From Thermoplasmata archaeon (GTDB lineage Archaea > Thermoplasmatota > Thermoplasmata > Lutacidiplasmatales > UBA184), in the NCBI GenBank assembly GCA_021816865.1, contig JAKAWX010000004.1:62001-126000 (forward strand): DNA of 64,000 bases, written 5' to 3'. This document shows, in pieces, positions 1-64,000 of this stretch. A model generated the notes under the pieces. It was not told where the DNA came from. It worked only from the letters and a program-made list of their open reading frames with translations, and did no database searches. The translations under genes were made by a program, and so were the position numbers. The first letter of the stretch is position 1; each line of letters starts with the position of its first letter.

Positions 1-1752
1 CGTCTCGGCGAAAGTGAGCGAGGCGCCCGAGCCGACGGTCAGGGTGGTGGTGGCCGAGGCGGACCGGCCCAAGGAATCTGTGACCGTCACGCCGATCGAG
101 TACGTTCCCCCGGCGGAGGGCGTGCACGGTAGGGACGCGGTATTGGCGCTCAGGCAGCCGGGCGGAAGCCCGGAGTAGGCGTACTGAAGACCTCCGGAGC
201 CGCCCGAGGCCGTGACCTCCAGTACAGCGGTGCCCCCGACGGAGACGGAGGCGGGGACCGCGATGAACGACGAGACGACCGGCGCTCCGGGGGTGAAGGT
301 AACGCCGACCGACACGGCCGAGCCGGCGACGCCGACCGTTCCCGACTCGGGCAGGACGGTATATCCCGACACGGGGCCGACCGTGAACGTATAGTTACCG
401 TTGGCCAACGAGAACGTGATCGAGGTCGACGACGAGGACCCCGCGACGCCCCCGAGCGTCACCGACCACGTCGTCCCGGGGGGGAGCCCCGTCTCTCGGA
501 ACGACACCGGGTACCACGGGGCGAAGAGAGCGACTTCGGTGAGGTTCGAGTTCATCGTGACCGTGGGCGAGGAGGTTGAACCCGTGTAGCTGCCGATTCC
601 GGTCCCCCGCCAGCCGGCGAACCCGTAGCCGCTCGCGGGGCTCTCCGACAATGTCACCGAGCTCCCCGCCGGGTAGGTTCCGGACGGCGGCAAGACGGAT
701 CCGCCCGCCGCCGGTGTCGCAGCGGTCGACAGCGTGTACGTGGCTCCCGAACCGCCGCACGACGGGTTGTTGAAGAACGCCTTCAGCGGCGGGTACGTTG
801 TCCACGAGTCATGATGGCCGGTGTGGCCGAGACCGAGCAGCCACTCGGTCGTCGTCAGAAGGGAGAAGAGCGAGTACGGCGCGGCCGACGTGTAGTGAGG
901 GGTCGCGCACGGTCCGACCGCCGCGGTGTAAACGATGCCGCCTCCGGTCGTATTCATGTACCCGCGCGTGTCGCTCAAGTTCGCCTCGTCGTACGTGATC
1001 AGAAAGGCGGTCGACCGGACCCAGGAAGCGCTGCTGTTGAGGATGGGGGAGAGGAAGCCTCGAAGCCACGCGTCTCCGCAGCTCACGAGCGTCTCCCACG
1101 CGGCGCCCGAGCACAGATTGTGGGCATCGTGCGTCTGGTTCGGCACGATAAGGGCGTAACTCGGCATCGTCCCGGCCGCGAGGTCCGTGGACAGGGGCCC
1201 GAACCCGACGTCGTGGCTGTCGCAATAGGACGCGGGGTTCCGGACGTCCTGGTACCACGCGAACGGATTGTGACCCGAGTTGTAGGGCGCGGTGTGCGAC
1301 GGCGAGATCGCGTCGCACGGCTTCGGCATCGACTCCTCGAACGACATCCACGATAGGCCCGCGGCCGCGGTGAGGTCGGCGAGGTTGGACGTGGAATACT
1401 CCTTCAGCGCTGTCCACGTGTTCCCGGAAGTGATCGCGAAGTAGTCCCCGTTCGAGCCGTGCTTGGGCGAGTAGGTCTGCGACGCGTACGCGTACTGGTT
1501 CGCGAGGTACCTTTGGTAGCTCCCGTTCTGAAGCACCCACGAGGCGTTCGCGTTCTCCATCATGATGACCACCACGTGCTGGACCGGGGTCGGAAACGTC
1601 GCGGCAGGGGCGAGCGCGGACGGGAGGGCGGGGGACTGGGAGGCGTACGGGAGCGCCCCGGCGTTGCCCAGGGCTAGAACGACGGTGCTCGTGACCGCGA
1701 GGAGGGCGATCGAGAAGACCCAGAAGAAGCGCCACCGATTGGTGGTCGCCAC
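1..1752 (-). CDS. Secreted/surface phosphoesterase (PF04185-like) with C-terminal InlB-type and GLPPGT-WSV/Ig-like surface domains; C-terminus beyond window edge
   Basis: Reverse-strand translation from GTG 1752: VATTNRWRFFWVFSIALLAV (TM/signal) ... TPVQHVVVIMMENANASW ... STAFLITYDEANLSDTRGYMNTTGG ... GYGFAGWRGTGIGSYTGSTSSPTVTMNSNLTEVALFAPWYPVSFRETGLPPGTTWSVTLGG ... YAYSGLPPGC. Open through position 1, so absent from the ORF track. Confidence 0.8.
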   Translation of the reverse strand, partial: MATTNRWRFFWVFSIALLAVTSTVVLALGNAGALPYASQSPALPSALAPAATFPTPVQHVVVIMMENANASWVLQNGSYQRYLANQYAYASQTYSPKHGSNGDYFAITSGNTWTALKEYSTSNLADLTAAAGLSWMSFEESMPKPCDAISPSHTAPYNSGHNPFAWYQDVRNPASYCDSHDVGFGPLSTDLAAGTMPSYALIVPNQTHDAHNLCSGAAWETLVSCGDAWLRGFLSPILNSSASWVRSTAFLITYDEANLSDTRGYMNTTGGGIVYTAAVGPCATPHYTSAAPYSLFSLLTTTEWLLGLGHTGHHDSWTTYPPLKAFFNNPSCGGSGATYTLSTAATPAAGGSVLPPSGTYPAGSSVTLSESPASGYGFAGWRGTGIGSYTGSTSSPTVTMNSNLTEVALFAPWYPVSFRETGLPPGTTWSVTLGGVAGSSSSTSITFSLANGNYTFTVGPVSGYTVLPESGTVGVAGSAVSVGVTFTPGAPVVSSFIAVPASVSVGGTAVLEVTASGGSGGLQYAYSGLPPGCLSANTASLPCTPSAGGTYSIGVTVTDSLGRSASATTTLTVGSGASLTFAET

Positions 1753-2039
1753 CGCTCTCGCGGCCCAAGGTCGACGTTGCCTCGGCGGCGGGCGAATCCG
1801 CCCCGGCGCGAACACACTCTTCCCCGCAGCGGGTGGATGCGCAACTTCCGGCGGTGTTTTAAGCGTTCCGCCATGGGCCGGATTCCGCGGGCCCGGCCCG
1901 GAGTCCCTTACCGGTTTGGGGTCGGGCTTCGCCGACTCGCTGCGTACGTAGGGAGGCGGAAAGCACGGCGCACCCGCCCTGCGCGACGGACCAAACGACC
2001 GACCGGAGGGACCGAACGTCGTTTGGGAGAGAGTTCAAT

Positions 2040-2075
2040 GGTTCCCGGGCGACGCCCGGGAACCCGAAAAGGGTT
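2040..2075. repeat. Perfect 11-bp inverted repeat (GGTTCCCGGGC-GAC-GCCCGGGAACC) overlapping a second 5-bp inverted repeat (AACCC-GAAAA-GGGTT), downstream of the thermosome gene
   Basis: 2040-2050 pairs perfectly with 2054-2064; 2061-2065 pairs with 2071-2075; the shared arm makes the structures mutually exclusive. Confidence 0.85.
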
Positions 2076-2100
2076 GACCGCTCGAGGGCCTGCGGGGCGT

Positions 2101-3774
2101 TCAGTCCTCGCCGAAGTCGCCGCCGCCCATACCGCCCATGCCGCCCATGCCTCCCATGCCGCCGCCACCACCGCCCGGTCCACCCGACGGCGGAGGGCTC
2201 GACTTCGAAGCGATGACGTCGTCGATCCGCAGGATCATGACGGCCGCGTCGGTCGCGCTCTCGATCGCCTGGCGTCCCACGCGGATCGGCTCGATGACGT
2301 GCAGCTCGCCCATGTCGCCGACCTTGCCGGCCATGACATTGACGCCCGCCCGCTTCTGGCCGCCCTTGTGGGCCTTGCGCAGCTCGATCAAGATGTCGAT
2401 CGGATCGAGTCCCGCGTTCTCGGCGAGGGTCCGCGGAATCGTTTCGAGCGCCTCGGAGAAGCTCTCGAAGGCGATCTGCTCGCGGCCGCCGATCTTCGCC
2501 GCCTCGTCGCGCAGGTGCATCGCGAGCTGCGCCGCGGTGGCGCCGCCCCCGAAGACGTACCGGCCGTCCTCGACCGCGACCGCGACCACGTTGAGCGCGT
2601 CGTCGAGCGACCGCTCGATCTCGTCGATCACGTGCTCGGTGCCGCCGCGGATCAAGATCGAGACCGCCTTCGCCTTCTTGGCGCCGGTCACGAACGTGAG
2701 CGCGTCCTCACCGATCTTGCGCTCCTCGACGAGCCCCGCGTGCCCGATGTCCTCGGGCGAGAGCTCGCTGACCTTGGAGACGATGTTCGCCCCGGTCGCC
2801 TTCGCGAGCTTCTCCATGTCCGACTTCTTCACGCGGCGGACCGCGTAGATCCCTTCCTTCGCGAGGAAGTGCTGGGCGAGGTCGTCGATCCCCTTCTGGC
2901 AGAGGACGACGTTCGCGCCGGACTTCTTCACCTGGTCGACCATCCGGCGCAGCATGTTCTCCTCCTCCTGGAGGAACGCGTTCAGCTGCGACGGGTCGTT
3001 GATCTCGATCTTCGCGTCGATCTCGGTCTTCTTGATCTCGAGCGCGGCGTCGAGGAGGGCGATCTTCGGGGTCTCGACGCGGGCGGGCATCCCCGAGTGG
3101 ACCTTCTCTTTGTCGACGATGACCCCTTCGATCAGCTGGGTGTCGCTCATCGAGCCTCCCTGCTTCTTGATCATCTGGATGTTGTCGAGGTCGACGCTGT
3201 AGGCGTTCCCCTTCTTCTCCGCGACGGCGGTGACCGCCTTCACCGCGATCTCGCCGAGCATGTCCCGGTTGAACGAGACGCCCTTCGACGACATCGACGT
3301 GACGGCGATCCGCACGAGGGTCTGGTGGTCCTCGATCGTCACGGGCTCCGAGATCTGCTTCAGGATCTCGAGGGCCTTCGTCGACGCGAGGCGGTACCCC
3401 TGGGAGATGATCGTCGGGTGGATGTTCTGCTCGATCAGGCTCTCGGCACGCTTCAGGAGCTCGCCCGCGAGCACGACCGCCGTGGTCGTCCCGTCGCCGG
3501 CTTCCTGGTCCTGGGTCTTCGCGACCTCGACCAGCATCTTCGCGGCCGGGTGCTCGACGTCCATCTCCTTGAGGATCGTGACCCCGTCGTTCGTGACGAC
3601 GACGTCCCCCATGGAGTCGACGAGCATCTTGTCGAGCCCGCGCGGGCCTAGCGTCGAGCGGACCGCGTCCGCGATCGCCTTGGCCGCCTGGATGTTGTTC
3701 GAGAGCGCTCCGCGCCCCTTCTCTCGCTTCGTCCCTTCCTTTAGCACCAGAATCGGTGTCTGTCCGGTCAGCAT
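2101..3774 (-). CDS. thsA: Thermosome (group II chaperonin) subunit
   Basis: [80 protein letters not shown]..., [16 protein letters not shown]-terminal [15 protein letters not shown] tail. Confidence 0.98.
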
Positions 3775-3785
3775 CGGTCGTTCCC

Positions 3786-3801
3786 CCGAGTTTCCACTCG
3801 G
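3786..3801 (-). promoter_or_regulatory. Hairpin CCGAGT-GGAA-ACTCGG in the thermosome 5' leader
   Basis: 6-bp perfect stem with a GNRA-type tetraloop 12 nt upstream of the ATG at 3774; an A/T-rich TATA-like element (TATTAAATA on the minus strand) lies at about 3829-3837. Confidence 0.7.
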
Positions 3802-3854
3802 TGTTCGTATTTGGTAGAAATGCGGTTCTATTTAATACTGACTCATCCCCCCGA

Positions 3855-3918
3855 GGGGGCGTCACCGCCGGGAAACGCCCCCGGGGTCCCCGCGTTGCCC
3901 TTCGGTAGCGCGAAGGGC
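3855..3918. repeat. Two intergenic inverted repeats between thermosome and MFS genes
   Basis: GGGGGCG (3855-3861)/CGCCCCC (3876-3882), and perfect GCCCTTCG (3897-3904)-GTAGCG-CGAAGGGC (3911-3918). Confidence 0.75.
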
Positions 3919-3971
3919 GAACTCCCTCGCGGAGAGGCCGACGCGCGTCCGCCGGGGCTCGCCCGACGAAC

Positions 3972-5348
3972 GTGGGTATCAAGAGGAGCCGGGAGCCTCG
4001 AGCCGAGGTGAACTCGCGCCCCCGCGGTGGAACCTCCCCGAGTCCCTACGCGCTCCTCGTCCGCAATCCCGCGTACCTGCGGGTCTTCGTGGCGGGCCTC
4101 GGGTCGGTCGCGGGGTCGGCGATCGCGGGCGTCTGCCTCGTCTGGATCGTCTACGCGTCGACCGACTCGCCGTTCGACGTCGCGCTGCTCGGCACCGCGG
4201 CCCTCGCCGGAGCGATCCCGTTCAGCGTCTTCGGGGGCGCGTGGGTCGACCGCTACGACCGCCGTCGCCTGATGATCGGCTCGGATTTCTCGCGAGCGCT
4301 CGCGCTCGGACTCGTCGCCGCGGACCTCGCCTTCCGGGAGTTCGACCTCCTTCCGATCCTCGCCGCCTACTTCGTCCTCGGAGCGTTCACGACCGTCTTC
4401 AACCCCGCGGAGCAGGCGATTGTCCCGTCGCTCGTGGAGGTCTCCGAGGTCGCGGCCGCGAACGGCCTCGTCCGCTCGAGCCGCTCCGCGCTCTCGTTCG
4501 TAGGGGCGTCCGTAGCCGGGGCGCTGATCGTCACGGTGGGACCGACCGCGGGCGTCGTGGCGAACGCGCTTACGTTCCTCCTCTCGGGGATCCTGCTCGT
4601 CGGGCTCCGGGTCCCCTCTCGGGCGGCCGCGGTCCAGGCGGCGACCCGGAAGCGGCCCGGCTACTTCACCGACATCGTCGAGGGATTCCGATGGCTCGTC
4701 CGGGCCCGGGGGTTCTTCCAGCTAACGATCTCGGCGACGTTCTTCAACTTCTGCTCGGCGATCGTCTCGACGTTCCTCGTGGTCTTCTCGGGCCTCGTCC
4801 TCCACGGCTCGGCGCTCGTCTTCGCGCTCCTCCTCGCGGTCGAGGTGGTCGGCACCGGCCTCGGCGCCCTCCTGGTCGGCCCGACGCGCGCGGTGCGCTG
4901 GGCGGGCCGGGCCTGGGTCGTGCCGTACGGGGTGGTCTCGGGGGCCGTGGTCCTCGTCCTCGCCCTCTTCCCGAGCGTGCCCGTCGCCTTCGGGGCCCTC
5001 TTCGCCCTGGGTCTCCTCGGGGGGTATGCCGGGACCGCGTGGCTCACCGCCGCCCAGCTCCTCGTCCCGTCAGAACTGCAGGGACGCTACTTCGGCATCG
5101 ACAACCTGGGCAGCGTCGCGATCCTACCGGTCGCCCAGATCGGGGGAGCCTTCCTCGTCGAAGGGGCCGGCATCCGCACGGCCTACCTCGCGACCGCGGT
5201 CGTCTGGGTCGTGGTCGGGCTCGTCTTTCTGGTCCCCCGCGCCCTCCGCGACCTCGGTCACCGGCCTCCGGAAGGTTCGGCTACTCTCCGTAGCGGCGCC
5301 GACGCATCTGGAAGGCCCGGATCGCCCGAAGGAACTCGAGACGGGTGA
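3972..5348 (+). CDS. MFS transporter
   Basis: Multi-TM ORF: YALLVRNPAYLRVFVAGLGSVAGSAIAGVCLVWIVYASTDSPFDVALLGTAALAGAIPFSVFGGAWVDRYDRRRLM. Confidence 0.85.
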   Translation: MGIKRSREPRAEVNSRPRGGTSPSPYALLVRNPAYLRVFVAGLGSVAGSAIAGVCLVWIVYASTDSPFDVALLGTAALAGAIPFSVFGGAWVDRYDRRRLMIGSDFSRALALGLVAADLAFREFDLLPILAAYFVLGAFTTVFNPAEQAIVPSLVEVSEVAAANGLVRSSRSALSFVGASVAGALIVTVGPTAGVVANALTFLLSGILLVGLRVPSRAAAVQAATRKRPGYFTDIVEGFRWLVRARGFFQLTISATFFNFCSAIVSTFLVVFSGLVLHGSALVFALLLAVEVVGTGLGALLVGPTRAVRWAGRAWVVPYGVVSGAVVLVLALFPSVPVAFGALFALGLLGGYAGTAWLTAAQLLVPSELQGRYFGIDNLGSVAILPVAQIGGAFLVEGAGIRTAYLATAVVWVVVGLVFLVPRALRDLGHRPPEGSATLRSGADASGRPGSPEGTRDG

Positions 5349-6096
5349 GCCCCGGCCAGAGGACGTCCGAGAAGTAGAGCTCGCTGTACGCCGACTGCCA
5401 GAGCAGGAAGTTCGACACGCGCTCCTCACCGCTCGTCCGGAAGATGAGGTCGGGGTCCGGAAGGTCCTTCGTGTAGAGGTGGCGGGCGACCGCCTCCGAA
5501 TCGATCGACTCCGGCGTGATCCGCCCGTCGCGCACCTCGCGCGCGAGCGCCCGGATCGCCTCGACGATCTCGTCGCGACCGCCGTACCCGAGCGCGACGT
5601 TGTAGCGGTAGTTCGAGTAAGTGGCGGTGGCGGATTCGGCGACGTCGATCGCCTCGCGGACCCGCGCAGGCAAGAGCGCTCGATTCCCGATCACGCGGAC
5701 GCGGATGCCGTGGCGGTGGACCCGCTCGTCGACCGCAATCTGCCGCAGGGCTCGATCGAAGAGGTCCATGAGCGCCTCGAGCTCCTCCTTCGGTCGGGAG
5801 AGGTTCTCGGTCGAGAGGGCGTACACGGTCAGGATCCGGATGTTGAGGTCGAGGCACCAATCGAGCAGCTCCTCGAGCGTGTCCCGGCCCTTGGCGTGCC
5901 CGTCCTTTACGTCGATCCCCTTCTCGCGGGCGAAGCGGCGGTTGCCGTCCATGATGATCGCGAGGTGGCGGGGCACCGGGTCGGCGCGCACGAGCTCGAG
6001 CAGTCGCTTCTCGGTAAGCCCCCGGAGCGCGTCGCCGACGGCGTGCGAGAGGTACGTCGACCCCCCTTCCTCCTTCGACGACTCCTCCTCGCCCAC
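5281..6096 (-). CDS. uppS: Cis-prenyl diphosphate synthase (undecaprenyl/polyprenyl diphosphate synthase)
   Basis: VPRHLAIIMDGNRRFAREKGIDVKDGHAKG ... LTVYALSTENLSRPKEELEALM ... ALGYGGRDEIVEA ... PDLIFRTSGEERVSNFLLWQSAYSELYFSDVLWP. Start GTG 6096 chosen because an AT box (CTATTAAC) lies about 25 nt upstream; the ORF track extends to 6132. Confidence 0.93.
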   Translation of the reverse strand: MGEEESSKEEGGSTYLSHAVGDALRGLTEKRLLELVRADPVPRHLAIIMDGNRRFAREKGIDVKDGHAKGRDTLEELLDWCLDLNIRILTVYALSTENLSRPKEELEALMDLFDRALRQIAVDERVHRHGIRVRVIGNRALLPARVREAIDVAESATATYSNYRYNVALGYGGRDEIVEAIRALAREVRDGRITPESIDSEAVARHLYTKDLPDPDLIFRTSGEERVSNFLLWQSAYSELYFSDVLWPGLTRLEFLRAIRAFQMRRRRYGE

Positions 6097-6162
6097 GACC
6101 CAAGAAGCGACGCCGAGAGTTAATAGGTCCACGGGGCCGGCGCTCGCGCCCGGCCGGGGAGG

Positions 6163-6266
6163 CGCCCTGGTCGGGAGTTCCGGGTCGGGGGGCGGACCCC
6201 CGACACCTTCGAACCCGAGTCGCAGGCTCGACAGACCTACATCCTAGACCACTAGACTACCAGGGC
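6163..6266 (-). tRNA. tRNA-Asp(GUC) with a 31-nt intron in the T-loop (position 59/60; intron 6177-6207)
   Basis: Acceptor GCCCTGG (6266-6260)/CCAGGGC (6170-6164); D-arm GTCT-AGTGGTCTA-GGAT; anticodon arm TAGGT-CTGTCGA-GCCTG; T-stem TCGGG/CCCGA. Removing the intron gives loop TTCGAAT and a 73-nt mature tRNA including discriminator G. Confidence 0.9.
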
Positions 6267-6485
6267 AACCCGCGGGGGCTACTCGCCCCCACCTATCAAC
6301 CTTGCGACCTACCGGGCCGAGCCGGGCGGCGCGGTTCGACGTGCTCCGCGCGCCGGCGCGCGGGCGGACGCGCGCGCGTTCGGCCGGCCGTGCTCCTCGG
6401 TGGCCGTCGACCCGGATTGCCAGTCGAGGCGGTCGTTTATGTAGCGCGTCGCCGGATTTTCCCCTCCGCGATCGGGGTGGGAACG

Positions 6486-6641
6486 ATGAGCGCAACCTCC
6501 GGATGGCTCGCCACGGTTCTGGCCGTTCTCGGCCTGGTGCTCGCCCTGCACCACCTCGGGGTCGACGTGTCCGCGACCCTCGGGACGGCGCTCCGCAGCA
6601 CCGAACACTTTCTCGGCCGGCCCCTGCTCTCCCTCCTCTAG
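6486..6641 (+). CDS. Small hydrophobic (single-TM) protein
   Basis: MSATSGWLATVLAVLGLVLALHHLGVDVSATLGTALRSTEHFLGRPLLSLL; A/T-rich element (GATTTTC) about 30 nt upstream. Confidence 0.5.
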   Translation: MSATSGWLATVLAVLGLVLALHHLGVDVSATLGTALRSTEHFLGRPLLSLL

Positions 6642-6664
6642 GAGGGGTGCGGGGGCGGGTCCCC

Positions 6665-7657
6665 CTACGACCGGCTTCCCCGCGCGAGCTCGTTCGCGAG
6701 GCCCGACGGTCGGACGACCCCGTTCGGAGTGACGAACGCGGTCACGTACCTCGCCGGCGTGACGTCGAACGCCGGGTTGCGCGCCCGACTGCGCTCGGGA
6801 GCGAGCCGGCGGCCGCCGATCCGGAGGACCTCCGACTCGCTGCGCTCCTCAACAGGGATCGACCGGCCGTTGGGGCGGCGCGCGTCGAACGTGCTCCACG
6901 GCGCCGCGACGTAGAACGGCACCCCGTTCTCGTGGGCCACGACCGCTTTCTCGTACGTCCCGATCTTGTTCGCGAAGTCGCCGTTGCGCGCGATCCGGTC
7001 GGCGCCGACGATGACGGCATCGACCTCCCCACGTGCGAGGTAGTGGCCGGCGGCATTGTCGGCGATTATCGCGTGCGGGATCCGCTCGCGCCCGAGCTCC
7101 CAGGCGGTGAGGCGGGCCCCCTGGAGGAGGGGGCGGGTCTCGTCGACCCAAACGAAGAGGTGCGCCCCCCGGTCGCGGGCGACGCGGATCGGCGCGAGCG
7201 CCGTCCCCCACTCCACGGTCGCGAGCGCTCCGGCGTTGCAGTGCGTCAGGACGCGCCGGGCCTTCGCGAGAAGCGGGGCGCCCGACGTGCCGATCCGGTG
7301 GCACTCGTCGACGACCCGCGCCCGGTAGGCGTGGGCCGCGGCGAGCGGGTCCTCGCCGACCTCCCACGCCGCCTTCACCGTGTCGATCCCGACGAAGAGG
7401 TCGTACGCCGTCGGGCGGGTGGCCCCGAGGAGACGCGCGGCGTCGGCCGGTGTCGAGCGTCCCGACCGCGCGGCGAGCGCCATGCCGTACGCCGCGGCCA
7501 CGCCGATCGACGGGGCGCCTCGAACGGCCATGGTCCGGATCGCGTTCGCGACCTCGCCGACGCGCGTGAGACGTCGCACGACCGTCGTCGCGGGCAGCCG
7601 GCGTTGGTCCAAGAGGAAGAGCGTTCCGTCACGGAACCAGAGGGCCCGTACCGCCAT
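6665..7657 (-). CDS. mtnA: eIF-2B alpha/MtnA-family isomerase (S-methyl-5-thioribose-1-phosphate isomerase-like)
   Basis: MAVRALWFRDGTLFLLDQRRLPATTVVRRLTRVGEVANAIRTMAVRGAPSIGVAAAYGMALAA ... RVLTHCNAGALATVEWGTALAPI ... DAVIVGADRIARNGDFANKIGTYEKAVVAHENGVPFYVAAP. Confidence 0.92.
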   Translation of the reverse strand: MAVRALWFRDGTLFLLDQRRLPATTVVRRLTRVGEVANAIRTMAVRGAPSIGVAAAYGMALAARSGRSTPADAARLLGATRPTAYDLFVGIDTVKAAWEVGEDPLAAAHAYRARVVDECHRIGTSGAPLLAKARRVLTHCNAGALATVEWGTALAPIRVARDRGAHLFVWVDETRPLLQGARLTAWELGRERIPHAIIADNAAGHYLARGEVDAVIVGADRIARNGDFANKIGTYEKAVVAHENGVPFYVAAPWSTFDARRPNGRSIPVEERSESEVLRIGGRRLAPERSRARNPAFDVTPARYVTAFVTPNGVVRPSGLANELARGSRS

Positions 7658-7668
7658 CGCCCGCCCCG

Positions 7669-8691
7669 TCACGCGTCGAACGTGTGGAGGAGGTCGACCC
7701 ACTCCGGGGTCACGACCTTCGAGGAACCGACCGCCTCGTCGAGCGGGATCCCCACGACCCGGGGCCCGCGTAGGACCGCGACCTCCCCGAAGTGGTCCGA
7801 GAGCGCGAGGTCGACCGCGCACGCCCCGAGACGGGTCGCGAGGATGCGGTCGAACAGGACCGGGGCCCCGCCGCGCTGGATGTGGCCGATCTGGGCGCTC
7901 CGGCTCTCGATGCCGGTCGCCGCCTGTATACGTCGGGCCAGTTCCGCCCCGACCTCCCGTTCGCGCAGGAGCTCGTGGCCGAACTCGTCGCGTCCGCCGG
8001 TCGAGCCGCGGCGCGGGCCGAGGTCGATCCCTTCGCTCGCGACGACGAGCGCGTAGCCGCGCGCCGCGACCGCCCGACGGACCCGGTCGAAGAGCATCGT
8101 CTCGACGTACGGCTCTTCGGGGAGCAGCGTCGCGTCGGCCCCTCCGGCGAGCCCGGTCGCGAGGGCGACCCAGCCGGCGTGTCGACCCATGACCTCGAGG
8201 ACGACCGCGCGGTGGTGGCTATCGGCGGTGTCGCGCAGGCGCTCGAGGGCGTCGAGCGCGACCGCGCTCGCGGAATGGAAACCGAACGTCCAGTCGGTCC
8301 CGGCGACGTCGTTGTCCATCGTCTTCGGGACCCCGACGACCCGGCCGCCGCGGCGGTGGAGCTCGCGGGCGGCGGAGAGCGTGTCGTCCCCGCCGATCGC
8401 GACGAGCGCGTCGATACGGTGGCGCTCGAGGGTCGCGAGGACCTTCTCGGCGTCCTCCGGATTCGCGAAGGGGTTCGTCCGGGAACTTCCGAGGATCGTC
8501 CCGCCGCGGCCGAGGATCCCCGCGACGTCCGCCGGGGCGAGCGCTCGGCTCTGGTCGTCGCGAACGCCCTTCCAGCCGTCGAGGAAGCCGACGGTGGGGT
8601 GGCCGGACCTTGCGGCCCGGAGCACGACCGCGCGGACGGCAGCGTTGAGTCCGGGGCAGTCGCCGCCGCCGGTCAGGACGCCGAAGTTCAC
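7669..8691 (-). CDS. pfkA: 6-phosphofructokinase, PfkA family (PPi-type active-site residues)
   Basis: GTG start: VNFGVLTGGGDCPGLNAAVRAVVLRAARSGHPTVGFLDGWKGV ... VAIGGDDTLSAA ... VVGVPKTMDNDVAGTDWTFGFHSA ... VLEVMGRHAGWVALATGLAGGAD. ORF track over-extends it into pepQ. Confidence 0.93.
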   Translation of the reverse strand: MNFGVLTGGGDCPGLNAAVRAVVLRAARSGHPTVGFLDGWKGVRDDQSRALAPADVAGILGRGGTILGSSRTNPFANPEDAEKVLATLERHRIDALVAIGGDDTLSAARELHRRGGRVVGVPKTMDNDVAGTDWTFGFHSASAVALDALERLRDTADSHHRAVVLEVMGRHAGWVALATGLAGGADATLLPEEPYVETMLFDRVRRAVAARGYALVVASEGIDLGPRRGSTGGRDEFGHELLREREVGAELARRIQAATGIESRSAQIGHIQRGGAPVLFDRILATRLGACAVDLALSDHFGEVAVLRGPRVVGIPLDEAVGSSKVVTPEWVDLLHTFDA

Positions 8692-9797
8692 GCCGGGACC
8701 TCGATGTACCCGCGCGGCGCCGTCGTCAGGAACTCGAAGCCGTTGCGCGTGACGACGATGTCGTCCTCGATCCGGACGCCGCCCTTCCCGGGAAGGTAGA
8801 TCCCCGGCTCCACGGTGATCGCCATTCCCTCCTCGAGGGGGTCCTCGACCTGCGGGCCGTAGCCCCAGCCGTCGTGGACGACGAGCCCGATCGAGTGGCC
8901 GACACCGTGGATCAGCCGACCCTTCCAGGGCGAGGCGTCGATCACGCGCTCGGCCGCGAGGTGGATCTCCTTGCCGGGAACGCCGGGACGGATCGCGTCG
9001 AGCGCCGCTTGCTGGGCGGCTTCGACGGTTTCGTGGACCTTCTTGAGCTCGTCGTCGCGGCGGCCAAAGTGGTAGGAGCGCGTGATGTCGCTCGCGTAGC
9101 GCTGGTAGTAGGCGCCGAAGTCGCAGACGATCGAATCGCCGGAGGCGAGAGCGCTCCCCGCCGGCTGGTAGTGGGGCTCGGCACCGTGCGCACCGAACGC
9201 GACGATCGTGGAGAACGAGCGGCCGTTCGCGCCGTGGCGGTTCATACGGAACTCCATCTCCGCGGCGAGCTCCGTCTCCGTCATCCCCGCTCGGAGGATC
9301 GACGGGATCTCCCGGCCGACCTCGGAGCCGATCTCGGCCGCCCGACGCAGCTTCTCGATCTCGGCGGCGTCCTTCGTCACCCGCGCGCCGCGGATCGCGT
9401 TCGAGCCGTCGACCCATTTCGCCTGAGGGAGGAGCCTGTCGAGCCGGACGAACCACTCGTGCGTGAGCTCCCGGAAGTCGAGACCGAGGTTCGTCGAGCT
9501 CCCGACAAGTTTCTTCACGGTCTGGTCGGTCTCCTCCCCCCGTGCGACCACGTGCACCGTCACCGAGGGATCCCTCTTCGCCGCGGCCCGGGCGCTCTCG
9601 GCCTCGAGAGGCGAGCTGAGGACGTCGAGTCGGCCGTCGGGATGCGCGATCGCGACCGAACCCTCGAAGAGGCCGCTCGGCACGTCAAAGACGTAGAAGA
9701 ACGTCTGGTCGAGGTGCGGGTCGACCGCGTTCGCAAGGATGAGCGCGTCCGGTTGCGGGTCGAGGCGGCGGAAGATCTTCTCCACACGGGCCTTCAT
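8688..9797 (-). CDS. pepQ: M24-family Xaa-Pro aminopeptidase/dipeptidase
   Basis: IVCDFGAYYQRYASDITRSYHFG ... IHGVGHSIGLVVHDGWGYG ... LEEGMAITVEPGIYLPGKGGVRIEDDIVVT. Confidence 0.92.
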   Translation of the reverse strand: MKARVEKIFRRLDPQPDALILANAVDPHLDQTFFYVFDVPSGLFEGSVAIAHPDGRLDVLSSPLEAESARAAAKRDPSVTVHVVARGEETDQTVKKLVGSSTNLGLDFRELTHEWFVRLDRLLPQAKWVDGSNAIRGARVTKDAAEIEKLRRAAEIGSEVGREIPSILRAGMTETELAAEMEFRMNRHGANGRSFSTIVAFGAHGAEPHYQPAGSALASGDSIVCDFGAYYQRYASDITRSYHFGRRDDELKKVHETVEAAQQAALDAIRPGVPGKEIHLAAERVIDASPWKGRLIHGVGHSIGLVVHDGWGYGPQVEDPLEEGMAITVEPGIYLPGKGGVRIEDDIVVTRNGFEFLTTAPRGYIEVPA

Positions 9798-9814
9798 GGC
9801 CCGGCCTTGAGTCG

Positions 9815-11281
9815 TTACGGGGTTTCAGCTTTTGCGCCCGCGTCCCGAAGGTCCTTCCAGGAGAGGAGGGGTTCGCGCGCGGCCCGGACCTCGTCGACGC
9901 GGCGGACCGCGAGCGATCGCGGTGCCGCGTGCAGGTTCTCGGCCGTGTCGCCGACCGCCCGTTCGAACGCCGCGACGAACGCGTCGAGCTCCCGCTTGCT
10001 CTCCGTCTCGGGCAGTTCGACCATGATCGACTCTTCCACGAGCGTCGGAAAGTAGACCGTCGGCGCGTGGACCCCCTCGTCGAGGAGCCGCTTCGCGAGG
10101 TCGAGCGTCCGGACCCCCCGCTCCTTGAGGGGAGCCCCCGAGAGGACGAACTCGTGCTTCACGAGCGTGCGGAACGGACGGGGCAGGAGTTTCCCGAGCC
10201 GCGCCGCGGTGTAGTTCGAGTTGAGGACCGAGCGCCGGGCGACGTGCTTGAGGCCCTCCTCACCGTGAGAGAGCGCGAACGCGTACGCGCGCACGTCAAG
10301 CCCGAAGTTGCCGTACCCGGTCTTGATCTTGCCGATCGACTTCGGGCGGTCGTAGTCGAGGCGGAACCGTCGACCGTTCTTCGAGATCCGCGGGACCGGC
10401 AGGTACGGTCCGAGCGTCTCGCCGGCCGCGAGGACCCCGGCGCCGGGTCCCCCACCACCGTGCGGGGTCGCGAAGGTCTTGTGAAGGTTCAAGTGCGCGA
10501 CGTCGAACCCCATCCGTCCCGGGTTCGTGATCCCGAGGATGGCGTTCAGGTTCGCGCCGTCGTAGTAGAGCATGCCTCCGACTTTGTGGACCACCTCGGC
10601 GATCTCGAGGATGTCGCTCTCGAAGAGGCCCGCGGTGTTCGGGTTCGTGAGCATGAAGCAGGCGGTGCGGTTCGACACCGCGGCCCGGAGGGCGTCGACG
10701 TCGACGCACCCGTCCTTCGACGGGATCTCGCGCGCGGTGAACCCGGCCATCGACGCGGACGCCGGGTTCGTTCCGTGGGCGGTGTCCGGAAGGAGGACCT
10801 CGGTCCGGGTCGCGGACTCCCCCTTGTCGCGGAAGTACGCCCGTACCATGAGGAGCGCCGCGTACTCGCCGTGCGCCCCCGCCGCCGCCTGGAGGGAGAC
10901 CTCGGGAAGGCCGGTGACCTTCGCGAGGAGCTTCTCGAGCCTCCAGAGGAGCTCGAGCGCCCCCTGGGCGGTCGCTTCGGGCTGGTAGGGGTGCATCTCG
11001 GCGGCGCCCCGACGCCGGGCGAGCATCTCGGAGACCTTCGGGTTGTACTTCATCGTGCACGACCCGAGCGGGTAGGTCGAGGTGTCGATCCCGAAGTTCA
11101 TCTGGGAGAGCCGGGTGAAATGCCGCACGACCTCGGGCTCCGAAAGCTCGGGCCAGCGCACGGGCGCCTTGCGCCGGAGGCGCTCGGGGATCCCGGCGAC
11201 GGCCGCAGGGAGGTCCCCCGCCCGGCCGGAACCGAGGTCCCATATCGACGGCTCGTCGTAGCGCGCCTGGCGGAACGTCAT
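9815..11281 (-). CDS. gcvPB: Glycine dehydrogenase (decarboxylating) subunit 2
   Basis: MTFRQARYDEPSIWDLGSGRAG ... QMNFGIDTSTYPLGSCTMKYNPKVSEML ... AAAGAHGEYAALL ... NLHKTFATPHGGGGPGAG. Confidence 0.95.
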   Translation of the reverse strand: MTFRQARYDEPSIWDLGSGRAGDLPAAVAGIPERLRRKAPVRWPELSEPEVVRHFTRLSQMNFGIDTSTYPLGSCTMKYNPKVSEMLARRRGAAEMHPYQPEATAQGALELLWRLEKLLAKVTGLPEVSLQAAAGAHGEYAALLMVRAYFRDKGESATRTEVLLPDTAHGTNPASASMAGFTAREIPSKDGCVDVDALRAAVSNRTACFMLTNPNTAGLFESDILEIAEVVHKVGGMLYYDGANLNAILGITNPGRMGFDVAHLNLHKTFATPHGGGGPGAGVLAAGETLGPYLPVPRISKNGRRFRLDYDRPKSIGKIKTGYGNFGLDVRAYAFALSHGEEGLKHVARRSVLNSNYTAARLGKLLPRPFRTLVKHEFVLSGAPLKERGVRTLDLAKRLLDEGVHAPTVYFPTLVEESIMVELPETESKRELDAFVAAFERAVGDTAENLHAAPRSLAVRRVDEVRAAREPLLSWKDLRDAGAKAETP

Positions 11282-12660
11282 GAGCTCCTCCCGACCGCCC
11301 CGACCGCGGCCTTCGCCGCCCGGGCGTACTTCGCGATCTCGCGCTCCCCGACGAACTCGGTCGCGGCCACGAGGATCCGCTCGGGGGTCGCGGGGGCTCC
11401 GGGCCGCGGGTCGGCGAGCGAATGCCCACCGAGCACCTTGCGCCGCCGCAGGCGGTCGAGGAACTCCGCGGCCGTGCCGCGCGTGAGCTCGACCGTGAAC
11501 TCTCCCAGGTACGGCGCGTCGAACCGGGGCGCGAGCAGCCCGTCGATGCCGGCGAGCGAGGTGGCGAGCGTGCGTGCCTTCTCCGCGAGCGTTGTCTGGA
11601 GGCTCGCGAGGCCCTTCGGACCCACGACGCTCGCATAGACGACGAACGCGAGCGCCATCAGCGACTGGTTCGTGCAGATGTTCGAGGTCGCTCGGGAACG
11701 TCGTATGTGCTGCTCCCGCGTCACGAGCGTCAGGGCGTAGGCCCGCTGGCCGTCGGCGTCGAGCGTCGCGCCGACGATGCGGCCGGGCGCCGAGCGAACG
11801 TGCTCCCGGCGGCAGGCGAACAGTCCGAGAAGCGGACCGCCGAACGACGGCGCGATCCCGAACCCCTGTCCCTCTCCGACCACGACGTCCGCCCCGTAGT
11901 TCCCCGGCGGCTCGAGCACCGAGAGCGAGAGCGGGTCGGCGCTGATGACGAGCGGCACGTCGCCGACCGTCGACTTGAGGTCGGCCACCCCCTCGTCCAC
12001 GTGGCCGAAGCCGTTCGGTACGTCCGCGAGGACCCCGAAGACGTCCTTCGAGGCGACCGCGCGCCGGATGTATTCGAGGTCGAGGCGGCCGGTCCGGGCA
12101 TCGAACGGGATCTCCTCCACCGTCAGGCCCGGGCCGCTCGCGTAATTGCGCAGGACGCTCTTTTCCTCCCACGGGAGGCTCTCCGGGACGAGGAACCGGT
12201 GGCCCTCGTGGAGCCGCCGGGCGAACAGGAGCGCCTCGCCGGCGGCGGTCGCGCCGTCGTACAGCGACGCGTTGGCGACGTCGAGACCGGTCATCTCGAC
12301 CCAGAGGCTCTGGAACTCGAAGAGGGCGCGCAGCATCCCCTGGCTCGCCTCCGCCTGGTAGGGGGTGTACGCGCTGTAGAACTCGCTGCGGGAGAGCATC
12401 GCGTCCACCGCGGCGGGAACGTAGCGTGCGGAAAGGCGACCGCCGAGGAAGCTCGCGAAGCGGGAGAGCGGGCGGTTCCGCTCGAGCAGCTTGTCGACCT
12501 CGGCGACGACGTCGCGCTCGTCGCGCCCGGCCGCGACGCCGAGCCGACCGATGCGGGCCTTCTTCGGCACGTCGGCGAAGAGCTCGTCCACCGACGAGAT
12601 CCCGAGAGCCTGCAACAGGGAGGCTTCTTCACCGGGTTCGTCCGAAATCCACCGAGTCAC
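11278..12660 (-). CDS. gcvPA: Glycine dehydrogenase (decarboxylating) subunit 1
   Basis: RYVPAAVDAMLSRSEFYSAYTPYQAEASQGMLRALFEFQSLWVEMTGLDVANASLYDGATAAGEA ... HIRRSRATSNICTNQSLMAL; 4-bp overlap with gcvPB. Confidence 0.95.
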   Translation of the reverse strand: MTRWISDEPGEEASLLQALGISSVDELFADVPKKARIGRLGVAAGRDERDVVAEVDKLLERNRPLSRFASFLGGRLSARYVPAAVDAMLSRSEFYSAYTPYQAEASQGMLRALFEFQSLWVEMTGLDVANASLYDGATAAGEALLFARRLHEGHRFLVPESLPWEEKSVLRNYASGPGLTVEEIPFDARTGRLDLEYIRRAVASKDVFGVLADVPNGFGHVDEGVADLKSTVGDVPLVISADPLSLSVLEPPGNYGADVVVGEGQGFGIAPSFGGPLLGLFACRREHVRSAPGRIVGATLDADGQRAYALTLVTREQHIRRSRATSNICTNQSLMALAFVVYASVVGPKGLASLQTTLAEKARTLATSLAGIDGLLAPRFDAPYLGEFTVELTRGTAAEFLDRLRRRKVLGGHSLADPRPGAPATPERILVAATEFVGEREIAKYARAAKAAVGAVGRSS

Positions 12661-12868
12661 GCGAGATCCCCGGGACGGCGGGAGCGGTCCCCAAGATAAA
12701 TCGGTTCGCTGGCGACGGACCGTTCGCCCCGGACGTCGGGCCTCGATCCCCTCTCGCCCGGCCGTGTGGTCTCTCGGTCCGGGGAGCCCCGGGCTCGGGA
12801 CCGGGCGCCCCCGCCCCTCCGGGCAGCAAACCTATTCGGGTAACCCGACTCCCACCGCGAAGCCAACG

Positions 12869-13984
12869 ATGGGTCGAACGCGAACCGCCACGGCGCCACG
12901 GACGCCCCGGGCGCGCGCGCCGCCTTCCGTTGGGATCCTCGACATCGCGTTCCACCGGGCCTCGCTCGTCACCCCTCGGGGGGAGACGAAACCCGACCGC
13001 GACCGGATGCGGGCCGAGCTCAAGGTCGTCCGCAGCTCGGCGACGGTCGGCCGTCACCTCCGACTCGAAGCGCGCCGATTCTCGCACCCCGAGCTGACGG
13101 AGTTCGAGCGGTCGCTGGTCGAGGGGGCGTTCGGGCGGGGAACGTTCGACCGGTCCCTCACGCGGCTGCGCCGGGCGGAGGAGCGGATCCGCGGGCTCGC
13201 GCGCGAAGCGACCCGGGAGACGCACCGGACGAGCGGACCCGACGATCTCGGCGACCTCGTCCGCCGCTTCTACGGTCGGCTCTCGAGCTTCGTGCGGGAG
13301 ATCGATCCCGACATCGAGCGGCTGAGGGCGATCGGCCAGTTCCTGGACCAGCGCCCCCACCTCGACCCCGCGGCGCCCACCCTGGTGGTCGCCGGGTTCC
13401 CGAACGTGGGGAAGTCGTCCCTGGTCGCCCGTCTCTCCTCGGCGCGGCCGAAGGTCGCCGACTACCCGTTCACCACGCTCTCGATCGCCGTCGGCCACGC
13501 GGACCTCGGGTTCGACCGGCTCCAGGTCGTCGACACTCCGGGCGTTCTGGGCCGGGCGAAACGGTCGAACCCGGCCGAGAGCGAGGCCCGGAGGACCGTT
13601 GAGGGAGCCGCGACGATCGTCCTCTTCGTGCTCGACCCGACGGACCGCAGCGGCCACACCCTCGAGGAGCAGGAGACACTGCTCGCCCGGTGGACCGCAG
13701 AGTTCCCCGGCCTTCCGATCGTCGCGGTCGAGACGAAGTGCGACGTCGCCCGAAGCCCATCGGCGCGCCGGAAGGTCTCCGCGACGACGGGGGAAGGAAT
13801 CCCCGAACTCTGGGCGGAACTCCGCAAGCTCGTCCGGCCGAAGGGCGGCCTCCCTCCCGTGGAAGAGGCGACGGTCGAGCCTCCGCCGGCCGAGGCGCTG
13901 AACGACGACGGGGACGACTCCGCGGGGCGGCCGCGGTCCCGCATGTCGAGGCGGCGTTCGTCGCGGAGCGGCCCGGACCGCTAA
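12869..13984 (+). CDS. NOG1-like GTP-binding protein (Obg/NOG1 family)
   Basis: LVVAGFPNVGKSSLVARLSSARPKVADYPFTTLSIAVGHADLGFDRLQVVDTPGVLGRAKRSNPAE; start ATG 12869 inside the longer ORF. Confidence 0.9.
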   Translation: MGRTRTATAPRTPRARAPPSVGILDIAFHRASLVTPRGETKPDRDRMRAELKVVRSSATVGRHLRLEARRFSHPELTEFERSLVEGAFGRGTFDRSLTRLRRAEERIRGLAREATRETHRTSGPDDLGDLVRRFYGRLSSFVREIDPDIERLRAIGQFLDQRPHLDPAAPTLVVAGFPNVGKSSLVARLSSARPKVADYPFTTLSIAVGHADLGFDRLQVVDTPGVLGRAKRSNPAESEARRTVEGAATIVLFVLDPTDRSGHTLEEQETLLARWTAEFPGLPIVAVETKCDVARSPSARRKVSATTGEGIPELWAELRKLVRPKGGLPPVEEATVEPPPAEALNDDGDDSAGRPRSRMSRRRSSRSGPDR

Positions 13985-14009
13985 GTACGCGGGCGCGGTC
14001 GTCGCCGAG

Positions 14010-14570
14010 ATGCCGTGGCGGCCCACGGGCGTCGTGGCGGAACTCCTGCGGGAGGGTGGCCGACGGGAGGTGACGATCGACGCGCTCGCCGTGCTGATCG
14101 CCCGGGCGAACGGCGAGCTCCGGGCGGTCGAGGCGTTCTGTCCCCACCTCGGAGGCCCGCTCTCGAGGGGGTTCCTAGTGGGGCCGCGGGTGACCTGTCC
14201 CGAGCACGGGGCCGTCTTCGACGTGCGCGACGGGCGAGTGCTCACCGACCCCTTCGGGGTCGAGCCCCCCGGCGGCGGGGTCCCCGGTCTCGCCGTCTAC
14301 CCGACCCGCGTCGAGGGCGGCCGGGTCGAGGTCGACCTTCCCGGGCCCGTCCCGCCTAGCGGGAGAACGCCTTCCCGTTCTCCGGGAGCACGACCTCGCA
14401 CGTCCCCTCGAGCGCGTCGCGCAGCGCCTCGCGGTGGTCGCCGTGCATCAGCACGACCGTCTCCGCGCGGCTCTCCTTCGCGACGCGCACGAGGTCGGAG
14501 TGCCCGGCGTGCGCCGAAAAGTCGAACTTCTCGATCTCGCACGCGGGGTGGACGACCGTCTCGTCGATGA
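14010..14570 (+). CDS. Rieske-type [2Fe-2S] ferredoxin with Arg/Ser-rich C-terminal read-out overlapping the antisense gene
   Basis: VEAFCPHLGGPLSRGFLVGPRVTCPEHGAVFDVRDGRVLTDPFGVEPP: CxH...CxxH Rieske motif. Frame stays open about 215 nt into the convergent beta-CASP gene. Confidence 0.75.
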   Translation: MPWRPTGVVAELLREGGRREVTIDALAVLIARANGELRAVEAFCPHLGGPLSRGFLVGPRVTCPEHGAVFDVRDGRVLTDPFGVEPPGGGVPGLAVYPTRVEGGRVEVDLPGPVPPSGRTPSRSPGARPRTSPRARRAAPRGGRRASARPSPRGSPSRRARGRSARRAPKSRTSRSRTRGGRPSRR

Positions 14571-15588
14571 CGAGCGTTCCTTCGTCCATGAGCCGCCGGC
14601 CGTTCGAACCCTCGACCTGGAAGCCGGTGAGGTAGATCGAGCTGTTCGCGTCGCGGTGGAGTTCGCCGACGTAATAGAGGACCGGGCCGCCGTCGAGCAT
14701 CCCACCGGTCGTGACGATCACGTCGGCCTCCTTGAGGGCCTTGCGCCGGTCGCCCGGGTGCTCGACGACGCGCACCCCTTCGAGGGCCCGGCGGAACTTG
14801 CGTGCGTCCGCGAGGTACTCCGGGGCCGCCTCGTAGATCTCGTTGACCGAGCGGGCCATCCCGTCCAGGTACGTCTCGAACCCGGACGAGGCGAGCGACA
14901 TGAGGACCTCTTGGGCGCGTCCGACCGCGAAGGCCGGCACGATCGCGGTACCGCCGCGCTCGACCGTCTCCGCGACCTTGTCGCGGAACCGGCGTTCGGT
15001 CTCGCGGCGGTCCGGGTGCTCCCGGCCCGCGTACGTCGATTCCATCACGAGGATGTCGCATTCGACCGGCTCCGCCCCGCCGACGAGGTGGGTCGGCAGC
15101 GTCTGGAGGTCGCCCGTGAACAGGACGTCCTTCTGGCCCTTGTACAGCAGCATCGACGCGCCGGGGATGTGACCGGCCGGGGTGAACTCGACCTCGATCC
15201 CGCGATGGCGGAACGTTCCGTGGCGGTCGACCGCGGTAAAGCGCGCGTGCAGGGAGTGGATGTCGGCGGTAGTGTACGGCGCGAGGTAGCCCTCGAGCCG
15301 GGCCACCTTGAGCGCGTCCTTGGTGAGAAGGTCCGCGACGGCGATCGTCACCGGCGTCGCCACGAGGCGGGCGTGCGGGAGGCGGCTCAACAGCGGGGTC
15401 ATCCCCGAGTGGTCGAGGTGGGCGTGCGAGAGGAACGCGAGGTCGACGCTCGTCGGCGCCGGTCGGGGGTACGCGGGTGGGTCGGACGGGGTCATCCCGT
15501 AGTCGAAGAGGAGGGTCCGGCCCTGGTCGCGAACGACCAGGCCGAGCGATCCGATCTCGTTGGCACCGCCGAGGAACTGGAACTCCAT
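14356..15588 (-). CDS. Metallo-beta-lactamase/beta-CASP family RNA nuclease-like exonuclease
   Basis: MEFQFLGGANEIGSLGLVVRDQGRTLLFDYGMTPSDPPAYP ... FLSHAHLDHSGMTPLLSR ... PAGHIPGASMLLY ... VLFTGDLQTLPT ... FSAHAGHSDLV. Confidence 0.92.
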   Translation of the reverse strand: MEFQFLGGANEIGSLGLVVRDQGRTLLFDYGMTPSDPPAYPRPAPTSVDLAFLSHAHLDHSGMTPLLSRLPHARLVATPVTIAVADLLTKDALKVARLEGYLAPYTTADIHSLHARFTAVDRHGTFRHRGIEVEFTPAGHIPGASMLLYKGQKDVLFTGDLQTLPTHLVGGAEPVECDILVMESTYAGREHPDRRETERRFRDKVAETVERGGTAIVPAFAVGRAQEVLMSLASSGFETYLDGMARSVNEIYEAAPEYLADARKFRRALEGVRVVEHPGDRRKALKEADVIVTTGGMLDGGPVLYYVGELHRDANSSIYLTGFQVEGSNGRRLMDEGTLVIDETVVHPACEIEKFDFSAHAGHSDLVRVAKESRAETVVLMHGDHREALRDALEGTCEVVLPENGKAFSR

Positions 15589-15685
15589 CGGCGCTCGGAA
15601 TGGTCACGGCACTTAACGTCACGCCGACCGCGACCGCGCGGTCCGGTGGAGAAGGAATCAATACACCCCCACCGTTCCGGGCCCC

Positions 15686-16498
15686 GTGTCCGACACCTCC
15701 CCGGCCGACCTCGAGGTCCTCTACCGCATCGGCCTCGCGGTCGAGCGGGTCGTGCGCGACGCGATGACCTCGCCGCACCGGGGCGACGTCGTCGCGATGG
15801 GGGCGGACGGGACCCCCACCGAGGAGCTCGACCGCGCCGCGGAGGCGGAGATCCTCTCGATGCTCGAGACGGAGGGGGTCGATTGGGACCTCATCAGCGA
15901 GGAGGCCGGCCACGTGGCGCGGGGGGGCCACCGGACGCTCGTCGTCGACCCGATCGACGGGACGCTGAACGCCCTGCGCAACCTGCCGTTCTCGACGGTC
16001 TCCCTGGCGCTCGGCTCGAGCGACCTCGCCGGGATCGACGTGGGCCTCGTCCACGACCTCTATCGCGGGACGACCTGGTGGGGGATCCGGGGCGGCGGCG
16101 CGTACGTCGACGGTCGCCCGATCCGCACGCGCAAGTGGAACCCCCGCAGCGAAGTGATGGTGGTCAACCTCGGGACGCGCGCGACGGAGCGCGCGGCCCG
16201 GTTCGCGGGCCGGGGGCTACGGGTCCGCTCCCTCGGGTGCGCCTCGCTCGAGATGCTGATGATCGCCCAGGGGAGCGCCGACGCCTACCTGTTCGAGAAC
16301 GTCGACGGACGCCGCAACCTCCGCTCGACCGACATCGCCGCCGCCCACCGGATCCTTCTCGAGGCCGGCGGGGGGGCCAGCGACGCGGACGGCCGGTCGC
16401 TCGCGAAGTTCCCCCTCGGCGTCACGCGCCGGACGAGCGTCTACGCCTGGGGGGACCCGGCGCTCGAGCACGCGCTCCCCGAGCGGGGGGCACCGTGA
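15686..16498 (+). CDS. suhB: Inositol monophosphatase/fructose-1,6-bisphosphatase family protein
   Basis: DLISEEAGHVARGGHRTLVVDPIDGTLNALRNLPFSTVSLAL ... RSTDIAAAHRILLEAGG. Confidence 0.9.
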   Translation: MSDTSPADLEVLYRIGLAVERVVRDAMTSPHRGDVVAMGADGTPTEELDRAAEAEILSMLETEGVDWDLISEEAGHVARGGHRTLVVDPIDGTLNALRNLPFSTVSLALGSSDLAGIDVGLVHDLYRGTTWWGIRGGGAYVDGRPIRTRKWNPRSEVMVVNLGTRATERAARFAGRGLRVRSLGCASLEMLMIAQGSADAYLFENVDGRRNLRSTDIAAAHRILLEAGGGASDADGRSLAKFPLGVTRRTSVYAWGDPALEHALPERGAP

Positions 16499-17373
16499 AG
16501 GTCGGGCTGACCGCGAACCCGTCGAAGCCTCTCGCGGTCGAGCTGGCGTCCCGGGTCGCGGAGCGGGTGGGGGACCGGGCGGAGCTCGTGCTGAGCGACG
16601 AGCTCGCGGCGGTCGCCCCGGATCGCCCCCACCTGCCGCTCGCCTCGATGCGGCCGGACGTCGTCGTCGCGATCGGTGGGGACGGAACGTTCCTCTACGC
16701 GCTGCGCCGAGTGAACGCGCCGCTCCTCCCGGTGAACGCGGGGACCGTCGGCGTGCTCGCCGAGGTCGACGCGAGCCACGTCGACGCGTTCGACGCCGCG
16801 ATCGACCGCCTGCTCGACGGCCACTACTACCTCGAGGAGCGGATGAAGCTCGCCGCCCAGGTCGACGGGCGTCCCGTGCCGGACGCGGTCAACGAGTTCG
16901 TCCTGCACAGCGCCCGCGTCGGCAAGATGGGCCGGTTCGACATCGCGTTCGACGGCCACTTGGTCGGGCGCGTCCAGGCGGACGGTGTCATCGTGGCGAG
17001 CCCGACCGGCTCCACCGGCTACTCGCTGAGCTCGCTCGGACCGATCGTCGACCCCGGCCTCGACGCGATCGTCGTCACGACGATCGCCCCGTTCCGGGTC
17101 GAGGCCCGCGCGGTCGTGGTCGATCCGTTGCGCACGGTCCGCCTGCGGCCCGCCGACTCGGGCCCGGCCGCGGTCGTCATCGCGGACGGGCAGGCAGAGC
17201 ATCCGCTCGCGCCCCACGGGGCGGTCACGATCTACCGGTCGCCCCGTCGCGCGGTCCTCGTGCGGTTCGGTTCCCGTTTCTTCCAGCGCCTGCGGGGCAA
17301 GAGGATCCTGCCGTGGAGCGAGGAGTTCGCCGACGAGGAGCCGCATGGCGCCCATCTTCCGCCCGCACCGTAA
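16495..17373 (+). CDS. nadK: NAD kinase
   Basis: GTG start: VKVGLTANPSKPLAVELASRVAER ... VVVAIGGDGTFLYALRRVNAPLLPVNAGTVGVLAEV ... VIVASPTGSTGYSLSSLGPIVDP. Confidence 0.95.
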   Translation: MKVGLTANPSKPLAVELASRVAERVGDRAELVLSDELAAVAPDRPHLPLASMRPDVVVAIGGDGTFLYALRRVNAPLLPVNAGTVGVLAEVDASHVDAFDAAIDRLLDGHYYLEERMKLAAQVDGRPVPDAVNEFVLHSARVGKMGRFDIAFDGHLVGRVQADGVIVASPTGSTGYSLSSLGPIVDPGLDAIVVTTIAPFRVEARAVVVDPLRTVRLRPADSGPAAVVIADGQAEHPLAPHGAVTIYRSPRRAVLVRFGSRFFQRLRGKRILPWSEEFADEEPHGAHLPPAP

Positions 17374-17881
17374 GCGCCTTCCCGGCTCGCCCCGGCTCGG
17401 GGCGACACCGACCGCGATCTCGCGGCGCGCTCTGTCGAGCGCCCTCGCGAGCGCCCGTTCGGCCTACCCGAACGAGTTCGGCGGGGTGCTGCGCTCCGAC
17501 CCGCCCGGGGTGATCGGCGAACTCCTCCTCGTGCCCGGCACGACCGCCGGGCGCCGGCACGCGAACTTCCAGTTGTACATGCTGCACGCCGACCTTTCGG
17601 TCGTCGGCACGGTCCACTCCCACCCGTCCGGCGCCCTCCGCCCGTCGGACGCGGACCTGAGGCTGTTCCGCAACTGGGGCAGTCGCCACCTGATCCTCGG
17701 CGCGCCGTACGGCCCCGGGTCGTGGCGCGCGTACGACGGGAACGGACGCGAGACGACCCTCGAGGTCATTGAAGGTCCCGGGCCGCTCGACCCGGACGAG
17801 GCCCTTCCCGAGTACCGCCCCCGGGCCGTCCACCGGCCGGGGCCGCCCCGGCCCGAGGAGTTCCCCGACACCGAAGCGTGA
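17345..17881 (+). CDS. JAMM/MPN (Jab1/Mov34) metalloprotease-like protein
   Basis: YPNEFGGVLRSD (catalytic Glu) ... VVGTVHSHPSGALRPSDADLRLF (HxHx7Sx2D); overlaps nadK 3' end by 29 nt. Confidence 0.88.
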   Translation: MAPIFRPHRKRLPGSPRLGATPTAISRRALSSALASARSAYPNEFGGVLRSDPPGVIGELLLVPGTTAGRRHANFQLYMLHADLSVVGTVHSHPSGALRPSDADLRLFRNWGSRHLILGAPYGPGSWRAYDGNGRETTLEVIEGPGPLDPDEALPEYRPRAVHRPGPPRPEEFPDTEA

Positions 17882-17892
17882 GGGCGGACCGA

Positions 17893-19485
17893 CTACTCGC
17901 GCAGCGGGATCGTCGGTACCGGCAGGTGCTCGGGGGTCCGGTTCGGGTCCGCGATCGCGCGTCCCGGCCGCCCGGCGGGGCTCCAGAGCCCGTGCATCTT
18001 GGCGAGCAGCTCGAGGAAGGCGATGAACCCGCGGAACGAGCTTCTGTAGATCCCGGTGTGGCGACCCTCCCAGTCGAAGAAGTCGGCGAGCATTCGCTTC
18101 GATTGGCGGAGCCCGTGCGTGAGCGCCCGCTTGAGGAGTTCCTCCTGGAGGGGGCTCAGGCGGTCGCGGCTGAACCAGTCGCGCGACTTCAAGTGGCCGA
18201 GCGGGACGAAGAACATCGGCACGAGGAGGCCCTTGAAGTCCCACAGGTCGTCGATGAGGTCGATCGTGCGCGCGACGTCGTCCTCGGTCTCCTGGGGGAG
18301 GCCCACGATGAACGTGCACGCGGGATAGACGTGGTTATCGTTCATCAGACCCGCTGCCTGCACGACGAGCTCGGGCCACTGGGACGCTTTGAACGGGGCG
18401 ACCTTCCCCGGCATCGCCGCCGTGATCATCCGTGGGGAGCCGGTCTCGACGCCGACCTCTACGCCCCACCACGCCTGCTTCTCGTCGATGAGGACCTCGG
18501 CGCACTTCGGAAGGAGCTTCGGCTTGGTCATCAGCGAGGCGATCGCGACGTGGCTCCAGCCGACCTGCTCGTAGTGCCGCTTGGCGAGCCGGAGGAGGGG
18601 GAGAAGTTTCTCCTCGCGGGGCATCACGTTGGGGCTCCCGTAGAAGTAAACGTCGTCCGAGTGCAGGAGGCCCTTGCGGATTCCGATGCTCGCGTTGACC
18701 TTGAGCTCCTCCTCGATCTTCTCGAGGGGGTACCAACGCGTCGGGCGGGTCGTCACCGAACAGAACGAGCAGCCCCTGCAGCAGCCGCGGCCGATCTCGA
18801 TGAGCCCGTTCACGCTCGGGTAGCGGATCGACGAGATCTGCTCGACCTTCGGCGCCTCCTTCGCGGCGAGGACGACGTGGGGGGGAAGGAACTCGTCCTT
18901 GAGCGCCTTCGCTACGATCTCGCGGACGAAAACGTCGCTCTCGCCCTCGACGACCGAGTCGATCCCTCCGAACGAGTCGAGGAACTCCTGGATCCACGGG
19001 AGCTTCGCCCGGGTCGCCGGGGAGAGCTGCCACGCGCAGGGTCCTCCGGCGATGATCTTGAGGCCGCGCTTGCGGGCTTCCACCACCGCGGGTTGGGTGA
19101 GCATCCGTTTGAAATTGACCGAGTTGAGCGGCTCGCGGTGCATGACGCCGCCGAACGTCGAGCTCGGAGGGTTCAGGCCGAAGTAGTCGTGGCCCGAGAT
19201 CAGGAGCAGCTTAGCCTCGCCGGGCATGTAGCGGTCGAGGAAGCTCGGGTGGACGATCCGGGCGTCGAATCCCGCGTCCAGGAGGGAGGCTTCGATCTTG
19301 CGCATCCCGTACGGTGCCTGAAGCGGGAACCCGTTCTCGTCGGTCTTCATCGTGGGGAAGAAGAGCCGCTGGTAGACCGACTCCGGAAAGACGTAGGCCG
19401 GCGTGGTCGTGCCGAAGCCGAGGAACTCCTTCCCGTGGTGATTGCTCATCATCGTCCAGTCGCAGGTGATGACCACTTCCGGCAC
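17893..19485 (-). CDS. B12-binding-type radical SAM protein
   Basis: NGLIEIGRGCCRGCSFCSVTTRPTRWYPLEKIEEELKVNASIGIRKGLLHSDDVYFYG ... WWGVEVGVETGSPRMI ... FIVGLPQETEDDVARTIDLI; SD-like GGAGG upstream of the GTG start. Confidence 0.92.
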   Translation of the reverse strand: MPEVVITCDWTMMSNHHGKEFLGFGTTTPAYVFPESVYQRLFFPTMKTDENGFPLQAPYGMRKIEASLLDAGFDARIVHPSFLDRYMPGEAKLLLISGHDYFGLNPPSSTFGGVMHREPLNSVNFKRMLTQPAVVEARKRGLKIIAGGPCAWQLSPATRAKLPWIQEFLDSFGGIDSVVEGESDVFVREIVAKALKDEFLPPHVVLAAKEAPKVEQISSIRYPSVNGLIEIGRGCCRGCSFCSVTTRPTRWYPLEKIEEELKVNASIGIRKGLLHSDDVYFYGSPNVMPREEKLLPLLRLAKRHYEQVGWSHVAIASLMTKPKLLPKCAEVLIDEKQAWWGVEVGVETGSPRMITAAMPGKVAPFKASQWPELVVQAAGLMNDNHVYPACTFIVGLPQETEDDVARTIDLIDDLWDFKGLLVPMFFVPLGHLKSRDWFSRDRLSPLQEELLKRALTHGLRQSKRMLADFFDWEGRHTGIYRSSFRGFIAFLELLAKMHGLWSPAGRPGRAIADPNRTPEHLPVPTIPLRE

Positions 19486-19609
19486 AGAGACCTCCTTGAC
19501 TCGGGCGCGCGAGCCCGGGTCTCCACAGGGTGGGCCCTCTTATTGGTTGCGAAGCCGGCCTCGCGACGTCTTGCCGGGCGCGAAGACGTCCGGGCACCGC
19601 CCCGGGAGT

Positions 19610-19870
19610 TCAATCGAAGTCGGTCTCGTCGTCGTCGCGGGGGAGGACGCCATCGAGGGCGTCCGCCGACTCCTCGGTCGGCTCCTCCGCATCCCCGCTC
19701 GCCCGGAACGCGGGGTCGCGCTGGAGGAGGTGGATCCGGACGCAATCGCGATGGGCGGGGTTGCCGTTCCACGAGCTCGTCTCGGCCGGGAGGCCGAGCG
19801 GCTCCTTGCACAACGTGCAGATCTCGGGGGGGGCACTGATCCTGGATATGCGTCGGGGAGGGGCGTCCAT
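19610..19870 (-). CDS. Small zinc-ribbon-like protein
   Basis: MDAPPRRISRISAPPEICTLCKEPLGLPAETSSWNGNPAHRDCVRIHLLQRDPAFRASGDAEEPTEESADALDGVLPRDDDETDFD: CxxC ... HxxC pattern, acidic tail. Confidence 0.6.
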   Translation of the reverse strand: MDAPPRRISRISAPPEICTLCKEPLGLPAETSSWNGNPAHRDCVRIHLLQRDPAFRASGDAEEPTEESADALDGVLPRDDDETDFD

Positions 19871-20012
19871 GACGAGCGCGACCCGGGAACGCCCCTCTAG
19901 TGCATTACCTTTCGGGGCGCGGGCGGACGCAACGGTCGTTCCGCGGGGCCGTCCGAGGGCCGACGGGCCGCCCCCCCAACGACCTTATTCGAAGCTCCCA
20001 TGCGCCGGGTCG

Positions 20013-20591
20013 ATGGAGCCGCTCCCCGAGGTCCGTCGCCGGCGCATCGCGCTCGGGATCTCGCTCGGCGAACTTGCTCGCGCGATCGGCCGGAGCGACG
20101 CGACGCTCTCGCGGATCGAGCGGGGGCAGATCCGACCATCGTACGACCTCGTCCAGCGAATCTTCTCCTACCTTGAGGCGCAGGAAGGGCTCGCGACCCC
20201 CAAGCTGACCGTCGCCGACCTGATGAGTCGGTCGCTGACGACGGTCGAATCGTCGGCCAGCCTCGCGACCGCCGCTCAGCGGATGGAGGCGGGCGGGTTC
20301 TCCCAACTGCCGGTCGTCGACGACGGCCGGGTCGTTGGGTCACTGTCGGAGGGAGCGCTCCTCCGCGCGCTCGCTCAGCCCGACGCACGACGCCTCAGGG
20401 TGCGCGACGTGCTCGAGACCGCGTACCCTGTGGTCGACGAGGGGTTCCGAGCCGACCTCCTTCCCCCGCTTCTGGGCCGCTACCCCGCGGTGCTCGTGGC
20501 GCACCGGGGCGAGCTGCGCGGTATCGTGACCAAATCCGATCTGATCCGCGGCCTGCGCGGCACCTCGCTGCGCCGGCCGAGCGCGTCCTAG
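20013..20591 (+). CDS. XRE-type HTH plus CBS-domain transcriptional regulator
   Basis: MEPLPEVRRRRIALGISLGELARAIGRSDATLSRIERGQIRPSYDLVQRIFSYLEAQ followed by two CBS motifs; AT box (CTTATTC) about 27 nt upstream. Confidence 0.9.
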   Translation: MEPLPEVRRRRIALGISLGELARAIGRSDATLSRIERGQIRPSYDLVQRIFSYLEAQEGLATPKLTVADLMSRSLTTVESSASLATAAQRMEAGGFSQLPVVDDGRVVGSLSEGALLRALAQPDARRLRVRDVLETAYPVVDEGFRADLLPPLLGRYPAVLVAHRGELRGIVTKSDLIRGLRGTSLRRPSAS

Positions 20592-21556
20592 GGCCCGTCG
20601 GGCGCAGCGGCCACGGCGACGAGCACCGCGTCGACCGCGAGCTCGGCGGCGCGCGCTCCGAGCCGGTCGGCCGTTTCCCCCGGGCGCAAACCGGGCGGGG
20701 GGTCGCTCGCGGCACCGGTCGAGACTGCGAACAGGACATCCCCGTCCACCGAGCTGTGGAAGGGGGCGATCGCCGCGGCGAGCCCGGTCTGGACCATGGC
20801 GGCGACCCGGGCAAGATTGGGCCGGTCGACGGCGAGGTCGGTCGCGACGAGCGAGAGCGTCGTGCCGGCCGTGCGGTCGACCCCCAAGGCCCGCGCGTGC
20901 GGCGGAACGACCGTCCCTTTCGGTCCCCGGGCCCCCGCCACCCATGTGCCCGTCGCCGGGTCGCGGACCGCCCCGACCGAGTTGACCGCGACGAGGACGC
21001 CGACCCGCCCTCGGCCGAAGCGGCTCGCGGCGGCCCCCAGGCCCCCGCGCATCGCACGGTGCCGTCCCAGGTACTTCCCAACCGTGGCCCCGGCACCCGC
21101 GCCGACCCGGCCGATCGTCACCGGCCCCCGGCGCGCCCGACGGGCCGCCTCGTAGCCGAGGGAAAGGTAGTCGGGGATCGGACCGAGGACCGTCGGGAGA
21201 TCGAAGAGCGCCGCGCCGGATATCGGAACCACCATGTTCGGGTTGCGGAACGCCCGGTGGCCTCCGCCGGTCTCAAGAATGCGGGTCCGGACGCCGCGCG
21301 CGGCGTCGAGGCCGTAGAGGCTCCCGCCGGCAAAGAAGACCGCCCACCGACGACCGAACGTCGCATCGAGCGCGAGCGAGGCCGTGTCGTAGGTAGCGCT
21401 CGCGCCGCCGCGCACGTCCACGACCGTTGGGGCCGGCGCGTCAAACAGGACGACCGTGACCCCGCTCGTCCGCGTGGGGGTCTCGGCCTGCCCGACGCGC
21501 AGACCGCGGATCGAACCGAAGTCGAGGGAACCGCGCGGCACGTCCGGGGGAGCCAC
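20588..21556 (-). CDS. P1/S58 family (DmpA-like) aminopeptidase
   Basis: GSLDFGSIRGLRVGQAETPTRTSGVTVVLFDAPAPTVVDVRGGASATYDT ... IPDYLSLGYEAARRARRGPVTIGRVGAGAGATVGKYLG; start GTG inside the longer ORF. Confidence 0.88.
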   Translation of the reverse strand: MAPPDVPRGSLDFGSIRGLRVGQAETPTRTSGVTVVLFDAPAPTVVDVRGGASATYDTASLALDATFGRRWAVFFAGGSLYGLDAARGVRTRILETGGGHRAFRNPNMVVPISGAALFDLPTVLGPIPDYLSLGYEAARRARRGPVTIGRVGAGAGATVGKYLGRHRAMRGGLGAAASRFGRGRVGVLVAVNSVGAVRDPATGTWVAGARGPKGTVVPPHARALGVDRTAGTTLSLVATDLAVDRPNLARVAAMVQTGLAAAIAPFHSSVDGDVLFAVSTGAASDPPPGLRPGETADRLGARAAELAVDAVLVAVAAAPDGP

Positions 21557-21630
21557 CCTCCGCAGAAAATGCTGACGAGGCGCCCCCAGGACCTGGGCTT
21601 TTATGCGGCCCTCAGTTATCGGTTCCGCCA

Positions 21631-22212
21631 ATGGCCCCGGCCGCGAAGAGAACCCCCGAGGAGAACGGGGCCCCCACCGGCTTTCACATCCGGCGCGACC
21701 TGCCGGTCGGCCGACATCCGCTGCTCGCGGCGTTCCCCGGGCTCGACCGAATGCCCGCCGCCGAACGCCTCGTCGCCGACCCCGCGGCGCGGACGAAGCT
21801 GTTCGACGAGACGTGCGTTCAGCTCGTCGACCAGGACCTTTGGATGTACGTCGCCCCCTTTGAGACGCCGAAGTCGGCACGACGCGAGTGGCGGCCGATC
21901 ACTTCGCCGGGCAGCGACTGCATCGTGATCGGCGAGAAACATCTGCGCGAAAGCCCGGGGCTGATGCTCTTCATGGACATCTTCCACGAGCTGTGCCACC
22001 TCGTCCAGCGAGCGGGGGGCGCGGACCTTTGGCCGCCCGGGGTCAGCTACGTCAAGCGATGGACCGAAGTCGAGGCATACCGGTTCGTCGTCGAGGAGGC
22101 CCGACGATTTCGGGTCTCGGACGACTTCCTGCGCGAGTACCTTCGGGTCGAGTGGATCAGCGAAGACGAGCACCTCGAGCTGCTGAGCGAGCTCAAGGTC
22201 CCCGCGGGCTAG
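21631..22212 (+). CDS. Putative zinc-metallopeptidase-like conserved protein
   Basis: MAPAAKRTPEENGAPTGFHIRRDLPVG ... LMLFMDIFHELCHLVQRAGGADLWPPGVSYVKRWTEVEAYRFVVEEARRF: HExxH-type motif with downstream Glu; TTTTA box 29 nt upstream. Confidence 0.65.
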   Translation: MAPAAKRTPEENGAPTGFHIRRDLPVGRHPLLAAFPGLDRMPAAERLVADPAARTKLFDETCVQLVDQDLWMYVAPFETPKSARREWRPITSPGSDCIVIGEKHLRESPGLMLFMDIFHELCHLVQRAGGADLWPPGVSYVKRWTEVEAYRFVVEEARRFRVSDDFLREYLRVEWISEDEHLELLSELKVPAG

Positions 22213-22329
22213 CGGCCGCCCTCGGGCGGCGCTGTCGACGAGCCCGGCGACGAGCGACGCCTTGCGTCACGAACCGATGCTTTATCGTCCCGACTCCGGC
22301 TTTCGACGACCTACCGGGGTCGGGAGAGC

Positions 22330-23745
22330 GTGTCGATCGACATCAAGGCCCGCTCGGTGGTCCGCCCGTCCTCGAGCGACCTCTGGTTCCTCGCCTACCT
22401 TCCGCTCGCGATCTCCGACGGAATCGCGACACCGCTCATCCCCCTCCTTGCCCTTCAGCACTTCGGAGCGAGCGCCTTCGCGGTCACGATCATCATCGCC
22501 GCGAGCGCGATGAGCCAGGTCCCGTTCACGATCCTCTGGGGGAACCTCTCCGACCGGATCGCCCATCGCAAGTTCTTCCTCGTCGGGTCGTTCCTCGCGA
22601 CCGGCGCCAGCATCATCCTCATCGCTCTGGCGCACGACCTCCTAACGTACTTCTGGCTCAACGTCGCCGAGGGCCTCGCGTCCGCCGCGAGCGCGCCGAT
22701 CGGCACGATGCTCCTCCTCGAGACCCGCCATAAGCGCTGGTGGCCGCAGGACATCGGCTTCTTCGGCCTCATCTCGGGGCTGGGGACGACGATCGGTCTG
22801 CTCGCGGGGTTCCTCTGGCTGTTCGTGATCGGCTTCAACCAGCCCGCGATCCAGGTGATGACCGGCCTCCTGATCCTCTCGGGAGTCCTCGCGCTCGTCT
22901 CCGCGGGGATCGCGTGGGCGTGGATCGAGGAACCGGCGAGCCGCGTCGACCGACGGTCGGTCGCTGACCTCGTCCACCTGCACCGGGGCGTCGTCGAGCG
23001 GATCCGTCATTACCGCTCCCGCATCGTCGGGATCATCGACCTCACCCGGCCGGGGACGGACCGCTTGCCGGGCCGCGAGTACCTCTTCCTGGTCGCGCTC
23101 GGCGTGATGAGCGTCGGGTTCGACATCTTCTACGGACCGTTCCCCGTCTTCCTCTGGCAATTCGCCCACTTCACCGACGCAGGGGTGTTCGTCGTGTATC
23201 TGGGCAGCGCCGCCGCCTCGACGGCGCTCTTCTTTCATTCGGGCAAGGCGGTCGATCGCCACTCTCCGAAGACCGTCTTCCTCGAATCGCTCGGCGGGCG
23301 GGTCGTCCTCGTGCTCCTCTTCCTCTGGGGACCGGTCTACGCCCTCCTCGGTCTCGGCAGTCCCGAGCTCCTCGGCTGGCTGACGGCCCTGAACGCGCTC
23401 CTCGGGGTCACGTGGGCGTTCATCAGCACCGCCAGCACCCTCTTCCTCGTGCGGCTGGTCGGCCGGCAGGCCCGGGGACGCGCGCTCGGCCTCTACAACG
23501 CGTTCGCCGGGGCGGGCGGCCTTCTCGGGACGCTCGTCGGCGGCTGGATGTACGCCACCTACGGCGTCCATTTCGCCTACACGGTCGCCGCGGTCACGGT
23601 CGTTTTCGGGGCCACGCTCCTGTTCCCGATCCCGTACCACCTCTTCCAGCTCCCCCACCATGCCGCCCGTCGCCACCACCTGGTGCGGAGCACCCGCGCG
23701 ACGGTGCCGCCGCCCCCTGCCCCGTCCCGCCGGGGCCCCTCGTGA
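22330..23745 (+). CDS. MFS transporter
   Basis: Multi-TM ORF: WFLAYLPLAISDGIATPLIPLLALQHFGASAFAVTIIIAASAMSQVPFTILWGNLSDRIAHRK. Confidence 0.88.
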   Translation: MSIDIKARSVVRPSSSDLWFLAYLPLAISDGIATPLIPLLALQHFGASAFAVTIIIAASAMSQVPFTILWGNLSDRIAHRKFFLVGSFLATGASIILIALAHDLLTYFWLNVAEGLASAASAPIGTMLLLETRHKRWWPQDIGFFGLISGLGTTIGLLAGFLWLFVIGFNQPAIQVMTGLLILSGVLALVSAGIAWAWIEEPASRVDRRSVADLVHLHRGVVERIRHYRSRIVGIIDLTRPGTDRLPGREYLFLVALGVMSVGFDIFYGPFPVFLWQFAHFTDAGVFVVYLGSAAASTALFFHSGKAVDRHSPKTVFLESLGGRVVLVLLFLWGPVYALLGLGSPELLGWLTALNALLGVTWAFISTASTLFLVRLVGRQARGRALGLYNAFAGAGGLLGTLVGGWMYATYGVHFAYTVAAVTVVFGATLLFPIPYHLFQLPHHAARRHHLVRSTRATVPPPPAPSRRGPS

Positions 23746-23916
23746 CCCGGCCGTATCCGATCCGGAGGCCGGAGCACGCGACCTCGACGATCGGGCGATC
23801 CGGGCCCGCTTCCTGGACCGAGGGGGGGTCCGGTCCGGGCCGGTGACGCTCGCGAGGGTGCGTCGAGGACCGCCCCGGGGCAATCAGGGTTTAAAGAGCG
23901 GTCGACTGATCGGGCG

Positions 23917-24018
23917 ATGCGGCCGCGCGGTCCCGTGAGATCCGGCGCTCCCGACCGACCGGCCGGAGCCGGGCCGACCCGTCGTGCGAGGCCGGAACCC
24001 CCGGTCCCCGCGGGGTAG
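23917..24018 (+). other. Candidate leaderless short upstream ORF (33 codons plus stop)
   Basis: TTTAAA at about 23890-23895 lies about 25 nt upstream of ATG 23917; encodes MRPRGPVRSGAPDRPAGAGPTRRARPEPPVPAG and ends 4 nt before GTG 24023 of the MFS gene. Confidence 0.35.
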
Positions 24019-24022
24019 GGCC

Positions 24023-25300
24023 GTGCCCAACGCCGGATACCGGTTCAGCGCCTTACGACTCGACCGGCGGGTCTACGTGCTCGGCAGCGCGGGCCTCGTC
24101 CGGAACATCGGCCGAAGCGCGACCTTCGTCTTCCTTCCGCTCGTCTTCGCCGACGTCTACCACCTGTCCTATCTCGTGATCGGCCTCCTTGTGGTGGCGA
24201 TCGTCCCGTTGAGCACCTTCAGCTTCCTCGCCGGGGGGTACCTCTCGGACCGGTACGGGCGCCGTCCGTTCGCGGTCTTCCCGAGCTTCGTGAGCGCCGT
24301 CGCGATGCTCCTTCTCTGGGCGTGGCTCGACCGCGGGGTTCCGGTCGTGATGGCCCTGTGGGCGGTGAACGCGATCACGAACGGGCTCTCTCGTCCCGTC
24401 CAGAGCGCGATGATCGGCGACGTCACCACGCCCGACCTCGCGGTCACCGCGTTCGGGGTCCAGCGGGTCTTTACGAACGTCGGGTTCGCGATCTCTCCGG
24501 CGATTGGCGGATTCCTCGCGGCGTACTCGGGGTTGCCGACGCTCTTCCTCTTCGCCGCGATCACTTCCGCGGTCGAGGGGGGCGTCCTCCTCCTGCTTCT
24601 CCGCGAGACGCACCCGGGGGGTCCGCCCTCGACCCAGCAGGCGTTCGCCCGGCTCTCCGAACCCTTCCGCGACCGGTCGTTCGCGGCCCTCCTGCTAGCG
24701 CTGGTCGGACTCGCGGTCCTGATGAACCAATTCGGAACCCCGCTCGCTCTCTATCTCGGCTCGGTCCGCGCGATCCCGTTCTCCGAGTTCGGACTTATCT
24801 ACGCGCTCAACGGCACTCTCGTTGTGCTGTTGCAACTGCCGATCTCCCGGCTGGTCGAGCGCCGACACCTCTACCTCGCCTGGATGGCGGCCGGGAGTCT
24901 CGCGTACGGTGCGGCGTTCCTCGTGTTCGACGTGGCGTCCGGCTTCCCGCTCTTCCTGCTCGCGATGGCGGTCCTCACCATCGGCGAAGACATCGTGAGC
25001 CCGACCGAGCAATCGCTCGTGGCCCGGTTCTCGGGTCCCGAGAAGCGCGGGAGCTACTTTGGCGCCTACAACGCGGGCACCAATATCGCCCGGGTGGTCG
25101 GTCCGCTCGTGGGGACGCTGCTGCTCGGTATCGGGGCGTTCGGTCCGACCGCGCTCTGGGTGGGGATGTTCGGTCTGTCGATCGTCGTCGCCTTCGCCTT
25201 CCTCGGGCTGCGGACCGACCTCACGAGACGCCTCCCGGCGGCCCGCGAAGCCCCCGGCCCACCCCTTCAGCCCGAGCTCGCGCTCCCCGGTCGGGAGTGA
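24023..25300 (+). CDS. MFS transporter
   Basis: VPNAGYRFSALRLDRRVYVLGSAGLVRNIGRSATFVFLPLVFADVYHLSYLVIGLLVVAIVPLSTFSFLAGGYLSDRYGRRP; ORF track opens at 23984. Confidence 0.88.
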   Translation: MPNAGYRFSALRLDRRVYVLGSAGLVRNIGRSATFVFLPLVFADVYHLSYLVIGLLVVAIVPLSTFSFLAGGYLSDRYGRRPFAVFPSFVSAVAMLLLWAWLDRGVPVVMALWAVNAITNGLSRPVQSAMIGDVTTPDLAVTAFGVQRVFTNVGFAISPAIGGFLAAYSGLPTLFLFAAITSAVEGGVLLLLLRETHPGGPPSTQQAFARLSEPFRDRSFAALLLALVGLAVLMNQFGTPLALYLGSVRAIPFSEFGLIYALNGTLVVLLQLPISRLVERRHLYLAWMAAGSLAYGAAFLVFDVASGFPLFLLAMAVLTIGEDIVSPTEQSLVARFSGPEKRGSYFGAYNAGTNIARVVGPLVGTLLLGIGAFGPTALWVGMFGLSIVVAFAFLGLRTDLTRRLPAAREAPGPPLQPELALPGRE

Positions 25301-25347
25301 GCGTCGGGCCCCCCGGCGAGGTGGGGCCGCCCCCCCCGCGACCCGGC

Positions 25348-25824
25348 TCAACCGAACATCTCCCACGTCAACGTGCGGATCACGTACCCGAGCGCGAGGT
25401 TCGCGAGGAACGTCTCGAGGTCCGGCGGGTAGTCCCGGATCGAGCACGAGCGGAAACCGAGACGACCGACGGCCACCGGCTGATTCCCGTGCATCACGAC
25501 GAACCGGCCGGTCAGCCGCTCGTTGATCGTGTAGCGGGTTCCCCCGTACTCGATCGTCATCGGGCCGAACGCCGTCGAGCGCGTCTTCCAGCTGTCCTCG
25601 CCCGATTGGATCCGGATCTCGTCGGTCTTCGGGCGGTACGAGACCGTCGAGTGAACGACGTCCGGCTCTGACGAGCGGACCGCGACGTACTCGGTCGAGA
25701 AGAGCGCGGCGATCCGTCGGCCGAGGCCCGGCTCACCCGACTCGACCGGACGGCAGGTCCAGGTCTCCTTCGAGACCTCGATCTCGATCAGGTTCTTCAG
25801 CACCCGAGCGGTCGCTTGGATCAT
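25348..25824 (-). CDS. Conserved hypothetical protein
   Basis: MIQATARVLKNLIEIEVSKETWTCRPVESGEPGLGRRIAALFSTEYVAVRSSEPDVVHSTVSYRPKTDEIRI; shares a short divergent promoter region with truD. Confidence 0.6.
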   Translation of the reverse strand: MIQATARVLKNLIEIEVSKETWTCRPVESGEPGLGRRIAALFSTEYVAVRSSEPDVVHSTVSYRPKTDEIRIQSGEDSWKTRSTAFGPMTIEYGGTRYTINERLTGRFVVMHGNQPVAVGRLGFRSCSIRDYPPDLETFLANLALGYVIRTLTWEMFG

Positions 25825-25880
25825 CGGCTCCGGCGCCCATCCTCGGCTGACCTAATAATGTGGGGTCGGCTCCGACGCCC

Positions 25881-27218
25881 GTGCCCCCGGGACCTCTTTT
25901 TCCTCCGGCGGCCGACCGGGCGCTCGGTCTCGGCTTCTACCTTTCGACGACCCCGGGCGTCGGCGGCCGCACGAAGGCGACCGCCGACGCGTTCCGCGTC
26001 ACCGAGATCTCGAGTTACCCGCTGCCCGACCCGGACGGGGCGTACACGGTCCTTCGGGTCGCGAGCCGGGACTGGGAACAGCACGAGCTCGGGGCGGCGA
26101 TCGCCCGTCGGCTTCGTCTCGCCCCCCTCGCCGTCCAGTGGTCCGGCACGAAGGACCGACGCGCCGTCGCGGACCGGCTGCTCTCCTACCGTGGCCCCCT
26201 ACCCGAGGGGGCCCTCGGACTCCCGGGCGTCGAGCTTCTCGAGGCGTACCGCGCCCGGGACGGGCTCGTGCTCGGCCACCATTACGGCAACGCCTTTGAC
26301 ATCCGGGTGAGCGAGCTCGACCGCCCACCCGAGGCGGCCCTCGCCGCGTACCTCGCGACTCTCTCCGACCTGCGCGCGGCGGGTGGGTTCCCGAACTTCT
26401 TCGGTCCTCAGCGGTTCGGGGAGGTGCGGCCCGTGACGCACGAGGTCGGCCGCTGGGTCGTGGCCGGCGACCTCGCCCGCGCGGTCGAGACGTACCTCAC
26501 CGCACTGCCCGAGGGGCGAAGCGAATCGACGACCGGGGATGCGGCGCGGCGGGCGTACGCGGGCCACCACGACGCCGTCCGCGCCCTCGAGGAGTTCCCG
26601 GGCGAGTACCGTTTCGAGCGCACGCTCCTCGACCACCTGGCGCGAGGGCATCCCGCGGACCGGGCGTTCCGGGGCCTCTCGCGCGACCTGAGGCTCCTCT
26701 TCGTCCACGCGTTCCAGGCACTCCTCTTCAACCGGTGGCTGACGGACCGACGGGACGCGGGGCTCCCGTTGGACCGCCCGGTGTGCGGCGACCACGTGCT
26801 GCGCGTCGGCCGGGACGGAACGGTCCGTGGCCAGAACGCCGCACCGGTCGGGCCCGACAACGAGCGGGAGTGCGCCGACCTGGTCGCCCGGGGGGGCGCG
26901 TTCGTCGCCGGCCCGCTCGTCGGCTTCGAGACGCCGGTCGCCTCGGGGCCTGCGGGGGAGCTCCTTGAGCGGCTCCTTCGCGAAGAGCACGTCGAGCGGC
27001 GAATGTTCCGTCTCCCCTCGTCTCCGGAGGTCGCGAGCCGGGGCGCCTGGCGTCCCGCGCTCCTGCCCGTTCCCCCGACGGGGATCTCGGTCGACTCGGA
27101 GGGCGCGCGGTTCCGCTTCGCGCTTCCGAAGGGCTCGTACGCGACCGTCCTCCTGCGCGAGTTCCTGAAGTCCGGTGCGACGGCCGCGCCGGACGGCAGG
27201 TCGAGCCGAGGCTACTAA
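25881..27218 (+). CDS. truD: tRNA pseudouridine(13) synthase TruD
   Basis: FRVTEISSYPLPDPDGAYTVLRVASRDWEQHELGAAIARRLRLAPLAVQWSGTKDRRAVADR ... GGFPNFFGPQRFGEVRPVTHEVGRWVV; GTG start 25881 with TAATAAT about 25 nt upstream. Confidence 0.93.
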   Translation: MPPGPLFPPAADRALGLGFYLSTTPGVGGRTKATADAFRVTEISSYPLPDPDGAYTVLRVASRDWEQHELGAAIARRLRLAPLAVQWSGTKDRRAVADRLLSYRGPLPEGALGLPGVELLEAYRARDGLVLGHHYGNAFDIRVSELDRPPEAALAAYLATLSDLRAAGGFPNFFGPQRFGEVRPVTHEVGRWVVAGDLARAVETYLTALPEGRSESTTGDAARRAYAGHHDAVRALEEFPGEYRFERTLLDHLARGHPADRAFRGLSRDLRLLFVHAFQALLFNRWLTDRRDAGLPLDRPVCGDHVLRVGRDGTVRGQNAAPVGPDNERECADLVARGGAFVAGPLVGFETPVASGPAGELLERLLREEHVERRMFRLPSSPEVASRGAWRPALLPVPPTGISVDSEGARFRFALPKGSYATVLLREFLKSGATAAPDGRSSRGY

Positions 27219-27259
27219 TACCGGACGGCCGCGTGAACGCCCGCGCGCGCTCAGGTTCC

Positions 27260-28177
27260 ATGGCAACCGACTCTCCCCGGCCGTATCTCTATCCGACGCA
27301 GTCGGCCCCGGTCCGCCGGTCGGCCGAGGCGCTCGAAACGAGCTCCCGCGTCCCCACGGGGGTCCCGGACTTCGACTACTTCACGGGCGGAATCCCGTCC
27401 GGTTCGGTCGTCCTCCTCTTCGGGGAAGCGGGAGCCGGCCACCCCGAGTTCGCCCTCACGTCGGCGGCCCACCTGATGCTCCACCGGGACGATCCCGGGA
27501 GCTACCCGCTCCACCTCGGGAACTCCCGGGGACCATTCGTCTTTCCCGAGGGGGTCGCCTACGTCAGCACGAGTCGATCCGAAGAACAGGTGATCGGGGA
27601 GCTTCGCGCGGCGTTCCCGGGCCAGTACCCGGCCGTTCTCGGCCGCCACCTCTTGTTCCGCGACCTCTCGCCGGTCTACTTCTCCGACACCGTCGTCCCG
27701 AGCGCCTGGGCGTCCGTACCGAGCCCGATCCTCTCCCCGTCCCGGACGCCGTTCGCACCGACCGGCGGGCCGGTCCGGGCCGTCGCCGACACGGCGGAGG
27801 CCCACGGCCCGGGCAACCTCCTGGTCGTCGACTCGCTCACGGACCTCCTGGTGCGGCCCGGCCTCGACGTCGCGGAGATCCTCACGCTCCTCAAGGGCCT
27901 GCGGCGCCGGGCGAAGGAGTGGAACGGGCTCGTCTACCTCCTCCTCTCCGAGGGTGTCGCGCCGTCCCCCGTCGAACAGGCCGTCATCGATTCGGTCGAC
28001 GTCGTGCTGCATTTCGCCTGGATGACGAGCCCGAGCCGTTCCCACCGGCAGCGCTCGATGGTCATCGAAAAATCGATGCCGGTGCTCGCCCACCTGCCGG
28101 CCGAGTACCACGGCCGTTTCGTGATCCGCGTGAATTCGGCGAACGGGCTGGTGACGACGCAGTATGAGCGGGTCTGA
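27260..28177 (+). CDS. KaiC/RecA-like protein with degenerate Walker A
   Basis: VPTGVPDFDYFTGGIPSGSVVLLFGEAGAGHPEFALTSAAHLML (GxxxxGHP in place of GxxxxGK[ST]) ... NLLVVDSLTDLLVRPGLDVAEILTLLKGLRRRAKEW. Confidence 0.8.
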   Translation: MATDSPRPYLYPTQSAPVRRSAEALETSSRVPTGVPDFDYFTGGIPSGSVVLLFGEAGAGHPEFALTSAAHLMLHRDDPGSYPLHLGNSRGPFVFPEGVAYVSTSRSEEQVIGELRAAFPGQYPAVLGRHLLFRDLSPVYFSDTVVPSAWASVPSPILSPSRTPFAPTGGPVRAVADTAEAHGPGNLLVVDSLTDLLVRPGLDVAEILTLLKGLRRRAKEWNGLVYLLLSEGVAPSPVEQAVIDSVDVVLHFAWMTSPSRSHRQRSMVIEKSMPVLAHLPAEYHGRFVIRVNSANGLVTTQYERV

Positions 28178-28889
28178 AACGGCGCGGCCCCGCGTGTCGA
28201 GCGGGGTCGCCGGCCTGGACGCCATGCTCGGCGGAGGGTTCCCGTCCGGTCACGTCGTCCTCGTCACGGGGCTACCGGGCACGGGCAAGACGTGCCTCGG
28301 CCTCCAGTTCCTGCTCGCCGGCGCGGCCCGCGGCGAGAAGGGTGTCTTCCTCTCGCTCGAGGAGGACGTGGATCCGCTCTTGGAGAGCGCGCGCCAGTTC
28401 GGCTGGCCGGTCGACGCCGCGCTCGCGGCCGGCACGTTCAAGGTCCTGCGCCTCGACCCGAAGGAGACCCGCCAGAGCCTCCACCGGATCCAGGGCGAGC
28501 TCGGCAAGGAGCTGAGCGGGCTCGGTGCCCAGCGGATCGTCCTCGACTCGGTCAGCCTGCTCAACATGCTCAGCGACGACGAACCCGGCCGCCGCGTGAC
28601 GTTGTTCGCGCTCGCGGCGGCGTGCCGAGCGGCCGGGGCGACGACCCTCCTCACGGCCGAGGCCGACCCCGCGCACCCCGATGTGAGCCGCGACGGGCTC
28701 TCCGAGTACGTCGCCGACGGGGTCCTCCTTCTCGGGTACCGGACGGGGGCGGACGGCCACCGCGTCGGCCTCGCGCTGCGCGTGCTCAAGATGCGTCGGA
28801 CCGCGCACGTCCGGACCGTGCAACCGTATCTCATCGGCCCGAGCGGCCTCGCGGTCGATGCGAAGGCGGTCGACTTCGGCGGCCCGTAG
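28164..28889 (+). CDS. KaiC/RadA-like ATPase
   Basis: VSSGVAGLDAMLGGGFPSGHVVLVTGLPGTGKTCLGLQFLLAGAARGEKGVFLSLEEDVDPLLESARQFGW ... RIVLDSVSLLNML. Confidence 0.9.
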   Translation: MSGSETARPRVSSGVAGLDAMLGGGFPSGHVVLVTGLPGTGKTCLGLQFLLAGAARGEKGVFLSLEEDVDPLLESARQFGWPVDAALAAGTFKVLRLDPKETRQSLHRIQGELGKELSGLGAQRIVLDSVSLLNMLSDDEPGRRVTLFALAAACRAAGATTLLTAEADPAHPDVSRDGLSEYVADGVLLLGYRTGADGHRVGLALRVLKMRRTAHVRTVQPYLIGPSGLAVDAKAVDFGGP

Positions 28890-28927
28890 GGTTGGCGCAC
28901 CGTGCCTCCGATTTGTAGCCCCGCCCC

Positions 28928-30121
28928 ATGGCGCTCCCGCTCCCGATGAGCCCCACCCCCGTGACGTCCCGGCGACGCCTTCCCGGCGCACCCCCCGAGG
29001 TGCCGCCCCCGGAACGCTGGGTCGCGTACGTCGACCTCGACGCGTTCTACGTCTCGTGCGAGCTCACGAGCCGGCCCGAGCTCGCGGGACGCCCCGTGAT
29101 CGTCGGTCCGCCGCCGACCGAGGGGCCCACCCGAGGGGTCGTCCTCTCGGCCAGCTACGAGGCCCGCAAGTTCGGGGTCCGCAGCGCGCTCCCGGTCGCC
29201 GCGGCCGCGCGCCTCTGCCCGGACGCGACCTGGATCCCCCCCGATTTCGCGAAGTACGAGCGCGTCAGCGAAGAGGTGCGGGCCGTGCTGCGGCGGTTCT
29301 CCACCACCGTGACCCCGTTCAGCATCGACGAGGCCGCGCTGGTCCTGGACGCCGCGGACGCCGACGCCGCCGGGGAGATCGCGCGGGAGATCCAGCGCAC
29401 GCTCGCGGCGGAGCTTCGCCTGCCCGCGTCGATCGGGGTCGCCACGACGCGGCTCGTGGCCAAGATCGCGACCGACCGCGCGAAGCCGGGCGGCGTGCGC
29501 GTCGTCCGACCCGAGGAGGTCGCGTCGTTCGTCGCACCCCTTCCCGTGCGCGCGGTCCCGGGCGTGGGACCGAAGACAGAGGAGTTGCTGAAGTCCCACC
29601 GGATCACGACGGTCGGGGAGCTCGCGTCCCGCAGCCCCGCGGAGCTCGCGCGCTCGTTCGGCGCGCTCGGACGCGAGCTGGTCGCGCTCGCCCGGGGCCG
29701 GCCGATCGAGTCCTCCGACGGCCCGGCGGCCCCGCGCGTCCGTTCGACCGACCACACGTTCGCCGCGGACGTCGACCGCTGGGAGGACGTCGAGCCGGCC
29801 GTGCGGGCGCTCGCGGGCTCCCTCGGCGCGGCGCTCGAACGCGAGGGCCTGCGCTACGGCGTCGCGGGGGTCTCGCTCCGATGGTCCGACTTCACTCGAT
29901 CCCAGCACGGCCGCGCGCTCTCGGCGGCGCAGGAGGGGTCGGGCGCGCTCGAGGCCGCGGCGGTGCGCCTCGCGCGCGAGCTCTGGACGCTCGAGCGGCA
30001 GGGCCGCCGCCGGCCCGTCCGCACGGTTTCGGTGAGGGTCGAGCGGCTCAGCGAGCGGGCGGGGCGTCAGGCCCGGCTCGACGAGTACCCCACCCGTGCC
30101 CCAGCGGCCGAGGATAAGTAG
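28928..30121 (+). CDS. dinB: DNA polymerase IV (Y family)
   Basis: WVAYVDLDAFYVSCELTSRPELAGRPVIVGPPPTEGPTRGVVLSASYEARKFGVRSALPVAAAARLCPDATWIPPDFAKYERVSEEVRAVL ... FSIDEAAL ... PVRAVPGVGPKTEELLKSHRI. Confidence 0.96.
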   Translation: MALPLPMSPTPVTSRRRLPGAPPEVPPPERWVAYVDLDAFYVSCELTSRPELAGRPVIVGPPPTEGPTRGVVLSASYEARKFGVRSALPVAAAARLCPDATWIPPDFAKYERVSEEVRAVLRRFSTTVTPFSIDEAALVLDAADADAAGEIAREIQRTLAAELRLPASIGVATTRLVAKIATDRAKPGGVRVVRPEEVASFVAPLPVRAVPGVGPKTEELLKSHRITTVGELASRSPAELARSFGALGRELVALARGRPIESSDGPAAPRVRSTDHTFAADVDRWEDVEPAVRALAGSLGAALEREGLRYGVAGVSLRWSDFTRSQHGRALSAAQEGSGALEAAAVRLARELWTLERQGRRRPVRTVSVRVERLSERAGRQARLDEYPTRAPAAEDK

Positions 30122-30165
30122 GGGAAGCCGGTCGGTACGCGAGACGGCACGGGAGGAAACGGTCG

Positions 30166-31452
30166 TTGGAGACGAGCGAGGCGTCGATCGACCGCGAGGT
30201 CGAGCGGTTGCTCGAGGTCCGTCCGGCGACCGGGATCCCCACGCCGGCGTACGGCGGACGGTCCCTGCCGAACGTCGCGAGCTCCGCGGTGCGGGCGCTC
30301 GGCCGGGAGCCGGCCCCCGGGGTCCCGCTCCTTCCGCCCCTCGCCGGCGACCTCGACCCGCTCGAGGGACGACGCGCGGAGGGCCCGGTGGTGGTGCTCC
30401 TGGTCGACGGCCTCGGTTTCGAGCCGCTCCGTCGCGGCCCGGCCGACGACGGGGTGCCGGTCGCCTGGCGCGATCGACTGCGCCCGATCACGGGCGTCTT
30501 CCCTACGACGACGACCGTCGCGCTCACGAGCCTCTCGTCGGCCGAACCGCCCGGCCGCCACGGGGTCGTCGGGCACCGAATGTACCTCCCCGCGTTCGGG
30601 ACCGTCGCCGAGATCCTACGGATGTCGCCGCTCGGCGTGCCCGCGGCCGACACGCTCGCCGGACCGGAGTGGTCGCCCGCCTCGATCTCGGGGGTCCCGA
30701 CGATCTTCCGCCGGGGCATCGAGGGGACGGTGCTCTCGCGCGACAAGTTCGCGGGCAGCGCGTTCACCCGAATGTTGTACGACGGGGCCGACTACGTCGG
30801 CTACAGCACGGCCGCCGATTTCGCCCATCGGCTCGCCGAGCTTCTTCGACGGGCCGCACCGCCCGCGCTGATCTTCGCCTACTGGGACGAGCTCGACACG
30901 GTGCAGCACCTGCGCGGGCCGAAGCCCGAGTTCACGACCTTCGAGGCGGCGCAGGTCGCGCACATCCTCGCGGCGGCCCGGCGGGGGCTCGACGCCGAGC
31001 GCGCGCGCCGAACGACGGTCCTGCTGACGAGCGACCACGGACAGGTCCCAACGGACCGGACGCACGAGATCGCGATCGACGCGATGCCCGAGGTCGCGAC
31101 CCTCCTGGCTCGGCCTCCGACCGGCGACCGTCGCGCCGGGTTCTTCTCCGCCCGACGCGGCGAGGTCGAGCGGCTGCGGACCGCGCTCGCCGAGCGTTTG
31201 CCACCGGGCCACCGCATCCTGCCCGTCCGCTCGGCGGTCGACGCCGGACTCTTCGGGCCCCCTCCGTTCCATCCCGAGCTCGTCGAGCGCCTAGGGGACT
31301 TCGTCGTGCTCGTGCCGAGCCCCGCCTCGATCACCTACCGGGTTCCGGGGGCGTCCGTACGGGCGCACGCCTCGCTCGGGGTCCACGGCGGGATCGAACC
31401 GGCCGAGTTCGTCGTCCCGCTGGTGGCGGGCCGCCTCATCGACCTCGCGTAG
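30166..31452 (+). CDS. Alkaline phosphatase/nucleotide pyrophosphatase superfamily phosphodiesterase
   Basis: VVLLVDGLGFEPLRRG ... FPTTTTVALTSLSSAEPPGRHGVVGHRMYLPAFG ... VLLTSDHGQVPT. Confidence 0.88.
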   Translation: METSEASIDREVERLLEVRPATGIPTPAYGGRSLPNVASSAVRALGREPAPGVPLLPPLAGDLDPLEGRRAEGPVVVLLVDGLGFEPLRRGPADDGVPVAWRDRLRPITGVFPTTTTVALTSLSSAEPPGRHGVVGHRMYLPAFGTVAEILRMSPLGVPAADTLAGPEWSPASISGVPTIFRRGIEGTVLSRDKFAGSAFTRMLYDGADYVGYSTAADFAHRLAELLRRAAPPALIFAYWDELDTVQHLRGPKPEFTTFEAAQVAHILAAARRGLDAERARRTTVLLTSDHGQVPTDRTHEIAIDAMPEVATLLARPPTGDRRAGFFSARRGEVERLRTALAERLPPGHRILPVRSAVDAGLFGPPPFHPELVERLGDFVVLVPSPASITYRVPGASVRAHASLGVHGGIEPAEFVVPLVAGRLIDLA

Positions 31453-31501
31453 AGGCCGCCGAGCGGCCTTAAGCGAGGGGACGTATGCGGCGGCATAGCC
31501 C

Positions 31502-32539
31502 GTGTCGGAGTTTCGCCGGGACCCCATCACCGGGCGGTGGACCCTCATCGCCGAGAACCGGTCGGCCCGGCCGAACGAGTACGGGGCGGCCGCCCCGTCG
31601 TCACCGTCGAACTGCCCGTTCTGCGCGGGCCACGAATCGTGGACCCCTTCCGAGGTCGCCGCGTACGGGCCCCCCGGCCGGGCGCCGAACGGCCCCGGCT
31701 GGACCGTCCGCACGATCCCGAACAAGTTCCCGACCGTCGCGCCCGACGTCGGCACTCCGCACGACGGGGTCGCGGACCCCGGGGTCGCCCGCCGGCCCGG
31801 GTTCGGCTACCACGAGGTCGTGGTCGAGAGCCCCGCGCACGCCCCCCTCTTCCCGTTCCTCGGGGGAGACCGGGCGCACGAGGTCCTGACGATGGTCCGC
31901 GCGCGGCTCCGGGTTCTCTCCTCGAGGGCCGGGGTCGCGTCGCTGGTCGCGTTCGAGAACTCGGGCCCCGAATCGGGCGGAACCCTCTTCCACCCTCACG
32001 CGCAGATCGTCGCGCTGGCCGAGGTTCCGCCCCGGCTCGCGGAGGAGGCCGAAGCGGCGGCCCGCGTCGCGCGCGCGACGGGCGGCAACTGCCTCTTCGA
32101 GACGGTCCTCGACGACGAGCGTCGGGCCGCGACCCGCGTCATCGCCGACACGGCCGAGCTCACGGCGTACGCCCCGTTCGCCTCGGAGCATCCGTACGAG
32201 GTCCGGCTCGTACCCCGCCGCCACTCGGGGTCGCTCGCCGAGGCCACCGACGCCGAGCTCGGGGGCGTCGCGGGGCTTCTCCCCGGGGTCCTCCGAGCCC
32301 TCCTAGCGATCGTTCCCGACGCGTCGTACAACTTCGTCACGAGGTCGTTCGCGAGCGGCCGCCCGGAGTCGGCGACGTACCATTGGCACGTCGATGTCCT
32401 CCCGCGCCTCGTCCGACCGGACGGCTTTGAGGTGGGCGTCGGGATCGCGGTGAACCCTGTCTCGCCCGAGGCCGCCGCGGAGGAGATCCGGTCGGCCCTC
32501 GCGGCGGGCGCCGACGGGCCCGCCCGCCCGAAAACCTAA
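31502..32539 (+). CDS. galT: Galactose-1-phosphate uridylyltransferase
   Basis: SEFRRDPITGRWTLIAENRSARPNEYGAA ... NCPFCAGHESWTP ... FENSGPESGGTLFHPHAQIVALAEVP. Confidence 0.93.
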   Translation: MSEFRRDPITGRWTLIAENRSARPNEYGAAAPSSPSNCPFCAGHESWTPSEVAAYGPPGRAPNGPGWTVRTIPNKFPTVAPDVGTPHDGVADPGVARRPGFGYHEVVVESPAHAPLFPFLGGDRAHEVLTMVRARLRVLSSRAGVASLVAFENSGPESGGTLFHPHAQIVALAEVPPRLAEEAEAAARVARATGGNCLFETVLDDERRAATRVIADTAELTAYAPFASEHPYEVRLVPRRHSGSLAEATDAELGGVAGLLPGVLRALLAIVPDASYNFVTRSFASGRPESATYHWHVDVLPRLVRPDGFEVGVGIAVNPVSPEAAAEEIRSALAAGADGPARPKT

Positions 32540-32563
32540 GGGCCCTCGGCCGCTCGGCTCCGC

Positions 32564-34324
32564 GTGGAGCCGCTGCGCGAGCCGATCGTCTCCCTCCTGG
32601 GGCACGTCGACCACGGAAAGACGACGCTCCTCGATCGGATCGCCGGGAGCGTCCGGGCGTCGAAGGAGGCCGGCGGGATCACGCAGCACATCGGGGCGAT
32701 CGAGGTCCCGGGGCCGACCGTGCGCCGGCTCTGCGAGGGGATCCTGCGCACCGACCAGCTGGCCGTCCGGGGGCTGCTGTTCATCGATACTCCCGGGCAC
32801 CGGTCGTTCGAGACGCTGCGGCGCCGGGGCGGCGCGCTCGCGGACATCGCGATCCTCGTGGTCGACGTCCGCGAGGGGGTCATGCCCCAGACGAAGGAAT
32901 CGATCGAGATCCTTCGGCACGAGAAGACGCCGTTCGCGATCGCGCTCACCAAGATCGACCTCCTCTCGGGCTGGCGGAAGCCGACCGGGCCGACGCCACT
33001 CGCGGACCAGGTCGCGCGGGGGACGGTCGATTTCCAGAAGGCGCTCGACCAGCGCCTCTACGCGGTCGCCGAGGAGGTCGTCCAGCTCGGGTTCAGCGCC
33101 GACCGGTACGACCGCGTGAGCGACTTCACCCGGAACGTCGGGATCGTCCCCGTGAGCGCGAAAAGCGGGGCCGGCGTCCCCGAGCTGATCGCCCTCCTGG
33201 TGGGGCTCTCGCAGCGGTTCCTGAAGCACGAGCTCGCCCTCTCGGGCGACGGCGGCGAGGCGACGATCCTCGAGCGCAGCGACCAGAAGGGGGTCGGGCC
33301 GGTCGGCAGCGTGATCGTCTACCGCGGGCGCCTCGCCGTCGGGAACGAGATCGTCGTCACGGGACGGACCGACCCGTTCGTTACCCACGTTCGCGGGATC
33401 TACCGGCCCCTTCCGGCGAAGACCGCGAGCTCGAAGCACGTCCGGCTCGAGTCGGTCGATGGGGTCGAGGCGGCGGCGGGGGTCTACCTCGCCGCCCCCG
33501 GGATCGAGGACGCGATGCCCGGCGGGCTCCTCAAGGTCGTCGCCTCGCCCGAGGAACGGGACGCCGTGCGCTTCGAGCTCGCGCGGGAGAGCCAACCGGT
33601 CGCCGAGGTCGCGCTGAGCGGCGTCGGGATCTTCGCCGATACGCTGGGAGGCCTCGAGGCGCTCGCGTTCGAGTGCCGGGAGAAAGGGATACCGGTCCAC
33701 GAGGCGGCCGTCGGGCCCGTCGGTCGCGCCACGATCCTCCGGATCGCGATGGTCAAGGACCCGACGCATCGGGCGGTGCTCGCGTTCAACGTCCCGGTCC
33801 TCCCCGATGCGCAGCCCGAGGGAGAGAGCGGGCCGGTCCGGGTCTTTCGCTCCGACGTCATGTACCGGGCGATCGAGGAGTACCTTGGGTGGAGGGCCGG
33901 GCGGCAGAAGGAGCTCCTCGTACGCGAGCGACTCGACCTCGTGCATCCGGCGAAGCTCGAGGTGATGCGCGGGTACGTTTTCCGGGCCTCGAAGCCCGCG
34001 ATCGTGGGCATCAAGGTCCTCGGCGGCACGTTGCGTCCGGGGGTGCGCCTGATCCACCCCGACGGGACGGAGGTCGGCGTCTTGAAGAGCCTCCAGCGGG
34101 AGAACGAGAGCGTCCCCGAGGCCGAAGAGTCGAGCGAGCTCGCGGCGTCGATCGACGGCGCGGTCGTCGGCCGCAACCTCAAGGAAGGCGACCAGCTGCT
34201 CGTCAGCCTTCCCGAGTCGGTCGCTCGGACACTGAAGAGCCGGACCCTCTCCGCCCGCGAGAGCGAGATCCTCGAGGAGGTCGTTCGTATCCACCGGGCG
34301 ACCCATCCGTTCTGGGGCCAGTGA
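32564..34324 (+). CDS. infB: Translation initiation factor aIF5B/IF-2
   Basis: IVSLLGHVDHGKTTLLDRIAGSVRASKEAGGITQHIGAIEVP ... LLFIDTPGHRSFETLRRRGGALADIAILVVDVREGVMPQTKESIEILR. Confidence 0.96.
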   Translation: MEPLREPIVSLLGHVDHGKTTLLDRIAGSVRASKEAGGITQHIGAIEVPGPTVRRLCEGILRTDQLAVRGLLFIDTPGHRSFETLRRRGGALADIAILVVDVREGVMPQTKESIEILRHEKTPFAIALTKIDLLSGWRKPTGPTPLADQVARGTVDFQKALDQRLYAVAEEVVQLGFSADRYDRVSDFTRNVGIVPVSAKSGAGVPELIALLVGLSQRFLKHELALSGDGGEATILERSDQKGVGPVGSVIVYRGRLAVGNEIVVTGRTDPFVTHVRGIYRPLPAKTASSKHVRLESVDGVEAAAGVYLAAPGIEDAMPGGLLKVVASPEERDAVRFELARESQPVAEVALSGVGIFADTLGGLEALAFECREKGIPVHEAAVGPVGRATILRIAMVKDPTHRAVLAFNVPVLPDAQPEGESGPVRVFRSDVMYRAIEEYLGWRAGRQKELLVRERLDLVHPAKLEVMRGYVFRASKPAIVGIKVLGGTLRPGVRLIHPDGTEVGVLKSLQRENESVPEAEESSELAASIDGAVVGRNLKEGDQLLVSLPESVARTLKSRTLSARESEILEEVVRIHRATHPFWGQ

Positions 34325-34354
34325 GGCGCCCCACCGAACGCGCCGTGCCCGCGC

Positions 34355-34987
34355 CTAGAGCGTGCGGGAGCCGCGCCCGTCCGGACGGTTCTCGTCCCCC
34401 AGCTCCGCGAACTCCGGCTCGAGGGGGTTCCCCTCGGCCGGCGGCGGTCGGTAGACCCCCGACCCGAGGAACAGCCCGAGGAAGACCGCGATCGCCCCGA
34501 TCCCGACGAGGACCAGCCCCCCGACCGAGATGAGCGCCCACGCCGGGATCGCCTGGCTGGGGGTCGGGACCTGGTAGGTCTCCGTGAGCACACCGGTGAA
34601 CGACTGCGGCGTGGACGCGGAGTTGGTGACGGAGAGCAAGTAGCTGGCGCGAATGTTCCCACTGTAGGCCCAGGCGCCGCTCACGTTCGCGGCCCAGCCC
34701 GTGATGGCCGTCCCCGAGCAGGTCCCCCCGCCGACCGGACAGCTGGCGGTGTTCCACAGCGACACGGCCACGGTCGTCGAGGCGGACCAGGAGAGCGAGA
34801 GGTGCCCCGACGTCGCCACCGCTTCGGCGATGACCCAGCTGCGCGTGGTGCCGGGCCCGAGGTCCGTGATCGCGACCGAGGCGGTCCGAACGTTCGTCGG
34901 GACCGGCGGAAGGTAGAACAGCGAGACCAACAGGCCGGCACCGACCACGGCGATGACGATACCCGCGGCGAAGAGACCCGTTCGCAC
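34355..34987 (-). CDS. Membrane protein with two TM segments and extracytoplasmic beta-rich domain
   Basis: VRTGLFAAGIVIAVVGAGLLVSLFYLPPVPTNVRTASVAITDLGPGTTRSWV ... WALISVGGLVLVGIGAIAVFLGLFLGSGVYRPPPAEGNPLEPEF. Confidence 0.7.
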   Translation of the reverse strand: MRTGLFAAGIVIAVVGAGLLVSLFYLPPVPTNVRTASVAITDLGPGTTRSWVIAEAVATSGHLSLSWSASTTVAVSLWNTASCPVGGGTCSGTAITGWAANVSGAWAYSGNIRASYLLSVTNSASTPQSFTGVLTETYQVPTPSQAIPAWALISVGGLVLVGIGAIAVFLGLFLGSGVYRPPPAEGNPLEPEFAELGDENRPDGRGSRTL

Positions 34988-35255
34988 GAGCGTACAATAG
35001 GGAGGACTCGGGAAATAGCCTTCCCCGGCAGCGGCACGTTCTCGGGTCGCCCCGTCGTTCCCGGCGCGTGCCTGCGATTCTCGAGCGGGATGCCGAACAC
35101 GGCACCGGGGCTGGGTCGATCGCCCCGCCGCCCGGCGCGCCGCAAAAGGGCGCGATACCGAACCGGAAGGGAGGCCGAAAGGAACCATTCTCCGGTGGTC
35201 TCGTGCTCCGGGGCGGGCGCTCGGAACGCCGGTGGAATGCGGCTCGCAAGGTAAA

Positions 35256-36251
35256 ATGAGTAAATACCCTACGGCCGTAGGTCCTCCGACCGTGACCGAC
35301 GGAGAACCGGTGCCCGTGCGGCCGGGTACCGCCGCACCCGCCTGCCCGATGTGTCACAGCACCCATCGGATTGTTGACCCGGTGCTCCTCGAGACCCACT
35401 GCGCGGAGTGTGGCCTCGTGTTCGACGACCGGGCGATCGTGGCGAGCGCCCCACCGGTCCCCGACAGCACCGGCAGCGAGGGCTCCGGCCGAGGCATCGG
35501 TCCGTTCGTCCGGCCCGGCGGGACTCGCCGCTCCCTCGGATCGACGCTCTCGCTGACCCGGGACGGACAGGGACGACGCCTCGACTGGCACCGTCGCTAC
35601 GAGTTCCAGCACCTGAAGCGGGTCATGCAGCGTCAGACCGCGCGCACGGTCGACGGCCCGCTCGATCGGACCCCGGCCCGTGGCGAGATCCAGACGGCCG
35701 GCGAGTCGATCGGGCTCCCCGGCGTCGTGCTCGCCGAGGCGGAGGTCGTCTACCGCGAGGCGCGGCTGCGGGGCCTGTTCCGCGGTCGCAGCCTTCCGTC
35801 GAGCGTCGGCGCCTGCCTCTACGCCGCGTGCCGTCGCTTTTCGCTGCCGCGCACCCTCGGCGAAGTAGCGAACGCCGTCGGCGCGAAGCGCTCCGAGGTC
35901 GGCCGCACGTTCAAGGTGATCCAGCGGGGAAGCGGTCTCGCGATCCCGGGGGTCGGGACCAAGGCGTTCCTGACCCGATACGCCCAGGAGCTCGCGCTCT
36001 CTCCGCGGGTCCGTTCGACCGTCGAAGCGATGCTCGACCAGGCCCGGGACGACCCCGAGCTTTCCGGTCTGAGCCCGCACGGCCTCGTGGCCGCCCTGAT
36101 CTACCTCGCGGCCGAGGAGAACGGCGAACACCGGTCGCGCGCGCAAGTCGCCCGCGTGAGCTCGGTGACCGAAGTAACACTGCGCTCCACCAGCCGCCTG
36201 GTCGAGAAGGTGTGGAACCGCCCCGCCGCGCCGACCCCGAAGTCGGAGTAG
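35256..36251 (+). CDS. tfb: Transcription initiation factor TFB (start may be GTG 35292)
   Basis: CPMCHSTHRIVDPVLLETHCAECGLVFDDRAI zinc ribbon; cyclin-like repeats; HRRYEFQHLKRVMQ. AT box TAAATA at about 35261-35266 lies about 28 nt before GTG 35292. Confidence 0.94.
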   Translation: MSKYPTAVGPPTVTDGEPVPVRPGTAAPACPMCHSTHRIVDPVLLETHCAECGLVFDDRAIVASAPPVPDSTGSEGSGRGIGPFVRPGGTRRSLGSTLSLTRDGQGRRLDWHRRYEFQHLKRVMQRQTARTVDGPLDRTPARGEIQTAGESIGLPGVVLAEAEVVYREARLRGLFRGRSLPSSVGACLYAACRRFSLPRTLGEVANAVGAKRSEVGRTFKVIQRGSGLAIPGVGTKAFLTRYAQELALSPRVRSTVEAMLDQARDDPELSGLSPHGLVAALIYLAAEENGEHRSRAQVARVSSVTEVTLRSTSRLVEKVWNRPAAPTPKSE

Positions 36252-36273
36252 TGCGCCGCGGTCGGCGGGCCGC

Positions 36274-36498
36274 TCACTTCACGAGGTAGTAGCCCGCGGC
36301 CTTCTCGCGGACCTTCCGACGGGCCCAGCCCTTCGTCTGGAGCTCCTGGAGGGAGTTCATGACCATCGTCTTCGGGAGGTGCGCCGACTGGGTGACGCGC
36401 TCGGCGGTGCCCATCTTCTCTTCGGAGAGCATCGCGAGGTCCTTCATCGCCTTGTACACCTTGACCGCGTTCGGCGACACCTCGTCCTCGATGCCCAT
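36274..36498 (-). CDS. Small winged-helix protein
   Basis: MGIEDEVSPNAVKVYKAMKDLAMLSEEKMGTAERVTQSAHLPKTMVMNSLQELQTKGWARRKVREKAAGYYLVK. Confidence 0.8.
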   Translation of the reverse strand: MGIEDEVSPNAVKVYKAMKDLAMLSEEKMGTAERVTQSAHLPKTMVMNSLQELQTKGWARRKVREKAAGYYLVK

Positions 36499-36687
36499 CG
36501 ATGGCCCCGGCCTCGCGACCCCACGGGGCAGATAATGATGGCGGCCCGGACGGGATCGGCTTATCCCGCCACCGGTCTCCCCCGGCCGGATGCGGGCCTT
36601 GCGGGATGCCGGGCGGCGAGACCGACCGCACTCGCGAGCGCTTTCGCTCGGGAGCAGTCCCGCGCGGCGAGCGACCGGGGATTCCTC

Positions 36688-37842
36688 GTGACCTCGTCCC
36701 CTCGGCTCTCGGTGGTGTGGGACGAAAGGTTTCACGACTACGACTTCGGCCCGGAGCATCCGTTCTCGGAGCGGAGTCGGGAGCTCGCGGTCCGCCTCCT
36801 CGAAACGGTCGTCCCTCCCGCCGACCCGGGACCAATCGAGTGGCTCCGCTCGGTACCGCCGGCGGAGCGGGCGAGCCTCGAGCGGTTCCACCGCCCGGAG
36901 TATCTCGCGAAGGTCCAGGCGGCCAGCCGGGCCCGCGAAACGGTCCTCCTCGACGCAGGGGACACCCCCGGGTTCCCGGGCTGCTACGAGGCGGCGGCCC
37001 GAATCGTCGCCGGGGCCGACCGGGGGCTCGGGACGACGCTCGAAGCGGGGCGGCCCGCGTTCCACCCGGCGGGCGGCCTGCACCACGCGCACCCCGACCG
37101 AGCGAGCGGGTTCTGCATCTTCAACGACGTCGCGGTCGCGGTCTCCCGCGCGGTCGACGAGCACCGAAAGGTCGCCTACCTCGATATCGACGCCCATCAT
37201 GGGGACGGGGTGATGTACGGCTTCTACGAGTCGGGCCGCGTGCTCGATATCGATTTCCACCAGGACGGACGGACGCTCTTCCCGGGGACCGGGTTCCCGA
37301 CGGAGTGTGGCCGCCGGGACGGAGCGGGGCTGAAGGTCAACGTGCCTCTCCCGCCGGGGGCGGGCGACGGGGCGCTCCGACCCCTCTTTCATCGGATCGT
37401 TCCCACGCTCCTTCGGTCGTTTCGCCCCGACGTGATCGTCGTTCAGCACGGGGTCGACGGCCACGTCGGGGACACGCTCGCCCGGTTGCAGTACACGCCC
37501 GCGGCGTACGCGGACGTCGACCGCACGGTCCTCGGTCTCGCGAGGGAGCTGACGCGCGGCCGGTTGCTCGTCACGGGGGGCGGTGGATACCGGGCCGATT
37601 CCGTCAGCCGCGTCCTCGCGCGGGCCGGGACGATCCTCGCGCAGGTCGACGCCCCCGACGATGCCGCGGCGCTGCCGGCCCGGTGGCGGGAAGAGTATCG
37701 CGCCGCGCTCGGCGCGACCGCCCCTCGAACCTGGGGCGAGCATCCGCGACCGGCCCCGTCCCCCTGGCGTCGGGAGGACGAGGAGAAGCTCGTCGGCGTG
37801 CTCGAGTCGACTCTCGGTGTCCGGCTTCCCCGGCCGAGTTGA
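36688..37842 (+). CDS. Histone deacetylase/acetoin utilization (AcuC) family protein
   Basis: LSVVWDERFHDYDFGPEHPFSERSRELAVRL ... PAGGLHHAHPDRASGFCIFNDVAVAVSRAVDEHRKVAYLDIDAHHGDGVMYGFYESGRVLDIDFHQDGRTLFPGTG. Confidence 0.93.
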   Translation: MTSSPRLSVVWDERFHDYDFGPEHPFSERSRELAVRLLETVVPPADPGPIEWLRSVPPAERASLERFHRPEYLAKVQAASRARETVLLDAGDTPGFPGCYEAAARIVAGADRGLGTTLEAGRPAFHPAGGLHHAHPDRASGFCIFNDVAVAVSRAVDEHRKVAYLDIDAHHGDGVMYGFYESGRVLDIDFHQDGRTLFPGTGFPTECGRRDGAGLKVNVPLPPGAGDGALRPLFHRIVPTLLRSFRPDVIVVQHGVDGHVGDTLARLQYTPAAYADVDRTVLGLARELTRGRLLVTGGGGYRADSVSRVLARAGTILAQVDAPDDAAALPARWREEYRAALGATAPRTWGEHPRPAPSPWRREDEEKLVGVLESTLGVRLPRPS

Positions 37843-37859
37843 CCGGGGTCGGGCGCGCG

Positions 37860-38100
37860 GGGCGCGCGGCAGGCGAGCGAGGGGAACTCCCGTTCCGAGT
37901 GGCCGAGGAGGATCCCGTCCATGCACCGACCGCGCGTCAAGGCTGCCTCGCGTTCCCGGCCCACTGCGGTGTACCCCTGCTCGACGAATCCGATACGCTC
38001 GCATACCGCGAGCTTGGCAACGTCCAACCCGAGCGCCCGGACGCGGGTGCATCGCGTCCCGGGGCGACGGAACGCCTCGTGGCTGGGGAAGCAGGACGCT
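37860..38100 (-). pseudogene. Possible GNAT acetyltransferase remnant
   Basis: Reverse frame reads TRCTRVRALGLDVAKLAVCERIGFVEQGYTAVGREREAALTRGRCMDGILLGHSERE, resembling a GNAT C-terminus (xxLYERIGFVEEG...DxLLMG). No intact N-terminal domain in the same frame. Confidence 0.4.
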
Positions 38101-38518
38101 TCGGCCGCGTGCCTTGGGTGCCACGGCCCGGGGGCCGATCCGATCGGAGAGGCACTCGGCCCTGGTCCTTTCCCGTCGAGCCCGTCCGGCCGACGGATGG
38201 GCCACGCTCTACGTTCGACGACGGAGCGCGGGCGATGCTCCCTCCGAACGCTCTTCCGTGCGTCCGCGAGATCACTCGGCTAAAATCGCGGCGCTCCGGG
38301 GCCGAAGGGAGCGCTGCCCCGGCCGCAGGGCCCGTGCGGGAGCCGCGAAGGCTCCTCCTCCTGCGGGGAGCCGCCGAGGGATCGGGAAGTCGGAGAATGA
38401 GCTGGGGCGCCGGGATCGGCCGGTGCGCCCGAGCGAGTCCCGGGCCCATGTGTACGCCGCTTCCCCCGGAGCGTCGACCTCAGGGGACCGTCTCCGCCCG
38501 GTCCCGCGCCCCACGGCG

Positions 38519-39601
38519 CTAGAGACGTTCGCCCCAGGTGGGTCGGTCGAGCCAGTCCTGGTCGAACGCGCGGATACCGTCGCGCACGTGGTCCGCGTCG
38601 AGGACGTCCACCGGTCCCGTCCGCAGCTTGGCACGGACGGACGCCCGCGAGAGGGTCTCGGCCGCGACGGCCCGCAGCTCCTCCGCCGCCCACTCGGAGA
38701 CGGAGCCTTCGTCGGAGTCGAGCATCCCGACGTGGACGGCGGCGAGAAAGGTATCCCGTTCGAGCCAGTAGGCGAGGTACGCCGTAAGGAGCCCGCGGGC
38801 CGCCGGGTCGACCGCGGGCGGCCGTTCGGGAGGCGGGAAGACTCCGAGCGACCGCGTGCCTCCCTCGGGGGCGAACTCGAGCGCCTCCCAGCCCCCCCGG
38901 CCCCGAGCGAGGCCGACGGGCCCCCGGCGCCCGTCCCAGAAGAGCGGCAACCGTTCGAGACCATCCTCGCGGTCCGGGGGATCCTCGGTCGGGAAGTCGC
39001 CGGGTTCGGGCCGAGGGAGGTGCCCGCTAAGCCGACGCCGGACCGCCTCGTCGTCCTCCCACCGACCCTGGGCGGAGAGCAGACGCTCGACCTTCTCGCC
39101 CCGTCGCCGGGTCGCGTCGAAGCGTCGCCGGGTCGCCGGTCCGAGCCGTTCCTCGACCGCCGCGAGCTCGGTCTCGAGGCCGCGGGGGGCGGGAGACCGA
39201 GTTCCGCGGGCCCGGACGAGGAGCGCCGTCGGGTCGATCCCCGGACAGGAGAGGACGACCGACGCCTGGAGCCGCCGACCGAGATGGACGGTGAGCGGAT
39301 ACTCGCGGCATGGGTGGGGCCGGCGTGCGTGCACCCGACACCGGTTCCCGGCGAGGAACTGGCAGGCGCCCCCGTCGGGCCGCGACGCGACGAACGCCTC
39401 CCGGCCGACGCGTCGGATCTCCGCCTCGGGAACGATCTCGAGCAACCCCGCGACCTCCGCCGTCTCGACCCTCGGCTCGGCGTAGCAGCAGAGGCCGCAG
39501 TCCGGGCGGCACCCGAAGGTGAAGCCGTCGAGCAGCCGGGTATCGAGACGGAGGGGACCGACGTCGTCGGTCCTCGCCGCGACGGGGCGTCCGGAGGTCA
39601 T
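38519..39601 (-). CDS. YkgJ-family cysteine-cluster protein
   Basis: FGCRPDCGLCCYAEPRVETAEVAGLL ... GGACQFLAGNRCRVHARRPHPCREYPLTVHLGRRLQASVVLSCPGID. Confidence 0.85.
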   Translation of the reverse strand: MTSGRPVAARTDDVGPLRLDTRLLDGFTFGCRPDCGLCCYAEPRVETAEVAGLLEIVPEAEIRRVGREAFVASRPDGGACQFLAGNRCRVHARRPHPCREYPLTVHLGRRLQASVVLSCPGIDPTALLVRARGTRSPAPRGLETELAAVEERLGPATRRRFDATRRRGEKVERLLSAQGRWEDDEAVRRRLSGHLPRPEPGDFPTEDPPDREDGLERLPLFWDGRRGPVGLARGRGGWEALEFAPEGGTRSLGVFPPPERPPAVDPAARGLLTAYLAYWLERDTFLAAVHVGMLDSDEGSVSEWAAEELRAVAAETLSRASVRAKLRTGPVDVLDADHVRDGIRAFDQDWLDRPTWGERL

Positions 39602-39694
39602 CCTCGCCCGGCCGACCGCCGCGCGCGCTTAACGGTCTCGATGGCCCCCCCGCCCCGCCCGCACCCTCATAACCCGGGGGCCGCTCGCCCGACC

Positions 39695-40138
39695 ATGGTG
39701 CTCCGGGCGAAGGACATCATGGACACGGACGTGCTCACGATCGACGAGGGGGCCGATGCGCTTTCGTGCGCGCGGACCATGGTCGCGCGCCGGAAAGGGT
39801 ACGCCATCGTCACGCGCGGGGACCCGAGCGCCGTCGCCGGCATCGTGACGGAGTGGGACTTCCTCGAGAAGATTGTCGCGGTCGGGGTCGACCCGTCGTC
39901 GGTCCGGCTCCGCGACCTTGCCTCCCCGACAGTGCACGCCTGTGCCCCCGACACTCCAACCGATGAGGTGGTGACGACGATGTCGACCCTCGGGGTTCGC
40001 CGGATGGTCGTGCGGACCGAGAGCCAGGTCCTCGGCGTGATCACTGCAAAGAATGTCCTCGCGATCTTCCGCCAGTACGTCGACAAGCTCACGTCGGGGA
40101 TCGCGGGCTACCAGTCGAACTTGACCCCGCTCGGCTGA
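39695..40138 (+). CDS. CBS-domain pair protein
   Basis: MVLRAKDIMDTDVLTIDEGADALSCARTMVARRKGYAIVTRGDPSAVAGIVTEWDFLEKIVAVGVDPSSVRLRDLASPTVHACAPDTPTDEVVTTMSTLGVRRMVV; CATAACC box about 25 nt upstream. Confidence 0.9.
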   Translation: MVLRAKDIMDTDVLTIDEGADALSCARTMVARRKGYAIVTRGDPSAVAGIVTEWDFLEKIVAVGVDPSSVRLRDLASPTVHACAPDTPTDEVVTTMSTLGVRRMVVRTESQVLGVITAKNVLAIFRQYVDKLTSGIAGYQSNLTPLG

Positions 40139-40250
40139 CGCTGGGGAGACGCGGACCGAGCGCCATGGGACCGTTCTCGCCCCGCGCCGGGCCCGACTTC
40201 GGCCCGGTCGTGGATCGAAGGCGGTGGGGCGCTCTCCGGGGGGGGCGCTG

Positions 40251-41699
40251 ATGCAGTACAAGTGGCGCGTGCTCTCCAACACGACCGTCGCGACGCTGAT
40301 GTCCGCCATCGACGCGAACATCGTGCTCATCTCGCTCCCCACGATCGGGCGCGAGCTCGCGGACACGAGCGCGACCCTGCTTTTGTGGATCCTGCTCGGC
40401 TACTCGCTCCTGACCGCGGTGGTCCTGCTCAACTTCGGCCGGCTCTCCGACCTCTTCGGCCGCGTGCGGCTCTACGTGCTCGGGTTCGCGATCTTCACGG
40501 TCGGCTCGCTCCTCTGCGGGTTCTCCGAGACGGGACTCGAGCTCGTCCTCTTCCGGCTCGTCCAAGGGGTCGGTGCCGGTTTCCTCTTCTCGAATTCGGC
40601 CGCGATCATCACCGATGCGTTCCCGCCCAACGAGCGCGGACGGGCGCTCGGGGTGAACCAGGTGTCGATCGTCGCCGGGGCGGTCGCGGGGCTCGTCCTC
40701 GGGGGGATCATCACCTCCACGATCGGCTGGCGCTGGATCTTCTTCGTGAACGTCCCGATCGGAATCGTCGCGACCCTGCGCGCGCGGTTCGATCTCCGGG
40801 AACTGGTCCGGCCGGAATCCGCGCCGCGGATCGACTGGTTCGGGAACATCTTGTTCGCGGGGGCGCTCACGACCGCCCTGGTCGGCATCACGCTCGGAGC
40901 GCTCGGCCAGTGGTCCGCGACCGACGCGGCGGCGGCGATCGTCGTCGGGATCGTCCTTCTCGGCGCGTTCCTCTACGTCGAGTCGCGCGAGCTCTCGCCG
41001 ATGCTCGACCTCTCGCTGTTCCGCAGCCGGGAGTTCAGCGCCTCCGCGACAGCGATGCTGCTGAACGCCCTCGCCCGCGGAGCGTTCACGTTCATCCTCG
41101 TCTTCTACCTCCAGGGACCTCCGCGGTTCCTCAGCCCGTTCACGGCCGGTCTCTTCCTCATCCCGGTCTCCGCATCCCTCGCCACCCTCGGCCCGGTGAG
41201 CGGCTGGCTTTCCGATCGGTACGGCCCTCGACCGTTCTTGGTGGCCGGCCTCGTCGCGAGCGCCGCCGGCTTCCTCTGGCTCGCCACGATCGGCCCGAGC
41301 GACTCCTTCCTCGCCCTCACGCCCCCGCTGGTCCTGGTCGGCGCGGGGATGGGACTCTTCGCCTCGCCGAACCGCGCGGCGATGATGACGGCGGTGCCGC
41401 CGGCCCGCCGCGGGGTGGCGTCGGGCGTCGGCACGACGTTCATCAACAGCGGCGCGACGATCAGCCTTGGGATCACGCTCATCGTGATGAGCTCGGTGCT
41501 CCCGCGTTCCGCGATCCAGGCGATCTTCCTGGGAACCGCGAGGGCCGGGACGCCGTTCCCTTCGGCGGCCGGGTTCCTCGACGCCATCCACCTGATCTTC
41601 CTCGTCTCGGCGGTCCTTTGCTTCCTCGCTCTCGTGCCGTCGGTCCTCCGCGGGAGGGCGCCGGCCCCCCCGGTCCCCGCCCCCGACGGGGGAGACTGA
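40251..41699 (+). CDS. MFS transporter, EmrB/DHA2-like
   Basis: MQYKWRVLSNTTVATLMSAIDANIVLISLPTIGRELADTSATLLLWILLGYSLLTAVVLLNFGRLSDLFGRVRLYVLG. Confidence 0.92.
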   Translation: MQYKWRVLSNTTVATLMSAIDANIVLISLPTIGRELADTSATLLLWILLGYSLLTAVVLLNFGRLSDLFGRVRLYVLGFAIFTVGSLLCGFSETGLELVLFRLVQGVGAGFLFSNSAAIITDAFPPNERGRALGVNQVSIVAGAVAGLVLGGIITSTIGWRWIFFVNVPIGIVATLRARFDLRELVRPESAPRIDWFGNILFAGALTTALVGITLGALGQWSATDAAAAIVVGIVLLGAFLYVESRELSPMLDLSLFRSREFSASATAMLLNALARGAFTFILVFYLQGPPRFLSPFTAGLFLIPVSASLATLGPVSGWLSDRYGPRPFLVAGLVASAAGFLWLATIGPSDSFLALTPPLVLVGAGMGLFASPNRAAMMTAVPPARRGVASGVGTTFINSGATISLGITLIVMSSVLPRSAIQAIFLGTARAGTPFPSAAGFLDAIHLIFLVSAVLCFLALVPSVLRGRAPAPPVPAPDGGD

Positions 41700-41793
41700 G
41701 CCCGCACGACGAGCGGGAAGGTCAACGGGGTTTGACCTCGGGTTCAAGAAGAGGACTCGCCGCCGGTCGCCGGGTGAACGGACCCGATGCCCC

Positions 41794-42201
41794 TTACGCC
41801 TCGCCAACGGTCGGGGGGGGTCCTTCGGACAGGGCGGTGGACGTGCATTCGTCGAGGAGACGGGCCAGGACGCTCGTCTCGAGCGGGAGCGGAAGTCGCT
41901 TCACGTTCGACGGCCAGGTGCGCCTCGTCTCGGCGAACGGGTCACCGACCACGATCACGGGCAGCCGACGGGCGTCGTCCGGGAACGCTTCGGGGTACGT
42001 CTCGAGGAGTTCGGACCGGGCCCGGTTGCAGGCGACGACGATCAGGTCGACGGGGTCCTGCGTCGCGTCCGACAGGCGGAGTGCGGCCTCGGCGGCCAAG
42101 TCGGCGGTCGTGACGCGGAAGCCGAGGGTCTCGAGGAAGACTTGTACGGAGTCGGCGAGGCTCGGGGTCTCGCGGACTACGAGCGCTGTCGGAATCAACA
42201 T
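41794..42201 (-). CDS. Pseudo-receiver (degenerate response-regulator receiver) protein
   Basis: MLIPTALVVRETPSLADSVQVFLETLGFRVTTADLAAEAALRLSDATQDPVDLIVVACNRARSELLETYPEAFPDDARRLPVIVVGDPF: receiver-like pattern lacking the acidic pocket and phospho-acceptor Asp. Confidence 0.6.
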   Translation of the reverse strand: MLIPTALVVRETPSLADSVQVFLETLGFRVTTADLAAEAALRLSDATQDPVDLIVVACNRARSELLETYPEAFPDDARRLPVIVVGDPFAETRRTWPSNVKRLPLPLETSVLARLLDECTSTALSEGPPPTVGEA

Positions 42202-42258
42202 CGAAGGGAGTACCTCGGGCCGGGTATTCGTCCCGCCGTGGAGTTGGCTTGACCCCTC

Positions 42259-43764
42259 GTGCCGGTCGGTCCGGGAACCTCAAGTCCGACCGAAGCTTCC
42301 CGCAGCGAACGGTCCATGTCGCCCCACGACTGGTTCAACGACACCTTCGGCGAGGGTCCCACGGCGGCCTTCCTCCTCGATCCGGACGGCCGCGTGGACC
42401 GTTCGAACGCGCTCGCGCGCGAGCTCCTCGGAATCGTCGAGGACCCGGTCGGACGGCCGCTCGCGGACCTACTGTCGCCGGCGAGCGCCTGGCTCGAGTC
42501 CGCGCGTGCCCACGCGCAGGCGGACGGTACACGGTTCTCGGTCGCGCGGGCGGTCCTCGAGCCCGCCGCTCGGGACCGTCGGCATCTGGTCGACGTCGAG
42601 CTCTATCCCCAATCGACCCCCGGGGCGGCGGGCGTACTCGTGATGATCAACGACCGGACGGGAGCCCACCGCGACAGCCCCGAATCCGCGCGTCTGTTCT
42701 ACGAGGCGTTCCTCCACTCGACCAACGCGATGGAGCTGACCGACCGCGACGGGTACATCGTGGACGTCAACCCGGCGTTCGAGCGGATCTACGGTTACTC
42801 GCGAGAGGAGCTCATCGGTCGGCGGCCGAGCGTCGTCTCGAGCGGCCGGACCGACCTCGCCACGTACGAGCGGATGTGGAAGCTGCTCCTTGACCCGAAC
42901 GTCGGGGCGTGGTCGGGCGAACTCGTCAACCGCGACCGGCGCGGCAACGAGCATCCCGTCCTCCTCGCGATCACCGCGATCCGGGCGCCGGACGGCTCGA
43001 TCACGCACTTCCTCGGCGTCGCGGTCGACCTGACGGAGCGCAAGGCATGGGAACGAGGGGCGATGCATTCGGAGCGCCTCGCGTCCCTCGGCCAGCTCGC
43101 CGCGGGAGTCGCGCACGAGATCAACACGCCGCTCGCGAACATCACGCTCATCGCGGAGTCGATCCGTCGGCGAGCCACCGACCCCTGGACCCACGGTCGC
43201 ATCGATTCCCTTCTCCATCAGACCGAGTCCGCCGCGCGGATCGTGCGGGGCCTCCTCGACTTCGCCCGCCGGCCCGAGACCAAGATCGGCGAGGTCGATC
43301 TCGGGGCGCTCGTCACGAGGTCAGTGAACTTCCTGCGCGGGAAGCAGAACGCCGACGTCGAGGTCGAGGTTCGCGTTCCGAGCGACCCGGTCGTCATCCG
43401 GGCCGACCGCGACCAGGTTGGCCAAGTGATCACGAACCTCGTTAACAACGCCTACGACGCGATCGATGGCCGAGGACGTCTCGAGGTCGATGTCTCGGCG
43501 ACCGACGAGTGGGCGAGGATCCGAGTGACGGACGACGGCCCGGGGATCCCTCCGGAGGTCCGGGCCCACCTGTTCGAGCCGTTCTTCACCACCAAGCCGG
43601 AGGGGAAGGGGACCGGCCTCGGGCTCGCGATCTGCCACGGGATCGTCCAGTCCCACGGCGGGACGATCGAGGTCGAATCGACGCCCGGCCACGGGACGAC
43701 GTTCGAAGTCCGTCTTCCCCGCCTCCCCCTCGTCCCGGGTCCGTTCGCCGCCTCGACGGGGTAG
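42259..43764 (+). CDS. PAS-domain sensor histidine kinase
   Basis: Two PAS-like regions; H-box LGQLAAGVAHEINTPLANITLIAESI; N-box QVITNLVNNAYDAIDGRG; G-boxes DDGPGIPPEVRAHLFEPFFTTKPEGKGTGLGLAICHGIV. Confidence 0.94.
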   Translation: MPVGPGTSSPTEASRSERSMSPHDWFNDTFGEGPTAAFLLDPDGRVDRSNALARELLGIVEDPVGRPLADLLSPASAWLESARAHAQADGTRFSVARAVLEPAARDRRHLVDVELYPQSTPGAAGVLVMINDRTGAHRDSPESARLFYEAFLHSTNAMELTDRDGYIVDVNPAFERIYGYSREELIGRRPSVVSSGRTDLATYERMWKLLLDPNVGAWSGELVNRDRRGNEHPVLLAITAIRAPDGSITHFLGVAVDLTERKAWERGAMHSERLASLGQLAAGVAHEINTPLANITLIAESIRRRATDPWTHGRIDSLLHQTESAARIVRGLLDFARRPETKIGEVDLGALVTRSVNFLRGKQNADVEVEVRVPSDPVVIRADRDQVGQVITNLVNNAYDAIDGRGRLEVDVSATDEWARIRVTDDGPGIPPEVRAHLFEPFFTTKPEGKGTGLGLAICHGIVQSHGGTIEVESTPGHGTTFEVRLPRLPLVPGPFAASTG

Positions 43765-43859
43765 GCGGACCCGCCCGGGCGCCGGGGCGGGCGTCCCGGA
43801 GTCGACGGCCCGGGCCGTCCGGGGGCGAAGGTTATCTCTCTCCCGGCCGGTGTCGGCGC

Positions 43860-44927
43860 ATGCGCCTCCTCGTGATCGACGACGACACGGTCTTCCGCGA
43901 GGAGCTCTCGACGTTGCTCAGCGACTGGGGCCACCAAGTCGAGAGCGTGAACTCGGCCGCGAAGGCGCTCGAGGCGCTCTCGATCGCCGAATTCGACGCG
44001 ATCTTCTCGGACGTACGGATGCCCCGGATGAACGGCATCGAGCTCTTGCGCCAGGTCCGCGAACGATGGCCCCGGGTCTTTGTCGTCATGATCACGGGGT
44101 ACGCGACCGTCGAGACCGCGGTCGAGGCGATGAAGCTGGGCGCTTTCGACTATCTCCGGAAACCGTTCCGCTCGGAGCACGTGCAGCGGATCATCGACCT
44201 GATCCAGGAGGAACGCGCGTTCTCGCACGGAGGCTTCGACGAGCGGGATCCCGTTCGGCTCGCCGAGCGGTGGGCGAAGGAGCGACGCGAGGTGCTCCTC
44301 CTCGGGGCGACCCCCAAACGGCCGATCCCGGGCGTGACGGTGATCGACCTCCCGATCTCGGAAGCGTCGGTCGGCTTCCGGGAGACCATCACGACGTTCG
44401 TCGAGTCGCATGCGCGGCCCGCCGTGGTCGTGGCGGGGATCGAGCGGCTCTTCCTCGCGCACCGGGCGGAAGAGATCGCGCAGATCCTTGGCGACGCGGT
44501 CGGCAAGATCGAAGGCAAGGGGCCGATCGGCATCGGCTTCGACCCGACCACGCTCCCCGAGCAGTCGGTCACGATGATCCGAACCGCGGTCTCCGCGGCC
44601 CGGGTCCACGGGACGCTCGGGGCGCTCGCGAACCCCCTGCGTCGCCTCATCCTCCGTCGGCTCGAGGAGGGGCCGACGTCGTTTACGGAGGTGATGAAGG
44701 CGGCCGGGATCGACGATTCCCCCAAGCTCTCCTTCCACCTGAGGACCCTCCAGGAGGACGGCCTGATCGCGCACGCGGGCGAGAACTACCGCCTGAGCCC
44801 GAGCGGCGAGGAGGCCGTGCGGATCCTGAAGGAGGTCGACGCGATCGGCTCCGCCGACCAGAACCGCATCCTCCTCTTCCCCGTCGGGACCCTGCCCGAA
44901 CGCGCGCGTCGGGACGCCGCCCGCTGA
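43860..44927 (+). CDS. Response regulator: receiver + DUF835-like middle domain + ArsR-like winged helix
   Basis: MRLLVIDDDTVFREELSTLLSDWGHQVESVNSAAKALEALSIAEFDAIFSDVRMPRMNGIELLR; middle VTVIDLPISEASVGFRETITTFVESHARPAVVVAGIERLFLAHRAEEIAQIL; C-term GTLGALANPLRRLILRRLEEGPTSFTEVMKAAGIDDSPKLSFHLRTLQEDGLIAH. Confidence 0.9.
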   Translation: MRLLVIDDDTVFREELSTLLSDWGHQVESVNSAAKALEALSIAEFDAIFSDVRMPRMNGIELLRQVRERWPRVFVVMITGYATVETAVEAMKLGAFDYLRKPFRSEHVQRIIDLIQEERAFSHGGFDERDPVRLAERWAKERREVLLLGATPKRPIPGVTVIDLPISEASVGFRETITTFVESHARPAVVVAGIERLFLAHRAEEIAQILGDAVGKIEGKGPIGIGFDPTTLPEQSVTMIRTAVSAARVHGTLGALANPLRRLILRRLEEGPTSFTEVMKAAGIDDSPKLSFHLRTLQEDGLIAHAGENYRLSPSGEEAVRILKEVDAIGSADQNRILLFPVGTLPERARRDAAR

Positions 44928-45045
44928 CGGGGGCGGTCCGCGGGCCGTGCCCCGTATCCGGCCGAGCGAGCCGTCGGCGTCGGGGGTCCCCGGTTTCCCC
45001 GAGCGACCCGTGGGCTTTATCTCCCGTCCCGCCCCGTCGCTCCGT

Positions 45046-46368
45046 ATGGAGCGGCCGCGCGTAGTGATCATGGGGGCGGCGGGCCGGGACTTTCACAACT
45101 TCAACGTTCTCTACCGCGGAAAATCGGCCTACGATGTGGTCGCGTTCACCGCGGCCCAGATCCCGAACATCGCCGGACGCGCGTACCCGCCGTCGCTGGC
45201 GGGACCGGGGTACCCGAACGGGATCCCGATCGTCCCGGAACGGGACCTCCCCGACCTCGTGCGGCGCGAAGGGATCGACCTCGTCGTCCTGTCGTACTCC
45301 GACCTGCCGCACCTCGAGGTAATGCACAAGGCGTCGATCGCGCTCGCGGCCGGGGCGAGTTTCCTTCTTCCCGGCCCGCGCGAGACCGAGCTGAGGTCGT
45401 CGAAACCGGTCGTCAGCATCTGCGCGGTCCGTACCGGGGCGGGCAAGAGCCCGTTGACGCGCTACGTCTCCCGCTACCTGCGCGCGCACGGCCGCCGGGT
45501 GGCGATCGTCCGCCACCCGATGCCGTACGGCGATCTCGGGGCCCAGGCGGTCCAGCGGTTCGCGACGTTGGCCGACCTTGACCGTGCCAACTGCACGATC
45601 GAGGAGCGCGAGGAGTACGAGCCGCACCTGCGCGAGGGAGCCGTCGTCTTCGCGGGCGTCGACTACGAGCCGATCCTCCGGGCGGCCGAGCGCGAGGCGG
45701 ATATCGTTCTCTGGGACGGCGGCAACAACGACCTCCCGTTCTACGCGCCCGACCTGCACATCGTGGTCGCCGACCCTCACCGCGCAGGTCACGAGCTCTC
45801 CTACCATCCGGGCGAGGCGAACTTCCGCAAGGCGGACGTCATCGTCATCAGCAAGACCGACTCGGCTCCGGCCGAGGGGGTCCGAGAGGTCGAGGAGAGC
45901 GCGGCCCGCGCGAATCCGAAGGCGCTCCTCCTCAAGGCCGGGCTGAGCCTTTCGGCCGCGGACCCGGAGCGGCTGCGCGGGCGACGCGTCCTGGTCGTTG
46001 AGGACGGTCCCACGCTCACCCACGGCGGGATGGCGTTCGGCGCGGCGATGCTGGTCGCCGAGGCCCACGGCGCTGTGGTCGTGGACGCCCAGCAGTCGGC
46101 GGTCGGGAGCCTCGCCGGTGTCTACCAGGAGTACCCCCACCTGAGGCGGATCCTCCCCGCGATGGGCTACGGCGCGGCGCAGGTCCGCGACCTCGAAGAG
46201 ACGATCCGCGGCTCGGCGGCCGAGCTCGTGCTCGACGGGAGCCCCGTCGACCTGAGCCGCCTCGTGCACGTTCCCCAGCCGATCGTCTCGGTCGGCTACA
46301 ATTTCGACGACCTCGGGGGCGGCGTCGCGGCGGTGCTCGACCGCTTCCTCGCGGACCACCCGCTCTGA
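45046..46368 (+). CDS. cpgS: Cyclic 2,3-diphosphoglycerate synthetase-like GTPase
   Basis: MERPRVVIMGAAGRDFHNFNVLYRGKSAYDVVAFTAAQIPNIAGRAYPPSLAGPGYPNGIPIVPERDLPDLV ... SICAVRTGAGKSPLTRYVSRYLR ... DIVLWDGGNNDLPFYAPDLHIVVADPHRAGHE. Confidence 0.85.
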   Translation: MERPRVVIMGAAGRDFHNFNVLYRGKSAYDVVAFTAAQIPNIAGRAYPPSLAGPGYPNGIPIVPERDLPDLVRREGIDLVVLSYSDLPHLEVMHKASIALAAGASFLLPGPRETELRSSKPVVSICAVRTGAGKSPLTRYVSRYLRAHGRRVAIVRHPMPYGDLGAQAVQRFATLADLDRANCTIEEREEYEPHLREGAVVFAGVDYEPILRAAEREADIVLWDGGNNDLPFYAPDLHIVVADPHRAGHELSYHPGEANFRKADVIVISKTDSAPAEGVREVEESAARANPKALLLKAGLSLSAADPERLRGRRVLVVEDGPTLTHGGMAFGAAMLVAEAHGAVVVDAQQSAVGSLAGVYQEYPHLRRILPAMGYGAAQVRDLEETIRGSAAELVLDGSPVDLSRLVHVPQPIVSVGYNFDDLGGGVAAVLDRFLADHPL

Positions 46369-46428
46369 GCCCGCCCACAGGCTTCCGGTCCGGAAACCCG
46401 GCTCCGTGCCGGCAGTATCTCATCGGGG

Positions 46429-47763
46429 TTGCGTCGCTCGCGGCCCTCCGAGTTTCCCGCCGGCGGGAGTCGGACAGCAAGACCGTTCGGCGCCGGCCAA
46501 GCGAGTCGTAAGGAGGCCGTGACGGCGTACGAGCGGACCGGGAACCTCCGGGAGGCGGGCAACCTCCATCGCAAGATCGCGCACGGGATGCGGGACGACC
46601 CCGCGTCGGCCCGACACCACTGGGAGGAAGCGCGTCGCCTCCTCGGGGCCGGCCCCGAGACCCCCGAGCTGGCCCGCCTCTATACCACGATCGCCGGGTA
46701 CCGCTACGAGGACGGCGATGCTCCCGGAGCGGTCGAGCTGTATGGGCGCGCGGCGGAGGTCGCCCGACGTGTCGAGGACCCGGTGACCCAGGTCTCGGCC
46801 CTGATCGTGCTCTCGGGCGTGCGACCGGTGCGCGATGAGGAACGAATGTTCGAGGACCTTCGGGAAGCGGTCGACCTCGCCGAGCGTCGGGAACTCAGTG
46901 ACCTGATCCCCAACCTCTACCTGGTGCTGGCACTGGCCCGCCTGCACGTCCGGGGCGACGGTCCGGGGGCTGAGCAGGCACTCGCCGCGGCGCTCGCCGC
47001 CGCCCGTCGGGCGCAGGACGTCTACTCGGAACGAGCGATCGAAGGGAACCTCGTCAGCTACGTCGCTTGGCGCCTCGGGGAGTACGAGCTGGCCCTCCGG
47101 ACGGTCGCGGCCCACGCCCAGTACGCGGCCGGGGACCCCCGCAAGCTCGAACCGACCGCGATGCTGGTCGACGCGGAGATCGCGCTCACTCGGGGAGATT
47201 GGGACCGCGTGACCCAGGACCTCGAGGAGGCGGGAGCGTTGCTCGAGGGCGCCCGGGACTGGAGCGAGCGGGTCCAACTTTGGAACTTGCGAGCCCGCGT
47301 CGAGTTGCGCCGGGGGCGCCTATCTCGCGCGCGGGACGCGCTCCGGGAGGCCCGGGGGCTCGCCAACCGGGCCGGGACCCCCGCGCTGATGGCGGCTCTC
47401 TACGCGGAGACCCTGCTCCTCGATGTCGAAGCCGCGACGAGGGCCGGCGAGGCCGAGGCAGCACGGGAGGCGTTGGCCGCGCTCGCGTCCCTCGGCGACG
47501 ACTCCGGGCAGCCCACGATCCGGGCGTACTCGGCGCGGGGCCGGGGGTTGTACCTCGCGTCGACGGGCGACCTCTCGGGCGCGATCGCCGCTCTCGAGGA
47601 GGCGAGTTCGCTCTGGGAACGGGTCGGGTGGAAGTACGAGCTTTCCCAGAGTCAGCTCCGCCTCGCCGAGCTCTACCGCGCCGCGGGCTCCTCGTCGACG
47701 GCCGACCTCCTCGAAAGTACCGCTCGCTCCTATCTCGGGCGGATCCGGGCGACCCTCCCGTGA
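46429..47763 (+). CDS. TPR-repeat protein, apparently lacking an N-terminal effector domain
   Basis: Repeating TPR-type helices: AVTAYERTGNLREAGNLHRKIAHGM ... LARLYTTIAGYRYEDGDAPGAVELYGRAAEVARRVED ... NLYLVLALARLHVRG. Confidence 0.75.
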   Translation: MRRSRPSEFPAGGSRTARPFGAGQASRKEAVTAYERTGNLREAGNLHRKIAHGMRDDPASARHHWEEARRLLGAGPETPELARLYTTIAGYRYEDGDAPGAVELYGRAAEVARRVEDPVTQVSALIVLSGVRPVRDEERMFEDLREAVDLAERRELSDLIPNLYLVLALARLHVRGDGPGAEQALAAALAAARRAQDVYSERAIEGNLVSYVAWRLGEYELALRTVAAHAQYAAGDPRKLEPTAMLVDAEIALTRGDWDRVTQDLEEAGALLEGARDWSERVQLWNLRARVELRRGRLSRARDALREARGLANRAGTPALMAALYAETLLLDVEAATRAGEAEAAREALAALASLGDDSGQPTIRAYSARGRGLYLASTGDLSGAIAALEEASSLWERVGWKYELSQSQLRLAELYRAAGSSSTADLLESTARSYLGRIRATLP

Positions 47764-47811
47764 CGCACGGTCGTCCGGCGGACGGATTGAGGCCGACGGA
47801 GATCGTCCGGG

Positions 47812-48552
47812 CTAGATCTGGAAGTGGTCCCCGTCCTCCACGACCACGGAGTCCGGGAAGATCCGGCGGGCTTCCGCCGCGATCGCGGTTTCCGAGCCGG
47901 GCTTGTCGCCCACGTGGTTGATCCAGAGCCGGCGGGCCCCCATCGACGCCGCGGTCTCCGCCGCTTGAGCGCCGGTGCTGTGGCCGAACTCGCGCGCGAG
48001 CGCGGCGTACGTCTCGGAGTACGTGGCCTCATGGACAACGACGTCGGCCCGCACGTCCCGCGCCGCGGACGGTTCGCGCGTGTCCCCGGAGTAGAACGCC
48101 GTGACATCCCCCGAGGAGAGGAGGTAGCCGTTGTTGACGACGGTGTGGTCGAGCGGAACGGAACGGACGCTCCACCCGGCGATCTCGACGTGGACGTCCT
48201 CCGACTCGACCAGGCGGAACGGGTAGAGCTCGGCGGGCTCGACAACGGTGCCGTTCGCGGCGAAGACCGCCCGGAGGATCGCTCCGAGCCCGGGGGGCGA
48301 GACGACGGTGAGAGGCCGCGTCCGCCCCGAGATCAGCGTGTGCAGGAGGAAATCGAACAGGCCCGCAACGTGGTCGGAGTGCAGGTGCGACAGGAGAACG
48401 CCGTCGACCTCCCCGAAACGTCCGAGGTCGTAGAGGCGGCCCGTGGCTCCCGCCCCGCAGTCGAGGAGGATCGAATCGAAGAGGGTGCTGCACGGCCCCC
48501 GCCGGGACCCGCGGAAGTTGCCGGCGCCGGTGCCGAGGAAGTCGACTCGCAT
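47812..48552 (-). CDS. MBL-fold hydrolase, RNase Z-like
   Basis: MRVDFLGTGAGNFRGSRRGPCSTLFDSILLDCGAGATGRLYDLGRFGEVDGVLLSHLHSDHVAGLFDFLLHTLISGRTRPLTVVSPPGLG ... LLSSGDVTAFYSGDTREPSAA ... EATYSETYAALAREFGHSTGAQAAETAASMGARRLWINH. Confidence 0.88.
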   Translation of the reverse strand: MRVDFLGTGAGNFRGSRRGPCSTLFDSILLDCGAGATGRLYDLGRFGEVDGVLLSHLHSDHVAGLFDFLLHTLISGRTRPLTVVSPPGLGAILRAVFAANGTVVEPAELYPFRLVESEDVHVEIAGWSVRSVPLDHTVVNNGYLLSSGDVTAFYSGDTREPSAARDVRADVVVHEATYSETYAALAREFGHSTGAQAAETAASMGARRLWINHVGDKPGSETAIAAEARRIFPDSVVVEDGDHFQI

Positions 48553-49057
48553 CGGGGCGTTCCCGGGCGCGCCGAGAAGGTGGCAAGGAGATAAGGGCCG
48601 TCGGGCACGGGAGGCCGAACGAGGGGGCCCGTCCGCCAAATCGAGACGGTCGGGAGGGCTCCGGCCCACCCGACAAGCCCCAACCGAGGGTCGGTTCGGG
48701 GCCTCACTTCGCCGCTGCAAGCTGCCCGGTTACGGCACAGCGTCCGCGCGTCGAGGCAGACGAGCCCTCCCCTTATTTCGTGATCTGTCTCGGACTCGGG
48801 GAAGAGGAAGCCGCCCGACCGTCCCCTTTGGAGGAAGGCGATCCTACCCCTTCGCGAGTTCTCCCGAGGACACCCCTGGTCTCGGTCGAGTCCGACGCCC
48901 TCGTTGCGGGGGTCTGCGGACCGGCCCGGGGGCGAACCCGACCGGTCGTCTCGAATCCGGCGGTGTGGACGCGGCCCCGGGTCCGTTCACCGCCGGAAAC
49001 CCGGCCGTGGGGCGGGGCGGAGGACCTCTTAGGGTCAGGGTGAGTGCCGTGATCGCG

Positions 49058-50308
49058 ATGACCTCCGCTCCGATCCGCACCTCCCTCCAGGCGGCGCGAC
49101 GGCTGGCGGTCACCAAACAGCATCTGTCTGGTGGGCGCCCACGCCGAGCCACGGCCGAACGCATCGTGGAGTCCGTTCGAGACCTGCCGTACGTTCAGTG
49201 GGATCCGGTCAGCGTCGTGGCCCCCTCCCATATCCTCTCGCTCTGGGCTCGAGTCGGGGCGTTTCGGCGGGCAGACTTCGACCGGCTGCTCTGGGCCGAG
49301 AGGCGCCTCCTCCAGCATTGGATTCCCTTCGCCAGCGTCGTCGCGACCGAGGACTACCCCATCTACGCGTCCCTCATGCGACGGTATCCGGATTCCCTTT
49401 CCGACTCTTGGGGAACGCAACGCGCCCGGGCCCGAGCGTTCCTGGCCAAGCACGGGGACCTTCGCAAGAGCGTCCTCGCAGAACTCCGGAGCGGTCCGCT
49501 CCAGCTGAACCAGTTCAAAGACCACGCGGGGACCAAGAGGGACTCGGCGGACTGGCAACCCTCGAGCGCGGTCTCCGAGATGCTCTGGCACCTTCTCATG
49601 TCCGGCCAGGCGATGGTCGTTGGTCACGACGGGAACCAGAACCTATGGGGGCTGCCCGACGCCTTCCTTCCCTCCTGGGTCGACCGAACGGTGCTCTCCG
49701 AGGAGGCGGCCGACCGGGAAGCGGCCGAGCGGGCACTCCGGGGACTCGGGGTGGCGACCGCGCAGGAGATCCACTACTACTTCGTTCGGGGCTGCTGCCG
49801 AGACATTCGATCGACCCTGCAGACCTTAGTGGCGGACTCCCGGATCCGCCGGGTGGTGGTCGAGGGGCTGCCCGGGCGCGACGAACGCTTCGTCCATGCG
49901 GACGACGTGGCCCTGCTCGAAGACCTGGCGACGGACAACTTCTCGCCGCGGGTCGCCGTGCTTCCCCCGTTCGACAACATGGTCTCGAGCCCGGCCCGGG
50001 GCAAGCGGTTGTTCGGCTTCGACTACGTCCGCGAGCAGTTCCTTCCGAAGGCGAAGCGTCGGTTCGGACTGTGGGTCCTTCCGGTTCTTCGGGGCGAGGA
50101 GTTCGTCGGGCGCGCGGACGCCCGCCTGGACAAGGAGAAGCGACGCCTCCAGATCCTCGCGCTCTTCGCCGAGCCCGGCGCACCGACGGCGCGAGCTGTC
50201 GGCACGGAGATCCGGGAGGAGCTCGATCGCCTCGCGGCGTTCCTGGGAGCCGACTCGGTGGCGTTCAGCGCAAGAGTGCCCTCGATGTGGAAGGGCGGCC
50301 TCTGCTAG
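49058..50308 (+). CDS. AlkZ/YcaQ-like winged-helix DNA glycosylase family protein
   Basis: TSLQAARRLAVTKQHLSGGRPRRATAERIVESVRDLPYVQWDPVSVVAPSHILSLWARVGAFRRADFDRLLWAERRLLQHWIPFASVV ... LPPFDNMVSSPARGKRLFGFDYVREQFLPKAKRRFGLWVLPVLRGEEFVGRADARLDKEKRRLQI; QxD motif. Confidence 0.88.
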   Translation: MTSAPIRTSLQAARRLAVTKQHLSGGRPRRATAERIVESVRDLPYVQWDPVSVVAPSHILSLWARVGAFRRADFDRLLWAERRLLQHWIPFASVVATEDYPIYASLMRRYPDSLSDSWGTQRARARAFLAKHGDLRKSVLAELRSGPLQLNQFKDHAGTKRDSADWQPSSAVSEMLWHLLMSGQAMVVGHDGNQNLWGLPDAFLPSWVDRTVLSEEAADREAAERALRGLGVATAQEIHYYFVRGCCRDIRSTLQTLVADSRIRRVVVEGLPGRDERFVHADDVALLEDLATDNFSPRVAVLPPFDNMVSSPARGKRLFGFDYVREQFLPKAKRRFGLWVLPVLRGEEFVGRADARLDKEKRRLQILALFAEPGAPTARAVGTEIREELDRLAAFLGADSVAFSARVPSMWKGGLC

Positions 50309-50594
50309 CGTCGGCCACCCCGTAGCCGTCGACCAGAAACCCCCGACCCTCCGCGGACGGGTCGATGCTCCCCTCGGCGACGCCGCGTATGCGGGCCCAC
50401 GGAACGTTACGTAGGTCGCCGAACGGGGTGGGGAACCGTTCTTTCCTCCGAGGTTCCGATGGACGGCCCGTTCGAAAGGTCGCTCCGCCGGGCGGAGGAC
50501 GATCCTCCACTACCGTCACCACCCTCAGGTGTTCCGCGAGGAGTATCGGTTCCAGGCGTAAGTCGAAGGGGCTTTCCCCGCGATCATACGGCAC
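50265..50594 (-). CDS. Hypothetical protein (low confidence)
   Basis: MPYDRGESPFDLRLEPILLAEHLRVVTVVEDRPPPGGATFRTGRPSEPRRKERFPTPFGDLRNVPWARIRGVAEGSIDPSAEGRGFLVDGYGVADAS; protein-like composition in an otherwise empty 490-bp gap. Confidence 0.35.
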   Translation of the reverse strand: MPYDRGESPFDLRLEPILLAEHLRVVTVVEDRPPPGGATFRTGRPSEPRRKERFPTPFGDLRNVPWARIRGVAEGSIDPSAEGRGFLVDGYGVADASRGRPSTSRALLR

Positions 50595-50797
50595 CAGGGG
50601 CCATTCCCGCGTGCCCGGAACTCGGTGATGCAGCGACGCGAGGCCCGGGGGAGAACGATCGCGCGGATCGTCGATCTACTGGCGAGGTCCCGAGCGGACC
50701 AAAGGGCGGTGAGAATCGTGGGACCCAACTGCGACCGACGAAACCGCGTTATAGTTGGACGGGATGGCTCGACAGGTATCGACGCGAGGGTCAGGCG

Positions 50798-51199
50798 TTG
50801 GCGATCGACCACGTGAACGCATTCGCGTTGACCGTGCGTGACGTCAAGCGGTGCGCCGATTTCTATCGCGACAAGCTGGGGCTGAAGCTGGCGGAACTCT
50901 CGGACGATTTCGCGTACCTGAAGTTCGGCGACAAAGGCGGGCCCGGCCTCGCGCTGGTCTCCGCCAAGGGCCTGGCTCGGGAGATTCCCAAAGAGCGTGT
51001 TCGACCGGAGGAGAGCCCCTTCCAGCGGAACTACTTCGCGGTCTTTCTGGACGACGCGGACCGTGCGTATGACGAGCTCCGGGAGAAAGGGGTCCGGTTC
51101 CTGCAGCCACCGGCCACCCGACCGGACGGGCAGCGATTCGCGTTTTTCGAGGACCCCGAAGGGAACCTCTGGGAGATCTCGCACTTTGCGAAGAAGTAG
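50798..51199 (+). CDS. VOC (glyoxalase/dioxygenase) superfamily protein
   Basis: TTG start: LAIDHVNAFALTVRDVKRCADFYRDKLGLKLAELSDDFAYLKFGDKGGPGLALVSAKG ... NYFAVFLDDADRAYDELREKGVRFLQPPATRPDGQRFAFFEDPEGNLWEISHF. Confidence 0.92.
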   Translation: MAIDHVNAFALTVRDVKRCADFYRDKLGLKLAELSDDFAYLKFGDKGGPGLALVSAKGLAREIPKERVRPEESPFQRNYFAVFLDDADRAYDELREKGVRFLQPPATRPDGQRFAFFEDPEGNLWEISHFAKK

Positions 51200-51237
51200 A
51201 GCGGGCCGCATCTAGGGTCGGCAGGAAGGAACCCACT

Positions 51238-51801
51238 TTGGCGGGTCGAAGAGCTCGGTCATCCAGCCCGAGGAGGAAGCGCGCGCCTCGGACGATCGGC
51301 GAAGCCGACTTGGCGAGGGCCTGGATCGAGTGGCTCGAGGAAACTCGACGGGGCTACCTGGAGAAACTGCTCGAGTTGGCACCGGAGGAGCGCCTCAGGG
51401 ACCGAGGCGCGTCCTTCCCTTCGATCCAGGACATCTTCCTCCATATCCTCGACAACAACGTTTGGTGGTTCGAGAGCGTGCCCAAAGATCGCCAGGAAAC
51501 GCATCCCGAGGTGAAGGGCGCCTTGTCCCCGGCCGAGATCCGAAGGGTGGTGGGACGCATCGCCCGGACCAATCGGGCCCTCGCGAGGTCGCTGACCCCG
51601 GCCCGACTCGACCGGAGTTTTGTGATCCGAGGAGTCCAGGGGAACGGAAAGCCCTTCGAAATGCGAGCGAACCTTCGGACCATCATCTGGCACATGGTGG
51701 AGGAAGAGCTCCAGCACCGGGGCGAGATGAACGCTCTCTTCTGGCAGATGGACACGGACGCTCCGACGCGCGCCTGGTTCAGCAGCTCGTTGGCCGAGTG
51801 A
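51238..51801 (+). CDS. DinB-family (damage-inducible) protein
   Basis: ARAWIEWLEETRRGYLEKLLELAPEERLRDRGASFPSIQDIFLHILDNNVWWFESV ... TIIWHMVEEELQHRGEMNALFWQMD: DinB-type His pattern. Confidence 0.85.
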   Translation: MAGRRARSSSPRRKRAPRTIGEADLARAWIEWLEETRRGYLEKLLELAPEERLRDRGASFPSIQDIFLHILDNNVWWFESVPKDRQETHPEVKGALSPAEIRRVVGRIARTNRALARSLTPARLDRSFVIRGVQGNGKPFEMRANLRTIIWHMVEEELQHRGEMNALFWQMDTDAPTRAWFSSSLAE

Positions 51802-52088
51802 AATCTGCGTACCCCCTCCGTACAGCTAGTCGGGCAACGTTGGCCCGGTGGTTACGCCCGGCCCCTACCCGAAGCATTCGGACACGCTCTAAGGACGCGC
51901 GAGGGCGGACCGTCGGCCACCATATGGGCCTAGCATAATCGGTCCCGAACCAAGCTAACGGCCCCGAGGGGGGTCTCCTTCCCGGACTTAGCCCCTGCGG
52001 TGATTCGCAACTCGCGCCAGAGGGAGCGCGGCTCTTCTCAAGGTCGAGGGGGGATCGATCGGGTGAGGTTGGTGACGTCTCGAGCCCA

Positions 52089-53318
52089 TCAGGGGAAGAT
52101 CGGAGGGCTGGTTTGGAGAGGGCGTGGGGCGGCGGCGCCGGTGAGATCGGGCTCCATCGCCGGGTCGGAAGTGAAGAGCTCCCGCGCGCGCTCCGGGCTT
52201 CGGAAAGCCGGGAACATTCGGAGCACCCCCACCGATCCGAAGGCGAGGACGACGACCACGGAGATGAACAGGGAGTACCACTGATCGCTGATGATTCCCA
52301 GAGCGAGCGTGAGCGTCAAGATCACCGTGGCACTCGTCAGCCGAGTGTTCATCAGCACCGCCACGGGCCCGGCGCGCTCGCGCCCCATGAACTTCCGGGC
52401 CGTCGGGAATACTGCGGCGAACTTGAGGGCGCTCGCGGCTGCGATGATCACGAGGAGGACCACAATGTTGGCGGCGACGAACCCGATATCGACCTTGAGA
52501 CCGACCGCCAGGAAGTACAGGGGAATGAAGATCGCGAAGGAAATCTGACGGATGTTGCGCAAGAACTCCTCCCCAACGAACTGCGAAAACAGCAGTCCCA
52601 ATAGAAAGACGAAGAGGATGCCCGGGACACCGACTAGGGCGGAGAGGAGCGCGAGGACCGCGAGGGAGAAGAACAGGGAGCGGGCGCTGATGTTCGTGAA
52701 CAGCGCGCTCGGTGACTGCCGCGCCACGGCTTTCGATAGGTAGGGGAGGAGTATCGCCGCCGCGGCGAGAGCCCCGAGGATCCCGAGATTGAAGAGCAAG
52801 CCGGGCGTAGTAAGGAAGGTGGTCGTCGTGACGGTGAAGTCCTCAACCAAATTGACCGAGAGTGTGGCCGCCAGAACGAGGCGGCCGAACGGGAGGTTCG
52901 CGAGGTCGTACTGCTGAAGTGTCGTATAGACAATCGAAATGGAAGTGTCGGCGAGCGCGGTCGCCCCAATCACGCTGACCAGGAGCGGGGCATGGATTCC
53001 GTAGTAGAGGAGAACGTACAGCCCGGCGAATGGGACAAGGAAACCGCCGAATCCCAGGACGAACGCCCTTCGGAAGTTCGTGCGAAGGAATCCGAGGTTG
53101 GTCTCAAGCCCCGCCAGAAAGACGATCAGCAGGCTTCCAAAGGTGAGGAGCGAATCCGTCCCCGTGGGGAGAGTGAAGCGGAAGAGGGAGACGAGGGCGA
53201 TTCCCGCGACGATTTCGAGCGCCGTGATCGGCAACTGAGTCCATCGGGCCACGACTGCGGTGGCGACCACCGTTCCCAGGACGACCACGAGGTCCAGGTC
53301 GAACGTATTCAGTGCCAT
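52089..53318 (-). CDS. Cation:proton antiporter (CPA2/Kef-type)
   Basis: LITFGSLLIVFLAGLETNLGFLRTNFRRAFVLGFGGFLVPF-type sequence (LLTFGSLLIVFLAGLETNLGFLR) ... GATALADTSISIVYTTLQQYDLANLPFGRLVLAATLSVNLVEDFTVTTTTFL. Confidence 0.9.
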   Translation of the reverse strand: MALNTFDLDLVVVLGTVVATAVVARWTQLPITALEIVAGIALVSLFRFTLPTGTDSLLTFGSLLIVFLAGLETNLGFLRTNFRRAFVLGFGGFLVPFAGLYVLLYYGIHAPLLVSVIGATALADTSISIVYTTLQQYDLANLPFGRLVLAATLSVNLVEDFTVTTTTFLTTPGLLFNLGILGALAAAAILLPYLSKAVARQSPSALFTNISARSLFFSLAVLALLSALVGVPGILFVFLLGLLFSQFVGEEFLRNIRQISFAIFIPLYFLAVGLKVDIGFVAANIVVLLVIIAAASALKFAAVFPTARKFMGRERAGPVAVLMNTRLTSATVILTLTLALGIISDQWYSLFISVVVVLAFGSVGVLRMFPAFRSPERARELFTSDPAMEPDLTGAAAPRPLQTSPPIFP

Positions 53319-53417
53319 CGTGCGGGTTTATGCGTATGCGTACGGATTATAACCTTAGCGGTTGTGAGGCCCCGCGGTTCCATGGGTCGGGCCCTTCCGG
53401 GGGACGGCTGCCTACCG

Positions 53418-53802
53418 TCACGCCGAGAACTCCTCCTCCCTCAAGGTCCGATGCGTGGCGCGCCACCATTGGCGCTCGGCGCGCCGGTGAATCGGGCCCA
53501 TGTCACCGTACCCCAGCCAGGTCTGCACGACCTTGAAGGTGTAGGCGACGCACGAGCCTTTGTACCCGGCCCTGAACTGTTCCTCCTGGGACCGGGTGAG
53601 GAGGTCCCCGACCCTCTTCGTACTCGCCTCCAGCAGGGACTCCGGCGTCTCCCCGATGTGGAGACAGAAGGACCCGAGGCGAGCGGACCCACGTCCGAGG
53701 TCTACGGCGAGGACTTCCCGAAAAGTTGCGCTACCGCCGGACTTCGGGTGCCGACAGCAGCGCCGCCCGCTCCCTACGTGGGCCTCTGGTCGGTGGTTGC
53801 GT
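53418..53802 (-). pseudogene. Tyrosine-recombinase/integrase-like N-terminal remnant
   Basis: Reverse frame: VLAVDLGRGSARLGSFCLHIGETPESLLEASTKRVGDLLTRSQEEQFRAGYKGSCVAYTFKVVQTWLGYGDMGPIHRRAERQWW...; resembles the SAM-like N-terminal domain of archaeal integrases. No start codon, no catalytic domain. Confidence 0.45.
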
Positions 53803-54180
53803 CACTGGCACCGGGAAGGGTGGAGATTCGTCGGCATCGATAGAACTCTTTAGTCGGTAGCAGCAGGTAACCCCGGGCGGATTCGCCTATCGGTACATCA
53901 AAAGGGGATGTGTTACCGGGCCGGAGCCTGCGTTTCCCGCCACATCCTCCAGACGGGTTCGCCTCGGTCTTGGAGTTTTCACTGTCGCCCCAACCTTCAC
54001 GGGAGGCGCCGAACAAGGAACCGCTCCCGTCCCGGTAGGCCCCCGGGGTCGTTGCAACCCCCCTCGTTCGAGAGAGTCCGCTCCGCCCGAAAGGACAACT
54101 CGTCCCTCGAAACCCGCCCGTTGTGGGAAGGACGACCGCGGCGACTCGGGAACCGCGATCACCGCCCGGGAACGGTCAGG

Positions 54181-55074
54181 TCACGTGAAGAGGTCCTCGA
54201 GAGGGTTCTCCATCTCGCGGGCCTCACGGATCTGGACGCCCTGAGCCATCAGCTCACGAAGAACCGTAGGCACTTCCTCGGGTCCGGAGAGTTCCCGGAG
54301 GTAGTACTCCCCCTCCTGGTCGTAGGCCGCCAGCGCGGGCGAAGGTTGGAGCACCCGGATTCCAAGCACATAGCGCGAACCCCGGACAGTCTCGATCCGG
54401 TCGAAGCGGGATATCTCACCCGACTTGATCACCAGAACGTAGCGGCCGATCTCGCGTGCTTCGAAAAGGTTGTGCGAAGAGTACAGCACGATCTTCTCCC
54501 GGCTCAGTCTCAGGATGAGTTCTCGGATCTCACGTGCCACTTTGGGATCTAGATTGGCGGTCGGCTCGTCGAGAAGGTAGATCGACCGCTCTCGAAGAAA
54601 CACGCGGGCGACCGAGACCCGTTTGCGCTGTCCGGCGCTCAATTGAGCGGGGAACTTCGCGCTCAGACCGCGGATCTCGAGCTGGTCAAGTACGCGCTCC
54701 ACATCTCGAGGCTGGGCCCCCTCGGCCCGCGCGAAAAACTCGAGGGCCTCGCGCACCGACAAGCCGTCCGGCAGCCCGTCCATGTGGGTGAGATAGTGCA
54801 ACCGGTCGCGGGACGACTGGCGGTCAACCGGCTCTCCGCCGATATACACCTCGCCTTCGTAGGGCCGTAGTATTCCCGCCAAGGTCCGAAATAGCGTGGT
54901 CTTTCCGGCGCCGTTTGGCCCGAGAACGACGTAGATCGACGGCTCCGTGATTCGAAACGAGATCTGGTGGAGAACCCTCGAGCCGAGGTACCCGGACGAG
55001 ACCGACCGACAGTCGATTCCCACGGCCTTCCCCGCCGACAGGGGCGAGTCCGGCACGTTCGTAGCGGTCCCCAT
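54181..55074 (-). CDS. ABC transporter ATP-binding protein
   Basis: IYVVLGPNGAGKTTLFRTLAGILRPYEGEVYIGGEPVD ... FPAQLSAGQRKRVSVARVFLRERSIYLLDEPTANLDPKVAREIRELILRLSREKIVLYSSHNLFEA. Confidence 0.95.
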   Translation of the reverse strand: MGTATNVPDSPLSAGKAVGIDCRSVSSGYLGSRVLHQISFRITEPSIYVVLGPNGAGKTTLFRTLAGILRPYEGEVYIGGEPVDRQSSRDRLHYLTHMDGLPDGLSVREALEFFARAEGAQPRDVERVLDQLEIRGLSAKFPAQLSAGQRKRVSVARVFLRERSIYLLDEPTANLDPKVAREIRELILRLSREKIVLYSSHNLFEAREIGRYVLVIKSGEISRFDRIETVRGSRYVLGIRVLQPSPALAAYDQEGEYYLRELSGPEEVPTVLRELMAQGVQIREAREMENPLEDLFT

Positions 55075-55091
55075 GGCCGACCGACGCCCCC

Positions 55092-55820
55092 CTATGCCGG
55101 CGAGAGGAACCGCTCGCGTCGGAGGAGCCGTCCCATGCTCACCAGCAAGACCATCACGAAGATCGCGACCAGCCCCATCGCGGACCCGAGGACCAGGAGG
55201 AGGGTCGTGGAAGAGAGAGGGCGGGAAAGTGAGAAGGCGACGATCGAAAAGAGCGTGGCTAGGGCGGGGAGGATCCCGATGAAGGGAATGAGCCCGACCG
55301 GACTGTTGATCCCTTGACGGGGCGAGGAGAGCGCGGTCCAGTAGACCCCGACGGTGGATGCGAACGCGGCGCAAGCGAACGTCATCGGAACTGCGTAGAG
55401 CCCCATGGTGATGGCCAAAGTGCTGGTCGCGGCGTTCCCCTCCACGAAGTACACCCCCAGGCTCACGGAGGTACCGATTCCCACGACGATGCTCACGAGG
55501 ACCAACGTCGTCAGCAATACGTTCGCAAACAGTCGGCGGGGCGAGTACCCGTAGGCGATCAGGTACTCGAGCAGACCCTTCGTCCGGTCGCTCGTGAAAA
55601 CGGTGAGCCCTCCCATCGACCCGACGACCCCGAAAATGGGGAGGAAGAGGGCGTACGAGCTCGCGAACGACGGACCGGAGAAAAGCGCGAGGAGAACTCC
55701 AAGCAGTAGGCTGAGCACGGTTCCGTAAACCAGGAAGAAGCGGCCGGTCAGGGAGGCCCGGCGAACCGTGATCCCAAGCAGTGATGGGGGTTCTTCGGAA
55801 GTGGTCGCGCCCGCTGACAA
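55092..55820 (-). CDS. ABC transporter permease
   Basis: Six-TM-type hydrophobic protein directly upstream of the ATPase; TTG start with CTTATCC box about 25 nt upstream. Confidence 0.85.
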   Translation of the reverse strand: MSAGATTSEEPPSLLGITVRRASLTGRFFLVYGTVLSLLLGVLLALFSGPSFASSYALFLPIFGVVGSMGGLTVFTSDRTKGLLEYLIAYGYSPRRLFANVLLTTLVLVSIVVGIGTSVSLGVYFVEGNAATSTLAITMGLYAVPMTFACAAFASTVGVYWTALSSPRQGINSPVGLIPFIGILPALATLFSIVAFSLSRPLSSTTLLLVLGSAMGLVAIFVMVLLVSMGRLLRRERFLSPA

Positions 55821-56158
55821 CGCAAGGGTTACGCATCATGAAGGATAAGGCGGCAGCCGTTTCGGGCGGGACCACCTCCCCACGACGGATTCGGTGAGAG
55901 GTAGCACTGTTCGATCCCCACTGCCTGCGATTGGACGGCTCCTTTAGCGCAGACTCCCGGAAGACCCAGACCAACCACGCGAGACTTGGCCGCGACGGCG
56001 GCGCCGGCATCAAGATGGACTCGGCGACCGATAATCTACCGCGATCAGCGCCCGCGGCCCGGAACCACCCTCGGGCGGGAAACCAACCCCCTGCGGGACG
56101 GTCGATCCTCCCGAAGCAGCCTGCGGGACGCCCTAGCAGATAGGCGACGGTTGAGACC

Positions 56159-56231
56159 TAGCCCCGAGCGGATTCGAACCGCTGTCGCCGGCTCCAAAGG
56201 CCAGCATGCTTGGCCACTACACCACGGGGCT
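56159..56231 (-). tRNA. tRNA-Gln(TTG)
   Basis: AGCCCCG TG GTGTAGTGGCCAAGCAT GCTGGCCTTTGGAGCCGGC GACAG CGGTTCGAATCCG CTCGGGGCT A; cloverleaf with perfect acceptor stem, anticodon TTG, no intron. Confidence 0.95.
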
Positions 56232-56315
56232 GCGGCATGCCACGGTCGGCCGCTACAAAAAGGTGCGACGCCCGGCCCCGTTCGCCTATTAGGCGGCAAC
56301 GGCGTTCCGGCCCCC

Positions 56316-57770
56316 ATGCGGCGTACCAAGATCCTGGCAACGGTCGGTCCGGCCACGCAACGGCCGGAACAGCTCGTCGCGCTGCTCGATGCGGGGGCGG
56401 ATGCGTTCCGCCTGAACTTTTCTCACGGCACCGACGACGAGCATCGCGACATCTTGAGGCGGATCCACGCGGCGATGCGGAAGCGCCGGCGCGAAGCGGC
56501 GGTGGTCGCGGACGTGCCGGGGCCGAAGATCCGGCTCGGCGAGATCGGGGGCGGCTCGGTGGAATTGGTCGCGGGCCGGGAGTGGACTCTCGATCACCGC
56601 CCCTCCCCCGGGGACCTGCGCCGTGTCGGGACCCAGGTTCCGTCGTTCGATCGGCTCGCCCGCAAGAACGACCCCATCCTCCTCGGCGACGGCAACGTGG
56701 AGCTCGTCGTGGTCCGTGCGGGCGGGTCGAAGATCGTGACCCGAGTAGTGAACGGTGGGACCGTGAGCTCGCACGCGGGCCTCTTCCTCCCCCGGGCGAA
56801 GCTGCGCCTATCGGTCTTCGGGCGGAAGGACCGACACGATGCGGCCTTGGGGCTTTCGGAAGGGGTCGACTATCTGGCCCTCTCCTTCGTTCGCACCGGG
56901 TCGGACGTCCTCGGGGCCCGCCGCTGGCTCGAGCGGCAAGCCGGGGGCCGCGACGTCGGGATCATCGCCAAGATCGAACGCGCCGAGGCGCTCGGGTCGA
57001 TCGATTCGATCCTTCGGGCCGCCGACGGGATCATGGTCGCACGAGGCGATCTCGGCATCGAGGTGCCGCTCGAGCGTCTCGCGCTCGAGCAGAAGATGCT
57101 CGTGCGTCGCGCCAACGACGCGGGGCGGTTCGTGATCGTGGCGACCCAGATGCTCTTGAGCATGCTGACATCCCCTCGCCCAACGAGGGCGGAGGCGACC
57201 GACGTCGCGAACGCCGTGCTTGACGGCGCGGACGCGGTGATGCTGAGCGAAGAAAGCGCGGTCGGCCAGTACCCGATCGATGCGGTACGGTGGCTCGCGC
57301 GGATCGCGGAGGCGACGGAGTCGGCGTTCGACGTGCGCGGGTTGCGGGCGCGCGGCACGGTCGGGCCCGGTGAGCCGGAGCGGGCCGTCGCGGCCGCGGC
57401 CGTGGAGCTCGCCGAAGGGGTGCGGGCCCGTGCCATCGTGACGCCGACGCATTCGGGACGAACCGCCCGGCTGGTCGCGCGGCTTCGGCCCGCCTGCCCG
57501 GTGGTCGCGCTCTCGAACTCCGCCCCGACCCGGCGACGTCTCGCGCTCGTCGGCGGAGTCATGTCGATGCCGGCGCCGGTCCATCGGAACCTCCTCGAAC
57601 TGAGAGCCCGGGCCGCCCTGCTCGTCGAGCGCGCCCTCGCGGGGGGCTCCGGTCCGATCGTGCTGACCGCGGGCTATCCGGTCGAAGGGCGGCCGACGAA
57701 CCTCGTCACGCTGGTCGATTCGGGGCACGGATCGACCGCCCCGAAACCGGTCCGGGAACGGCGCCCGTGA
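56316..57770 (+). CDS. pyk: Pyruvate kinase
   Basis: MRRTKILATVGPATQRPEQLVALLDAGADAFRLNFSHG ... VADVPGPKIRLGEI ... GIIAKIERAEALGSIDSILRAADGIMVARGDLGIEVPLERLALEQKMLVRRAND ... MLSEESAVGQYP. Confidence 0.97.
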   Translation: MRRTKILATVGPATQRPEQLVALLDAGADAFRLNFSHGTDDEHRDILRRIHAAMRKRRREAAVVADVPGPKIRLGEIGGGSVELVAGREWTLDHRPSPGDLRRVGTQVPSFDRLARKNDPILLGDGNVELVVVRAGGSKIVTRVVNGGTVSSHAGLFLPRAKLRLSVFGRKDRHDAALGLSEGVDYLALSFVRTGSDVLGARRWLERQAGGRDVGIIAKIERAEALGSIDSILRAADGIMVARGDLGIEVPLERLALEQKMLVRRANDAGRFVIVATQMLLSMLTSPRPTRAEATDVANAVLDGADAVMLSEESAVGQYPIDAVRWLARIAEATESAFDVRGLRARGTVGPGEPERAVAAAAVELAEGVRARAIVTPTHSGRTARLVARLRPACPVVALSNSAPTRRRLALVGGVMSMPAPVHRNLLELRARAALLVERALAGGSGPIVLTAGYPVEGRPTNLVTLVDSGHGSTAPKPVRERRP

Positions 57771-58962
57771 CCGCAGTACCGCGTCGGCCGCTCACCCAGA
57801 GCAGGAGGGGCAGCAGACCCAGTGCGACCGCGCCCGCGAACGCCCAGGCGACGTCGTAGCCGAAATCCCCGGCCAGGAATCCGAAGGCGATCGTGAGGGC
57901 ACTGCCGAAGAAGATCTGGATCGAGTTGACGACGCCGAGCCCGAGCGCGAGGTTCGGGCCCCGGGACTCGGGAAAGTACGACGGGAGCAGGTAGAGCACC
58001 GCGAAGATGACCCCGTCGGCGAAGCCGAGGAAGCCGAAGAGCGCGAACAACCCGAGGAACGGCAGGAACGGGATCAGGAAGATGGCGACGCCCGCGGCGA
58101 CCCCCCACACGAGGATCACCTCGCGCATCTCCGAACGCCGCTCTCCGAGCCACCCGCCGATCGGGCCGCCCGGGACCTCGAGCAGGATCATCACGGTCGG
58201 CACCACCGCCGCCACGGCGAGCGTCCAGCCCGGGTGCGCGACCTGAGCGAACTTCACGAAGTACTGCGCGGCGAGGTAGAGCGCCGCCCAGAGCCCCGAG
58301 GTGCCGAGCGAGAGCGCCCAGATCGAGCGCGATCGGAAGATCGGGATCGCCGCGTCCACGAGCTGCCGGATCGCGGGGGGGCGCCCCGTCGGCGCGATCC
58401 GGGGAAGGCCGAGCGGGGCGATCACCGCCATTACGAGGAGGGCGGCTCCTCCCGTCCAAAGGGCGGCGGACCAGCCGAACGCCACTCCCACGGCCGCCCC
58501 CCCGAGAAGGCCGACCGCGCTTCCGATGCTGAACCCCGAGTTGTAGAGACCGATCACAGGACCCCGCGATCCGGGCGGGAAGTACGACGTGACAAGGCCG
58601 AGGGCCGGCGCGAAGAAGAACGCGGCCCCGGCGCCCGCGCCAAAGCGCGTCGCCGCGAGAACCGGCCAAGAGGGGGAGAACGCCGAGGCGAGCGAGAACG
58701 CGCCCATGAGGACGAGCGCGAAGATCGAGACGCTCCGGTTGCCCCAGCGCAGTGCGGCGAGGCCGGCGGGGATCTGGAAGACTCCGGCGCCGAGGAGGAA
58801 CGCACCGAGAACGATCCCGAGGTCGGCCGTCGAGGCGTCGAAGCGCGTCCCGACCAGCGGGAGGATCGCGCCGATGTTGTACCAGTTCACCGCGTAGATG
58901 ACGCGGGCGACCAAGAGGGTCGACGCGGCCGACAGCCGGCCGCGGCGGTCGCGGTCGCTCAC
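57706..58962 (-). CDS. MFS transporter
   Basis: VSDRDRRGRLSAASTLLVARVIYAVNWYNIGAILPLVGTRFDASTADLGIVLGAFLLGAGVFQIPAGLAALRWG; GTG start overlapping upstream stop (GTGA). Confidence 0.9.
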   Translation of the reverse strand: MSDRDRRGRLSAASTLLVARVIYAVNWYNIGAILPLVGTRFDASTADLGIVLGAFLLGAGVFQIPAGLAALRWGNRSVSIFALVLMGAFSLASAFSPSWPVLAATRFGAGAGAAFFFAPALGLVTSYFPPGSRGPVIGLYNSGFSIGSAVGLLGGAAVGVAFGWSAALWTGGAALLVMAVIAPLGLPRIAPTGRPPAIRQLVDAAIPIFRSRSIWALSLGTSGLWAALYLAAQYFVKFAQVAHPGWTLAVAAVVPTVMILLEVPGGPIGGWLGERRSEMREVILVWGVAAGVAIFLIPFLPFLGLFALFGFLGFADGVIFAVLYLLPSYFPESRGPNLALGLGVVNSIQIFFGSALTIAFGFLAGDFGYDVAWAFAGAVALGLLPLLLWVSGRRGTAVTGAVPGPVSGRSIRAPNRPA

Positions 58963-59897
58963 CGTGCGTCCCGGCCGAGGAGCCCGCGGGTCTCGAAGTA
59001 GCGCAGGAACCCGAGCGCCGCGAGCTCGTACCCCGACACGAGCGACTCCCGGTCGGACAGGGCCGCCGACTCGAACGTCGAGGAGTCGAACTCCTTCAGG
59101 CGGCCGGCGACGAACTCCGGTTCCGGGCGCTCCCGGGCCGCCGCGAGGGCCACGTCCCGCCACTGTTCGACCACCGTGCGGTAGCGGGCGAGGTCGGCCG
59201 CCCCGTCCGGGCTGGGGCCGAAGTGGCTGAAGAGGACGAGGCGGGGGTCGGTCCGCCGCATCGCCTCGACGCTCGCGAACAGTTGCTCGAGGTCGAGGTC
59301 GGGCGGGGGGACCGCCGGCCGAAGGCGGCCGCTGTACTCGAGCCGGACGCCCGCGCCGTCGCCGGTGAAGATCCCCCGGATCGCCGAGTCGAAGAAGGCG
59401 AGGTGGTGCCGCGCGTGCCCCGGGGTCGCGAGGACCGAGAGCTCGCCGCCGCGCACGGGGAACCGCTCGCCGCCTGAGAGCGCAACAACGCGGGCCGAGG
59501 GGACGGGCACGATCGGGCCCCACAACGGGTCGGCCGCGGGGCCCCAGGCGCGTCGGGCGCTCGCGACGAGGCGGGTCGGGTCGATCAGGTGAGGGACCCC
59601 CGACGCGTGAGCGTAGAACGTCGCGCGCGGGAACGCCGGGACGACCGCTCCCATCCCCCCCGCGTGGTCGAGGTGGATGTGCGTCACGAACACGTGCCGG
59701 ACCTCGGAGGGGTCGAGGCCCGCGCGGGAGATCCCACCGAGGAGCGCCTCGCGGCAGGTGGACGGACCGGTCTCGATGAGCGCGTATCCTTCGTCCTCGG
59801 GGACGAGGTAGGCGGCCACGAGTCCCTCGGTGTCGCGGAAGTCGAGGTCGAGGAGCAGCCGTCCCTCGCCGAGCTCGTGCACGGTCGGTCGTGTCAT
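58959..59897 (-). CDS. MBL-fold metallo-hydrolase
   Basis: VRHVFVTHIHLDHAGGMGAVVPAFPRATFYAH ... LSVLATPGHARHHLAFFDSAIRGIFTGDGAGVRL. Confidence 0.92.
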   Translation of the reverse strand: MTRPTVHELGEGRLLLDLDFRDTEGLVAAYLVPEDEGYALIETGPSTCREALLGGISRAGLDPSEVRHVFVTHIHLDHAGGMGAVVPAFPRATFYAHASGVPHLIDPTRLVASARRAWGPAADPLWGPIVPVPSARVVALSGGERFPVRGGELSVLATPGHARHHLAFFDSAIRGIFTGDGAGVRLEYSGRLRPAVPPPDLDLEQLFASVEAMRRTDPRLVLFSHFGPSPDGAADLARYRTVVEQWRDVALAAARERPEPEFVAGRLKEFDSSTFESAALSDRESLVSGYELAALGFLRYFETRGLLGRDAR

Positions 59898-59910
59898 CGG
59901 TCCGGCTCCT

Positions 59911-60621
59911 TCACGCCCCGAGGAACGGGGAGACGAATCCGTAGAGCACGAGGGTCGCGTACGCGGCGAACGCGCCGATGAGCAAGATGGACGCCAACCA
60001 GACCGCCGGGCTCCATCGGAGGACCTTGGCGCCGTCGAGCGGGCCGAACGGGAGGAGGTTGAACGCGGCGAACCATGCGTTGAACCAAGTGAGGAGCATG
60101 AGCCATCCGTAGAGGGGCGAGTTGACTCGGAAGGCGAGGAGGGTGGCGGCCAGGAAGACGGAGCCGAAGGCCACGTTCGCGAGCGGTCCCGCGAGGCTCG
60201 TTCGTCCCCACTCGCGTCGGTCGGCGGCGCTCATCTGAGAGATGACGGTCGCCCCGGGGGCCGCCCACAAGATCCCGAGCGCCGAGGAGACGACCGAGAT
60301 GACGAGGCCGAACGGCGACATCCGGAACTCGGCCCAGTAGCCTTTCCGCTGCGCCGAAAGCTTGTGGGCGAGCTCGTGGCCCACGAACCCGGTGAGCGCC
60401 GCCAGGGCGGCGACCACGACGAGCCCGACCGAGACGCCTTCGAGCGCCTTCGCTCCGTAGCCGAGCAGGGCACCGGCACCGCTCAGGAGCAGCACGAGGT
60501 CGAACGTGAGCACCACGAACGCGATCGTGAGGTGGACGAGTTCCGTCCGGGAGGTCGAGAACCCCCGAGCGGTGGGGCGCGCGGGCGTCCACGTGTAGGA
60601 GAACGGCGAGCTGCCGGTCAC
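59911..60621 (-). CDS. Site-2 protease-like M50 family membrane metalloprotease
   Basis: LAALTGFVGHELAHKLSAQRKGYWAEFRMSPFGLVISVVSSALGILWAAPGATVI ... LAGPLANVAFGSVFLAATLLA ... NAWFAAFNLLPFGPLDGAKVLRWS. Confidence 0.88.
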   Translation of the reverse strand: MTGSSPFSYTWTPARPTARGFSTSRTELVHLTIAFVVLTFDLVLLLSGAGALLGYGAKALEGVSVGLVVVAALAALTGFVGHELAHKLSAQRKGYWAEFRMSPFGLVISVVSSALGILWAAPGATVISQMSAADRREWGRTSLAGPLANVAFGSVFLAATLLAFRVNSPLYGWLMLLTWFNAWFAAFNLLPFGPLDGAKVLRWSPAVWLASILLIGAFAAYATLVLYGFVSPFLGA

Positions 60622-61526
60622 GCCGGCGACCCCCCGGCGGTCGTGGGCAGGGCGGTCACCGGCATGGGGCCGGCTCCCGGGCCCCCGGCCAGTAGGTCGC
60701 GGACGAGGTCGACGCCGTCCGCGAGCCGGGGGCCGGGGCGGCTGAAGTACGCCTCGTCGGCCACGTGGAGGCCGAGCCGCGGGCGCAACCGCCCGACCCC
60801 GCGGCGGACCCCGGGCTCCTCGAGCTCTCGGAGCGTGCGGGGGACGGAGAAGCTGCAGGGGCTCACGATCGCGAGGTCGAGCCGCTCCCGGGCGAGGTCC
60901 TCCCAGCGCGTCCGGTGGCCGGCGGCTCCCGGTTCGGGCCCGACCGGTTCGCCTCCGGCCGCCCGGACGATGTCGGGGGTCCAGAGGCCCGCGAGGATCG
61001 GCGGATCGACCCATTCGATTACGGCGACCCTCGGGCGGTCGGGAGCGGCAGCCGAGCCCCGGCTGCGCGAGCGCAACCGGTCCGCGAGCTCGCGGCCGGC
61101 CCGGGGGTCGTTGAGCGCTTCCCCGACCGCTCGGACGCTCTCCCAAACCTCCGACAAGGTTCGGGGCGAGAGCGAAACGATCCGCGGGGCCACCCCGGCC
61201 TTCCCGCACGCAACGCGGACCTCCTCGTCGGTCACCGAGCAGACGCTGCACAGGTCCTGGGTCAGGAGGACGTCCGGCCGCAGCCGTTGCAGCAGGTCGA
61301 CGTCGAGGCTGTACAAGCTCTCGCCCTGGCCCCGGACCGCCCGGACCCGGGTGTCGATCTCCCTCGAGGGCCGGTCGGCATCCCGGGCCTTCGCTCGCAT
61401 AACGACCGGGAGCCGGACCGCTTCCGGCGGGTAATCGCACTCCTCGCTCCGGGCCACGAGTTCCGATCCGTGCCCGAGCGCGAAGACGATCTCGGTGGCG
61501 CTCGGAAGCACGGAAACGACACGCAT
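60618..61526 (-). CDS. BtuF-like (helical-backbone) substrate-binding protein
   Basis: MRVVSVLPSATEIVFALGHGSELVARSEECDYPPEAVRLPVVMRAKARDADRPSREIDTRVRAVRGQGESLYSLDVDLLQRLRPDVLLTQDLCSVCSV. Confidence 0.85.
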   Translation of the reverse strand: MRVVSVLPSATEIVFALGHGSELVARSEECDYPPEAVRLPVVMRAKARDADRPSREIDTRVRAVRGQGESLYSLDVDLLQRLRPDVLLTQDLCSVCSVTDEEVRVACGKAGVAPRIVSLSPRTLSEVWESVRAVGEALNDPRAGRELADRLRSRSRGSAAAPDRPRVAVIEWVDPPILAGLWTPDIVRAAGGEPVGPEPGAAGHRTRWEDLARERLDLAIVSPCSFSVPRTLRELEEPGVRRGVGRLRPRLGLHVADEAYFSRPGPRLADGVDLVRDLLAGGPGAGPMPVTALPTTAGGSPA

Positions 61527-61561
61527 GGGGCCGGCCGGTCGGTCCTCAAGTCGGTGACAGG

Positions 61562-62689
61562 CTACTTACGTTTGCGGGCGGCGGGCCGCCGCGCCGGGGT
61601 CCGGGCGGTCCGAGGTCGTGCCGGGCGACGGGGTCGGCTCCGGGCGGCCGGCCGTGCGAGAGGGGCCGTGGGGGCGACTCTCCGAGGGGGCGTCGAGGGC
61701 GGGGGGGCGGCCCGCTCGGCCGGAACGACCGCCGGCCGCGGGGGTGCCGGAAGGCCGAGATGCTGGCAGAGCGCCGCCTCGCGCTCGAACGGAAGACCGA
61801 GCCGACGGGCCTCCTCCCGCTCCTCCTCGGCGAGCGACGGCTCGCCGGTGCGTGCGAGGGCGACGGAGTGCAGGAACCTAAGCTGCGGGTCTTCGGGAGT
61901 GCGGGCGAGCATCGCCTCGATCTCGACGCGGGCGCCGACCCAATCCCCGAGGTCGGCGAGGGCGGCGACGAGGTGGGCGCGTACCTCGGTCCTTGCCTCG
62001 TCCTCCTCGAGCAAGGCTCGGTAGACCTCGACCTCCTCCCGCGGACGGGATCGAGCGCCGAACACGGCTGCTTTCCCCATCCGTGCGTCGACGTCGTCCG
62101 GACGCCCGGAGAGCACCTCGTCGAACGCCCGGTCCGCGTCGTCCACGAGGCCGAGCGCGAGCAGCGCGCGCCCGACCCCGATCTTCGCGGGCCCGAACTC
62201 GGGCTTGAGGTCGACCGCCTGGCGATAGAACCGCAGCGCGAGCGCCGGCACTCCCCAATCGAGCCAGGTCCGGGCGCGGTGCACGACCTCGTCGAGCTGC
62301 TGCGCACTCGGAAGTAAGCGGCGGCTCTCGCGCGGGGGGGCACGCGGCTCCTCGCCGAGCATGGTCTCGAGCCCGAGCTGGCGCGCGAGTTCGGTGAACC
62401 GCGGCCCTTCGACCAGGGTGCCGCCCCGTCGAACGACGTCGGCGGCGATCGCGAGCGGAAGGTGGCCCGGCGTGAAGACGACCGCGCGGACGGAGGCCCC
62501 CGCATCCGAGTCGAACAGCTTGCGGATCGTCTCGAGCGAGACCCGCGTCGGGTCTTCGAGAAAGGCGTAGAGGAATCCGTCGCCCGTGCGGAGCACGAGG
62601 CCCTCGGGGATCGGCTTCGCGGCGTCGAGCCGCTGGCCCATCGCCTCGACCAGTGCGCTTGCGAGCCCGACGAACGCGGACGGCGTCAT
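61562..62689 (-). CDS. TPR-containing protein with long basic Pro/Ala/Arg/Lys C-terminal tail
   Basis: TPR-like repeats (WGVPALALRFYRQAVDLKPEFGPAKIGVGRALLALGLVDDADRAFDEVLSGRPDD) and tail PTAPLARPAARSRPRRPARPRTARTPARRPAARKRK. Confidence 0.75.
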   Translation of the reverse strand: MTPSAFVGLASALVEAMGQRLDAAKPIPEGLVLRTGDGFLYAFLEDPTRVSLETIRKLFDSDAGASVRAVVFTPGHLPLAIAADVVRRGGTLVEGPRFTELARQLGLETMLGEEPRAPPRESRRLLPSAQQLDEVVHRARTWLDWGVPALALRFYRQAVDLKPEFGPAKIGVGRALLALGLVDDADRAFDEVLSGRPDDVDARMGKAAVFGARSRPREEVEVYRALLEEDEARTEVRAHLVAALADLGDWVGARVEIEAMLARTPEDPQLRFLHSVALARTGEPSLAEEEREEARRLGLPFEREAALCQHLGLPAPPRPAVVPAERAAPPPSTPPRRVAPTAPLARPAARSRPRRPARPRTARTPARRPAARKRK

Positions 62690-62744
62690 CGCCGGTGGGA
62701 AGGCCCGGTGCGTTAAATACCATGGTCGTCCAACGGAAACCGCC

Positions 62745-63806
62745 GTGAACCTGGCCGCCGTTTTCCGCTACCTTCCCGCGATCGAGGCCGAGCTCAAAGC
62801 GACGTACGTGCGGGAGCGGCCGCGGGTTCCCCCGGCCCTCCGTCCGTACCTGGATGCCAACCGCGAGTTCTCCCTGCGCGGCGGCAAGCGGTTCCGTGCG
62901 GTGCTCGTTCTCGCGGGCTACCACCTCGCCACGGGCCGCGCGCCGCGGCCGGTGCTCTCGGCGGCGGCGGCGCTCGAGCACTTCCAGAGCTGGATGCTGA
63001 TCCACGACGACATCATCGACCACGCCGAAGAACGGCGAGGTGGGCCGAGCCTGCACCGGGCGATGGCACGCGAGCACGAACGGGCAAAGCTCGGCGGGTC
63101 GAGCGAGGAGTACGGCACCGGGACCGCGATCACCCTCGGCGACCTCGAGGAGCCGTTCACCGTCGAGGCCCTCCTCGCGGCCCGCGCACCGGCGGCGGCC
63201 CGGCTCGCCGCGCTCGCCGAGTACGTTCGGATGACGCGCGAGACGGCGTACGGCCAGCTCCTCGACATTCGTAACGGGACGCTCGCGCCGGGCGACGTCC
63301 GCGAGGAGGACGTGCTGAACGTCCACCGCCTCAAGTCGGCCGTCTACACGGTCGCCGCGCCGCTGCGGATCGGCGCTCTCCTCGGCGGGACGCCCGAGCG
63401 TCGCCTCGCCGACCTCACCGCGTTCGCGACCGATGTCGGGATCGCCTTCCAGCTACGCGACGACGTACTCGGCGCCGGCTACGACGCCGAGGCGAGCGGC
63501 AAGAGCGCGAACGACCTTATCGAGGGAAAGCGCACGTTGCTCGTCGTCCGCGCCTGGCAGCAAGGCAGCGAGGAGGATCGGACCCGGCTCGCCCGCGTCC
63601 TCGGGAACCCGACCGCCTCGCCCGAGGATGTCGAGCGGGCGCGCGAGGTCATCCGCGGGACCGGGAGCCTCGAGTATTCCGAGCGCCGGATCGCGGAGCT
63701 GACCGAACGCGCGATCGCCCGCGTGGCGTCGAGCCGGACGATCCGGCCCGAGGGGAAACCGCTCCTTCGCGACGTCGCCGACCGGCTCGTGCGGCGGAAA
63801 GCGTAG
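62745..63806 (+). CDS. idsA: Isoprenyl diphosphate synthase (geranylgeranyl/farnesyl diphosphate synthase)
   Basis: FSLRGGKRFRAVLVLAGYHLATG ... LEHFQSWMLIHDDIIDHAEERRGGPSLHRAMA ... FQLRDDVLGAGYDAEASGKSANDLIEGKRTLLVVRA; GTG start with TTAAATA about 29 nt upstream. Confidence 0.95.
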   Translation: MNLAAVFRYLPAIEAELKATYVRERPRVPPALRPYLDANREFSLRGGKRFRAVLVLAGYHLATGRAPRPVLSAAAALEHFQSWMLIHDDIIDHAEERRGGPSLHRAMAREHERAKLGGSSEEYGTGTAITLGDLEEPFTVEALLAARAPAAARLAALAEYVRMTRETAYGQLLDIRNGTLAPGDVREEDVLNVHRLKSAVYTVAAPLRIGALLGGTPERRLADLTAFATDVGIAFQLRDDVLGAGYDAEASGKSANDLIEGKRTLLVVRAWQQGSEEDRTRLARVLGNPTASPEDVERAREVIRGTGSLEYSERRIAELTERAIARVASSRTIRPEGKPLLRDVADRLVRRKA

Positions 63807-63829
63807 CGGGCCCGGCTATCGGCCGGCGC

Positions 63830-64000
63830 TCAAACGGGCCCGGACTCGACGGTCGGCTGGACGCCGGCCGCCTGGAGGGCCTGCGTGAGCTCCTGCTGCA
63901 GCGTCGTGTAGCGCTCGCGCAGGTGGTTCTCCTGCCGTTCGATCGCCTTCAGACGGACCTCGGCGGTCTCCTTCTCCTCGGTGAGGAGGTCCTCGACCTC
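63830..64000 (-). CDS. pfdB: Prefoldin beta subunit C-terminus (N-terminus beyond window edge)
   Basis: EVEDLLTEEKETAEVRLKAIERQENHLRERYTTLQQELTQALQAAGVQPTVESGPV*; coiled-coil typical of the prefoldin beta C-terminus. Confidence 0.75.
   Translation of the reverse strand, partial: EVEDLLTEEKETAEVRLKAIERQENHLRERYTTLQQELTQALQAAGVQPTVESGPV

Follow-up and report, generated by a model that had tools for sequence, protein, structure and literature searches.

The window analyzed here, a stretch of 64,000 nucleotides of contig JAKAWX010000004.1 from a Thermoplasmata archaeon living in soil or acid water, carries a single-copy tRNA-Asp(GUC) gene on the minus strand at positions 6266-6163, interrupted by an intron of 31 nt (6207-6177) between A59 and T60. 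Read along that strand, the gene runs GCCCTGG TA GTCT...GGAT G TAGGT CTGTCGA GCCTG CGAC TCGGG TTCGAA, then the intron GGTGTCGGGGGTCCGCCCCCCGACCCGGAAC, then T CCCGA CCAGGGC G. Exon 1 (positions 1-59 of the tRNA; 6266-6208) is near-identical in 22 relatives and was matched in 50 of 57 family genomes, most of the alignments ending at nucleotide 59, and exon 2 (6176-6163) comprises T60, the 3′ strands of the T-stem and the acceptor stem, and the discriminator G73. The acceptor stem GCCCTGG/CCAGGGC and the T-stem TCGGG/CCCGA can be read directly, with a loop of 38 nt between the T-stem strands. Removal of the intron leaves a 73-nt tRNA-Asp(GUC) with the T-loop TTCGAAT, as in a canonical mature tRNA, and the predicted splice junction across 59/60 would read TTCGAATCCC. 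A preliminary description of this DNA had proposed a tRNA-Asp(GUC) with a T-loop intron at 6207-6177, and both the identity and the boundaries hold. Neither ARAGORN nor Rfam, at default settings, reported the gene at 6266-6163.

A possible TATA box, TTGATA (minus strand, 6299-6294), lies 28 nt upstream of the tRNA gene; it was recognized by eye only, without statistics, as was a TTCATA-like element about 28 nt upstream in most relatives. The adjoining gene, uppS (minus strand, 5281-6132), belongs to the undecaprenyl diphosphate synthase family (PF01255, E=3.6e-79) and serves as a syntenic anchor: in most relatives tRNA-Asp immediately precedes uppS, and in two (L039 and L046) it lies about 2.2 kb upstream. 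Close matches in a uppS protein search were almost all to MAGs labelled Thermoplasmata, among them UBA184, AcS5-34, and SubAcS15-67, which Sheridan et al. 2022 (PMC9287336) placed in Ca. Lutacidiplasmatales. The genome belongs to this order of Thermoplasmatota.

The bulge-helix-bulge (BHB) model put forward for this intron in the preliminary description survives comparison, and the strict motif is possible in all 22 aligned sequences. The T-stem forms the outer helix h, its 5′ strand TCGGG (6218-6214) pairing with its 3′ strand CCCGA (6175-6171) in invariant pairs throughout the alignment. The central helix joins TTCG (T54-G57; 6213-6210), which is 100% paired in the 22 sequences, to CGGA (6182-6179), replaced by CGAA in 8 of them (U-G to U-A). 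It is flanked by a 5′ bulge AA/G (6209-6207), with the predicted cut between 6208 and 6207, and a 3′ bulge AC/T (6178-6176), with the predicted cut between 6177 and 6176. The intron hairpin (6206-6183) provides the inner helix h′; relatives show compensatory changes in it, and 7 of 9 pairs are changed on both sides. The 104-mer precursor folds with z = -3.34 versus shuffles, and a strict hBHBh′ could be drawn for 22/22 sequences, by constraint in most of them; it is the unconstrained energy minimum in three relatives. Free-energy folding alone shifts the pairing slightly for most sequences and draws G60 (6207) into the intron hairpin. With a central helix of about 4 bp and a 3-nt bulge at each junction in all aligned sequences, and with both outer helices present, the tRNA-Asp motif, as judged from sequence, is a strict hBHBh′ that uses the T-stem as an outer helix; only its position is unusual, not the motif, and no motif relaxation would be needed for it to be cut.

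The exons of tRNA-Asp are near-identical across genera, and the 22 relatives carry an insertion of 28-33 nt at the identical site, which answers the earlier call for a comparison of related genomes. The intron sequence itself varies, strong constraint falling only on the bases that form the BHB. Among the cells of this alignment, 90% pair, compared to 84% in shuffles and no more than 71.5% in slid registers; 29 cells are changed on both sides, and the covariation score was reached by none of 500 shuffles. Could this nevertheless be a decayed gene or pseudogene, with translation served by another tRNA-Asp? With the genome only 83% complete, a copy might have been missed in this assembly alone. 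A search with the spliced sequence matched only the split gene in this genome, and none of the 50 family genomes that yielded a tRNA-Asp match (of 57 searched), one of them 100% complete, showed an intron-free copy; in the remaining 7, nothing matched at the E-value cutoff. The intact tRNA-Asp elsewhere that would have refuted the preliminary description was thus found neither here nor in the matched family genomes. Together with the near-identity of the exons across genera, this largely refutes the pseudogene explanation, to which we give next to no credence. Long BLAST matches in three genomes (G067, G041, and G284) seemed to be intronless tRNA-Asp genes and were rejected, since they contain introns starting with T.

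Targeted searches revealed that the tRNA-Asp intron has company. T-loop introns at 59/60 occur in 11 of the 30 tRNA genes detected here, about a third, tRNA-Asp included; the other 10 interrupt Glu-CTC, Arg-TCT, Arg-TCG, Gly-TCC, Ser-GCT, Ser-GGA, Ser-CGA, Lys-TTT, His-GTG, and Ala-GGC, and excision gives a TTCRAAT loop in each. They were sought with the pattern RGTTCRAA plus stem pairing, without a BHB criterion, supplemented by two poorly matched Rfam hits, and 8 of the 10 came from the search in which the BHB played no part. The survey consists of targeted searches and short stretches of a genome of 1.54 Mb, 83% complete. A standard Rfam search of the genome picked up just 2 of the 11 tRNAs with T-loop introns, both with wrong 3′ ends.

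Introns at other positions are also present: D-loop introns in iMet and Lys-TTT, and anticodon-loop introns in Leu-TAA and Trp-CCA. tRNA-Lys(TTT) has both D-loop and T-loop introns in three families of the order (L185, L245, L248, and L257). A tRNA-Cys(GCA) gene at a contig end (L020:1-111, G000:C10 end) appears, by inspection, to contain a D-loop intron whose central pairing is GTAGC/GCTGC. The insertion in the anticodon loop of tRNA-Trp(CCA) (L154; G000:C6:77612-78112) is long, and long insertions of this kind nest a box C/D RNA in other archaea. Position 33 of tRNA is a near-universal U; tRNA-Gly(TCC) has a C there, in the loop CCTCCAA, both in this genome (L186; G000:C8, minus strand) and in G001 (L236), and the G028 homologue reads CTTCCAA.

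A register test over 110 T-loop introns bears on whether these insertions are removed. In 85 introns the 4-mer located three bases ahead of C61 forms 4 bp with TTCR, and in 110/110 it forms at least 3 bp, while no other register gave more than 6 full pairings with TTCR; T60 is present in 110/110 and A58A59 in 109/110. The RNA model used to sample other genomes includes the central helix, so the test is biased for genomes sampled that way; it is unbiased for the 21 syntenic tRNA-Asp genes of relatives and for the non-Asp introns of this genome. The hairpin might instead be retained as a permanent extension of the T-loop, a possibility kept alive by its stability when folded alone and by the absence of RNA data. 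Such retention would leave unexplained the fixed AA/N and NN/T junctions, the invariant T60, and the TTCR pairing in a single register. An extended T-loop would disrupt the elbow formed by the D-loop and T-loop, and an EndA that looks active (activity being inferred from its sequence) is present. We consider retention of the hairpin highly improbable. Several A57-type introns, for example those of Glu-CTC, Arg-TCT, and the three Ser tRNAs, have only three central base pairs.

The preliminary description concerned one gene, which is real; the phenomenon is far wider, affecting roughly one third of the detected tRNA genes and extending through much of the phylum. With the RNA model, 13 T-loop introns were counted in a congener that is 100% complete (G001) and at least 12, all those examined, in a genome of another genus (G028), and for the most part it is the same tRNAs that are affected. 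At E <= 1e-10 the model gave 7 to 12 matches per genome in family f1 and mostly 0 to 5 in other families of the class. At least 3 T-loop introns occur in family f2. Family f3 (G003) has many of only 13-15 nt, often beside a second intron, in which the inner helix is by inspection apparently absent, so that they resemble relaxed hBH motifs. These short introns and the A57-type introns, in which position 57 is unpaired, imply that the motif may be relaxed in some genes. In family f7, an Arg-TCT T-loop intron is present in five genomes, several of them single-contig; the EndA of this family was compared with the T. acidophilum chain and is not that chain. Across other Thermoplasmatota families, f7 among them, 39 of 40 further regions contain a T-loop intron (20/20 in one set and 19/20 in another); these regions were chosen as long matches and give evidence of breadth, not frequency. 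Most of the genomes compared are metagenome assemblies. T-loop introns are spread through Thermoplasmatota and reach their greatest extent in the order of Ca. Lutacidiplasmatales.

How might so many tRNA genes have come to carry introns at the same site? In one genome outside the class (G211; L328, L329, and L330), the T-loop introns of tRNA-Asp, Glu, and Arg-CCT are 82-94% identical, with none of 300 shuffles as good, a similarity suggestive of recent copying between tRNA genes. Intron copying between tRNA genes has been reported for Thermoproteales, to go by a title cited in PMC3218864. Within the present genome, no clear similarity was detected between introns of different tRNAs beyond a weak resemblance of Ser-GCT and Ser-GGA, and a plasmid search gave no match.

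The type of splicing endonuclease, left to be identified by the preliminary description, is a two-repeat alpha'2 EndA without a CSL or ASL loop. One EndA ORF was found in this genome (L101:1462-2520), in which PF02778 and PF01974 each match two stretches in an alpha'2 layout, and alignment with the A. fulgidus enzyme places the retained catalytic Tyr, His, and Lys in the second repeat, as the alpha'2 type requires. Broad specificity of EndA has been tied to a CSL or ASL loop (Hirata 2019, PMC6379350; 2025 structure paper, PMC12397907). No CSL-like insertion lies between the YG and LSL motifs of the catalytic repeat in 17 Thermoplasmata EndA proteins, although one is present in 3P1Y (A. fulgidus plus CSL construct), and the place of the ASL in our alignment was inferred from the reported ASL-CSL superposition (PMC6379350). 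These Thermoplasmata enzymes thus lack the lysine-bearing CSL/ASL loop of broad-specificity EndA. The earlier suggestion of a tolerant endonuclease needs refinement: the tRNA-Asp motif is strict, and the enzyme is of the alpha'2 type without that loop.

An alternative is that splicing requires a second, unseen subunit or a different enzyme rather than the alpha'2 EndA alone. Enzymes known for broad specificity are of the (alpha-beta)2 or epsilon2 type and bear CSL or ASL loops (PMC6379350, PMC12397907), and the central helix is weak in several of the present introns. Against this, nearly all of the 77 genomes of the order with an EndA match have exactly two matches in one ORF, and a stand-alone subunit is absent in nearly all of them; strict BHBs like that of tRNA-Asp should suit an alpha'2 enzyme, and there is a report of homodimeric EndA cutting BHL-like motifs (PMC8707768), likewise for A. 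fulgidus (PMC6379350). A missing subunit or another enzyme therefore appears improbable to us. A conserved basic loop, PRGG...K...YW, occurs in the N-terminal repeat of Thermoplasmata EndA and is absent in A. fulgidus, G104, and G092; its link to EndA specificity is speculative, and a T-loop intron occurs in G092, whose EndA lacks the loop. It is possible, though we hold it only tentatively, that the alpha'2 EndA of Thermoplasmatota came to accept a broader range of substrates by a route other than CSL/ASL, for example the PRGG...K...YW loop, allowing introns to enter the T-loops of one third of the tRNAs in Lutacidiplasmatales, including the minimal relaxed introns of 13-15 nt in the sister family and the recently copied introns elsewhere in the phylum.

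Parts of this picture are familiar from other archaea. Like Thermoproteales and Thaumarchaeota, the present genome has BHB-type introns outside the anticodon loop, in many tRNA genes, some of them interrupted more than once (PMC8450103, PMC4033280); unlike theirs, which is (alpha-beta)2, with the CSL reported for crenarchaeal enzymes, the EndA here is a loop-less alpha'2 enzyme, and position 59/60 prevails among the non-canonical introns detected in this genome. Korarchaeum cryptofilum shares the combination of a two-repeat alpha2 EndA and non-canonical introns, but its EndA reportedly carries a specific loop in common with (alpha-beta)2 enzymes (PMC4033280), which the aligned Thermoplasmata enzymes lack. 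The Asgard Atabeyarchaeia and Freyarchaeia are likewise soil archaea with most of their tRNAs interrupted, often at non-canonical positions, but they belong to an unrelated phylum, and the part of that account available to us reports no 59/60 concentration (PMC11291895). Elongator tRNA-Met of T. acidophilum, from the same phylum, also pairs a BHB intron with an alpha'2 EndA (PMC4307237, PMC6379350), but that intron is in the anticodon loop and the tRNA-Asp intron in the T-loop. No description of T-loop introns in this clade was found in the open literature; subscription papers (Marck and Grosjean 2003) and GtRNAdb were outside our scope. What is new is the scale of the T-loop introns together with the enzyme type; the 59/60 position itself was already known.

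The observation of a T-loop intron in tRNA-Asp is confirmed and its earlier interpretation supported, RNA evidence of splicing being the missing piece. We put at roughly 0.93 the probability that the tRNA-Asp(GUC) gene is genuine and functional and that its 59/60 insertion is a BHB intron spliced by the alpha'2 EndA; cleavage, ligation, and expression are inferred. In the nascent pre-tRNA, the T-stem would serve as outer helix, T54-G57 would pair with CGGA near the 3′ end of the intron, and the intron hairpin would be the inner helix. The single EndA, acting as a two-repeat alpha'2 homodimer, is predicted to cut past the second base of each 3-nt bulge (AA/G and AC/T), and a tRNA ligase would then join the exons and restore the 7-nt T-loop. 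Archaeal tRNA ligase is of the RtcB type. The elbow of the unspliced tRNA could not form normally, so that T-loop modification, and probably end processing too, should come after splicing. For the wider set, the best reading is likewise of real EndA-spliced introns, their splicing inferred, at a known position in an unexpected and extensive clade.

Reviews associate non-canonical tRNA introns with (alpha-beta)2 or epsilon2 endonucleases bearing an additional lysine loop, and credit euryarchaeal alpha'2 lineages with nothing but single introns at the canonical position. For the euryarchaeal alpha'2 and alpha4 lineages, two of them give canonical introns only, the loop-bearing Korarchaeum being the sole alpha2 exception (Yoshihisa 2014, PMC4090602; 2014 tRNA gene diversity review, PMC4033280). 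Phylum-wide T-loop introns alongside a loop-less alpha'2 EndA contradict this canonical-only rule, a conflict softened by the cutting of BHL-like motifs by homodimeric EndA (PMC8707768), and they offer natural test substrates. Since Rfam reports just 2 of the 11 interrupted tRNAs, standard searches give the false impression that such genomes have incomplete tRNA sets. Culturable species exist in Thermoplasmatota, in which it could be tested in what order splicing, T-loop modification, and end processing take place.
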